NCBI RefSeq assembly: GCF_001638985.1
Contig: NW_017265155.1
Coordinates: 744,001-808,000, forward strand
Source: Phycomyces blakesleeanus NRRL 1555(-)
Lineage: Eukaryota; Mucoromycota; Mucoromycetes; Mucorales; Phycomycetaceae
Length of the DNA stretch: 64,000 nucleotides
Direction of reading: 5' to 3'
Both the position numbers and the translations under genes were made by a program. This document shows, piece after piece, positions 1-64,000 of this stretch; position 1 is the stretch's first letter; the number at the start of each line of letters is the position of its first letter. The notes beneath the pieces were generated by a model. The model was given only the letters and a program-made list of their open reading frames with translations, was not told the DNA's origin and searched no databases.

Positions 1-1170
1 ATTTCTGATCCATATATCCTTTTATCAACCATCTATGATAAAAAAAAACGAGAGTATTTAGTGTCAAAAAAACAGTATGCACAAGCGCCTAAAAACTATT
101 AAGCTAATGAACCTGATTATTATATTTACAAAGAGAAGATATTTAATTGAATTTTTGAAAGTATAACAAGATTCTGTCACGCTGTGTTTGGGTCTATCCA
201 TCTTCTGTGTATCTAAAAAGCACACCACCCTTAATTCCCTCCTCACCTCATCAATTGCAAGATGTCACAATACTCTTTATATATTGAATTTTTTCCCATT
301 ACTTACTTCAAAAACTTCACCCTATCTTTTTTTTACTTTTATTTCCCCACACCTTCTTTCGTTCTCATTCTTCCGAAAAACATTCTTTAAGAAAAACTTA
401 TAAATATTTACAAACAATTCATAACTGAAGGACAACTTTGAAACCATACTACAAAAAAAACGATACTCTGTTTGTCAAAAACACACCTTTCTTCTGAAGA
501 AAAATTCCATTCGCTCTCTAAGCTACGAATCGTTGAATTTAGTATTTAGACAAATTAGTCTGTTCTTTTCCCTTTTTTACAAAATCTATTTCTTCCTTGC
601 AATTTCCCTTTCTCGCTCTTTCTCGCTCTTTCTCTCTCTTGGTCTTTCTGCCAAATCTCTATTTCTATAATCCCTCTTTTTCCTGAACAATTATATCCAA
701 AGAACAACACACTACAAGATAATTCTGATCACTCGGAAGGTAATATCTAAACTTTTCCATATGACACTGAAAACCGCGTGTAGTTCTTAATATTGAACAA
801 CATAAGGTACAGAAGACCGCACAAAAAAGTATTTTCAACATAGTGGTTTAATTTTTAATAGTTAATGAAGGCTTCAAAAAGGAATTACTATGTAACAATA
901 TCCTTTTAATATTCATGGTAGTTCTTTTTTAACTTTGAGTATCGATATTTACAAACTAGATACACATCTAGGTATATTTTATTCTTCAGAAAAACACTTT
1001 CGCTTAATACTACAGCTAAATTTGGTATTCGGATAGTTATACTTATATCAGAGATTTCTCAAGCATAAATAAAAAGCGTGATGTTAGTATAGCCATGTCC
1101 AAAACTGAGTCTATATTTACCGATACCAATGACCACCAGTATTTTAAGCCTTATCCACATTGTCTTGTAT
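1..1170. other. AT-rich stretch without a recognisable gene
   Basis: No reading frame here resembles a protein and no structural RNA was recognised. A pyrimidine-rich patch with CTCGCTCTTT repeats near 600-650 looks like the leader of a fungal Pol II gene, but no credible coding exon follows it. The short frames on both strands are low-complexity. Confidence 0.6.
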
Positions 1171-2336
1171 CAGTTTCTTACCGTTATCGTCATAATCGTC
1201 TCAATAATATTAACCGTCGTAATCGTCCTAATCGACTTGATCGTCTTCAAATTCTACATCTAATAAACAATAAAGAAAAGTAATGGTCGTGATGGTCATA
1301 GTGCTCGTGATGGTCATAGTGCCCGCAATGGTCGTAGTGCTCGTAATGCTCGTAGTAGTCGTAGTGGTTGTAATAATTGTAATAATTGTAATAGTCATAA
1401 TCGTCGTAACTGTCTTAGAATTCTACATGTAATAAACAATACAGAAATTTAATGGTCGTAATGGTCGTAATGATCGTAATCGTCTTAATTGCCGAAGTGG
1501 TCGTAGTGGTCGCAGTGGTTATAATCGTCATAACGGTCCTAGAATTCTACATCTAATAAACAATACAGCAAATTAATTGTCGTAATGGTCTTGATGGTCG
1601 TAATCGTCGTAATCGTCGTAATCTTCATAACTGTCTTAGAATTCTGCATCAAATAAACAATACAGAAAATTAATGATCGTAATGGTCATTAATGGTCGTA
1701 TTCGTTGTATTTGTCGTATTCGTCCTGATGGTCGTAATGGTCTTAACTGTCTTATAATTATACATCTAGTAAACGATACAGAAAAGTACTGGTCGTAATT
1801 GTCGTAATTGTCGTAATGGTGGTAGGGTCGTAAGGTCGTTATCGTGGTTATCTTTGTAATCGTCTTTATCGTCTTAATTGTTGTAACTGTTGTAGTGGTA
1901 GTAACTGTGTTAGAATTCTAAATTTAATAAACAATACAAAAAAGTAATCGTCGCAATCGTAGTTATGGTCGTAATCGTCGTAATCGTCGTAATCGTCGTA
2001 ATCGTCGTAGTGGTCGTAATTGTTGTAGTGGTCGTAATTGTTGTAGTGGTAGTAACTGTGTTAGAATTCTAAATCTAATAAACAATACAAAAAAGTAATT
2101 GTTGTAATCGTCGTATTCGTCATAATCGTCGCAATCGTCGCAATCGTCGTAATCGTCGTAATCGTCGTAATCGTCGTAGTGGTCGTAATTGTTGCAGTGG
2201 TAGTAACTGTGTTAGAATTCTAAATCTAATAAACAATACAAAAAAGTAATTGTTGTAATCGTCGTATTCGTCATAATCGTCGTATTCGTCGTAATTGTCG
2301 TAACTGTCTTAGAATTCTACATCTAATAAACAATAC
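1171..2336. repeat. Minisatellite of GTCGTAAT-type units with a recurring spacer
   Basis: The sequence is dominated by degenerate 6/12-mers of the type GTCGTAATCGTC. A conserved ~35-45 bp spacer (core TAATAAACAATACA, preceded by TTAGAATTCTA) recurs about nine times, near 1249, 1420, 1540, 1641, 1757, 1914, 2066, 2217 and 2309. Spacing is roughly 90-170 bp, giving a higher-order repeat. The last units (about 1900-2300) are nearly identical, which suggests recent expansion. The array runs straight into the N gap, so its true length is unknown. The short frame at 1095-1283 is part of this repeat, not a gene. Confidence 0.9.
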
Positions 2337-2436
2337 NNNNNNNNNNNNNNNNNNNNNNNNNNNNNNNNNNNNNNNNNNNNNNNNNNNNNNNNNNNNNNNN
2401 NNNNNNNNNNNNNNNNNNNNNNNNNNNNNNNNNNNN
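2337..2436. other. Assembly gap of 100 N
   Basis: One hundred N characters directly follow the minisatellite. A round gap of 100 is usually a placeholder, so the missing length is probably unknown and likely contains more of the tandem repeat. Confidence 0.99.
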
Positions 2437-2847
2437 GAATTGGCTCATGTAGCCGACTTTAATTTGATTTATTTCTTCTACTGAAAAAGTTACAGTAAGC
2501 TTGAATGTCTAAGAGCATATCAGTTAGTCCCATTTTCTATTTTTTTTAATAAATCGACTTAAGCTGTATTGGCACTGAAAAAGTCAAAAATAAATAAATA
2601 AATAAATAAATAAAGGGTCAACTTTCAGTTACAATTAACAGAACTATTTTACTATTCTACTATTTAATAGTATTCTTCACTAGTAAATGTACTCATTTTT
2701 CCCCTAAAAGCACTTTATTATATGCTTTACTTTTATTTCTAATATCAAAAAATTAAGTTAAATATTTCCAAAATTATCAGCCTTGTAGTAGGCATAATCT
2801 CTTGGAGTTTCTGTTATCATCATTGTATACTATTGAGACGGAATGTA
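2437..2847. other. AT-rich spacer, short (AAAT)n microsatellite
   Basis: No gene seen. A short AAAT microsatellite lies at about 2587-2614. Confidence 0.6.
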
Positions 2848-3305
2848 TTGGTTTATATAAAGAAGTAGTCCAAATGGTTAACAGAAAAAGAGAATATGTA
2901 TCAATCTCCTCTAACAACTCCTTAGCCCTAATATTGGCAATTGGCAGCTTGTTCTCTCGAGAAAGATAAAAAGAAAATAGAAGTGATATGTAAGGATGTT
3001 CTTTATTGCTTTCATCTTTCGATGTTTATATAGATATTTTGATAATAAATAAAATAATATAATTAGTTAGATATTACTAAGCTATTACTAAGAGGTTGGA
3101 ATAAACTATGCTTCATAAAAAAATAAGAGAGAGAAATAGAGGTAGATAGTCATTGTTGGGGTTCATTGTTACAGTCCTTATGATTTTCAATTGATTGCTG
3201 CGCCAGTGGTAACAATCATGTTCTTCCCAAAATTATTACTTAATCGATTGGTTTACATAATTGATACAAAAAGATTTAGAGATATGTGATATGTTTGGGC
3301 CGGCC
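2848..3305 (+). repeat. Left arm of a long inverted repeat
   Basis: This arm reads from TTGGTTTATATAAAGAAG inward. It matches the reverse complement of 7521-7958 for about 450 bp with moderate divergence. Shared landmarks in order are CAAATGGTTAACAG, AAGAAAGATAAAAAGAAAAT, CTTATTGCTTT-like, TATATAGATATTT, AAACTATGCTTC, ACATAATTGATACAAA and GATATGTTTGGG. A partial third copy in the orientation of the right arm lies at about 3935-4105. The arms look like long terminal inverted repeats of a DNA transposon or foldback element. The exact ends are not certain and no transposase was found between them. Confidence 0.75.
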
Positions 3306-4779
3306 GAAAATGTGAATATACATGCAACATGTCAATGTCAATATTAATCAATATTGAATGAGGAATGGAGGTCACAGAAATATAATGTTAAAGGATTGCA
3401 GATAATCTGGTAGGAGAGTGGTGAGACGTGCTATATTGGTTTATGTGATGTAATGGTTGATGAAAAAAGTATAGATAAAAAGAGAAGAAGGGGTGGTCAG
3501 ATCAACATTCACAGCTTTTGTAGAAAATAGTAGTGTTCTTATGATCGAGACCCAGAAAAAAGAAAGGAAAAGAAAATATAAGTGTAAAAACTGTTCTTTA
3601 TGGGATTGATTTGTTTGGGACTATATAGTTTTCTTTGAGTTAAGCTGATATCACGTTATTGAGATAATTCGATAGTTTATATAATAATAATTGTGTTGGT
3701 AATTGAATATGGGTACTTGTCCAAAACCAACTGAGCCACCAGCTTGTCAATAGATACTTAGACTGTACTAGTATAAAATATAAAAATTAACGTAAAGGAA
3801 AGAATCTCTATAAGCCTTGAAATATTGTTCAAAAGTAATTAATACGCTACAAGTCTTAATATATTATAACTTGAAGTAAAAAGATTTCTGTAAAGAAGCT
3901 GCTGAAATTGCTCTTGCTAATTATCTTATTCTATTAGCTGCTGATATATATATATATAAGCATAAGAAAATAAATGTAATATAGATCACCCTAACATATC
4001 TCTCTTTTTATTTTCTCTATTACTTTTAAGAGAATAGACTGATATTGACAATATATATTCTCTTTTATTCTTAACCATTTGAGCAATCTATCATATAAAC
4101 CACTCGTCTCTTTTGCAATAACATTTATACAGTTATTTATTTGTCTTTGAACATAATTCTGTAAATAATAAGCTGTGCTGGCTAACGTGTGTGAATATAC
4201 ACTATAATAGCAATATTTTGATCTATCAAGAGTAAGAAAAAATATTATACTTGTAGTTCAAAAGAAATATTGCATACATATATAGAATTGAATAGACTAT
4301 TTTTTTTTAAAAAAAAAAGTATACTTGAGAACTGGTAGAATACCAACTGCTTTAATAAATATATGCCACTGTTTGCTTAATAGTAGTACTTTTCTACTTA
4401 CATGTCTTTTAACATACTTTGTGAAATGAAAGTAAACAAATTGTGGTTAGAAGGTTAAGGAGGCTTTCTTTATTTGTATGGCGGATTTTTAAAAAACAGT
4501 ATGATCATCAGTAGTGTGATTAGAAACATAGAAAAATATATTTCTCCAAAGACATAAAAAGGTTATATAAAGCATAGTAATACTCAAATTCACCCATTGG
4601 CTGTACTACTCAATGTATTTATTAGGCAATACCAAGAGGTTTTTGATAATAGTCTGGAACAAAAAGCATATAACTTTTACCTACAACGTAAAGCCCTTTA
4701 GTTTTTATATGAATTTGTTTTGATTTGCCCAAAATAGGCCTTTTACGCCTTCTGTGCTGCGCCAGCCCCATTTTTTTCA
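3306..4779. other. AT-rich interior, partial copy of the inverted-repeat arm
   Basis: There is no coding sequence. A shortened copy of the arm, in minus orientation, occupies about 3935-4105, with landmarks TATATAAGCAT, CACCCTAACATATC, TATTGACAATATATAT and TTAACCATTTGAG. The left arm plus this copy would form a ~1.26-kb non-autonomous element (2848-4105). Confidence 0.5.
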
Positions 4780-4786
4780 TATAAAA
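4780..4786 (+). promoter_or_regulatory. TATAAAA box upstream of the spliced rRNA-like locus
   Basis: A TATAAAA motif lies about 215 bp upstream of the first well-formed 5' splice site (4995), followed by a pyrimidine-rich stretch. It could be a Pol II promoter for the spliced transcript described next. This rests on motif and position only. Confidence 0.35.
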
Positions 4787-4864
4787 ATTGATACAATTCC
4801 CAATTTCTTGTAATCCCCCCTCTTCCTCCTGGTTTCCCTTTGGTGGTCCTTGGTTTCCGACACG

Positions 4865-5557
4865 GTAAGAAAATCGCCTTTAGATGCCTATATCTTTCCA
4901 TTTGCATAAGGCTCATACTGATATTTACTATGGAAACGCACCCCAGACGCGGTCTCTAGCTAAGTTTCAAAAACAATGTCCAGTCTAATAGCAGGTAAGA
5001 CAATATACAGACACACACACGCCTTGACACGGTCAGCGTACTAACTACAGCCCAGTGTCTCTTGTGCTTTTTTTGTCTTGTATGCCCAGCGTCCATTCCA
5101 CTGTAGCTACGGAGAGGTCCTTCACGTCATGTTCATGTATCAGGTAAGTAAATATACAGATAGATACTTTGACACAATCAACACACTAACTATGGTTCGA
5201 TGCTTTCATTTTTTATGACAGTGTCCAGTGTCCAGTGTCTAGTTCCGTTTTGCTTTCGAGCATAAGTACTGTTTAAGCCCTACGCGGTTATCTGCTAGGT
5301 AAGTAAACGCATACACACACACACACATACCCACACTTTGACACGATCAACACACTAACTATGATTTAATGTTTTATTTTATTTTATTACAGTGTCCAGT
5401 GTCCCGTTTCCAGTCCCGTTTTGCTTTTGAGCATCAGTACTTTTTAAGCTCTTTGCGATTATCGGTTAGGTAAGTAAACGCGCACACGCGCACATACTTT
5501 GACATGACAAGTATATTAACCTTTTACTCTATTTTTTTTCTATTTCTACATTTGCAG
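4865..5557 (+). ncRNA. Non-coding spliced exon array with a duplicated 77-nt exon
   Basis: Four candidate introns follow each other: 4995-5089, 5144-5221, 5299-5392 and 5470-5557. Three start GTAAGTAAA and the first GTAAGAC. All end in AG. They carry a branch-point-like TACTAAC or CACACTAAC, or TATTAACC in the last. The enclosed exons are 5090-5143 (54 nt), 5222-5298 (77 nt) and 5393-5469 (77 nt). The two 77-nt exons are clear duplicates: both start TGTCCAGTGTCC and share CCGTTTTGCTTT and GAGCAT. Every frame of the first 77-mer contains a stop, so the exons are non-coding. A possible extra donor lies at 4869. The last acceptor (5557) joins to the rRNA-like sequence. The start of the first exon is unknown. 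Confidence 0.6.
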
Positions 5558-5650
5558 TGATCCCTGAATACCTCGTATTCTATTGGTCACGATATATCAA
5601 AAGGAATATACGTAAACATTTTCATGCAAGATGTGTATATCATGGTCTTT

Positions 5651-5795
5651 AACAATGAGTCTCCGGGCTCATTTCCAACTCGCTCATTGTAGACGCCTTA
5701 TTTATAGGGCTTGTCTTAATATGAGATTCTGGTTTTTTATTGGAAGCATTGCGCTCTTTGGCTAGTCTGGCCATTGAGTTCGCTCAAGGTGCTAT
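5651..5795 (+). rRNA. Divergent 5.8S rRNA-like segment
   Basis: By eye this aligns with the 3' two thirds of eukaryotic 5.8S rRNA. The motif CATTGCGCTCTTTGG (5757-5771 region) matches the conserved 'GCATATTGCGCTCTTTGG' block. The following CCATTGAGTTCG corresponds to the 5.8S 3' end ('GCCTGTTTGAGTG'). The 5' part is much weaker. It runs directly into the LSU-like sequence with no ITS2, as in microsporidian or bacterial LSU. The alignment is from memory. It may be a pseudogene or a divergent paralogue. Confidence 0.6.
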
Positions 5796-6850
5796 GGTCT
5801 GAAATCTGATCTGTGCCTTGCGCGATTCTACTTGCATTTACTGCAGGGGAGAAGAAACCAAAAGGGATTCTGTCTTGGACTTTATTGTTTGAGATGGAGA
5901 AGCTCCAATGTTTGAACCGGAGTGGTCTTTTGGCTGCTCTGGATTGTGAACTAGTGAACTGCTTTTCCAGACATACCAACAAGTCAGTAGCCTTCACTCC
6001 CTGGAAAAGGTTATTGGAGGGTGCAATCCCCTCACCTTGTCTTGAGTTCTTGTCTTTGTGTTAAGTAGCTTCCGATGAGTCGGGTTGTTTTTACAAACTC
6101 CCTAATCCCGGTGAAAAGTTTCATCGAAGGCTAAACTTATTTATAAAAAACCAACTGATCACAAGTACCGTCAGGGAAAGTAGCTCTTAGTGTAGAGCAT
6201 AACTGGTGTTAAAGACCTTCCTGAGTCAGTCATATGAAGGCGAAAGCCGGATGAAATCCACGTCAGTTTTTTCTGTGTTGTGCGGCACATAACATGGAGA
6301 AGACTGAGGAACGCAGAGGTAGCTTTATGCTATTTTCTTAGGACGTTGGATATTGGCTCTCCAGATTTTGTCCTTTGGGACATGTCAAGATTGTCACAGA
6401 AAGGTGCAAGTATAAGGGTGTATCACCTGGATGCGTAGAGTTTTTTAAATTCGTTGAGCACCTGGACGTGAGGTAATACAGGTAGATTCCAGCAGAATCG
6501 ACAGATTACCCAGTACAATCGCCTGTATTTTACTGCTTCCTGTTGAAATGATCCCTGTGCTTTTCAAGTCCCTCATTGCTTAGACTTTGATACTTGTAAC
6601 CCACGCTCTGGTAAACAGAACTGGACATGAGGGACGAACCCGAAGCAAAGTTAAGGTGCCTAAGTAAATGCTATGCTGTTCACTTGGGTGTCTCAGACAC
6701 CTGTCCCGAGCAGTTTGGCATTAAAGCATTTCACCGATACTTTGCCGTCATGGTAAATTTGATGCCATGCCGAGTAGGCAGGAATGAGGGTTGTTGAGAA
6801 GCTTGGGTGTAAACTTGAGTGGATCGGCCTTCAAGCGCAGGTCTTGACAA
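5796..6850 (+). rRNA. Divergent, 3'-truncated large-subunit (28S) rRNA-like sequence
   Basis: The segment is colinear with roughly the first third of eukaryotic 28S rRNA. Landmarks in order: GAAATCTGATCTG (start of 28S), GGGGAGAAGAAACC ('GGAGGAAAAGAAACC'), CCTGGAAAAGG (6000-6010), GAGGGTGCAATCCC, GAGTCGGGTTGTTT, AAGTACCGTCAGGGAAAG (6163-6180, one change from the universal GTGAGGGAAAG), GACTGAGGAACGCAG (6302-6316), CTGCTTCCTGTTGAAA, CAGAACTGG (6616-6624), GTTAAGGTGCC (6650-6660) and GAGTAGGCAGG (6772-6782). Similarity stops near 6850, before the peptidyl-transferase region. Divergence is large, several variable domains are shortened, and no SSU rRNA lies nearby. It may be an ancient rDNA fragment, a pseudogene inside a transposon, or the last exon of the spliced non-coding transcript upstream. 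Translations of this stretch should not be called proteins. Confidence 0.75.
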
Positions 6851-7191
6851 AAAAATCTTTATTTTTTACTTTTTGGGATAAATCGGATACACTTTAAAAA
6901 CAGACGAACGAATATTTTAATACAATATTCAGTACTGAGATCTGTTTGAATTTTTTTATTTTCTTACAAGCAAGGTATGTATATGTATATATAGACTCGT
7001 ACCAACAATAGTCATCATACTTATTAAACTCTAATATATTAATAATACAACTTCTTTAGCATTCTTGGCTTAGCCGATCTTCTTTCACTTGACAACTCAT
7101 GCCTAAAAACATATAAATACAAAGGTACAGTTTTTCTTTTAAAAAAAATCAATAGTTTAATGACGTTTCATTAACTTTCTTCATCTCATGT

Positions 7192-7255
7192 ATGCAATTA
7201 AGCATTCACATGCAATTAGGCATTGCCACGCAATTAGGCATTGACATGCACTTAA
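7192..7255. repeat. 18-bp tandem repeat, about 3.5 units
   Basis: Units start at 7192, 7210, 7228 and 7246 with consensus ATGCAATTAGGCATTGAC. The array is small and lies between the rRNA-like segment and the right inverted-repeat arm. No gene is seen in 6851-7520. Confidence 0.8.
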
Positions 7256-7520
7256 TATTACAAACGCCAGCCCGAGTATTGTTTTATTACATATAGGTAA
7301 TCACCGCCACCTCCTTAAAGGTTTTTGAATATTAAACTCTTTTTTTTTTCACTCTTCTGGTGGAGTATTCTTATTAGATCTCTATAGAGCTAAGATCTGG
7401 GCTACTTGACAGCCTTACTATTACTATAAAAATATGCTAGGAAGCTTTATCTTCATTGAGAGCTTAGATAAATAAAGTATTCCTCATTCTCATTAGCTCA
7501 TTGCTAGTGTCTTGGAACTT

Positions 7521-7958
7521 CCATATGACCCAAACATATCTTATCTTTCTAAATCTTTTTCTTTGTATCAATTATGTAAATAAATTGCTCAAGTCTTGAC
7601 CACAAGAAGAATATAATTCTTATAGCTGGCAAAGAAATCAATTAAAAAACGCAAGAATTGTAACAATCAATGCCAACAATATCGATCTATTTCTATTTCT
7701 TTCTCTTATTCATCATTAATTATCCAAAGAAGCATAGTTTATCCCAGCATATTTATTAATTATTGAAATATCTATATAAGCATCAAAAGAGAAAAGCAAT
7801 AAGGAACACCCTTACACATCACTTTTATTTTCTTTTTATCTTTCTTGAGATAACAAGCTGTTAATTGCCAATATTTGGGCCAAGGAGTTGTTAAAGGAGA
7901 CCAATATATATCCCTTTCTTTCTGTTAACCATTTGGGTCACTTCTTTACATAAACCAA
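7521..7958 (-). repeat. Right arm of the long inverted repeat
   Basis: This is the reverse complement of 2848-3305 with scattered differences. Read on the minus strand it begins TTGGTTTATGTAAAGAAG and ends around GATATGTTTGGGTC. Together with the left arm it encloses the spliced rRNA-like locus, giving a ~5.1-kb unit. Target-site duplications could not be fixed. Confidence 0.75.
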
Positions 7959-8086
7959 CACAGCCAGTATCACCTTTTCAAATGTAAAGAATAATGATTC
8001 AGAAATAAGGTGAAATAAGCCCAGATTGTAAAACTATGCTTTTCTCATAATATATTAGATTTTCAATGCAAAGAGCTTTACTTATA

Positions 8087-8578
8087 GGGGGTTTCACCAG
8101 TTCCGGATGCTTGACTGTTAGATGTAATGATAGCTTAACCACTATTCAATAATAATCAATATCGAAAAAAACTATTGAGTACCATTAATGTCTCTTGGTT
8201 GATATGTTTTCTCTCATATATGTCAAAATTCATAGGTACAATACGCTTGATTAGAATACTCATAAATATAGTGCCTATGCCCAAATTCCCCACAATTAAG
8301 TTAGACTTCTATAATTTGGTATCAATATAGCCACTCTTACATAGATTTCTTATGTTTTATTTTTGACTTTGCTTTTCTATGAACCTGGCCATCAATTGTA
8401 CATAAAGTACAAATTTTTGTAAATTTTGGTCAAGTCATGACAACTAGAGTATCGAACAATTTTTTTTTGGATACCTGGATGCTGTTTTCAATTTTTGAAG
8501 CTTCGTCACAGCCAATCGTTTTTTGAATTAAACTACCGCTACATCCAACAGTCAAGCATCCAGAGCTGGTGAAACCCC
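8087..8578. mobile_element. MITE-like element with ~46-bp terminal inverted repeats
   Basis: The left end GGGGGTTTCACCAGTTCCGG and its continuation through GGATGCTTGACTGTT are repeated in inverted orientation at about 8532-8578, ending CTGGTGAAACCCC, with a handful of mismatches over ~46 bp. The ~490-bp element has no coding capacity. A TA lies immediately left of the element and TATA a few bases to the right, so a TA target is possible but unproven. Confidence 0.7.
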
Positions 8579-10246
8579 TTTTTTTATAAATACAAGTGTT
8601 TCTTTACATTAAGATTTATCGTCGTGTTGATTTCAATACATATACAATATATATGATTAAGGCTTGATTTTGTTAATGCTTTTGTAATGTGGATTCAATT
8701 GCGTATAGCTTGTAGCTTATAGGAACAAGTTTAACGTTAACCTCCTTAATAATTTTTGATTTTCTTCTTCTTTCTATTCCTTGTTCATCCCCCCCCCCTC
8801 CAACCCTTGGAATTTTATTGTACTTTATTTTATTTTTCTCTGTGTGTGTGTGTCAAGGTATAAATTCAAAAATGAAACAAAGATCTCGATCAAAATAATC
8901 TTATTTGTGTGCAACAATTTCTTTCTTCTGATCGCCTCCCACCAAATTTCTCCTTTACTTCTTTTTCTTTTATCCCTTCATAACCCTCATTTGATAGCCA
9001 TCGCCACTTTTCAACACAGTAAAGCTAAAACTACAACAACAACAACAACAACACTAGTAATATTAAGGGAATTGTGCTTAATCGACATTCAACAAACTCC
9101 CCAAAAGAAAGTGCTACAGGAGGGATAATAGTCGCGGAAACAAATGGAAATATATCCGTGGTCTAGACAATCTTGTAAATATCCAGATATTATTCTTATA
9201 TTTTAATTTAGTACCAATTCCTCCCCTTAACATTAACTTTGATTACCCTTTAATCTCACTTTCCTTTTGTGCTTATATATGTATATATGTATGCATGTGT
9301 ATGATCACACTCAAAACATGGTCCGTGCGATTGATAAAGAAAGCCAAATGTTTCTATAGTGGAATACTTACTATATATATATATATATATAAGAATAACT
9401 TGATCATGGAATTGTAGGCAAGTTACCTTGTACTTGTAAAACCATTGCTTACAACACTCCTTTACCACAAATATAATAATAATCTTTATAGTATTGATGA
9501 GAGATCGTTATTCTGGAATAAAGGCTTTGATTCTGGGTCCCTTGAAAAGAACCCCATATTTTCTTTTCTCTCTCCTTTTCAAATAAATACATACACTCGA
9601 GTATTTAAAGAATACAATATTTGTTGTCTTGAAAATATAAACCAGATCCAAATAATAGATAATACCTACTATGAAAGAAAGGTTTTGATTTTTGTTACCT
9701 GACGGTGGGCCGTCAAATTGTAGTAACTAGTTATACCTTTAGATTGTAGTCAATCGACTGCTTAATATAACGTAAGACCGTTTGTCTTTTGGTAAGTCAT
9801 TGTCTCCTGTTCTCTCTTATTAGATTAGCAATTTTTCATTTAGATTTTAATACCTAAACTTTAATAAAAAAAAGGTGATCTTTTTTATTTTCACACACGT
9901 AAAGAGAGGTATAGATAGGGCCATTGGATTCATTATTAATTATTATTACAAGATCGGAAAATACTTTGGACATAAAGTGTATATAGACAATATATTATGA
10001 CTCATTTTTATTATTATTTAACCAAATAGATAAATAAAGAAGAGCTGTAGTTATAGTATATCTTTATTTATTTATATATTATTAATATAAAAAAAGTAGA
10101 TGAATAGCTAAAAAGAAGAATGAAAAAGAAACTTACTCAGTGTATAGTTTGATGGTATACAGGGTGTAGATATTGTGTGTGTGTGTTTCTTTTTATTACT
10201 CAAATAGTCTAAAAATCCATCCTCATCATCATATTGTTCTTTTTTT
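8579..10246. other. Intergenic, no supported gene
   Basis: A frame at 8781-9128 is low-complexity (poly-Thr from an ACA repeat, hydrophobic runs) and has no family resemblance. The pyrimidine-rich sequence around 8900-9050 resembles a Pol II leader, but no coding exon could be built downstream. TA and TG microsatellites occur near 9370 and 10170. Confidence 0.55.
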
Positions 10247-11519
10247 TTAGACATTCAAGTTGTAAAGCATGTTGCTTCCACCTTTGCTGCTTGGCAAATA
10301 AGTAACATTTGAAGACTTAGACAAAGTCTGTGCAATTTCTTTGGAGGCTTCAATGCGTCTGAAAGCAATGATACTAAAGAATTGCATCCACCACCACCGT
10401 AGCAACGGCAGCAATAATATTGTTAATAATAGTATATAATGAATAATGTAGATTGGGTTTCCATATTTTATCAAAAAGTATCATTTTACACTCTCTCACA
10501 AAAACAAAAAAAAAAGACTTACCCTTGACCAGCCTTCTCAAGAGAATCAGAAATCAGAATGGCAGCTTCAGCATCACCCTCAGCACGAATGACTGCAGCC
10601 TGTCTCTCCTGCTCAGCGCGCTCGACAATAAACTTTGCACGTTCGGCCTCCTGCTGAGCAATCTGCTTTTGTTCAACTGCATTGGTAAACTCTTTACCAA
10701 AAGTCATGTGTGTCTAACACCAAAAGAACAAAATAAATAAATCAGAATACGTTATCCATTTCTCTCTTTCTATTAATCTTTCTTTTAAGGACATTTAATC
10801 TACAGTCTAAAATAAAATCATGACAGAAAGAAAACTCCCACACCAGCTTACAATTGACACATCCTCAAGAGCAATGTTGAATTCTTTGGCACGCTTGTAG
10901 AGATCCTCGCGGATCTTTGCAGAGACGACCTCACGCTGAGTAATCAACTCACTTGCATCAAATTGTGCTACGGTAGCCTTCAAGACCTCGTTACCAATTG
11001 ATGGCAAGACTCTCTCATCATAGTCTTGTCCGAGGTGTTGGTAAATAGCAGGAAGCTGCGTAAGTTCAGGGCGGTGAAGAACACGGAGTGTGAGCGAAAC
11101 CATTTGCATGTCCTTGGACCCAGTGGTGGTGGAAATATTGCGAGGCTTGGTGCGAATGTCAAATTGGACAGCACGCTGAAGCCAGGGCATAAGGAAGTGG
11201 GTACCTTCACCAACCGACACAGGCTTAACACCCTGAATACGATCGAAAATAACAGCACGATGACCACCCTGAACTAAGTAATGATAATAGTACGTTCCAT
11301 TTACATTTAAATTGAAATTGTCAATGTAATTAGAAATAGAATTGACAGTAATATGAGATCATTGTTAATGTCAATACCAACACCTCACCTCATTACACAA
11401 AACAAAAATAAAAAAAAACAAAAAGGACAATTACCATCATACATGGATGCCTGAATACCACCAATAGCAAGACTAACAGGAATAGCAAACTTTGCAATTT
11501 TTTCAAGTACAAAAGCCAT
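10247..11519 (-). CDS. PHB1: Prohibitin-1 (mitochondrial inner membrane SPFH protein)
   Basis: Prohibitin-1 forms ring complexes with prohibitin-2 in the inner mitochondrial membrane, supporting cristae structure and AAA-protease regulation. Four exons read on the minus strand: 11435-11519, 10852-11273, 10523-10713 and 10247-10373. They total 825 nt and encode 274 aa, the usual prohibitin length. An N-terminal membrane anchor ([14 protein letters not shown]) is followed by the SPFH core ([45 protein letters not shown]). The C-terminal coiled coil is rich in Ala/Glu ([18 protein letters not shown]), and the end has the conserved YLPS block. Introns have GT-AG ends and are 60-160 nt. The start is the first ATG upstream of the anchor. 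Assignment to PHB1 rather than PHB2 rests on length and the short N-terminus. Confidence 0.96.
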
Positions 11520-11808
11520 TATATTATCTTGTCAATTTTTTTTTAAAAAAAAAGAAAAAGTGAAAAGTAAGGGGAGTAGAAAGACAGGCGGCCAAACAGG
11601 CAGCCAGTCAGCCAGACATAATTATATATATATATATATCTAGAGAGAGAGAGAAAAAAAAAGGACGAAAATGCAAATAGGAAAACACGGTCTCGCGTCT
11701 TACTTAAGTGGCTGTGTTATTTTAAACATTTGTAATAATAATAATATTAAAAAAAAAAAAGAAAAAATTAAATATATATATGAGTAACAAGCAAAAAAAT
11801 ATATAGAA

Positions 11809-13962
11809 TTATAGATCGATAAGAGGTGCTTCTTCTACAGGTTGTTTAGGCTGCTGTAGATGTTGGCTTGCTTGTTCGTAAGGAGGGTAGGATTGCTGAG
11901 GATGTTGCTGAGGATGTTGTTGAGGGTAGTTTTGAGCTTCATAGTAAGGTTGCTGTGGGAAGCTTTGAGAAGGTTGTTGTGTCTGGTAATAAGGTTCTGA
12001 GGGGTAATATTGAGTGGCTTCAGGAGCTGAAGTTGCTGGCTGTGTTGTTTCAGGATAAGGATAATAGCCTCTTTGTTGCTGTTGCTGTTGCTGTTGCTGA
12101 GCAGGGTATCCATTGGGGTCAGAAGAATATGACCCATTGGATTGCATAGGAGGGTAATAAGAATATGCAGATGCTTGGTTCATTTCTGAACGGGCATTGG
12201 CGCCAGATACTCGTTCCTCCAACAACCTATCGTATGACTTGACAGCCATGGCGAGTTTTTCATGCATGGATACAAAGGTGCGGTGTTTGTGTATGGTCTC
12301 GTCAAGACTTTTGATCAACTTGGGTTGGAGAGCACCAATCTGCTCATATAGTCGGTTGACCTGAGGATCATTTGATACATCACCGCCAGACGCATGCACA
12401 CGTTCCATCAATGTAGAGAAAAGCTGCACGTTTTCCATCTCTACTGGTGTCAGATCATTGCTATTGATTTCTCGAGATGATGGTTGATATCCAGGCTGTG
12501 TCGGAGGAGGAGCTGAAAGCTGGAGTTCTCGTAAAGACGCAGCAATCGCAGCCGCCAACTCTGGATCTTCCTCCTCTTCATTCTGATCATTTGACTGCCG
12601 TTGCTGTTCGCGCTGAGCTGGTTCAGCCGAGGGCTTTTGTGTAGCTACATATCCTGCACCGTAGCCGTTCTTACGCTGTTCTTCTTCCTTAAGCGATAAT
12701 TCGATTGCTCGTTTCATGTCTTCATCCAGATCATCTTCTCCAGAAGGTGTTCCATTTGCATGATTCTGGCTGTTAGAAGGAACAGCAGCAACAGCAGCAG
12801 CAGCAACAGGAGAAGGTGAAGAAATTATAGAAGTATTATTATTGGCCCAGGCGACATCTTTCTTGGAAACCTTGGCTAATTTGAGTTTGATGTAGCAACC
12901 ATCGCATACACGCACTTCTTCCTCAATTGCTAAGTGCAAAAGTGGCATAGTCTTTGAAGAACATTGGTTGCAGAATGTATGACCGCACTGGCGGCAATGA
13001 TGCTGTAAAAAAGAAAAGAAAAAAATTGGAGTTATTTATACGAAAAATATAACATGCGATGTATATATTTTCCTTACCTTTCGGTTAGTAAGAGTAAATG
13101 GAGTTCTGCATCGCTCACAGACATCAGAGTCTGTCCACTCAGGTGCCTACGGTTGATAATGAGACTCAGGTATATCACAAACAAACAAACACGCACACAC
13201 ACACACACATATATATATATATAATATCTACACTACAAGTTTACTTTACCGCGGCTGTTTCAAGAAGTGAGGAATTGATAGCTTCATTAATAGCAGGGAA
13301 TTTGTAACCTTTTGCCTTGAGGAGGTTGTAGGTATCTGCCATGTAACTCAGCGAAGGGTTTCCCCGGGCTGCAAGGCCCCAGGTTTGAATGATAGACAGC
13401 GCCTTTTCGGTAACATCTGGGTTCTGGGTTGACTACATATTATATACATTACACACATTAATAATCCACACAAACCTTCTTTCTTTTTTCTTTTTCTCTC
13501 TTGCTTTGTATATATAAATAAATAATGCTTACAGAATGGGCCACTAGCTTGACCATTTCATCCATAAACTCCATACTGGCAACCTCTCTCACAAACTGGT
13601 CACCTCCATTTTTTACGCATGTGTCAGTTAACTAATACAAAAAACAAAAAACAAAATAGGATTTTCGATAAATAAGATAACATTACATCACAATGTAAAA
13701 TAAAGTGGAGGATGTCTAGGCGGACTCTCCATTTTTTTTTTTAAAAAAAAAAAGACATTCCACTTACAGATAAAGTTGCAAGTTGAACATTAGGATTCTT
13801 GTGACCCAATCGTCTTTTGAGAGCATGCATACAATCTTTAGCATTGACCCGTTTACTGCGCAATTGATCACTAATTTCGAGATGGAAGCCAAGGTCTTCT
13901 TGGCCTACAGGTAACAACTCCGAAGTTGCTTTCTCTAACATTTCATAGTTAACACCAGGCAT
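11809..13962 (-). CDS. VPS27: Vps27/Hrs, ESCRT-0 subunit (VHS-FYVE-UIM)
   Basis: This protein recognises ubiquitinated cargo on PI3P-rich endosomes and recruits ESCRT-I. Five exons: 13768-13962, 13533-13631, 13250-13432, 13078-13146 and 11809-13002, giving 579 aa (yeast Vps27 is ~620). A VHS domain covers about aa 1-140 ([36 protein letters not shown]). A FYVE finger covers about aa 160-225 ([20 protein letters not shown], then CNQCSSK). Two ubiquitin-interacting motifs follow ([14 protein letters not shown] and [15 protein letters not shown]), then a helical segment and a Gln/Pro/Tyr-rich tail. The C-terminus is LIDL, a clathrin-box motif. The poly-Gln tract is encoded by a CAG/CAA run near 12075-12100. 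A 337-bp gap separates it from the divergent helicase gene. Confidence 0.96.
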
Positions 13963-14299
13963 TTTAAAAGACAGAGTTTAATAATTCTTATCCATTTTTT
14001 TTTGTTACCAATCATCTCATCAAGAGCACTTTGGCCCCACCATAAAGAAACCATTTTAGGTAAATATAAATAAAGTTATTCGCTTTGTTTGTTTTTGTGT
14101 TTTCTCTCTCTCTTAAGAATAGAAAAAGAAAAGAGAAGAAAAAGAAAGTATATAAGACGAAGAGGAAGAGGAAGAAGAACAAAGTTAACATATGCTCAGA
14201 AAGAGGAACTTAAAACGCTTCGAATATCTCACGTGACGATTTTTTGGTAACCAACTCGGAAAAAGGTTCTGACAACCGTCATTGCTTTTTCTCATCGCC
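13963..14299. promoter_or_regulatory. Shared divergent promoter VPS27 / PRP2
   Basis: 337 bp lie between the start codons of two divergent genes. The stretch is AT-rich with GAA/CTT runs (14110-14180). No clear TATA box is seen. Co-regulation is possible but not shown. Confidence 0.5.
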
Positions 14300-18437
<4,138 letters not shown>

Positions 18438-18547
18438 TTATAGTTAATGCTTTAATGTAAATAGAAATAACAAAAAAATAGCAAAATATCAATGCTTTTC
18501 CCTCTCTCCCTCCAACCTTAATAACCCAAAAACAACAAAAGTTTCTA

Positions 18548-19071
18548 TCAGTGTGAATCAAAGAGACCTGTGTGAACACTAGCCAAGATCATCACAATAC
18601 AGGCAAATGAAAATACAAGCCCTACACCAATAAAGCTTCCCCATCCAGCCTGGATGATATTTACTTGTCTAGCAAGATATTTTTGATTCTTAAAATATTT
18701 TCCGAGCCCACCAAGGAATAAGATGAACCCAATAGCAATAAAAGTGTAGCCGATCCCGAGTCTTATGTTCTTTGACTCCCAATCAGGTTCAGTGTCTTGG
18801 GCATCAGGAAAACGAAACTTCAATAATACTGTAAAGCCTGTGATGAATATTATAAGTTAATTACTAGAATGAGTGCGACCAGAGCTTTACCCAAGATAAC
18901 AAGAGTACATGAAAAGCGGAAAATGGTCAACCAGTTTCGTTCATTGGCCAGTTGGTCGCGCGCAACGCTTACTTTGTTTGGTAAAAGAATTGAGGCATCG
19001 TACCAAGGTTCCCAAAGTGATTGTCTAAATTCCTGGGTGGAGGAACATTCAGTAGGATTGTCAAACGGCAT
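18548..19071 (-). CDS. DUF202-family small membrane protein
   Basis: Two exons (18891-19071 and 18548-18837) encode 156 aa. The family signature ARDQLANERNWLTIFRFS near aa 37-55 matches DUF202, the domain also found in VTC polyphosphate-polymerase subunits and bacterial YidH. There are three likely membrane segments: about aa 50-72 and two in the second exon (LGIGYTFIAIGFILFLGG and a segment through FIGVGLVFSFACIVMIL). No SPX or polymerase domain is present, so it resembles a stand-alone Vtc1-like protein, and a vacuolar role is only a guess. It converges with the helicase gene (110 bp apart) and diverges from the BCD1 gene (156 bp). Confidence 0.85.
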
Positions 19072-19227
19072 AACAGAATGTCAATCGCATTATCTTATGA
19101 CGACACTTTGTAAGATCTAACGAAAAGGTGCGGATACTTAACATTTTTTTTTATTCAAAAGAAATTAATCAGTGGCTTGATTTTTCCTTTCTTTCTTTTT
19201 TTAAATTAAATCAACGTTATTATAGCG
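19072..19227. promoter_or_regulatory. Short divergent promoter (156 bp)
   Basis: The two start codons lie only 156 bp apart. The region has T-rich runs and no obvious TATA box. It must serve both the DUF202 and BCD1 genes. Confidence 0.5.
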
Positions 19228-20655
19228 ATGGATAGTGTCCAAGACGAATCCCAAACGACGTTGACAAGTAACGAACCTACAATCGAAGCAACCAATGAAT
19301 CGAGCGAGATTCCTACAGATCACCAACCGAGCACGATTGAAAACAATACACACGATATGACATTTACGCTAGGTGCTGATGGACAAGTAGACATTGAAAT
19401 GAATGTCAAAAAACCTCCCACAACTGCTGCACCAGGCCCATGTGAGCAATGTCATGATCAGACGTGGAAATATAAATGCCCACGGTGTGATATGCGGACC
19501 TGCTCTCTTGCGTGTGTAAAACAGCACAAAGCAGAAAAAGAATGCTCAGGAGAGAGAAGCAAGACTCACTTTGTTCCCATGAAGCAGTACACAGAAAGAG
19601 ATATGATGAGTGGTAAGAATAGTTCCAATTTATTTTTCTCTACACACATACTGAGATATATATATATATAAAGCAAGATTTTTTTTTATAAAAAAAACAT
19701 TTATTTATTCAATTGTTCTTACATATTTGGATTTGATGTATAGATTATGTTTATTTGGAAGATACCAGTAGAAAATCGGATACCCTTACCCGTGAAAGAC
19801 TCAGAGCATTTCCAGAAAACAACGGAGGAAAGCATATAGATTCACGGATAAAACACCTTGTTCGACAAGCACGTCAGTTGGGTATCAATTTCGATGTCCT
19901 TCCAACTGGCATGTCTAGGGCCAAAAGTAATACATCAAACTATAGCTCAAAGTAAGAAAATACAATATCATTTTCTTCAATTGAATGTACCCGCGCTAAC
20001 CTGCATATCTACTGTAGTAAAAAACAGATATACTGGTCAATTGAATGTATTTTTTGTCACAAAGATCGGCGCGAGCGTATACTGGATCATTCGTAAGTTG
20101 GTTAGTTGTATTTTATTTTTATCTTTATCTTTATTTTCTTGGAAAGATTAAATAACTCAACCAAATATATATATGTATATATATACGTATATGTGCATGT
20201 GGGTATATATAAGAATTCCTTCTGGTATGCCGCTGAGATCATTTTTTGAGAACATGCTCTTCTCCGAAAGACCCATCGGAAAGACACCTTACAGTCTGTT
20301 CCGTCACCAAGTCCAAGATTTTGTCGATGCAGGAATGGGACGGTATGTCATCGGCTTGAAGAAAGAAGGTCTCCCAAAAAAGTCATTTGTGAACATTACT
20401 TCCTATCTGGATAAGCCCATAAACGAGTCTCTTCGTGGTGAGAGGATCATTGAATTCCCCACATTATATATATGGCTCGAAGGAAATGTCGAACCAGAAA
20501 TTGAGCTGCTAGACAAAGAAGAGTATACTCCCAAAATAGCAGACAAGCCAAAGGGAAACCGTAATGGTGAAAAACCTGCGGAAGAGGTCGCTATTCAAAT
20601 GCCTATGGAGGCATCTACAGAAGAACCACCAAAGTCAAAAACGCAAGATATTTGA
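19228..20655 (+). CDS. BCD1: Box C/D snoRNA protein 1 (BCD1/ZNHIT6)
   Basis: BCD1 is a nuclear assembly factor needed for box C/D snoRNP biogenesis and thus rRNA 2'-O-methylation. Four exons (19228-19612, 19744-19951, 20018-20092, 20214-20655) encode 369 aa. A zf-HIT finger at about aa 71-110 shows the paired pattern CEQC, CPRC, CSLAC and H/C ligands. It is followed by the BCD1 core with RQARQLGINFDVLPTGM, SIECIF, LPKKSFVNI and a final strand region before an acidic/basic tail. The N-terminus is Ser/Thr/Glu-rich and probably disordered. All introns are GT-AG. Cys/His spacing and the RIKHLVRQAR block support BCD1 over other zf-HIT proteins (Hit1, ZNHIT3). Confidence 0.93.
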
Positions 20656-22478
20656 AAGTTTCTGTTATTTTTTCATGTATCTAGATAATAAAATTCTATA
20701 AAGAGTTTTTCATTTTGTAATGATAATAATAGCAGTAATGATAATAATAATATTTGACCTATCAATGTCTTTTATTATTTTATCATATCGCCATATCGTG
20801 CCTGTAAAGTATAAGAATAGATAACCTATCTCTTAAGCCGAATGACATCTGAACTCAAGTTCATATTCATCTTAATACCCATCCAATGTTTAGCTTATTT
20901 CGTCAAAAAATTGATCTTAGGCTGTAATCCAAAAGGAAGTATTTTGAATGTATGTTACACAACGCATTGAATAGGTAGTATTTAAGCATTGTGCCCGAAG
21001 ATGAAGATTTATAGCCAAAAATCAATCTTTGGACTAAGGGCGATGTTGTCTAAAATTTTATGTTAATGGTATCGATTTATTATATGTTGATGTATTCTCA
21101 ACTATTGTGATTTAGTTATTTTTAATAAAAACAATAATTAAGTAGAGCTTAAAACTGTTATATTTATATGTATATTGTTAAAACCGAACTAACTCTTTGT
21201 TTTTGTATTTAAGCGAGGTAGACCGGTTGACCCCATTGGTACAGTTTAGGAAGCAATAATCATACTATTCTAAGAAAGAAGAAACTGTTTGCCTAAGTTT
21301 ATTTAAATATCTTATTCTTATAAAGATTTAATATTAAAACGAAAACGATTCATAAAAAATGGAAAACTTTGATTAAAACAAAGTAGCAGTAGTATCACTC
21401 GTGTAGTTTAGTTTCTTTTTTCTTTATTTCATATGCTGTATACTCATCTCCTAGCATTTATGATAATACTTCTTCCTAAAGTTTCTTATATGGCTTTTAT
21501 ATTGTTATCAATTTAAGTATTTACTACCTGTTTATACTACCCATTTGGCTAAATTTATGAAAGCCTTTCAAATTTCTATAACTGTCTTGATAGCTAAAAG
21601 TTCTCTTGTGCAAATTTGATTGCTATATGGTGTGACATTTGATCCCTAACTTTATCTACTCATCAACTGTTTATTTCAATTGGGTGCATAGTTACTATTG
21701 ACTACAATATGTCCAAAAGTCAGAGATTCAATTGATAGTTAAATGCTTACTTGTTCCCATGGCTCATCTCAATTGGGGACATAATTATATCACGAGTTAC
21801 GTGGGCAAGAGTAATTCATGAACTTGTTTTAAAAAAAACATAGAAGGACAGAATGTAAGTCATGCACAGAGTATCTTTATTTCTTTTTAATAATATGTAT
21901 GATTGCCATATATACGGGTACTTTCTCTAGAGCATATATAACTTACAAAGCATCAACCACAGTAGCCAATCTTTCAAAGAAAGTGATTAAATTTCAGTTT
22001 CATATATTGATACTATACTTATAAGCTTTTATTTCTATAAAGTGTTATATATTTATATAACCCAATAACAGATGGAGTTACATAGTATCTACACAAATAT
22101 TTCCAGCTTTAATGGTTAACCGAACTATAAAAAAAATCAATGTTGTACAGTTCAAAGATATCATCACCAGAGAGATATATTGTAGTTTTTTGTTTGTTTG
22201 TCTTCTTCTTCTTAAAAGAAAGCCGTATATTTGAAGTATTCAAATTACAATATCTTGATACTACTACACATAGTACAATATATAGATTTCTTCCTGCACA
22301 AATATCATATTATCTATTGTATCTCGTAACATTTGATTGCTTTTAGGAGATGTTTTTTTAAGCTTTTAAGGAGCTTAGAATATGAGCGAATTCCATATAA
22401 GTTCTATGTATCATAATTTATTCTATTCTTAATATATATAACAAGTTATAGATGTCAGAGGGTTTTCTTTTCTCATCA
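20656..22478. other. Intergenic, no gene seen
   Basis: About 1.8 kb of AT-rich sequence with ATA/ATG microsatellite near 20715-20755. Short frames (e.g. 22140-22346) have no family resemblance. No RNA gene or transposon end was recognised. Confidence 0.6.
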
Positions 22479-23046
22479 CTATGAATCGGAACTAGGAAGC
22501 GAACCGCGCACCATGTAAAAATGTCCACTAATTTGTTTTGCTTCTTTCAACAGAGCCCTGCCTCTCACTTCTTCTGGGTCGTTCTTGGGCTTGTCTTGTC
22601 GTAATTCCATTCCAATACGTTCTTGCCAGATATGAGATAAAGGTTTAATTGTACCGTATTCATGGCGCTGAATAGGCCCCACAAAAGCAGAGAGCTGGTT
22701 CACATCCTTTTTGAGTTTCTCGAATGCATCTGCTGATGATGGTGCTCTCAGCTGGGCCAAGCGAAACAAGCTCTTAAACTGTTCATCTGACATGGTCTGA
22801 TGATCATTCTCTAAGAGGGAACGAACAGACCATGTGGCCGAGAGTGGCTTTGGAAGATTATAAATGAGCCTTTAAGCACTTGTTTTTTTTTTAACTTCTA
22901 AATTAACTCCTACCAAACCATCCTTGTCGGTAATGCGAAGACTAGCTGGAATATAAAGTCAATCCTGGTGTTTGAGTTGAATCCAGAATACCTTTAGAAG
23001 TAAATTGTCTACGCAAAGCTAGTGTAGATCGAGCGAAGCATGTCAT
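22479..23046 (-). CDS. GATC: Mitochondrial glutamyl-tRNA(Gln) amidotransferase subunit C
   Basis: GatC is the small subunit of GatCAB, which converts Glu-tRNA(Gln) to Gln-tRNA(Gln) in mitochondria. Three exons (22992-23046, 22914-22941, 22479-22869) encode 157 aa. Exon 1 gives MTCFARSTLALRRQFTS, an Arg/Ser/Thr-rich targeting peptide without acidic residues. Exon 2 is only 28 nt. The GatC domain reads FKSLFRLAQLRA, LKKDVNQLSAFVGPIQ, IKPLSHIW, ELRQDKP and GHFYMVRG, matching the family's Leu-zipper helix, the 'EP(L/M)' turn and the final FF/FY-V-P strand. Frame is kept across all junctions. The start shares 162 bp of upstream sequence with the divergent E2 gene. Confidence 0.87.
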
Positions 23047-23208
23047 TGAAGATGAAGAAGGAAGAAAGGTCCAGGTGATACAATGACGGTCACATTCTCC
23101 TCATTTAGCTGCTCTCTCCTCCTTCATGTCTTGTCTACGACTTGTCTCCCTTCCCAATCTCTTCATTTAACTACCATCTCTTTTTTGGATTGAGTCTTAC
23201 AGTTGATC
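23047..23208. promoter_or_regulatory. Short divergent promoter (162 bp)
   Basis: This is the sequence between the GatC and E2 start codons. It is pyrimidine-rich (CTCTCTCC, CTTGTCTAC) and contains no clear TATA box. Confidence 0.5.
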
Positions 23209-24237
23209 ATGAGCTCATCAGAACAGAGTACACTTTTACTTCAAAGACAACTAAGAGGCGAGATGGCAATTTTTTTTTTGATGTAAAATAGCGGTTTCTG
23301 ATGTACTTTTAGATCTTCAAAGGAATCCTGTCGAAGGCTTCTCTGCCGGTCTCGTGGATGATAACATTTATGAGGCAAGTATGCACTTTTAAATGTTAGT
23401 TTTGATAACTAACATTGGCGAATCATTTTAGTGGGAAATTCTAGTTATGGGTGCACCGGATACACTTTAGTAAGTTGATAGTGCGAGGAACTGTCAAAAA
23501 AAGATATAGAGGATCTGTATATTTATGCTTATATCGTAGTGAGGATGGATTCTTCAAGACTCGCCTCTCTTTTCCCAGCGTGAGTTCTGGATCCCAACTG
23601 TTATATAGCAACATATTAAACAATTTCTTGTAGAGTTATCCAGTTATGCCACCTACTATGAGATTTATTACAGAAATGTATCACCCAAATGGTAAATATA
23701 TTTTACATTCTTATGCTTTGTCTTTCAGTAACACACGGACAGGCACAGATGTGCATACTATCAAGGGGACGATCTTTTTTTTTTCTTCTTCTTATTTTGG
23801 TTATTAATTTCAATTGTTTCCATAGTTTATCCGGATGGTACAGTCTGTATTTCTATTCTTGTAAGTAAAATGATTGGATATCAAAGATCGTGGCATTCAA
23901 TTTTTTTTATGATGTACTATCAGCATCCTCCAGGGGATGATAAATATGGTTATGAAGATGCCAATGAGCGTTGGTCGCCAGTTCACACTGTAGAAACTAT
24001 CCTTTTGTCTGTAATATCGATGCTCTCTAGCCCTAACGATGAATCTCCAGCTAATATCCAAGCAGCAGTAAGACACATTTATTTTTTATTTATTTGTATA
24101 TATACGCATATATTTCTATCAAAATAAAATAGAGTATTTGCTAATTCTTACATTTGTAGAAGGAATATCGTGACGACTACTCGCAGTTCAAGAAGAAAGT
24201 CCAGCGCTTGACAAGACAATCTGCTGAGATGCTGTAA
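23209..24237 (+). CDS. UBC7: Ubiquitin-conjugating enzyme E2, UBC7/UBE2G1 type
   Basis: This E2 of ER-associated degradation transfers ubiquitin to K48 chains with RING partners. Eight exons (23209-23257, 23313-23374, 23432-23469, 23540-23579, 23634-23691, 23826-23860, 23924-24067, 24160-24237) encode 167 aa. Diagnostic blocks are [23 protein letters not shown], the catalytic GTVCISIL (Cys about aa 90) and the acidic insertion GDDKYGYED typical of UBE2G1/Ubc7 and Cdc34, then [20 protein letters not shown]. The first two introns have GC rather than GT donors (AG|GCGAGA at 23258 and GAG|GCAAGT at 23375). The conserved protein can only be read across them with these splices. The other introns are GT-AG. 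Confidence 0.93.
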
Positions 24238-24755
24238 CCACCTTTTTTTTGAATTCTAATACTGCAACATACACATTTATTCATAAACTTATAACATACA
24301 CGCCTCTATTGTTGTGTGAAGAGAATTGACTGATGGAACCAGAAGATATAGAGACAAACTACAATATTAATTCTTAAAAATGGTCCGATAATTCAAAAAA
24401 GTATAAATTATGCAAACGAGTACACAATGTAATAATATAGAGAGATAGCAATGATTCTTGTACGTTAACGTTAAATAAAGTTTGAATATCAAAATCGGTC
24501 TTAATACTGCGCAAGTACTTCAAGACCATTTATCGAGTGAAGAAAGAGGGCTAAGACTATATTCTTAAAATCTTCATAAATCGTATTTTCTTTTATCATT
24601 AAGAAAAAAGCGGTGGTTCTGATGGGGATTTTGGAAAGTACCATAAGTATTTTCCAAATTCGCAATCGGAATCACCACTCATTTTCCCTAGTCTATTGTG
24701 TGATCATATGTTTAAGCTCATGCTAGATTACTTGGAAAAGACCTCTAATGAGATA
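24238..24755. other. Intergenic, no gene seen
   Basis: AT-rich sequence between the E2 gene and the Tc1-like element. No feature recognised. Confidence 0.6.
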
Positions 24756-26221
24756 CAGTGCTTCTACTGCCGTTTGGACACTTTTTTGAAATCATTGGTC
24801 ACTTGTTTAAACTTCAATTGGTCATTTTTTTGACCTTCAATTGGTCGTTACTGAGACGTTTTATTTTCTCTTTTTCTATGAAGACGGCACCGGTAGAATT
24901 TTTGGCTGGCAAGGTCAGGAAGCACCGAGTTACGTTGAGGATAAATCATTTCGCTTAAAAAAATTGACAGATCGAAAGTATATCAAAAATCAAGAAGTTC
25001 AGGTTGAAACAAGATCTCCAGCCGACACTGGGATGAACGAGGCTGAGCCTAAGAAGGAAAGAGATCCGCAATATAACGTTTATACGTTCGAAGATCGCAA
25101 GCGTTATTTTTATTTTTTAAAAGAAAAACTCATGAAACCAAGGCAAGCAGCCATAGCAGCCAATGTCAATTACGACACTGCTCTCAAGTGGAAACAAACA
25201 TATGAGGATGATCCTGAGAGAAATATCCCAGTTAAAAAAACCGATAAAACCATATATAGAATAGTCAGCCAGCTAAATGAAGCCCATGAGTCTCATTTAA
25301 TCAATTTTTTTGACGAAGATTCTACGGCAACAATTCAGGACACTGTAGAGGACTTGACTGCGAAGTTTGCGGACTTGGATATAAAAAAGTCGAGGGTAGC
25401 CGAGTTTATGAAGGAGGAGTGCAACCTTAGTATTAAAGTTTTAAGTCAACATCCTGTTGCCAGAAACAAAGAGGAAACCCTTGAGAAACGAGCAAATTGG
25501 GTTGAGAAGTGGATTCAAAATGGTATGGACTATCTCAAGAACTGTATATTTGTTGATGAGTTCGGATTTGATATCAACATGCGTCGTAGTCGAGGCTGGT
25601 CACCACACGGTTCAAAGTCAATGACTGAGACTTCGTCGACAAAAGCTACTTCGCATAGTGTTCTTGGTGCAATTTCGGCAATCGGTGTTATGAATATGAA
25701 GCTAAGAGAGACTGGAAATTTGAAGAGAAGGAAAGTGATGGGAGCTACAAAAAGAAAGGCTCCTGAGGATCAATTGTCTGTACCCAAAGGTACTACAGGT
25801 GAACATTATCTTCAGTTTATTAGTGATTCCATGGATATCATGGACGAGTTTTTAGAAATGAAAGATTACTTTATTATTATGGACAGTGCTCCAATTCATG
25901 TCCCTGAAATAATTGATCCAATAATCATACAGCGAGGCTACACCCCAGTGTACCTTCCACCCTACTCGCCAGAATTAAATCCAATCGAATAATTCTGGTC
26001 CATCATAAATGCTAAAATAAGACAAATCAAGCTTAGTGATATAGAAACTCTTACTACTAGAATAATTGAGGCTAGTGAAGATGTGCCAATTGTTCATATT
26101 GAAAACATTGTTCAGCATTCAGTAGATCAGTTTGAAAATTGTCAAAATAAAATGCCCTTATAAACTTTTAAAGAATGACCAATGATTTCAAAAAAATGTC
26201 CAAATGGCAGTAGAAGCACTG
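24756..26221 (+). mobile_element. Tc1/mariner-like DNA transposon, complete ends
   Basis: The 1466-bp element is flanked by TA on both sides (24754-24755 and 26222-26223), the expected target duplication. Its terminal inverted repeats are 46 bp (24756-24801 and 26176-26221), start CAGTGCTTCTACTGCC and differ at only two positions. Similar TTCAATTGGTCA motifs lie just inside the left end. It carries one transposase frame. The near-identical ends suggest recent insertion. Confidence 0.95.
24841..26163 (+). pseudogene. Tc1/mariner-type DDE transposase, interrupted by one stop
   Basis: The frame starts at or after 24841 and runs to TAA at 26161-26163, with one internal TAA at 25990-25992. An N-terminal helix-turn-helix (RQAAIAANVNYDTALKWKQ, about aa 101-120) precedes a DDE core: FVDEFGFDIN (first Asp), IIMDSAPIH (second Asp) and YLPPYSPELNPIE (Glu), a DD34E spacing. 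The internal stop follows this Glu immediately, where relatives have 'EQFWS' or similar. The frame then continues with FWSIINAKIRQIKL to the second stop. The truncated 383-aa product would lack the C-terminal helix. A CAA to TAA change would explain it. The true start codon is uncertain. Confidence 0.9.
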
Positions 26222-26223
26222 TA

Positions 26224-29093
26224 AGTTCACGAAATAGCTTTTTCAAAGTTGCACAGGTCACAAAACCGAATAAGGTATTTGTCTTGAGAATTTTTTTTTT
26301 CAAGTGAACCTACGGACTGACTTTAATTGAGTTTTACCCAAAGTAGCAGTCGTGTTGAGTCTGTGTTTGAGGTATTCATCAACTTAAGATAAGGAAACGA
26401 TCGTTATGACGAGAGACAAAGCAACCATCATGACTTTGTTAGCATATATATGTATAAATAATTGGAGAAATATAATATCTATATGGCTATCATATATATG
26501 TGCTTTTATTTTCAGGGTTTTTACTGTTATAAAGCATGAGCTACATTATATTTACTTATATTTAAGCTTATTTTATTAAAACAAATATATCATTCAAAAA
26601 CAGTCCAATATGCTTACTACCTCAATAATGCCCATAATAAAGAGTATACTTTGATCTCGTTGTAAGTGAGAGTCTGCAGAGGCATGGAGAACATTTTACA
26701 TCATGTAATCAAATGGTAAACACAGCTTGACACATGAGTTTACCCTTTTGATAATCGTATCTTAATCCTTTGGGACAGATCCTCTGAACAAACAGGTGCG
26801 TAGAGGTTCCCATACTCTTATATCAGGGCAAGTTCATTCTCCGTAGTCCACTTTTTATAGTATCCCTTTGGCTTTAATTTTATACCGTGCAACTTTCTCG
26901 CAGTTATTTACTTCTCTTTTTTCGGCGGATGAGCGTAACTTTCAAAGACTAGCTTGTTGTTAATAGTTATGAGAGTACCTTTGAGAGTGATTGAGGGCAT
27001 ACCTGTTTATATATAAGAGTGCAGTATATCAAAACTTTGAAAAAAAAAATCCCAAAAATACGCCTTACAGATGTGTTTTAATGTATGAATATTTTGCATA
27101 TTCGGTAATTCACTTTGCCTACACCGATGGTTTAACGGACAAGACACTACGGGAAAAAAGGGCGAATTTAGAAGAAATTTTAGGGGCAGGTTTTCGACAC
27201 ACTTCTTTCTTTTAAAGTATGGCATTACTTTTGAGCTACAATAATAGAAAAGAAAAGCAAAGATATTGAAATTGAAACGTTTTTATATGTAAATATAAAA
27301 AGGCGAGAAAGAAATAGTGCTTAATCAAAATTTCATTTTAAAATACACTTTAAACCACGGAAAATATTGCGCAAATCTCACTAAAATTATCTCCACCCCT
27401 TTTTTTTTATCATAGTGTAGGTGGCAACATATCTTTTCTCTGTGATTATCTTTTAAAGTAAATTTAAAATAAAACTCATTTGTGAAAGGTGTAATATATC
27501 TAATTGTAAGACTTACTACAATTTTCTTTTGCTGCGAATGCTATCAATAAACATGGTTACAAATTGACATACATGGCTTTACATTCATCATTTTTGAGAC
27601 TTATTCAAGAATGTTGGCTTAAAATTATGAAAGAATCTAAAATAATAATACAAATCCTAGTTTAAATTGGTATAATTGCCTCTGTAATCCAAAAAAAAGA
27701 GCTAGATATAAAGCGAGCGAAACTATATTATTGACCAAAGGAAGGAATAATATCCTCAGCCATAACATTGGAATTATTGAGGATACAATAGGCTCTCCCC
27801 CTATTTTAGATGAATCCATTTGAGTGTATAAAAATTAGATAAAGAGTATTACGAAACGAGTAAAGAATAGAAAATAAAACATAAAACATAAGCTTATTGA
27901 CTGACGTTAAGCCATTTATCTTTATGTTATCAACAACCGTTGACGTATAATACATTTGTTTAAAGCGAGCTTAATTTTATCAGGTCCCATGCTCTTTATT
28001 ATTACGAAATTACAATCATTACTAGTGTATGGTCTTGCATTACCAATATAGGAACGATTGTTTTCCAAGTTCATATTCTTGTCTATCAGTCAATTGATAC
28101 GAGATACACTGCGTTGATGTGTATGTAGAGACAAAACTTACATTGGTACAACATCAAGAATATTGTTAGAGGTATTGCACAGATATCTGTGCCTAGGTAA
28201 TGAACCATTGCCAGATACAATGTGTAAAATATTAACAGTAAAGCAAAAGAAAGTCAAATCCGTAAAATAATTTTAAGCATTTTTAAGTATAAACTTAACT
28301 AAAATATTCAGACTTGTTCCAAATGATAATATTACTAATATTACTAATAAGAATGTCAATTCTCATCTTTGTCTACATACAACATCACTTTCTATAAAGG
28401 TCGTCGTGTCTATTTTTCACTTTCTTTTATCTTTTTCAAAGCGATTTAATGTTCAGGATGCCAACTAACAATTTAGGCTTTAACTATACTACCAATTAAC
28501 CTCAAAATGGCTTTCGAATTTGTATGTTTTTATTAGATTCCTGCAATTCTTTAAAGGATTAGGTATCCAACCTTTCTCATTCTGAATTTAAGAAAGGAGA
28601 AAACTCTGGTGAGCAAATAAGATTTTTATACTTTACTTTATGTATTATTTACTAAAGTCACAAAAGTATCAAGTCTATTAAAATTTTAATTCTAACAGTA
28701 TTAAACAAGTAATGTGTTTAATGGTTCAATATAATGACAACGCATGTTATCCATTTACTTTATTTACCCAGCTAGACTTCTTCCCGAGGTTGTTCGGACT
28801 GTCTATAACGCATTATTCTTTTTTCTTTTCCGGTGCCGTTCACGTCATTTGTGACAACCAAAAGTGAGACGGGTCACCTTTTGGTGTCCGATTCTCCGCC
28901 ATCTTTTGTTTCTTTCCCTCCCATATTCAGTGCGCCTTACTACCAAGATAGTACCTTTACAAAGACGCATTCTTCCTTACGCGCCCTTTTTTTTATAGTT
29001 TTTTATCTGTTTTTGACTGTTTACCTGATCTGTGGGCGTCAATACTTCGGCACGCGTTGACGAATACCTTTACCGATTGTCTTTTCCTTCTTA
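26224..29093. other. Intergenic, no supported gene
   Basis: About 2.9 kb, AT-rich. A frame at 26991-27215 has a protein-like C-terminal half (about 27120-27215) but no recognised family or splice partner. The final ~260 bp before 29094 is CT-rich and is probably the promoter and leader of the Sin3 gene. Confidence 0.5.
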
Positions 29094-32000
29094 ATGGCAG
29101 CCGATCCTCCGTCACAGCAACCATCGCCGGTGGTATCAAGGTATGCCTTCACTTACTAAGAACAACCTAAAGAAAGCATCGAACTTTTTTTATTTCGTAG
29201 ACCTGTTGGCTCACTTGAATCCACACAGTCAGTCATCAGCCCTACTCAACCAGTACCATCATACTCTCATGCATTTACCACAGCCTCCTTTCCAGCTATT
29301 CGCTCACCATCCCAGGCTAATTCCGCATCCACACCGCGCAATCAAGAGAGCGGAGCATATGCGACTAATGTTCCCGCCTCTCATCCATCTTCGTCTGTTG
29401 GCTCTAGTCCACATTTGAATTCAGCTTTACAAATGCACCATTCCCCACAGATGAACCATTCATTCCCCATGACCAACCCCGAATCTAATGGTCTCGAGAG
29501 AACCCATCCACGTTCTACTTTCCCTCCTGTTGGAACTCTCTCGGTACACCCATCACAACCATCACGTCCTACCTCTCCTGCCGTCACCCAATCCTCTACA
29601 ACATCTCACCGCCCTTCTAGCCCAGTCGCACCCCTCCCTCCCCCACAGTATAGCCAGTCACGCCCAGCTGTCTCTGCGCCCGTCCCTGCACCAGCTACCC
29701 CCGAGCCACGTGCAACGAATGCCAGTACAGCGAACGGTTATCGGCCTCTGAATGTTAAAGACGCATTGACCTATCTGGATCAAGTCAAGATTAAGTTCTC
29801 GGACCAGCCCGAGGTTTACAATAAGTTCCTTGACATTATGAAGGACTTCAAGAGCCAAGCGTAAGTGCAGGATAGGTGATATGGCCGGTATTCACCCGCT
29901 CTGTAGGATCGATACGCCTGGAGTGATCGAACGTGTTTCAGGACTTTTTAAGGGTCATCCTTCTCTGATCTCTGGCTTTAATACATTCCTTCCACCTGGA
30001 TATCGTATCGAATGCTCTACTGACGAATGCTCACGAGATGTTATTAAGGTTACGACACCTTCTGGAGTAACAAGTACTATGGATGGAGAACCTCTTAAAC
30101 TCATATCAGAGACAGCGCCTTCCCCACACAGTTACCAGCACCCACCTTCTTATGGATCATCTTCATCTACGTATGGAAGAGGACATAATACGTCAAGTGC
30201 TATAGCTTCTCCTTCAAACTATCAGCCAAACTCTTCTCCACAAATAGCTTCACCTGGGCAGGTGGAAGAAAGTCAGGCACGGCGTCCTCCGGTAGAATTT
30301 AATCATGCAATTAACTATGTTAATAAAATAAAGGTATTATTAAAAAACCAAACGATATTAATGAATTAAATAAATGAAATAAAAAAATAATACGAAAGAG
30401 ACATGTATATAAAAGAGAATAACAACGTAAGCTGTAGAACCGATTTGCAGGAGATCCAGACACATACAAACAGTTTTTGGAAATTTTACAAATGTACCAA
30501 AAAGATCAAAAACCAATACAAGAGGTAATTATATATACATATATATATATATATAGAAACAGATAATTAGAATATTCAATATTCAATCAAACCATGGATT
30601 TGCCTATTAGGTCTATACTCAGGTCCAAGTATTGTTTGACGGAGCCAATGATCTTTTGGATGAATTTAAACAGTTTTTACCCGACGCTTCTGGAAATCAT
30701 TCAGTAGGCTCTGCAGCCCTGTTTAGTGCTGGTGGTAGAATGCCATATGGTAAATACATTCTTTGGATCATGCCCATATAAATACTGATACAGAAACGTC
30801 TGGAATGACATTTCTTCTTTATAGGGGGAAAGAAGGCCATGTCATTGTCAAATACAGGACAGGGAAGAAAGAAGCGAGTTGGCCCCGTGTCTGGTGCAGG
30901 TATTCCAAAGGTAAAAATTATATATGATGTGACCTCTAGATTACCAATACAGAACGCATATATCATCATATATTGATATTTATATATTAATGTGTATATG
31001 TATATGCATATACGTCTGTGTAGCGCTCCAAACTCCACCATAAGATGGTTCTTCAGACATCTGACGTTCGTTCTGGCGCACCACCCGATGAAGAGATCGT
31101 TCGACCTGTTATTTCCGCGGAAGAAGTAGAGTTTTTTGAACGCGTTCGAAAATACATTGGAAACAAGTCAACATACAACGCATTCCTCAAGCTTCTCAGC
31201 TTGTTTAGCCAGCAGATTGTGGATCAAAACTTGCTTGTTAGTCGAGTAGAGACTTTTATCGGAGGTAACAAAGAGTTATTTGATTGGTTCAAGACGTTAG
31301 TCGGATATGATGGCAAAGACGAAGTTATCGAGAACATACCAGCCGACAAAACTAAGCCTGACCTGGCTCAGTACAAGACATGTGGCCCAAGTTATCGTTT
31401 AGTTCCAAAAACGTCAGACAGCAAAGGTGACCAAAACAAGGTGGCGGTAGACTCAAAATGGCAAAACCAGACCTGTTCTGGAAGGGATGCCTTGTGTTGG
31501 GAAGTGCTCAATGACGAGTACGTCTCACACCCCACATGGGCTAGCGAAGACAATGGATTCGTTGCCTCTAAGAAGAATCAATACGAAGAGGCACTGAATA
31601 GAGTCGAGGAAGAGAGGTAGACCAGCCGAATTAATGTTAATGAATTGATAATTGACTATGTGTGGAATTGGTTTTAGATACGACTATGATCTTAATATTG
31701 AAGCCAATCTAAACACAATTGGGTTACTTGAACCGATTGCTAAGAAAATTGCCAACATGACACCTGAAGAAAAGGCAGAGTATAGAGTACTTCCTGGCCT
31801 GGGTGGATCTTCTCAGACAATATATCAGCGAATCCTTAAAAAGATATACGGCAGCGATCGAGGCTTGGAGATTATTGAGCTTTTGCACGATAATCCTGCA
31901 CGAACGGTTCCTATTGTTCTTAAACGTCTGAAACAAAAGGATGACGAATGGAAACGTGCTCAGGTAAATTCTGTAACAAGAAAAGAAGAAGAAGAAAAGA

Positions 32001-34105
32001 ATAAGACGGAAAAGCTTAATATAACACTCTTTCTTTTTCTATATTATAGCGAGAGTGGAATAAGATCTGGCGTGAAGTAGAAGCCAAGAATTACTGGAAG
32101 TCTCTTGACTACCAGGGTATTACATTCAAGAGTAGTGACCGAAAGGCTATCACAGCAAAAGCATTAGTTGCAGAAATCGAATCACTGCGGAAGGATCAGA
32201 AACAAGGAAAATCATTACATTCTGATTCTACTAGGGTTCTTATGACTGGAAGACAAGGGCCACAAATTGCATGCACATTCAAAGATAAGACCTTATTTAA
32301 AGATATTTCACGACTCGTATTCTCTTTCTTGGAACGTCAAAGTCTCTACAATGCAACTGAATGTGATCAAGTCAGAGCTTTTATCGAGACATTTGTACCA
32401 CTTTTCTTTGACGTATCAGACGTAGTTCCTGACGCCGCTGAGATTGAAGAAGAAGACGAAGGAATGGAGGATGTAGAAGATGAAGAGGACGAATCACGAT
32501 CTATGCAGTCTTACGATTCAGACGGAGATGTCGTTATGAATACTCGAAGAACTGCGTTAAGACGGACCCGCACAGCTAATAGGGCCATGCCACGATTACA
32601 AAACAATGAAGACGAAAGACTGCTAAAGGATGTACTTACACGCAATATGATTCGACCACCCCATCAAACACCCGAAGAGATTGGTGATGAGGACGAAGAG
32701 GATACCGAACAGGAAGACAAAGATGATACTGGTACCGAAGTTGATGTCCAACTTTCGAGTGGGGACGAAGCATCTCCTGTTATTCTCACAGCACCTCATC
32801 GAAAGAACTCCTTGGTTCAAGAAGATTTTACTGCGCAGACTACAGAAACCGACTCTGTGTCCCCTGAGAGGCGGACAGTATTCAATTTCTTTGGAAATGA
32901 CAGCTTCTATTGCTTCTTTAGACTCCTTCAGGTAACACGATAATATACATAAAACACATACGATAATATATGCTTAACTTTTGTTACCATAGATGGCGTA
33001 TGGACGCCTGGAGAAGCTTAAAACGGAAGATGCCGAGTACAAACTTAACCCAGGAAAGGAGGAGGATACAAATAAGATTGCTCTTGAACTTGGCACAATC
33101 AATCGTAGAATGTCTGGTAAACCTACTAAAAATAAAATAAAGAGAAAAACACTAAATAATATATTTTGTAGTAGACAAGATGGGATTGAACCGTGGACAC
33201 TATCATGCATTACTGAACCTTATAGACAAGTTCTTTGAAGAGAATGTAGATCAACAGCAGTTTGAGGAGAGCGCACGCTACATATTTGGTACAAAGGCAT
33301 ACGTGATATTTACTATTGACAAGCTCATATTAACTCTCATTCGCCATGTAAGTAAAATTTTCTTGATTTGACGCGACAAGCACGCGACTAATGCCTTGTC
33401 ATTTAAACAAGATACATGATATTGTCACAAGAGAATCATGTCAATCACTCATTAGTCTCTTTGAGAAAGAACGGGAAGTCGAGAACCCGGACTCTCAAGC
33501 AATAAAAATGTACCGATTATTAGCCGAAGATACCGTTGGGACAGATGAGAACCTGTATAATATTGTTTTTGTAAGTTAAGCAGATTATGCTTGTGTGACT
33601 TGGATGCTTATTGTATGATTATCTTAAGGACACCTCAAATCGCATTCTTTCCATTCAACTTTTGGGACAAGACGATCCCACGTATCATGAGGCAGGGGAG
33701 CAAGACGGCTATGAAGAATATGTGGCTAGTTACATCGATTGGACAAAAGAAACAGACGGTGTCCAACAGACTGATCTCGAACCACGTTTTCTCAAACGAA
33801 ATCTACGACACAAACCAAAAGATAAAGATCTTAGCGGAATACATGTACATTCAAGAATGCAGTACAAGATCTGTAGAAACACTTATCATCTATTTTACAT
33901 TATCGGTACAGAAGATACTTTTGTTCGCCGCAGACCATCTTCTACCCCAACTACTTCATCCAAGTTTACAGCATGGCTTGAATCAGATAAGGGTTGGAGC
34001 CGTGATGTAGAAAATAAGGAGGACGCAGAGACAACTGTACGAAAGACTCTTTTTGGAAGACAAGGCAAAAAAGAAGCTCAAGCTAAATCAGAGGGACAGC
34101 ATTAA
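29094..34105 (+). CDS. SIN3: Sin3 transcriptional corepressor (PAH-domain scaffold)
   Basis: Sin3 scaffolds the Rpd3/HDAC histone deacetylase complex in the nucleus. Thirteen exons: 29094-29140, 29201-29860, 29907-30333, 30438-30524, 30611-30749, 30825-30910, 31024-31616, 31678-31963, 32050-32931, 32993-33116, 33172-33347, 33412-33570 and 33629-34105. They encode 1380 aa. The N-terminus is Ser/Pro-rich and disordered. PAH1 (about aa 197-265: [29 protein letters not shown]), PAH2 (aa 365-435: [40 protein letters not shown]) and PAH3 (aa 505-570) are all present. The HDAC-interaction domain follows, beginning near [10 protein letters not shown] and including LCWEVLND and [16 protein letters not shown]. 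An acidic spacer precedes the C-terminal Sin3a-C domain. All introns are GT-AG. Confidence 0.96.
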
Positions 34106-35293
34106 ACTACTTTATAATATTTTGAAGGATCCCGTCTATTGTATTTTTTTTTGGGTGGATATCATCGATTCTTCATTATGCGCGTTTAACAAGTATTATT
34201 TTGCACTGGAAAAATAAATAAATTTACATTAAAAAACTATAACCAATGATTTTCTCAAAGAATATAATATAGGTGTACAATTCACCACACCACACCACAC
34301 CACACTAGCCCTAGCCCTAGCCCTACCAAGGAGAGTAGGGCTTTTAAAGATTTAAACATAACCAAACCTACAAAAGAAACAAAAGTTATGACAAGGCATT
34401 CACCCAGTTGTTCCTGATTAACTTGACATCAAATAAAGACTCTAAGTTTTGTTTCATTAATTTTATACCGAATATTGCCTTAAAAAACGAACATGGCGTG
34501 GAATTCAGACAGAGGAATATCCTGTCCTTATAAATCCTTATGTCTAATGCTTAAGACCGCTGTATTTCCATGTATTTGTTGTGATACCGACCTCGATTTG
34601 TATCCCCAGGATATAGAGTCTCTTTTCTAGCTGGATGATACTGTGAGAAGCGAAAAAAAATGAGTCAACAACGTAGTGAGTGGACTGGAGATAAAGTGTA
34701 GCTCTGAATGATCATTTTTAACAATAGATGGCTTATTCAACACAGGCTGTTCTTCAGATACTTTAATTTACAATAGATAGCAATGACTTTGGTATGTCTT
34801 TACGGGAAAGCGCGCACGTACTTGATTTGTATTTGTGACTAACAATATACTCGGGTAGCTGCTTAAATTATTACAGGTTTCTTTCTTTCCCTAGGCTTTC
34901 TAACTTTGTAAGCTTTATATAGAACGCTAAGAAAGAAAAGAAGAAAAACTATGTAAAATCTAAGACGGCGAGATCTCAAAGGGGTATTTCCAAAATAAAT
35001 AAATAAATAAAATAATAAGACGCAGATAAAAAAACGATTGTTTTTTATTTTTTTTAAAAGAAATAATTCCTTAATACGCCTTGTAGATAAACATATTACA
35101 TAAAGATGTATTTAAAGTGTAAGCCAAAATGCTTGTAACTCTGAAATGGATAAATGCACTTTATATAGATGAAACTGGTATTTAAGAATCCTTAAATGTA
35201 ATTTTTGGGATGGAGCTGCTTTTAGACAGTACTCGAGGAAATTTAATTCATATAGAGGTATGTAATAGCCATGGGTCTAAGCATACAGTTGTA
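34106..35293. other. Intergenic with a CACAC / CTAGCC simple repeat
   Basis: No gene seen. A (CACAC)n block at about 34283-34305 merges into (CTAGCC)n at about 34305-34325. (AAAT)n lies near 35000. Confidence 0.7.
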
Positions 35294-35758
35294 CTACATT
35301 AAAACAAGACTTATGATAGCTACAATTGACGCAGTTGATGCCATGTACAAAGATACGGAGAACGTGTTTTGTACACTACCGGATGAAGCTGGAGCCTGAG
35401 AGCCAGATGCGCCAATACTAGAAAGCGTTGGATTTGGGCCGGCAGACGATAAAGGAACGGATGAAGGTAAGAGTGAAATTGGAATAGAGGAGCTAGGGTC
35501 GAATACTGAGGCCGATGCCGAGGAAGTGACATTACAATAAGGAGCACGCTGACTAACACAGCAGGGATTTACGATGTAGTAACAGTTGTCAGGACAGGCA
35601 TCAGGACATTTTGGATCGATTCTTGCTCCTGATGCAGGTGAAACGCAGAATGCATCGGTACAGTTGACGGCCGAAGCTATGGGGCTAAAAAATGATAACA
35701 CGCAAAATATAGCTAGCAATAGAGACAATGAGCGAGAGGAATGTGCCATTGTAGACAC
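35294..35758 (-). CDS. Small secreted cysteine-rich, probably GPI-anchored protein
   Basis: This intronless frame encodes 154 aa. A signal peptide occupies about aa 8-30 (SLSLLLAIFCVLSFFSPIASA, cleaved after ASA). The mature N-terminus holds eight Cys within about 45 residues, including CPDAC and a CC pair. A Ser/Pro/Ala-rich stalk follows, then a hydrophobic C-terminal tail (YMASTASIVAIISLVLM) preceded by small residues, typical of GPI addition. It is probably a cell-surface or wall protein. No family could be named. The start could instead be the ATG at 35749. Similar architecture is common in fungal secretomes and says nothing specific about function. Confidence 0.75.
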   Translation of the reverse strand: MSTMAHSSRSLSLLLAIFCVLSFFSPIASAVNCTDAFCVSPASGARIDPKCPDACPDNCYYIVNPCCVSQRAPYCNVTSSASASVFDPSSSIPISLLPSSVPLSSAGPNPTLSSIGASGSQAPASSGSVQNTFSVSLYMASTASIVAIISLVLM

Positions 35759-36550
35759 CTAAAAGTTGATGAAAAGAAAATAAATGAAATGAAAAAGAAA
35801 GGAAAGATGTTTAATTTATAATCAGCTGTGCTGAAATATGGCGCTCTTTTACCGAGTCCTGGAAGCACAAAACTGTAAGTAACACCGTCTTTTAGATCTT
35901 GGGCTTGATGAAAGACAGATGGTGGTCTTTAAAAGGGTATTATTTCCTCTTTTGTACCTTTTTAATACATATATTTTAGTTAATAAACCCGCGATCATAC
36001 ATGGCTGTGAAACTACCAAACTAGTTGATTATGCACATAGCATATAGCCTTTCAGCATTTGCCCACAGTCCGTATACCCAGGAAAGAAAACGCTTTATTT
36101 ATGCTTTATTGACCAAATTGTTTCAGGTTTGTCTTTCATAATGTTATTTACCTACTCACCAAATTTTTTTTTTGCAAAACATGAAAATAAGTGCTTTAAT
36201 GCTTGTATTTCTACATGCTCCATTAAAGCCAAATATACTGTACTTACTGTACTTACTGTACTTACTGTACTTACTGTGATAGTGATAGTGATAGTAGTAG
36301 CATATTTTTTTTATTAAGCTAAAGTCTGAGTTGTGGCGAGGCTTTCTCTTGATCAATATCCTAGTGGATCATGTTAATCATATATATTCTTATCTCTATC
36401 TAATCCATACTTGGCCACATCACTCCCTTATCTTACTTTTATATCAACCGTCCCTATCTACAAATAGGCTTAAAGTATCTACAGCTGTATACTTACCATT
36501 TGCCTTTAATAAAAGTAGCCCAGTTACATTAGCAAATAAATAAACAATTA
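35759..36550. other. Intergenic with short tandem repeats
   Basis: No gene. A 9-bp repeat (TACTTACTG, about 4.5 copies, 36234-36277) is followed by (TGATAG)3. Frames through it are repeat artefacts. Confidence 0.75.
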
Positions 36551-36864
36551 CACTTGGTGTAGAGATACTAAAAGTTCAAAAAAGGGAGAGATTGATGAAT
36601 GACCCCGACTGATCAGTCTTATTCCATTCCTACATGGATTGAGAATAAAAGCTTTTTTTTTTGGTGGAAAGTATGGGTCATAGGATGCAAGTTCTAGAAA
36701 AATACTCAATAAAAGATTTTGACTTAATGACAGCTGGTGTGGACAGACTAAAAGTTTCAAAAAAAAAGGGCAAAAAAAAGAGCAAGAATTTAAGTCATAT
36801 TATTGGACGAGCTGTAATTAATTTTGCCCCTTTTTTTGAACTTTTGGTCTGTCCACACCAAGTG
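36551..36864. mobile_element. Tc1-type MITE with an internal extra copy of its end
   Basis: The 314-bp element is flanked by TA (36549-36550 and 36865-36866). Its ends are inverted copies: left CACTTGGTGTAGAGATACTA and, on the other strand, CACTTGGTGTGGACAGACCA, both continuing AAAAGTTCAAAAAA. A third copy of the end sequence in left orientation (about 36731-36775) pairs with the right end to form an inner ~130-bp hairpin. There is no coding capacity. A related degraded copy lies at about 52629-52765. Confidence 0.8.
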
Positions 36865-36866
36865 TA

Positions 36867-37515
36867 TTTTTTGATCATTTCGATGGTATATTTGTGACCA
36901 TTTGTTTTTGCGGTTGCGTCCGAATTCATGTCACAAATGGCGATTTCGATTCGAATATTTTGTATACTAAAAACTGACATGCTATTGGATGGAGAATCTA
37001 CGTGCGCGCATCTATTGTACGAGCTTGTATATTTTCTACGAGTACGGAGTTATCAATCCTGCCATTTTCTTTAGTGTAAATATCTTATCGATGATTTCTG
37101 ATATGGGAGTGTATTCCTATAAGCCTTAAGTACCATATGTCGTCATTCTCAGCTGGCTTTCAACTCTCGCACGTATATAATATTTGCATGATTTTTACTT
37201 CAAAACGTTCTTCAATCCCATTGACCCCATCCCAACAGATACCAGCTAGCACAGAATTCTTTCATGAAAATATTTTCCAAAACTACAAGCAGTTCTTATT
37301 AAGCTTTCAAAGAAAACTTAATATATATATATATATTCTGTTACATGCACTAAGTACCCATACATATCCTACTAGCTCAGTAATATATAGTCTTTACATA
37401 TCACAAATATCATTTAAAAAAATTAGCTACCATTAAAGTATACTTAATATCCTCAAATCAAAATACTCTTAAATCATAATCTAATTTGATTTTGAAATAT
37501 ACTTTTGTATAGAAG
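36867..37515. other. Upstream region of the next gene, nothing recognised
   Basis: AT-rich sequence with a TA microsatellite near 37322. It probably contains the promoter of the gene at 37516. Confidence 0.5.
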
Positions 37516-38712
37516 ATGGCTCCCGTTACTCCTAGAACCCCTAGATCTAATGCTAGAAATAGCCTTACCCAGGTTGCAGTTGGTCGTGTTGAGCAGCATC
37601 TTGTTGTACCTGCTGTTACCCAAGAACAGCGCATGGAAGAAATGTCAACTCGCCTTGATAACATGAGCGCCATGCTTGGATCCCTGGACAACAGATTTGG
37701 TCAATTCATTGACGTCCAAAGAAGAAACACCGAGACAGTTGGTGCGATTGCCATGTCTTTGGCATCTACCAGTAGACAAGTTCTCCCAGCAGTTGCCCCA
37801 TCTGCTGCCCCATATTTTGACCGAATTTCTGAAGAAGAGACAAAAGTTGCAGTTTTGGTAAATATGTTAAATCGTATGGAGTGAATAATAATCTAACATG
37901 TAGTATCTAGGCCTTGATCAGAGAGAAGATCTGGAAAAAGGACTTCAGATCTAATGATCCTACTGAGATTGTCGAGAATGAAGCAAGACGAAGATGGAAC
38001 GTAGATGAGCGGGTTGACCATCCCGATAATGTTGCTGTTGTTGCGTACTTGCGGGAGTATATCCAGCCCCAACCCCAAGCTGTCAGCTTTTGGCCTGGCA
38101 TGGTAGTATCGATGGTAAAAAGTAACTATAGGTACTGCCATCGTAAAGCACATACATTGCCTGAGCAGCGCGTGGACAACAACCGCAGGGCAAGAATCGC
38201 CAGCCGGATGAAAGAGGTTATTACAAAACATGTTATTCATTTAAGATATTTTGTACTCATCTTACTATTTTTTCTTAGATCCATCCTCGCCGCCAGGATA
38301 TCTACACTAGGTACTGGAGGGTGGTAGACAAGGAGATGGGTCTCACGGTTGAAGAAGATTCCGAGATGGCTTTTTTTGGTGCTATCCAAAAAGGGGCTAT
38401 GTCGGACGGCGAGTCTGACACAGAGGAACTTTTCCCTGGGTTCCCAGTGCGTATGTTGAAAGTTGCCCGTCCCAGCTGGAGAAGCGATGAAGTAAGTTAT
38501 TTCTTGTGGTGTGATCACGGTGAAGTAGAATATTAATAAAATAAATATAGTTCAACAAGTTTCTGGGCTTGATTGATGAAAGCATGCAATCCGATTATAA
38601 AGCAAAAGGGAATGCGAAGCCAAGAATGCCCAGGTTTTTGAGAGAAGAAATATATGTTGCTATACCACGTTGGCTGATTTCGTCACTGCCTCCATGGGCG
38701 ATTAAACAATAA
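37516..38712 (+). CDS. Uncharacterised four-exon protein
   Basis: Exons 37516-37857, 37911-38216, 38279-38491 and 38551-38712 join in frame into 340 aa, with good GT-AG sites at each junction. The N-terminus is Pro/Arg/Thr-rich. A heptad-like stretch at about aa 43-75 (MEEMSTRLDNMSAMLGSLDN) is a likely coiled coil. A conserved-looking basic/aromatic middle follows (IREKIWKKDF, EARRRWNVDE). An acidic segment with SDGESDTEELFPGF precedes a C-terminal aromatic block (FNKFLGLIDESMQ, VAIPRWLISSLPPW). I do not recognise the family. It could be a lineage-specific nuclear protein or a domesticated mobile-element ORF. Clean splicing argues it is expressed. Confidence 0.7.
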
Positions 38713-39445
38713 ATTATTATTATTTTTGATTCACACACACACACACACACGTCTTTTACACTTGATTGATACACAGCCAGCCAAGAAGCAAAAATGATAT
38801 TAAATAGAAATAAGACAATAGAGAGAGTGTCTTCGAGCCTGAATTGCAGTTTGCAAATTTGTATTTTACGCGGCGAATTAAAGTCCAATATATTTTTTTG
38901 CAAATTTCATGGTGGAGGCCATTTAGTGAGCATTTAAGCTTATTTTTCTCCCCTCAAAACAAAACATAAGATGTTCAGGAGACTCTTCTTTACATTTAAT
39001 TAATAGAGTATGCCTCGGAAAGCCAAGTCTATTAAGGTCTATTTTCCTTACATTTTTCAGTGCTAATATTTTTAACATAAATTCTCACAACTGTGTCTGT
39101 CTGAGTTTTATTTTTTATTTTTGATTGGGTTTTATCAATAATTATTATTATTATTTTTTTAGCCATCTTAAAATTATAACAACTCGATACCCTCTCTATT
39201 ATATTAAAAATTGTGTCGTGTACGTATAACTGTTTTGCATGGCATCAAAAAGAAAAAATTAACGCTTACTTACATGACACAAGTGAAAGACGGAGATACC
39301 AAAAAGAAAAAGAAAAAGAAAAAACTTATTTGGCCATAAATTGTTTGTCAAATATATACTTGATTTTGATTTTCTTTTATTTTCCTTTCTTCTTTCATTC
39401 TTTCATCCTTTCTTTTGGAATTTCTTTCTTTTATTAAATTTAAGC
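38713..39445. other. Intergenic, (CA)n microsatellite
   Basis: No gene. A CA microsatellite lies at about 38732-38750. The last 100 bp is CT-rich and probably the leader of the alpha-mannosidase gene. Confidence 0.65.
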
Positions 39446-42400
39446 ATGGAAGACTATCGCAAACACAAACCCGTATCTGGGAGCCCTCAGCTCCCACCTC
39501 TGGATAAGAATCCGCGTGTCCCTCAAAATATAACCAAGAGCCGAATCAACAATTTCATGAGTGGTGGTGGGCAATTTTACAGCATGGGTGTACACCAAGC
39601 ACTTTGGAAAGCAAGATATAAAGGCGAGCCTCATGTAAAATTGAGTGTCTACAGTGTCCCGAATCTAAAGGTAAGTTTTACATTACATTATATTGCAAGG
39701 CAATACAATTATAATAATGACTAACTCTAAACCATGTAGCGAATTACTTTTGAGGTAACAAGGCATAGCTTATATATTGAAAATTTGGTTTTATATTAAC
39801 ACAAATTAATTCTAGGAAGCTATGGCTGGAACTTATAAAGAATTTAAACAAAATGAGACCACGTTTGGACCTAGCTGGTCAACACATTGGTTCAAGGTTA
39901 CCATCGTCATCCCAGAATTAATTGCTGGAGAAGAGGTCGTGTTTCAATGGGATATGCAATCAGAAGGAATGATCTGGAGTACAGATGGTGTACCTCTCCA
40001 AGGATTGACAGGAGGAAGTAAGCTCAAAGTCAATCAAAATGTATACCCATTGCTTATAACTCATTTTATTTTCAGCTGCCCAGTCTCGTCATGAATATGT
40101 TTTGACGCGCAATGCAAATCCTGGTCAAGACTTTACGTTTTACCTGGAGGCTGCGTGCAATGGCATGTTTGGCGTGGGAGACCAGAACGATGCAATGGTT
40201 CCGGACCCCAACCGATACTTTCGACTTATAAAAGCCGATCTGGTTGTACCTTCCCACGAAATCCAGGATTTGTATCATGACTTAGAGTGAGTGACACGCT
40301 CCGTAATAGGTCTCATATCGATAGTAAATTAATCATATTCTTACTTAGTGTTGTTCGTGGTATTGCGTATAACACAAATGAAGACTCGGTTAGAGCACGT
40401 AACGCCCTCTGGACTCTTAATGAAGTGATCAATCAATTTATTGCAGACGATCCAAAGACATGGAAGCAATGCAAAAGTCTCACATCTGAATTTCTTTCCT
40501 CCCGCAACGGAAAAGGCCAACACAAAGTAACTGCTTTAGGAAATTGTCACATTGGTAAATCCTTAAAGCCCAGTTAAAATTTATCAAAAAGCAACAAAAC
40601 TTAGTGGATTGTTAGATACGGCATGGCTGTGGCCCTATGAAGAAACCAAGCGTAAAATTGCCCGTTCGTGGTCTACACAGCTCGACCTGATGAACAAGTA
40701 CCCAGATTACATCTTTACTGCATCTCAAGTAAATAAAATCGACCTGATCCTTACAAATACACATACAAAAAAAGCTAAATAATTTTGATTGAACTCTAGG
40801 CCCAACAGTATGAATGGCTGAAGGATCTTTATCCACCTTTATTCAAAAAAATCCAAAAGAAAGAGAAGGATGGCCAATGGGAAATAATTGGCGGTGTAAG
40901 TACTACAGCATTTGTATATAGTCTAAATATCTGTAAGCTAATATATATATACAACCATCTTTTTACACATGTGTAGAGCTGGGTTGAGCATGGCAAGTTC
41001 AAGCAACTATATTAGGCAGAAACTAGAAATAAGCTTACATCGTTGAATTTATTAGACACCAACATGCCTAGTGGAGAATCCCTATGTCGCCAGATGCTTT
41101 TAGGGTGAGTCTAGATAATGGCTGTGTTTCTTTATCTATCCTCTCAGTATTGCGGCTAACCTGGAATTATGTATTGTCATCTTGCAGTCAACGCTTCTTT
41201 GAAAAGTATTTTGGCAAGCGTACCAAGATTTTTTGGCTTCCGGATTCTTTTGGTATGTTTATATAATACACATATACGCTACACAGATCAATAATATTCA
41301 AGTCATAATGATACATCATAGGTTATTCTGGTCAAGTAATATCACAATACAAAAACCATACTATATATATATATAATTCCTGCTTATTAGTATCTAAATA
41401 TGTCTCTTTAGCTTCCTCAAGTTCTTAAGCAGTCTGGATGTGATTACTTCTTTACCCAAAAGCTGTCTTGGAATAATATCAACACTTTTCCTTTGACTAC
41501 ATTTTGGTGGACAGGAATTGATAACTCACGAATTTTAGCTCATCTGACGCCTGCTGAAACGTAAGATTTAAAAAGGGTAATGTTGTGTTTATTTGCTATA
41601 TATATTGACACTGTACCTTTATAGCTACACTGCTAGTGTTACACCGAGCGAACTGTACAAATGGTATAGTGTAGTATATTATATATATAATGCTGTTTTT
41701 TAAAATACGTATATATATATATATATATATATGTTACAGCGCAAAGAACAATCATGATCTCGAGAGCTGCAATCAAAGCTTGTTAGTTTATGGGTATGAT
41801 ACATATTTGTATACATTCATGCGTAATTTGCTTTTTGCTTAATACATCACTGATAGACACGGTGATGGCGGTGGAGGTCCTACACCTGATATGCTGGAAA
41901 GATTGAAGCGTATGAAAGACGTGGTAAGTATATTAATTCGATATACATATCTTAAAATATAATTTCTCTAACTTTCTACTGCAGGATGGAATACCGGAGT
42001 GCAAGCCGGGTAGTGCACTCAAATTCTTCAAAAGTGTGGAAAAAGAGTCAAAGGGTCTTCAATCGTACAAGGGTGAATTGGTAATGACAATTCATCACCC
42101 AAATTAGTACTTGAAAAAAATATATAATACTAAAATGCTTCAACCTTTAGTACCTTGAATTCCATCGAGGAACATACACTACTCAGGCATTAGTAAAGCA
42201 GGGAAATCGCAAAGGCGAAGTACTTTTGAGAGATTTAGAGATCATTTCTACAATGGCTGCTGTTCTTCAGAGTAATCCGGATCTGGCAGAGAAATACATG
42301 TACTTAATTTGACCAAAAGTAGCGAAAAAAAAAATAGTACTAATCAGAGCTTAAATTGTACTTATATGTATAAAAAAAACTAGCTACCCTGCTGACTCTA

Positions 42401-44918
42401 TTACTCATCTGTGGAAACTACTTTGCCTCAACCAGTTCCATGACTGTCTACCTGGCTCCGCAATCGGAATGGCTTACACAGACGTACACAAGGTATATAA
42501 TACGCATATTTACTTTAGATTCCGTTTAATACAACTCTGTTAAAGTAAAAATGTCTCTAATGTGTCGTAAATATATGTAGTATCACCGAGAAGTTATATC
42601 ACAGGCTCTCTTGTTGAGACATAAAGCACAAAGCTATATCATAAATAGCAACAGAAGAGAAGACAACTATAACGCAGTTGATCAAGATGAGGAAAACGGT
42701 AATACTATTCTCTCATTACTTGGGGGTATTGAAAACTAAACTATGCTAAAATCACTTTTTTAGGATTTATTGTATTTAATACGCTCAGCTGGAAACGGTC
42801 AGAAGTGTTGGCCGCACCAAAAAAGAAATTTTCAGACGATAATACAGCGGATAATGAGGATGATAAATATATCATTGGTAATATATACTAAATAACTGAT
42901 CTTAATCATAATATTGACAACTGTTTGCAGTGGAAGACGTCGATGGGCTAAGTCTTACTGGCCGTATACGAAGATCTGTTGGAGATGATAAACTAGCACA
43001 GGATAATATAGCCAAAGGTATGCTATTGGTGTATACAGCAAGCAGTGTACGTATCTAATTAATCCAACTTAAATCATCGCAGCCTACGAAACTGAGGATG
43101 GTAACTTCATGCTTGAGAACAGCAATTTAAAAGCAAAATTCAATTCAGACGGACAGCTAATTGAGCTTATTGACGAAAGAGTTATGAGGTATGTTTTCCT
43201 TTTGCAAGCTGTGGATATCATATTTAATTTGTGTAAATATATATATATTTCTATACAAAATATAGAGGAAATTTGGTTTCTCCAGGAGAACGAGGAAATA
43301 CATTGGTTCTTTACGAAGATGTTGTACGTATTATTTTATATAACGTTAAATTTATCATAGCCATTATACTCAATTTGTGTTCTGTTCTGTTATGTGCTTA
43401 CTAGCCGACGTATTGGGATGCATGGGATGGTATGGCTACCCAACTTCACAAAATATTACAAAATATCACTACTAATTATCTATGTTTATTTGTTGAAATC
43501 AGTTGAAATATACCATTTTCAGAAGCGAAAGACTATTGAAGGGAGCAAGAGTGTCCAGGTAAGCCTGAATTTTGAGATGCATAATAATGAATTTTGTACT
43601 GAGCTTTTGGCTTATGTATATTTATATAAATTATACAGATCGTTTCAAAGGGTCCAATTAAAGCAGAACTCAAATTCCGTCAGAATATATCTGACAGAAG
43701 CTGCATAGAACAGACAATAAGTCTAACATGTATTGGTGAAAGAATCGAATTTAACAATGTTGTAGAATGGAACGAAAGCCATAAATTTTTGGCAAGTATA
43801 CCAGCTTAATGTATATGAATCCATGTCATATATATATATATTAAGTAATACTGTTTGGACTCTTCTTTGCTCTGTTTGTTTATTTATTGTAGAAAGTAGA
43901 ATTCCCTTGGGATCTTGTTACGGACCATGTGAGTTAAAGAAACTAACTCGTATATAAGCATTGTTAACATTTATACGAGCGGGTAGGCAACATATGATAT
44001 TCAACATGGCGTTGTAAGACGATCAAATCACTACAACTCCACCCAAGACTCTGCCAAATTTGAGGTGCCCACACCAGAATATTAGCAAGTATTATAAACA
44101 GTATTAACTTATCTAAGCTGCATTTGTGTAGGTGTGCGGACACAAGTTTTCCGATTTGTCAGAGGCAAACTATGGTGTTGCCTTGATCAACAATTGCAAG
44201 TATGGATATGCCACACAGGACAATGTTCAACGATTATCACTTCTGAGATCACCAAAAGGCCCTGATGAACATGCTGATATGGGTAAGAGAAATAAGTCTT
44301 TCTTTTATATGTAAAAGGCGAATGTTTTGGCTTAACTAGAAAAAAAAACTTCATTTATAGGCCAACATGCTTTTAAGTATGCTATCTACCCACATCAAGG
44401 TCATTTCAACAACTCAAATGTTGTTCGTGAAGCATTTGAATTTAATGTTCCTTTGTCTATCCGGTAAATATATATATATTGAAATAATATGATGCATCTG
44501 TTAACAGCTATTTCTACACAGTTATGCCAAGGGAAATGCTTTCAGAGAAGGTGTAATTGTACCTTCCCTGTTTGAGATCTCTACTCCTGGTGGCGTGATC
44601 ATTGATACTATCAAGCTTGCAGAAGATGACAAGGGTAAAGCAAAGACGGTTATTCTTCGGTTATTCGAGGCCTATGGAGGAAAACAGACAGTTTTGCTTA
44701 GCAGGTAAGTTAAAGTGGTTTACATTTTTTTATCTTATAATTCATATAACATGTATATATTAAAATTCAATTCAAATAGCTCGCTTGATATCAAGAGTAT
44801 GGAGATATCAAACATTCTTGAAGATAATGGAGAAAAGTTGCAACCTACTTTCAGATCATCTTTCGTTATTTCATTGACCCCTTTCCAGATCTTAACCCTC
44901 AAAGCTACCTTGAATTGA
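39446..44918 (+). CDS. AMS1: Vacuolar/cytosolic alpha-mannosidase, GH38 (Ams1-like)
   Basis: GH38 enzymes remove alpha-mannose from free oligosaccharides. Ams1 reaches the vacuole by the Cvt/autophagy route, consistent with no signal peptide here. The 32 exons are joined by introns mostly 50-100 nt and sum to 3282 nt, or 1093 aa (yeast Ams1 1083). Key motifs are CHIDTAWLWP (zinc ligands His/Asp), [23 protein letters not shown] (nucleophile Asp), [21 protein letters not shown] and [13 protein letters not shown], then the C-terminal beta domains ending [12 protein letters not shown]. Several exons are tiny: 39740-39754 (15 nt), 40977-40992 (16 nt), 41322-41335 (14 nt) and 43405-43429 (25 nt). 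Two introns use GC donors (40993-41055 after CATG and 43792-43892 after TTTTTG), needed to keep the conserved reading. Confidence 0.95.
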
Positions 44919-45333
44919 TAGGACAGTATTAAAGCATAATCATACATATGATTCCAATAAAAATATTGTATGTAAAAGAAGATACAAAGCTAAAATCCTA
45001 AATAAATGTGGGGGAACCCTCTTTTGCTTATATATTGTATTAAGCGTTTATATGGCTGTAACCAACCTGTTCTCACTTTCATTTATAGGCAGTATTTGTC
45101 ATCCATTGAGACATGTCTACAATAAAAAGCAAAGAAATAAAGCTGAGACTGACTAGCTTTTATTAGTCGACCACAACTATATGAACGCCTGTCTATCCCA
45201 AGATCAAGATATAGTCTAATTGAGGCTCAGATATGAATGATGATGATATATTTCAGTCAAATAATTTCCCATCCAAAATAATATAAATATCTGTGTAGTT
45301 CAGTGTAAAACCCCCTTTCTCTTCTTCTTTTCA
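44919..45333. other. Intergenic, nothing recognised
   Basis: This 415-bp stretch between the mannosidase stop and the foldback repeat shows no gene. Confidence 0.6.
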
Positions 45334-45652
45334 AATGTCGATACTATTTATTTTCCAAATAGACAAACCTTCACAAGCTCTCACGAATTGGTGTCTCACT
45401 GCCTTTCTTGTTTTCTTACTTTATTTGATTACAACAACAACTTTTCAAATTTCTTACCTCCATAACACCAAGGTCTCTACTGCTCAAAATCCAGGAAACC
45501 GTCATTAAAGCTCAGTGTTACGGAGGCGAGAAGCTTAAAAAGTGCTTGTTGTAATCAAATAAAGTAAGAAAACAAGAAAGGTAGTGCGACAACAATTCGT
45601 GAGAACTTGTGAAGGTTTGTCTATTTGGAAAACAAATAGTATCGACATTTCA
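45334..45652. repeat. Large foldback (inverted-repeat) hairpin
   Basis: The left arm from 45334 (AAATGTCGATACTATTT) returns in inverted orientation up to 45652. About 110 bp are nearly identical (shared AAATAGACAAACCTTCACAAG and CTTTCTTGTTTTCTTACTTT). Weaker pairing continues toward the centre (ACCTCCATAACAC against GTGTTACGGAGG). The whole ~320 bp could fold into one long stem. It lies ~500 bp upstream of a gag-like ORF and may be the terminal part of that element or an unrelated MITE. Confidence 0.85.
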
Positions 45653-46150
45653 AAGGCACCACCAGCGGCTGTTCTTGTTTAATAATATTTCCAGAGTTGA
45701 CCATTTTCACTGGACGACTCAAGGTCTCCCGGAAATAAGAATTTATACAAAACGTTCACCTAGTTACGGTCGACCGGCAAGAGTCAGAATTCCGATTATA
45801 AAAATAGCACTAAAATATCACAGTCCCTTGTACTCCTTTCCATTTTTTGTTGTTGTCATCAGCTGCGTTTTATCAATTTGAGCATAGAAACCATCAGCCC
45901 TGAATATTTGTTGTTATTCAAAAGTTACATCTTCCTCTGGCCAATAAAACTAATTTACGACTGATGTCCTGATTAATCGCAGAGGAATATTCGATTGAAT
46001 GGATTTCAAATGAGAGAGAGAGAGAGAGAAAATCTCAGCCAATCATACCAATGAATTTAAAACCCATCTCGAGAACAAGTTTGTGTGCATCTTGATGCAC
46101 CCGTCAATACACCTTTTTACCCAAACTACCCCAATAAACACAGTTTTCGT

Positions 46151-46771
46151 ATGTCTGAACAGCCACAAAAAAAGCAAAAGCCTACCATTCCCTTGGAGGA
46201 TATTCCTGTCCTAAAACTGAAGACAAACGATAAGCAAGCCAACGACAGCTCTGTGTACGCCAACATCCATTATTTCATCTATGCCTTTGAGCGAAAGCTT
46301 ATCGAGAATGCAATGTTGCCTTTTGATGGTTATTGGGAAGAGGCCTTAAAGGTATCGTGCAAGCCGCCGCAGCTCATATGGTTCGATCGAGTCCTGGCAA
46401 ACCGAGGTCTGACCTGGGAAACGGCGCGGGCACAGCTGGAGAAAGATTACGGTGACGAGACATGCCTGGAAACAAAGAAACAGGCATTTAATAAGATGAC
46501 ACAGCGACGTGACGAGCAAGTATCTGAATTTGCCGATCGTTTTTTAGAGCTGATGAAGACATGTTGCATCCATGGAAGCCCCGAACTTGTCAATAGATTC
46601 GCCAATTCCCTTCACTATATCCACCGCAGTAAAGCCCACAATATCATACATTATCATTTTGGCCCAAACCCAACTGAAGATATTGAGCGTATCTTTACTA
46701 CCGTAAAGGATGTTTTTGACAACGGGCCTACCTCTTCTCGACCACCATCAAAGAAACCCCGGCGTGCTTAA
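46151..46771 (+). pseudogene. Retrotransposon gag-like ORF, probable relic
   Basis: From ATG 46151 (the frame is open from 46085) it encodes 206 aa. The core resembles Ty3/Gypsy-type gag: a helical capsid-like region with ENAMLPFDGYWEEAL, LTWETARAQLEKDYGD and KKQAFNKMTQRRDEQVSEFADRFLEL. The C-terminus is Pro/Lys/Arg-rich. No zinc knuckle, protease or reverse transcriptase follows. Just after the stop another frame reads Gln/Pro/Tyr/Ser-rich sequence (about 46770-46900) with scattered TAG/TAA where Gln codons would fit, suggesting a frameshift plus nonsense decay. A domesticated gag gene is the alternative, since the 206-aa core is itself intact. Confidence 0.6.
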
Positions 46772-47396
46772 TCCACAAAATCAATATGGGCTAAATCTCC
46801 GGTCTCGGCCTCAACCCGAACCACAACAGCAATAGCAGCAATAACCACAACAATCCCACTCCAACTATCACTCTCATTCATACTCATACTAATACTCCCA
46901 ATAAACCCAAAAGAAAAGCAATATCTTCAATAAATGTATTTAATGATTTTTACTTTTGATGTAACTGTCATTTTGCATAATTTTTTTTTTTTTTACTTTA
47001 TTCAACTGTTGATGCAAAATGTTAATATATTAAATAGTGTATATTGGAACTTGTCTCATTAATGATAATTCCCTTGAGATGGAATGGTACACTTCTGATG
47101 GTTTATACATAAATATTGGTAAAGGGTATTATCTAAGCTTCCTTACCTCTTTTTACCTTAAACTATTATTATATCAATGAAGATTTGCAAAAATAATGAC
47201 AACAAACTTAAAGAAATGAGGCGAGGTTGTCAAGGATCAATTTGACTCACTAAAGTCATCTTTTTCAATTATCGGATCAAGCTTTCTCCGCCTTTGACCG
47301 GCCCACCTGTGACGGCTAGCGTAGGCTTTCCGGTTTTATTTTTCTTGTAATCATATTGCAAGGTCCCAAAGTTATTTGTCTATTTCCTACATTACC
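46772..47396. other. Intergenic, gag relic tail and spacer
   Basis: This holds the low-complexity tail of the gag-like region, then AT-rich sequence with a T run near 46980 flanked by ATTTTGCAT / ATGCAAAAT inverted 9-mers. No gene. Confidence 0.6.
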
Positions 47397-47726
47397 ATGC
47401 ATCCTCAATTAATTCCACACAAACACGAAGGCTGCTATGAAGCAATTCAGGCCCTTGATGAATGTCATCATGCCAACTCATTCAACCGATTCATCGGGCT
47501 TTGTAATGATGCAAAGAAAAAGGTCGACAAGTGTCTGAAGGAAGAGGTATCTATCACAGTATATGTAGCTGAGTAAACATACTATTTGTATTAAAATATA
47601 TTCGACAAGTTTGTGGCCAACAGAGCAGCCCAAAAGGCAGCAACAGACGAAAAAAGAGCAAGAATGAAGAAGATTTGGAAGGAAATGGAAGAACCCCCAG
47701 CTGGTTTTGAGGAAAAGAGTCAATAA
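47397..47726 (+). CDS. CMC2: COX assembly mitochondrial protein 2 (CMC2), twin CX9C
   Basis: This small intermembrane-space protein is needed for cytochrome c oxidase biogenesis and imported by Mia40. Two exons (47397-47546 and 47610-47726) encode 88 aa. It starts MHPQLIPHKHEGC, very like CMC2 orthologues (MHP.L..H). It has two CX9C motifs, CYEAIQALDEC and CNDAKKKVDKC, forming the helical hairpin, then a charged C-terminal helix (ARMKKIWKEMEEPP). The gene ends 84 bp from the converging NFX1-type gene. Confidence 0.93.
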
Positions 47727-47810
47727 ATACTATGTTTAATATATATATATAAGGGAAGAGAAAGAGGATATTATTTACAACAGGATGTTTTGGCTCTTTA
47801 TATATTGCCT

Positions 47811-50800
47811 CTAGGCTGTTACTACTTCCCAATCATCCGAAGATTCGTGTGCTGGTGCATTCGACTGCTCTTCTTCTGAGACATTCTCTGCGGATGTTTC
47901 GGTGGATTGACCATCCCATAAATTGTTTTCTTTCTGGTTTACCTTGGGAGTTTCCAGATTGGTTCTTTTCTCAGATTCTTCCCATGCATTTCGAACAGTA
48001 TGTTCGCTGTTAACACGCATCCATTCTTCATCTTCATTAGAAAGTGCCTCAAAAGCATTGTTGGATCGACTAGTGTTTGTGGAAGGATTGACAATTTCTC
48101 GCCTTATAGTCGGCTTCTCTGACCATGTAACATCACCTTTTTGGTTTAGCCAGCAACAGTCGACGCGAGAACAAAGTCCTTTAGCAACAAAATTGTCTTT
48201 GAGGATCTTCTTTAATCTCCAGACATTCTCTTCACGCTCGTCCATGGCGACCGAATTGTCCGAAAGTGGGATTACAACTGCATCACTGTCGTTGATCCAT
48301 CGTGAAGCAACCTTGGTTAAACCGCAGCATTCTAGAAGAGCAACATCTAGTTCGACTTTTGTCAAACCAAAGGCAAGGTCGGTGAGATAAAGTGAATTCA
48401 CAGGCTGGCGGGACGACTTTGCAGCGTTCTCAATCTGTATTTGTTCAACTGTCGGCATGCGTCCCAGAGAGGGTTCAAATGCGGCGCGGGAGAGTAAGAC
48501 AGGAGGAACACGACTCTGGCCAGCAGTCTTTTGAACAATGACGCTTCGCTTTGGCTCAGGATCCACAGCTGTGGTGGTTAAGTTGAAATGGGTTGCGTAA
48601 CGGTGGATGAATTTTCGGAAATGACTGCGCATAGGTTTACAATTGAGAGTCTGGCGTGAACTGTTGCAGAATTCAATAAGCATGACTTCGACCTGCTTGC
48701 ACCAGCCGGTATTTTCACGATAGAACTCCCGGAGAGTGTCATCATAATAACCAAGATCATCTGTGGATAAAGTCTCGGTTGTTTCGTCGCGATTGATATC
48801 AAAAGCCAAGGCGAGCTTACGATTGCGCTGGACCTTTGCACAAAATGAATCGCAGGGAAGTACATGGTTGGAACCACTAGAATCTGCAGTTGCATGACAA
48901 GGTATTTCGGTGGAGTTTTGGCCGCATTCACAGCTTGCCTTCACTCGTCCCGGGCATATGTCTGTTTCTGGGCAAGGACCGCTGTGGCACTTTCTTTTAC
49001 ACGGATGTCCACAACTACGGGTACCATGGCATGACTGCTGACATGATTCGGTTTCGGTTAAGCAGGGTCCACTGTGGCAAGTTTTGTTGCACTTATGGCC
49101 ACAATCTAGGATCTTGTCGCAAATCCTGCCACAGCGTGGGGATTCGCGGTAACAAGGCACATTTCTCAGCTCGGTTTTACCACACATACAAGTACGAGTA
49201 ATTAGGATGGAGCATGGCGGGCATGGCTCATCGTCGGGATGACAGGTGTGTTGTAATAAGCGCATATGTCCACATGGAGCAGGACGTTGACAAGGATAGG
49301 GGCATGCTGGAATTTGAGTACCACAGCGAATTGGTGGTTCTAAGCGTGTTCTTCCGCAATGGCAAGATATCTCATCAAATGTAGCCTCTATTTGTAACAC
49401 ACGCACACACAGATATGTATCAGTAATTGTTTGTTTAAAAACCCAAAAGAAAAATTAAAAGAAAACCTACCAAGGCATGGGTTGCATCGTCCTTTATGGC
49501 ATTTATCCTGACAGGTGTGAACACCACACCCCAGCGTGCGGCCACACACTAGAGGGCATTCGTGAATATTCTCAGGAGTACCTTGCTTTTTTTTGCCTTT
49601 TTGCTTCATGGCTGGGCAGCATTTGTTTCCACATTGGTGACGTCCACATTGTCGCATGGATTTACAAACGCGTCCACATTCTGGCGGCTCACCACCTGCA
49701 ACTTCGCACACACTTGCACACGTGGCAGAAAAGACGGTTGATTGACAGCGACAGGGTACTTCCACAACCTCTTTACATGGAGGACACTCGCCGGTATGAC
49801 ACGTTTCATGACATTCATGCCCACATGGTAATACCTTTGAGCATTCACGACCACACGTGGGAATTGGATCAGTACAAGAAGTTCTTTTTGCAACGCCCAG
49901 TGACTCCAGAGATTCACCACCACAAGGACAAGTCTTCACTAAGCTGGGATCATACGGGCATTTTTTGGGAGTTGCTTCACAAGGATGACAGGTAGCTTCA
50001 CAACGATGAATTCCACATGAATATGTACTATTTTAACCCAATCAATTGAGAATTAAGCATATTTTAGGTAAATAGATATAAATCTTACCTGTCACACACG
50101 TCTCCACAGCTGTAATATCCTACGTGGCCCTTAATTTCAATTGCTTTCCCACTTCCACATCTTCCAGTGCGTTCATGACGGCCACAATAGCACAATTGGA
50201 TTTCCTCGACAGTACAAGGAGGACAGAGACCAGCGTGACATGTGTCTTTGCAGTCATGTTTCCCACATCCTAAACTCTCTCCACAGACTTCTTCGCATTT
50301 ATATGCTTGTGTGGCATAGTCTGTATCCACACAACGTGTTTGGCGAGTATGTCTTCCACAAAAACATGTCAGAACAGGACCCATTGCTGTACAAGGTGGA
50401 CATGGTCCAGGATGACATGGCCTATTTAATATGGTTAGTTAATTTTTATACAATCTTTAAATAAATAAATAAAATATATAAAACTTACAGTACACATGGG
50501 TGAGGGCACGAACGTGTTTTTTTGCATAATTGACCGCAACTGTGTGGAGTTAAGTATTTATTTGGTTCTGGGTTCCGTTGTTTTCCGCAAAAACAAAAGT
50601 AATCTTTCGGTACAACGGTTCGAGTGTGTTGACATCCAGGACAGCGCCATGAAGTGATCATCTTGTTGGTGGATATATCTAAAATAGATACTTTTTAACA
50701 CCGATTGATAATATTTTTCATGTACATATATACACGTATATTTGAGAATGCAATCTACCTGAAAGTGATTTCGTTGCCCATTTCTGAACACAATGAATAT

Positions 50801-51431
50801 GAAAAACTGCCCAACAGCAATCGCAGGTCCAAGTAGTATGTGCTGGTCGAACTACATCCCAGCAGACCATGCATTCGTAAGTTGATGTCTTTAGTTCATA
50901 TGCTAGACTAGATGCAAGATCTTGGGTATCTGGTGCAGCCAGAGTAGGCCCTTTTTTGTTACGCGTTCGTTTGGGCTTGTCTGCAGTTGAAGAATCGCCT
51001 TGTTCTGTGAGTTTTGCTTGTGGTCTGTCTTTATGATCCCGAATTGCCTTTGGCTTTTGCACATGTGCCTTGGTTGGCTTGGGATCAGGTACCGAATCGC
51101 CTGTCTGAGGAATAGTTGAAGAAGAGGGACTTGCGGTAGTTGGCTTTGGTTTTCTGCGCCTTGGTTTAGACTTTGGCTTTTGGTTCAAAGGTTCACTTGG
51201 GGCAGGGTTTGTGGAGGGGTTATTGTTATTGCTTGAGTTGGAAGTAGAAGGAGCTGCTCCTTCTGTGGGAGCATTATTCTTTGGTTTCCAGCGTCTTCGA
51301 CTTTTTGGTTTATCGGAAGGTTTATCTTTAGTTTGACCTCTAGGATCAGAGGGTTGTGAAGAACTTACACCAACACTCGATTGTGCATTTGATGCAGTGT
51401 TGGGAGCAGTTTTGGCAGGAGCCTCACTCAT
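47811..51431 (-). CDS. FAP1: NFX1/FAP1-type zinc-finger protein with RING and R3H
   Basis: Related proteins (human NFX1, yeast Fap1) act as RING E3-like transcriptional or FKBP12-binding regulators. Five exons on the minus strand (50759-51431, 50489-50678, 50089-50421, 49471-50027, 47811-49387) encode 1109 aa. The N-terminal ~180 aa is basic and Pro/Ser/Lys-rich. A RING-like finger follows (CMVCWDVV, TWTCDCC, FHIHCVQKW, WRCPGCQ). A long tandem of NF-X1 fingers comes next (CGQLCKKT, CHPGPCPPC, CGRHTRQTRC, CGHECHETCHTGECPPC, CGHKCNKTCHSGPC and more). The R3H motif is near MRSHFRKFIHRYATHFNL. A Ser/Asp/Glu-rich tail ends SSDDWEVVTA. Introns are GT-AG. It lies 84 bp from convergent CMC2. Confidence 0.94.
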
Positions 51432-51564
51432 TAAAAAATAAAATAAAAAGTAGACAGGAGAAGAATAAGAGAAAAAGACAATTGAGCGGTTTCATTGGAT
51501 ATATATTCTATTCAAGTGGCGCAGTCCGATAAGGCACCGCAGTAAAGTGAGCTGAATGACCTTT

Positions 51565-52319
51565 TTAGGGACTATCGATGCGCCTAAAGGATCGGCCGCC
51601 TCTTGGTCGTTCATGAAGTTTAGGATTGTTCTTCGCCAGCAAAACTGCGAACTGTGTCACTATCAAAAGTCACAGACCTCTTTTCTTTTTCTTTTTCTTT
51701 TCCTATACTGTGCTTGTGGAAGCCTACCTCTGTCCAAACGGCAAACATCAATTTCACAGTCATGACGGTCGGGATATCGATGGGCATCACAAAAAACATA
51801 CTCGCAGCGACATTTGTTAATCGTCTGCTTTGCGAGTGGAACCTACAAATTATACATTCATCAATAATTTTTGTTAAATGACGATTACTTACCTTGACTC
51901 TGCATCGGAAGCATCTGCCTTGTTGTACTTGTACTGGTCTTTCTTGTGGTCCATTTCGTAAATGCGGACTATCACCAATTGCTACAATTGTGGATAGTTC
52001 CGTTGTGTCTGAAATTATATCAGATAGAACTGGAGAAGGGGATCTGGGATGCTTGCGTCTGGGAAACATTTCACTCGTATGAGCATTACTTGCTTGAGAA
52101 GCCTTGGTGGGCTCATCTGTGGAATGTATCCCATACGATTTAATTAAAAGACTTTAATTTTTCGGCTCTTCATCCTTCCTTACCTTGTTTGGCCTGTTCT
52201 TTTTGAATGGACAATACAAAACACTTTGAACACATATTTCCGTATAGTTCGCTTCCATAGAACCCACATCCGGCACTGCAAAGAGATGATGTTGAAGGGC
52301 TTCGTCTGTTATTCGCCAT
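51565..52319 (-). CDS. A20/AN1-type zinc-finger protein (ZFAND5/6-like)
   Basis: Four exons (52184-52319, 51893-52116, 51728-51842, 51565-51644) encode 184 aa. The N-terminal A20 finger reads CSAGCGFYG...MCSKC. A Ser/Pro-rich linker follows, with phosphorylatable RSPSP. The AN1 finger is split by intron 2: CFRCRVK | VPLAKQTINKCRCEYVFCDAHRYPDRHDC, then LLAKNNP as in family members (KANP-like end). These proteins bind ubiquitin chains and deliver substrates to the proteasome in stress. If the last intron (51645-51727) is retained, the frame instead adds RKRKRKRK and stops at 51663. I chose the spliced form because it restores the conserved post-finger block. The stop is 134 bp upstream of the NFX1-type start. 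Confidence 0.88.
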
Positions 52320-52628
52320 GTGTCCCAAAGAATACACTAAAATTAGTTAAATATATAAAAAAAAAAGATATTTTGTTTGTTTGTTTGTTTGTTTGTGTGA
52401 GAGTAGAAGTAGGTTTGTACGTAAAGTAGATTATGAGAATCAATACTTGTCACTTGATGTAAGTATATCATACATCACTTATGCATGTGCCTTTAATACA
52501 GTGTTTCTACTTGATATTGGGACGATGTTAGTTTTGATTTTTTTTGGAAAAATTAGAATTAAAATTGACAATCTGCTTGCCTCTTTTGGATGAGGACAGA
52601 AAAGAATTTAGATTAAGATGAATAAGAC

Positions 52629-52765
52629 AGTTGGTAGGGCCAGACTAAAGGTTCAAAAAAAAAGGGCAAAACAAGTTTATCATGAACTTTGTCAATCAAA
52701 CTAATTTATGAATGTCCACACTATTTTTTTTTTAAAAAAAAAATAGTTCAAAATTAGTCTAAATA
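52629..52765. mobile_element. Degraded copy of the Tc1-type MITE seen at 36551-36864
   Basis: The segment begins CAGTTGGTAGGGCCAGACTAA and continues GGTTCAAAAAAAAAGGGCAAAA, closely matching the inner end at 36731-36775. A GTCCACACTA motif and T/A palindrome lie near 52713-52745. The right end is degraded. No coding capacity. Confidence 0.55.
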
Positions 52766-53207
52766 CGTATTAGGTAAAATTGTGCTTATAATGCTGTCTC
52801 TATCATTAAGTAAGAAACTTTTATCGCATAAATTCACCTTTTTGAAGTATATATTTCTTAATAAACTGGAGAACAAACCTGATTTTTCTCCAGAGAATTT
52901 TATTAATGAAGACTTCTTTTTTAAAAAAAAAAAAAAACTTTTCTCACTCCTCCAAAACTACAAGTCAATTAAACAGAAGGCTTCGTCAAAATCAATAGCT
53001 TACAAGGATCTAATATTCGATTGTTAAAGCCAGTATTTTTGGTGTTGCTCATATAAACCAATCGACACGAATTATGTTCATAAAGTAGCTTCTTACGATA
53101 CGCCAAAAATCCTAACCGCTTATCCGAACGGGATCAAGCTTCAATTTTGAAATAAAATTCGAATGTTTCTTAGTTTGCTCCTTAAGAAGAACTAAAGAAT
53201 CAAGGCA

Positions 53208-54836
53208 ATGGAAAGTGGTATGGAGAATAATGGAAAAGAATTAAGACATTGTACCAGCGGTGAAACAATAATAGATAGTATAAACAAGATCAAGCAGGCT
53301 ATCTCATCAAGAAATATTAAAGACATCTATGAACATTTTTTCCCTCTGTTACACTTGTCATTATCCGCAATTTCTTTTACTCATATCCGCCAGATAATCA
53401 ATATTCAAAAGGCCTAATATATTATGACAGCAAATCCAATCCGCTGAAGCACATAAAAGCGTACTACAGATCGTCAATAACGTGTGAAGTACTTCAAGTC
53501 AAAACATTTAGCTAGTTTCCATTACTAAAAGGCTTTATGCCGTGTTATATGACAATCGATACTCATATTCTAAATCCTCTTATCTTAAATTATGCTGTTA
53601 TTAACCATTTGAATAAAGGAGTGGTATGGGGAAGCGTCATGGATATTAATGCCAAGGCGTTAAGACCCCAGAGATAAGCAAAGGATGTAAAGTCCAGAGG
53701 AATTATATATACAGGTGGTATTGACGTGTCCGTGCTGAAGCAAAACAATGAGACAAAAAAGAAAGGTGTTGGTGGCAAAAAGTCGATCTCTTTGGTGGAA
53801 AATGAATTCCGGTACGCCGAAGCGTTAGAGAAAGAGAAGCTGTAGGATAGTATCGGGAAATGCGTGTTTGATGATCCTGGGAATCGTGCTTTACTTTACT
53901 AGATGTATGAAGGTATTACTGCCGAAAGAAAATCTACTTACAAATATACAAGAAATCAAGAATATGTCGGAACAAAAGCAAAAAAAAATAAAAAATAAAA
54001 AACAGAAAACTCAGGAATGATGTGAAGCTAGGCCATATTATTGCAACTGAGCTCTTCATGTCCCAACATAATTCTTCAACAACTAGCAAAGAAAAATCTA
54101 TAAATTATCTTCAAGAAAAAGCCAGAGTCACCCCAGCGATGAAGGCCTATTACGCAAATGAAGATAATTCTGCCGTAGAAGATCAACATACCAGTAGCCT
54201 ACTTCCGTTCAGAAAAATGAAACTTTCAAATTTAATTAATCAGCTAAAAGCAGACAAACGCTTGGCCAAGAATATTCGGAAAAGGTTTGGCAATTATGCT
54301 GTACTGATACCTAGTAATTAGTCAGCCAGACAAAGTGAAAACCAAAAGTCCATCAGAGGCATTGTAATGCGTAGAACACTAGAAAAGAAAGACTTCTAGG
54401 TATACTTGATTGATTAGTTCAAGACTTCCAGTCTGTACCCTGCTTGTCAAAATTATGAGCTTGAAATACTTAAGAAAGTTCAAAATGCTAAACTATTTTA
54501 AAGAAGAAAATACCTTACAGTGGATGGACATGACTTTTTAGGGTAAATGTCTTTCTATATGCAAAGAATATATGTATGTATATGAATAGACTGATAAGCT
54601 ATACAATTTATACTCAGGTTCAAAAACCAACAGTGCTTAATTCCCGTGACCGAATCTACTGAGGATAATACTTGGTCTTCTCTCTATCGCCTTTGGAACC
54701 GTGCTATGGTCACTACGCTAAACTTTAGGCATATTCTTTTTGACTTGCGCAAGGACAGAAGAAGACCAGAAAATTTTTGCAGATTAAGTGCACGTTCTTT
54801 TACTACCCTTAAAAGAAAGAAAAAGCTCTAGTCAGT
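53208..54836 (+). pseudogene. Decayed Fanzor/TnpB-like RNA-guided nuclease
   Basis: Several colinear frames keep relics of a RuvC-type TnpB/Fanzor nuclease. A RuvC-I-like FDDPGNRALLY is at about 53867-53899. Next comes a basic KYTRNQEYVGTKAKK stretch, then a frame from 54022 (KLGHIIATELF, KMKLSNLINQLKADKRLAKNI, KRFGNYAVLI, SIRGIVMRRTLEK). RuvC-II follows as VYLID*FKTSSLYPAC, in which the expected Glu codon is TAG (54415-54417) and the first zinc-ribbon Cys is Tyr. RuvC-III-like LWNRAMVTTLNF at 54691-54726 has Ala where Asp is expected (54703-54705). There are stops at several other sites and a frameshift in an A-rich run near 53990. It is dead as a nuclease. The 5' limit is uncertain. The family call is from motif order. 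Confidence 0.65.
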
Positions 54837-56436
54837 AGTAGCAGAACAGTTAAAAAAGCAAACAATCCTGTGTAGTTATCGCTGCAGTAATTTAAGATAT
54901 ATTGTAAGTCTTTGAGCAATAATATGCTCATTTGTTTTAGACATGTGTCTACACTTGTCTTAAGTTAAAACCTTTTCTGTCTTTATCCAAAAGAGCTAAG
55001 TAGATCGTTTCAATCTCAAGTAGAGACACTGTAATAATGGTATAGCCTATTAGTACGTTTCACATCTAGGTCATGCATTTTGCAACTGATAATATTATTA
55101 TTATTGCATTAAGTGCCTTATCATTAACTCAAACTTTATTAATAATTATTTACAACACACGTTGAAATGCCCGTATGAAATAACAGGAATAATAAACATT
55201 AGTGTCTAGAAGTCAATGCTCTCCGCTTTGTCTTTGTGCCTTTTATAAATGATATACGTGCAGTAAGTTCAACAGCTGGATATACTAGCTTTTAACATAC
55301 TTGATAAAGACCTGTGTAATATCCACAATAATACCACGACATCAGTAGAGAAGTTAAATCTTCATCTAGCATTTTTTCAGATAAACATATACATAAATAT
55401 ACATAATCACCTCATTCTAGTTTTCGATATACCTTTGTTCTGCTCACTATGGGCTGCTACACAAGGTGGAGTTGACATTGGGGTCGTGGGAACACCTTTT
55501 AGTATGTTTGGTGGCATCCGATTACTACTCGTCTCAGGATTCACTCTCTTCTTTATCTTTTTCTTTTCTATCGGTTTAATACTAACATATGGTATAATCA
55601 GAAAGTTTCTCCTAGCTAAACCTAACAAAAACCAAGTCCTACATCTTCTTTTGTCTTTTTTCTTTGGTCTTTGAATTTCCAAAGGGAGGTGGTGAATCTT
55701 TTTCTTTGGTAAACATGGCCTATTATTGTTATTATTATTGTTGTTGTTACTGCTGCTGCTGTTCTAAATTCAGATAATAGCTTATGACAATAATATTAAA
55801 TAATATGAAGTACTAGCATCTTCATTTACTCTGTATTTATCCACTTCTTTGTCCCAGTGGGCAATCAATTCGGTATCATCCCATACGTCTTCTCTCTAAT
55901 GAAACACAATGAGTTGAAAAACAATGGCAAGCGATCTCCTACATTGCCATCTCCAATGGTAAAGATAGTTTCTCCGATCGCAGGTAAATGAGCGTCCTGT
56001 TTCTCTCGAGAGACTTGATTAGCTTTTGAGCCTTTCTTCATTATTACTTTATGATCTAAAGGAAATGAAATTGAGTGGCGCACCTATTTTATTTCATTTC
56101 ATTTTTTGTTTTTATTTTATTTTATTTTACTTTGAGTGAATAATTAACCCTTTTTCAAAGTAAAGAATTTTCAACCAAATTATTGACATATGCATTTATT
56201 ATCTTCAAAGGTATTAAAGGGTAAGTCATGCTCGACCCTCCCGAATAATATTAAACCTCTTGCTAAACTATCAATAGGTCACCACTTGATGCCACTTGCT
56301 TATTAACTTTACATTTGATTAAAGTAACACAATATGATTTTCTAAAAAAAAATGGCTTTTTCAAAAATTAAAAAAAAATATGTATATATACAAGTAATTC
56401 AGAAGAGGAATCTTGGTTAGTACTCTACTTAAGTTA
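54837..56436. other. Transposon debris and AT-rich spacer, no intact gene
   Basis: A basic, Pro-rich minus-strand frame at 55407-55682 and another at 55865-56083 look protein-like but match no family I know and cannot be joined. They are probably remnants of mobile elements. An ATT microsatellite lies near 55720-55750. Confidence 0.5.
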
Positions 56437-56960
56437 GTATTATTTAGTGTGGAATAGAGTTAGAGGCTCTCCTTTTTCACCTACAATATTCTTCAAACTG
56501 CCCGGTTGTAATAATTTACAATCAAACTTTAAGAGAAAGTTACTCTTAATCACACTCAGACAGAAAAGAGCCATCATTGGAAAGGAGGACACTATTAACC
56601 TTACCATGTCAGACCTCGGAGTATTTGCTTCTTGAAAATTCGAATATGAAGGGATTCAGAAGCCTGTTCACGAAAGCACCATTTATAGGATCCTATCTCA
56701 GAAATCTCGGAAAAGTCTTAAAGAGCCAGCTCCATACCACCGCGAGCATAAACACCTAAAGAGAGAGATATTGCACCAAAAGTTAAACTAAGTCTCGCCA
56801 GGGAACTGGAAAAGATTGAAAAGAGCAATAAACTTTTTAAGCAAACAATGATACAGGAGTTGGTCAAGTCGTATGCTGTGGAGGATCCAAGAATTGCGCC
56901 GCTGATGAGATTTTCCAGGGGATAGGTCCAGAATACCCTGAAAATAGAACCAAAATATTT
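56437..56960 (+). pseudogene. Fragment of a CENP-B/Tigger-like HTH protein
   Basis: The fragment LTMSDLGVFAS*KFEYEG, then VHESTIYRILSQKSRK resembles the CENP-B N-terminal helix-turn-helix (LT..DL..WA..KF....STISRILK). After a frameshift near 56790, LARELEKIEKSNKLFKQ and LMRFSRG*VQNTL resemble the second DNA-binding half (SNGWL..F). The stop in RG* fits a TGG to TAG change. No DDE domain follows. It is either a Tigger/pogo relic or an old CENP-B-like fragment. Confidence 0.45.
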
Positions 56961-57610
56961 AATGATAGTAATAAATCATCATTAAAAAAAAGAATTATTA
57001 TATATCGATCTAGCACAGAAGCAATAAATCGACTTCTTAATGAATGGAAGAGGATATGAAGAGAGAGAAAGAAGAAGGCGAAGTTTATTAGATATCAGAA
57101 ATAGTATTGAAATATAGTATATTTGAGCGAGCATTCTCGTATATCTTATTCCTTGCAAATCCAAATGACCAGTATAATGCTCCACTTTTAATATACTTTC
57201 CTATATATTTAATTATATAGATTGATTAATGTTATTCATCACCAAAGAAAAATTCAATTTTCCCGCTTAGAGAATCCACAGCGGTTTGGGTAAAATTAGC
57301 AGTGTATGTAAAAAAAGCCCCGGGTGTTTTTGTGAATTGTTAATTAAATTTTAAAAAGCAGGTAATTATTATTGAGAAATAATCAGTTAAAACTTTTAGT
57401 TAAGCAATCCACTAGGGATAAAAAATTCTAAATTTCCTATCTAAATTTAAAATATTATTAAATTTACACAGACCGCCGCGGATGCTCTTGATAGCTTAAA
57501 AAAACACTCTTGACCTCTTTATATATCTAATTATAAATATAGGAGCACATCTATATATATGTATGTGTGCAAGTTTACCATCATACCCAGCTTCACATTC
57601 TCTCCACTAT
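56961..57610. other. AT-rich intergenic sequence
   Basis: No gene seen. Short frames on the minus strand (56982-57185) are low-complexity. Confidence 0.6.
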
Positions 57611-57683
57611 AGGTGCTCTCGGAGTGCTTTATTATCTATATCAATACGCGATTTTATATCAATAAAGCACTCCGAGAGCACCT
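57611..57683. repeat. Perfect 23-bp inverted repeat with 27-nt loop upstream of RPA1
   Basis: AGGTGCTCTCGGAGTGCTTT plus ATT (57611-57633) is repeated exactly in inverted orientation at 57661-57683. It lies ~157 bp before the RPA1 start codon. It could be a tiny MITE, a cruciform-forming regulatory site or a hairpin in the leader. Perfect pairing suggests youth or constraint. Confidence 0.9.
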
Positions 57684-57839
57684 TATCTGAGGTTAAACAT
57701 ACAAGTGTGAACGATTAGCTGCGCTTCCACTTTATACGCGTGACGTATCAGCGCGTATTGCGCGCTATTTTTTTGAACGCATTAGACATCCCATTCACGC
57801 GTCTATTGTTTGCCTTGCTCTTTACCCTTTATTTTTAAT

Positions 57840-60352
57840 ATGGAACAACTCACCAAAAATGCCATTAAAAACTTCTTTGAAGACAAGGGAGATCTTCCCG
57901 AAAACAACCTACCAGTTGTTCAGGTTATTAACATTAAGCGCATTCCTACCGCTACAGGTTTGCGGTACAGGTAAACGATGATCTACCGCAGTACCATTCA
58001 CTTCCAAGTCTCACATGTCAATAAACATTTTTAGACTGGTAATTTCAGATGGAAATCACTTTATGCAAGGTAAAAACTACACTTTATGAGTTGCTTGACT
58101 GACTAGAGGTCTAGCAATGTTATCTGCTGCACAGGGCGGCTTGATTGAATCAGGACAAATTGACAAAAACTCAATTATCAAGATCCTCAAGTCAAACCCT
58201 AATTCACTCCAGGGCAGAAGGTAGTACAATGTAAAACGATGAATTCTAAGTACACATAACTAAGTATTCATGCTTAAAAAAGAGTTCTGGTTCTTGTCAA
58301 TCTTGAGGTTGTTAATACTACTGTACCGGATAAGATCGGCCAACCCGTTAACGTAGAAAATGCAATGAACGACACAAGCGCAACTACTTCTGTTAACTCA
58401 GCCAGTCCTTCTGTCCAGAAGCCATCTTATCAGCCAACAGCACAAGCCCAACCACAATCTATGGGCCAGTCTAGAGGAGCTTTGAATCAGTCTGCAGTTA
58501 ACAATTCGATCAATCCTTCGGTTACCAGTATCAAGAGTCTCAACCCTTACCAGACCAAGTAAGCTATAATAAAATATAAAAGGGACAGTTATTGACTAAA
58601 ATCTTCCCAGGTGGACTATCAAGGCCAGAGTATCCCAGAAATCTGATATTAAGACATGGCACAATGCAAAGTCTGACGGAAAATTATTCTCTGTGAACCT
58701 TCTGGATAGCTCTGTAAGTAAGATATTAAAAAATTGCTACTGAATATTAAATCCATGATCGTGTTATATATAGGGAGAGATCAAGGCTACTGCTTTCAAC
58801 GACCAAGTGGATCGTTTGTACAATTTGTTGGAAGAGGATAAGGTAATTGGAGTGATGCTAAGAGAGAAACATAAATCAACGAGGTTTTGGGGTATTAATA
58901 AAATAATGTTATTCATTACTATTACTATTGTTGTAATAAAGGTTTATTACATTTCCCGTGCTAGAATCACTATAGCCCGTAAACAATTCTCTACTATCGA
59001 TAATGAATACGAACTTTCGCTTGACAATGGCACAGAAATCGAAGTGGTAAATCAGTCTCTAGCTTTAATATTGAATAAATAGATGAATATATTGAACTAA
59101 ATTCAATTTATACTGATAGTGCTCAGATGAAGCTGCGGTACCTCAAGCAAACTACAATTTCGTCAAGATTAAAGAAATCGATAATTTTGATAAGGGAGCC
59201 GTTATTGGTAAATTTATCAGTAGATGTATATTTAGCAGAATACAATATCTGAATATTTCTCCGTAGATGTTGTTGGTGTAGTAAAGGATGACAATGGTCT
59301 CCAAGAGATTGTATCTAAGACTACCGGTAAACCAGTAAGTATTTGTGAGATGTAACAAAATATATCAGCAGGTTCTGATGTACATTTTTTTAGACCAAGA
59401 AGAGAGAGCTGGTGGTTGTAGATGAGACACAAAAGCAGATTCGTCTTACATTGTGGGATCGCGTCGCCGAGTCGTTTGATTCTTCGGGATTCCCGGTCAT
59501 TACTGCAAAGGGGTGCCGCGTGGGCGATTTCAATGGACGAACCTTATCCTTGTCAAGTGGAGGCGCTCTCAAAAAGAACCCTAATATCCCTGAAGCCAAT
59601 AGCCTCAAAGAATGGTACAATTCGGATGGACAAACTACCACATACACTTCATTTTCTTCCCAGAACCAGGCATTTGATAACGGAGGTCAAGGATCAAACA
59701 AGAAAGTGTCTTTATTACAAGCTAAAAGGGACAACTTGGGTGGATCGGAAAGACCAGAATTCTTCACTACTCGTGCTACAGTAGTATACATTAAGCCTGA
59801 AAATGTTGCTTACCCTGCTTGCCCTGCTTGTAAGAAGAAGACATCCAACATAGGAGATGGCTGGAGATGTGAGAAGTGTGAAAAGGTGTTTGCTTCACCT
59901 GACTGGAGGTAATGGAACATAGGATAAATAAGAAGGTTGAGCACAGAGTTATTCACAATATTGGGCCGGATAGATACATTTTGACGTTGAGAATCGCAGA
60001 TCCTACATCACAACTGTTTGTCAATGCCTTTGATGATGCTGGCAATGTTTTGGTTGGCAAATCAGCCAACATGGCAATGGATCTCAAGGATAATGATAAT
60101 TCCAGCTTCATGAGAATGCTTGGTGAATGTCTCAACAAAACCTACACCTTAAAGATCAAGGCCCGAACAGAGACTTATAATGTAAATACCACACAGACAT
60201 ATACACTTTGGATATACTTACATATTTTTCTTTTTATTTATTCTTTATAGGATGCTGCCAATGTTAAGTATACCATCATTGACGCCAGTCCTATTGATTA
60301 TGTAAAGGAAGCCCATTTCTTGATTGAGGAAATTGAGAAAATGAACATTTAA
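57840..60352 (+). CDS. RFA1: Replication protein A large subunit (RPA70/RFA1)
   Basis: RPA1 is the large subunit of the heterotrimeric ssDNA-binding protein used in replication, repair and recombination. Twelve exons (57840-57970, 58035-58069, 58115-58220, 58283-58558, 58611-58713, 58774-58842, 58942-59046, 59120-59207, 59267-59334, 59394-59908, 59974-60181, 60251-60352) encode 601 aa (yeast 621, human 616). DBD-F is at aa 1-110 (VVQVINIKRIP), followed by a Ser/Gln/Pro-rich linker. DBD-A starts WTIKARVSQKSD and DBD-B continues through VVDETQKQIRLTLWD. DBD-C contains the C4 zinc ribbon (CPACKKK...CEKC) and ends in FLIEEIEKMNI. All introns are GT-AG. Exon 2 is only 35 nt. Confidence 0.96.
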
Positions 60353-63300
60353 ATAAAATAATAATAAAAAAACAGAAAGTAGGCCACTTATGGATTAAAA
60401 AGTGCCTACCAATTATATTTAGTACATAAAGAATAGCATAAAGAATAAACGTCTAAAAATCTAATAAATGAATTGAATTTTATGCTCATACAAGTATCCA
60501 GACAGTGTTCATTCAACGAAATATATTGCATAGATTAACCTACAATTTCACAAAAAAAAATACCCTCCCACCAACTTTAAATCCCGCTGAACCCTGATTT
60601 GGAGTTAAACCCTTGCTGGAGATAAGTCTTGGGCACAAACTAATATAAGCGTATTATTAATCAGGTAACCCGAATATGCATACTCAAATTAACCCAAGGG
60701 TGCAATCAGTGCAACGTAGGATATCTTTATGTAACAATAGGACCAAAGCTTGTGATGCTATCAGTGATATTGCTATAAGTGTGTACCTTGAGGTTTACTC
60801 TATGGTGTAATACAATGTGAACAAATTTACATGTGGAAAGAGGAGGGGAAATATGCATATAAAGTTGAGTATATGAGTATATTGAAGTAATAAACCCTGC
60901 AACTAGAGGCTTCTTTACCTTGGGAATCTATCAATATAAAACTGGTCAAACTATTTGTAGGTCCGTGCCAGACTGCATTCTACAGTCAATATCACTGACA
61001 TCTACTCCTGGTAATCATATTTGTATTAACGATATCCCTTATGTTGACGCATGCACTCGAACGTGGAAGACTTTATAATTCGCTTTTCTAACATATACAC
61101 TCTTTCTATAAATATCACCTATTCTTTTTTTAAAATAAATAAATACGTACCTTGCACAAACTTATCCTTTCAATTACCTTCTCTCAAGTCTAGTTACCAA
61201 AAAAAACCGCTCTTATCATTCAGTCATGACTCTGAGCCATTACAATACGTTTGATTTACCTTGGCGGGTACAATACTGGTTTACTCTGACTTTTATGTTC
61301 TCTGGACCTGCTATAATTCTAGAATAGAGCAATAATATAGTTTACTTATGAGACTAAATGTTATCGTTAAAACAAGATGCTCATTGTATTATATTTATCT
61401 CATGATAATACTGTACTTGCTTTTTATTGCCCTTAAATTGTTGAAAATACTTACTACACTCGTTGTCGAAAACGTTATATTCGCAAATCAACTCATGTCT
61501 AATAGATTGTCTTTTTCAAACTTTTCCATTAATAGCCTTTTTTTTAGTTAGGTAATGAGGGCATTGATTTAATGTAACATATAAGCTCCTGTAATTATTA
61601 TTTAATACAAAACAGCACAATTGATGCATATCTTATATCCAAATAGCGAGCGCCTTGATGTGATTATGACATTTCTTTTGTTTAAGGGAAGAAATTAAAA
61701 ATTTCTCAGATAACTAAAAAGGATTCTACAGAAAGCTTAAATAAACCCTGTAAAATGTTTCTTTAATAAGTTTTCTTTTGGCACTTTACTTTTCAATTGA
61801 TAGATATAGTAAATAGCAAGTAGTTATTCAGGAAACACTGTCAGCTAAAATTTATGGGATTCGAACTAGACACGAACGATATGATCGCAGAATATTTCCA
61901 TATCAAAGTTACAAGCTATTTGTATATCTATCTTTCGACATAATACTCACTTATCCCTTACTCCCAAACTTGCACACGGCCTTATAATGTGAATTTAAAA
62001 GCCTATTGGTGCCCTATTTTGGGTTTGCTTTTACATGCAGCGTTTCATGTGGTTCGGTTACTATTATTCTGGATATAATTAGTTCTGGAACTCTCCACAA
62101 TCGAGGGAAATATGTTGTCTTGTTGAACTTTTCTAGTGTTGGCCAACATTTTTCTAATGGAATTTTTGTCTACCCTTACATCAGAATAACAAACACACTC
62201 CATTTACCGACACCAAAAACAAATATCGTGGCTGAGAACTAGCGTGATATATGATACGTGTTTATTTAAGCTATTAAGGAAGTACAGTAATACAAGGATC
62301 ATTGAGAGATCAAGGTAATTTACATTAAACTTTGGACTATGGATTTTTTGTTAACTTAAAAGCACGTCAATAATCGTATTAACAGACAGAAACACATTAT
62401 TGTTATAACTCAATAAACAAAGTGGATTTTGTGAGCTAATAGTCATGATTCTAAGCAACAACATTTGCTGGTTATATTACTCGTACCAAAGCTCTCAAGT
62501 CCCTTTCCAACATATGGTTGGAAAGTGTACAAATGTAGTCTATTTAGAATTCAAATGGATATCTACTAAGAACCTGTGGCCTTCCTTCCAGCCAACCTTT
62601 TGTTGCATAGAGATATAATAAGAATATCATTTCACCTACCTCTTAGCTGGTATAACTGCCCACATGTTTTCCATAGCTGTCGTATAGTTAGTTAGCTGAT
62701 CCGCACGCAGTTAAAAATGATTCGTTTCCAATACTGTGAACACAATGGGAAAATTGCAACCTTCACCCACATTAAAACCTGATTTCCAAAATCCTGCACA
62801 TAATATGGGAGGACTTCCTAACCATTCGCTTGTTATTTTCAATCTGACCGAGTTCTATGTGGTACCCTCCTTCTACGGTAAGTAATTGAGCTGTAGAGAA
62901 TATTCCTGTCGTACAAAGATCTTGTACTAACATATTGCAAGACTCTATAATTACTCAAGTGCTCAGGTCACATGCTTGTCTTATCTAAACCCTCGACGTA
63001 AATAAAAAGGGTCAAATGTAAGCTTCCGTTAATGGGAGCCTTTCCTCAATTATCCAGACTCTGTCAGTCTATAATGTTTCCTCACAAACATTCACAATCG
63101 ACCGAGGGGTATCCTTTTTAGCATATTGAAACCCAAAGAGAAACTTGAAGGCTTTCGTATTATTACTACCAAAACTGTCCGACTGGTCAGTAAGCAGCGT
63201 CTGTCCAGTTTGATCTGTCAGTATTCTACGAGACTCTTCATACGCTAAATATCATTTGAAAAGAGTCATTAATTGCGAAAGATAGTAAACTAACCATGAT

Positions 63301-64000
63301 GTGTAAAAATTTGCTTTTTATTCTTGAATTCAAGAAAAACTTGTTTCGCAAGTTCATTCGTCACACTGCGTCAGGTTAACCTAGTACCTATTGCATAGTT
63401 TTAGAATGTGGCACACCAGGAGTACATATTGTGACACCAAGAAATTAGTCCTTAAAAGATACTCTCCAGCAACGTTACGGAATAAATCAATAGGACTATA
63501 TGTCGGCTGACTTCACCTGTGTGGTCTTACAAATAGTCGTTGCCACACCAGACGAGGAATTGGATAAAACTTTTTATAGAACAGATACGACAGAAAAGTT
63601 AGCTCTGGATCATCAATTGATTTTTGCTTAAGACTTGAAAAAAATCCATGATAAACCTTGGGAGAGAAAGATTTGTTGATTTTATAAAACTTGCTAGATA
63701 AACCAGCGATAACTCATAAAAGGAAATATGATTCCGCTTACCTTTCACCAGCAATAACTAGCTAGATGATCGAGATAAATTTAAATAAAATTAAGCTTTG
63801 ATTATTATTATTATTATTATTATAGTAATAGTATAGTTTCTTGTTGCTTTAAATATATACATATATCTATATTTATATATATGATTTATATATATATAAT
63901 GATGGGTTACAACAATTGCTTATTTTGTCGTATAAATATTTATGTTAAATCTCTTGTATCCATAGTAACAATTTCAATTCACCCAAAAATGAAGAGTTAA
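60353..64000. other. Gene-poor tail of the window
   Basis: About 3.6 kb of AT-rich sequence. No frame resembles a known protein and stops occur at the density expected by chance. ATT and AT microsatellites lie near 63800-63900. A short palindrome (CCTTTCCAACATATGGTTGG) is at about 62502-62525. No tRNA was found. A B-box-like GTTCGAATCC on the minus strand near 61860 has no tRNA fold around it. Confidence 0.6.

Follow-up and report, generated by a model that had tools for sequence, protein, structure and literature searches.

What is a strongly divergent piece of large-subunit (LSU) ribosomal RNA doing outside the ribosomal DNA of Phycomyces blakesleeanus: is it a decaying copy of the rRNA gene, or an RNA that has been kept? 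The locus lies in a 64,000-nt stretch of contig NW_017265155.1 (positions 744,001 to 808,000), which we call the window. A preliminary description had read 5651..6850 as 5.8S running directly into the first third of 28S rRNA and had proposed a search with Infernal covariance models. In that search (cmscan, Rfam), the LSU model RF02543 matched 5807-6859 (+) with 145.4 bits and an E value of 2.4e-36, which bears out the LSU-like identity. Scanned alone, 6384-6848 scored 93.3 bits (E 1.1e-22) and 5807-6160 scored 41.9 bits (E 1.3e-8; the gathering score of 50 was not reached). Scans of the whole window, both at the gathering threshold and at E<=0.5, left the LSU-like unit unreported, and Rfam scanning of long DNA may overlook loci of this kind. 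The limits first given were roughly right and slightly too narrow, the block common to the most divergent copies running from about 5586 to 6857. We assign a probability of about 0.7 to the reading that this unit is a selected, structured rRNA paralogue. Its parts in the window are as follows.

5586..6857 (+): conserved unit, the LSU-like RNA proper; the block common to copies with largely unrelated flanks
5587..5645 (+): conserved 5' hairpin directly before the 5.8S-like part; RNAalifold on the 12-unit alignment A2, helices 1 and 2
5646..5780 (+): 5.8S-like segment; short words in common with the host 5.8S, colinear
5781..5824 (+): junction hairpin with an 8-nt loop, at the place of ITS2 in true rDNA; RNAalifold prediction
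5644..5653 with 6208..6217 (+): strands of the helix-2 equivalent, a perfect 10-bp complement; direct complementarity
5807..6217 (+): 28S domain I-like part, to the 3' strand of helix 2; RF02543 model positions 1-364 on 5807-6181
6384..6848 (+): 28S domain II-like part; RF02543 model positions 665-1455

The unit agrees with the LSU consensus over 389 of 662 aligned columns, and over 216 of the 308 columns that are strongly conserved, and retains standard pairing in 146 of the 173 modelled pairs, in an Rfam alignment that is itself guided by structure. In a structure-blind alignment against the Rfam consensus, domain II pairs with a changed 5' base were still paired in 22 of 35 cases, compared with 13.7 in shuffles (2/2000); the corresponding value for domain I, 17 of 29, was not significant (190/2000). 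The domain II match stops at the closing helix (6384-6389 with 6843-6848), which is present in the minimum free energy (MFE) fold of this domain (z -3.48), and when domain II was scanned alone the match ended at position 1455 of the 3401 in the model. Longer scans carried the alignment to model positions 3401, 1911, and 1888 with hardly any added sequence: the extra sequence past the unit in the 5807-6859 match is about 11 nt, and one alignment was cut by the end of the locus. Inside domain II, 34 nt stand in place of 104 model positions, a stretch that from helix placement we take to be the GTPase-associated centre, and another modelled arm is reduced from 113 positions to 41. Domains III-VI were not found. 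The earlier statement that SSU and 28S 3' parts are missing held up in 10 kb of one of the palindromes described below, where Rfam at E<=10 returned zero other rRNA matches, and looking for 3' LSU parts by their sarcin-ricin motif showed no signal, with 50 near matches compared with 132 in the reversed control. With its GTPase-associated region replaced and domains III-VI lacking, the RNA could not be a translating rRNA.

The locus had been described as a single one, outside any rDNA array. Its placement is correct: the true 5.8S of the host gave a single match (161.6 bits), on contig C17 after the 18S gene, and that contig holds none of the 37 matches to the unit. In this sole assembled rDNA unit found, the host 28S past ITS2 is N for at least 3.7 kb (C17:779847 onwards). 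Upstream of the 18S gene, C17:772000-775600 is dense in short tandem repeats and is probably intergenic spacer. The single locus, by contrast, gave way to a family. Searching the genome (53.5 Mb, 60 contigs) with the window copy, we found at least 33 full-length and at least 4 partial copies of the unit at 88-100% identity, and a divergent copy used as query returned the identical 37 places. We extracted 26 of the 33 full units, which together with the window's own make 19 distinct sequences, 15 of them in alignment A1 and 12 in A2; the units on C11, C34, and five others are known as matches only. One exact 23-base pattern was unmatched in viral and prokaryote collections, which contain little fungal DNA.

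Ten divergent pairs, spaced by less than 20 kb, account for 20 of the 33 full copies, and all nine pairs examined (of the ten listed) have the structure of a palindrome with long inverted arms. The main arm blocks of these nine measure 2.6-6.2 kb and are 99.4-100% identical. The window holds one arm of such a palindrome, on contig C22, whose mate lies upstream of the window; the LSU-like units of the two arms are 100% identical.

2437..8592 (+): right arm, main block of the window palindrome; C22 self-comparison, 6160 nt, 99.9% identical
C22:731913-733133 (minus strand): mate LSU-like unit of the window palindrome, upstream of the window

Over long blocks, palindrome C31a is 92-98% identical to seven other palindromes and 78-93% identical to C22. 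Its central 1.9 kb is inverted in C31b, C24, and C35a (three of the eight other palindromes), keeps its sense in four, and matches C22 partly in both senses; inversion of this centre in some palindromes points to recombination between arms. Several smaller observations concern the palindromes themselves. The terminal sequence AGGGGGTTTCACCAGCTCTGGATGCTTGACTG... is present at most of the printed palindrome ends and is reversed in C35a, which also has an extra 0.33-kb inverted block (81%) outside its arms. In the window, the region of about 8083-8592 contains a second copy of the terminal sequence, starting near 8087 in the opposite sense, and by eye a separate small inverted-repeat element may make up the outer 0.5 kb of the arm. 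The centre of palindrome C2b (C2, about 758670-761785) is a tandem array with a 54-bp period. Elsewhere in the window, a Tc1-type transposase frame at 24811-25992 (+) shares 89% identity with a protein of Circinella minor (best match 91%), its named matches among the matches listed being from Mucorales genera, and an open frame at 46061-46771 (+) reads by eye like a retrotransposon gag protein.

For the 5' segment, the earlier reading as 5.8S stood in part. The Rfam 5.8S model gave zero matches on the unit at E<=10, and of five copies compared with the host 5.8S, four fell inside the range of 300 shuffles (window copy 27, shuffled maximum 33); the fifth, C4c, reached 40 against a shuffled maximum of 33, in a register that conflicts with the colinear reading. 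Colinear with what had been claimed are the short common words, helix 2, and the junction hairpin: the host 5.8S contains TTGAACGCACATTGCGCTC, with which the window copy has CATTGCGCTC and copy C31b has TTGAACGCAC in common at the colinear place. Because of its position, these short words, and a helix-2 equivalent and ITS2-site hairpin where they are predicted, we regard the 5' segment as 5.8S-like, a sequence-based assignment that is supported, less directly than the LSU homology.

Ribosomal helix 2 forms between the 5' end of 5.8S and 28S, where domain I ends. The equivalent 5' strand in the window, 5644-5653, is GGTCTTTAAC, and when both helix-2 regions were shuffled, a 10-bp complement arose anywhere in 5 of 400 trials. 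Standard pairs occupy 149 of the 150 helix-2 cells in 15 copies, and C4a carries a double change from G-C to A-U. Unconstrained folding of 5640-6222 (5.8S and domain I) placed helix 2 in both the MFE and the centroid structure (z -6.34); the Rfam alignment puts the region around its 3' strand elsewhere, with low confidence. Provided that the 5.8S reading is right, 5.8S and 28S are continuous, with the junction hairpin instead of ITS2, and most variable pairs of this hairpin stay paired, with U-A/C-G and C-G/U-A exchanges. The 5' hairpin is paired in 97-98% of cells (RNAalifold helices 1 and 2, A2). Across the 5' region, two-sided-change cells numbered 5, compared with 1.4 in shuffles (0/500 reach this value); the count of pairs with a two-sided change, 3 compared with 1.3 (35/500), is less decisive, and the count of further pair types (22 compared with 22.1) is neutral.

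Upstream of the unit lies a leader, with these parts in the window.

4860..5557 (+): leader with intron signals; the same donor, branch, and acceptor motifs recur in the seven copies examined
5144-5221, 5299-5392, and 5470-5557 (+): best predicted introns of the window leader; GTAAGT ... CTAAC or TTAAC ... AG

The leader is a tandem array of short exon-like units with introns mostly of 75-96 nt, and GTAAGT-type donors, CTAAC-type branch sites, and AG acceptors are present in C22, C31a, C5, C14, C9, C13, and C2b. The unit begins 28 nt after the last predicted intron. The acceptor of the last C31a intron, GGAG, is weak, and C5 has one of the C31a acceptors altered. A leader, whole or in part, adjoins 31 of the 33 full units, the exceptions being C4:207953 and C4:276246, and each of the 64 leader matches listed falls no more than about 4 kb from an LSU-like unit. 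The leader is absent from C4b and C4c, a remnant in C4a, and interrupted in C4d; C4d has one leader donor and C4a and C4c have none. We infer from these motifs that the leader is probably spliced. Other readings of the region were considered and set aside. Transcription by Pol III is thought unlikely, since runs of T6-T8 break the unit in most copies of the alignment. The longest ATG frame in the unit is 56 aa (three copies), which speaks against protein coding; ATG-to-stop frames in spliced models of C31a and C22 were likewise all <=56 aa, and one 80-aa frame that we checked yielded no protein candidate. A SCARNA7 match on the minus strand at 5300-5442 was rejected, being under its gathering score and on a CA-rich, intron-like stretch; in the stretches scanned by Rfam, zero snoRNA matches over the cut-off were found in support of snoRNA-bearing introns.

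Variation among the copies bears on whether the structure has been under selection. In 12 copies, canonically paired sites were variable at 11 of 292 positions compared with 65 of 696 unpaired sites (P 0.0024), while the three most divergent copies, C4a-c, showed no paired-site restraint (41 of 292 and 74 of 696), and the two sets were heterogeneous (P 0.0015). This contrast depends on 11 events in copies that are not independent of one another, the 12/3 split was chosen after seeing divergence, and C4d, with its interrupted leader, is counted among the 12. The expectation in the preliminary description that conservation would follow the functional core was partly borne out: in the 12 copies, the columns in which a strongly conserved consensus letter is still matched are the least variable (4/216), and strongly conserved columns varied less than all other sites (odds 0.53, P 0.036), but strongly and weakly conserved columns did not differ (odds 0.85, P 0.73). 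The stems likewise give a divided answer. Domain II has kept its pairing relative to the Rfam consensus, as above; within the family, changes in Rfam stems across 15 copies kept pairing 20 times and broke it 31 times, a chance rate (null 0.42), with 7 kept and 4 broken when C4a-c are left out (P 0.13), and covariation over the whole Rfam structure was about at shuffle level. Divergence per third of the unit was 0-9% in ten of eleven chosen copy pairs and 8-11% against C4a, and neighboring 300-nt blocks diverged by 6-63%, the upper values being forced alignments; across the eleven pairs, the unit is less diverged than most flanking blocks compared. In the pairs C31a-C5 and C13-C5, conservation of the leader equals that of the unit over its first third. 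We conclude that constraint on paired sites is supported, and that compensatory evolution within the family is supported locally, in the 5' region and helix 2 only. Gene conversion could imitate such constraint.

How far, then, do simpler histories account for these observations? That the unit is a plain degenerating rDNA pseudogene seems to us the least probable of the alternatives, and scarcely credible for the family as a whole. It does fit C4a-c, in which the leader is absent or a remnant without donors and paired sites are as variable as unpaired ones. Against it stand the number of full copies (at least 33), whose boundaries are conserved, a 3' end that coincides with a domain boundary, fold z-scores of -6.3 and -3.5, and the retention of domain II pairing in the structure-blind alignment. 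The paralogue part of the earlier suggestion, an rRNA paralogue or decoy and not a fresh pseudogene, is supported by the consensus and pairing agreement, the copy number, and a unit less diverged than most of its flanks. A second history, horizontal gain of an LSU fragment from a microsporidium-like, ITS2-less eukaryote in which the structure evolved before the copies drifted, would explain why ITS2 is down to a short hairpin and the variable regions are shortened. We judge it very improbable: it was among copies within the host genome that the two-sided changes and the contrast at paired sites came about, and the leader carries ordinary spliceosomal intron signals.

The strongest of the rivals is a palindromic repeat, selfish or inert, that took up a piece of rRNA which had diverged beforehand, with conversion and recent amplification mimicking constraint. 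This is the kind of element that would have long inverted arms and differing outer flanks, as seen by eye in the 60 nt printed at eight palindromes, and that would undergo arm conversion and have inverted centres; it is also in keeping with the mosaic divergence of the family, for example the identical last third of the C31a and C22 units, and with stem changes that preserve pairing at the null rate only. A non-autonomous DNA transposon is possible. Such a repeat fits less well with the 10 kb of palindrome C31a, which is without a transposase-sized ORF (longest frame 120 aa, stop to stop), or with the eight palindrome end pairs, placed by BLAST, at which no target-site duplication was found by eye. 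C4b and C4c, moreover, have the RNA unit but share little else with the palindrome arm, except an inverted repeat of about 470 nt. The paired-site contrast, which differs between the 12 copies and C4a-c, and the near-complete integrity of helix 2, with a two-sided change in one copy, also tell against it. On balance, we consider the selfish repeat unlikely, and favor a selected, structured rRNA paralogue. We likewise infer selection for an RNA, and its transcription.

Under this preferred reading, the copies would form a dispersed non-coding gene family, mostly of divergent pairs within large palindromes, whose arms would recombine and so keep the copies near-identical. Each gene would give a spliced transcript with short leader exons and then a terminal exon, the LSU paralogue, in which a 5.8S-like sequence is fused to domains I and II and which ends with domain II. 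Such an RNA may imitate the first 60S intermediate (5.8S, domains I-II, and helix 2), so that early LSU assembly factors and ribosomal proteins would bind it and the RNA would titrate or sense them; with ITS2 missing, ITS2-dependent factors would not join. Engineered yeast RNAs offer the comparison. According to the excerpted text of PMC10191850, RNAs that start at site A2 and stop where domain II ends form a stable precursor and bind Noc1-Noc2 and ribosomal proteins. When their helix 2 is disrupted, stability falls and they carry less Noc1, Noc2, Rrp5, and domain II proteins; once helix 2 is restored, the proteins return. A decoy or sensor is favored by a composition like that of the domain II mimic, with helix 2 and the closing helix kept and the later ribosome parts missing. 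It counts against this argument that the unit has no ITS2, and that a 424-nt yeast domain I RNA is stable too in the same excerpt (PMC10191850), so that stability without domain II is possible. By analogy with these mimics, a decoy function is a tentative proposal with the odds somewhat against it. Taken whole, the statement that this is a dispersed palindromic family, probably of a spliced, structured LSU paralogue acting as a decoy for 60S factors, is about an even bet, and the most specific version, a natural, spliced, multicopy decoy of the nascent 60S, reduced to 5.8S and domains I-II, that engages the co-transcriptional 60S assembly checkpoint and thereby controls ribosome production and is kept uniform by palindromic gene conversion, is rather unlikely.

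Among the open-access papers listed by the searches (titles and openings of abstracts), no separately working LSU rRNA paralogue stood out, and we know of no large-rRNA paralogues that survive as separate RNAs with a different job. Several known systems resemble parts of the family. Microsporidian LSU rRNA has no separate ITS2 and shortened variable regions and is a complete, translating rRNA; the likeness is one of description, and the LSU-like unit differs in being neither complete nor translating. Conversion between arms occurs in the palindromes of mammalian sex chromosomes. The gene families in those palindromes, as outlined in the part of PMC9122934 available, likewise have near-identical inverted arms; the fungal palindromes are about 12 kb and more, and large ORFs are absent in the one examined. 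Zebrafish also carries a second rRNA type, in its maternal and somatic forms, which the excerpt of PMC5513064 describes as 45S and expressed as distinct 5.8S, 18S, and 28S, unlike the LSU-like unit with its missing domains III-VI and GTPase region. Filamentous ascomycetes have diverged rRNA paralogues beside normal fungal rDNA as well: in the available portion of PMC5555474, these 45S pseudogenes, judged by mutation and structure, are ascribed to RIP, whereas the LSU-like family is a fixed sub-module in palindromes with its helices retained. Closest are the engineered yeast LSU mimics that end with domain II, which also comprise 5.8S, domains I and II, and helix 2. The LSU-like unit differs from those mimics, as excerpted from PMC10191850, in being natural, multicopy, strongly diverged, and without ITS2, with a leader carrying intron signals in place of the 5' ETS/ITS1; and protein binding was measured for the mimics, whereas the unit is likened to them by its sequence and predicted fold only.

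If the decoy reading is true, an rRNA would be separable from translation and retained for the shape that it takes at the assembly stage. The family would then be a natural probe for the parts of rRNA that are read by the 60S assembly checkpoint, and would suggest a means for a fungus, or for a selfish element, to adjust ribosome output.
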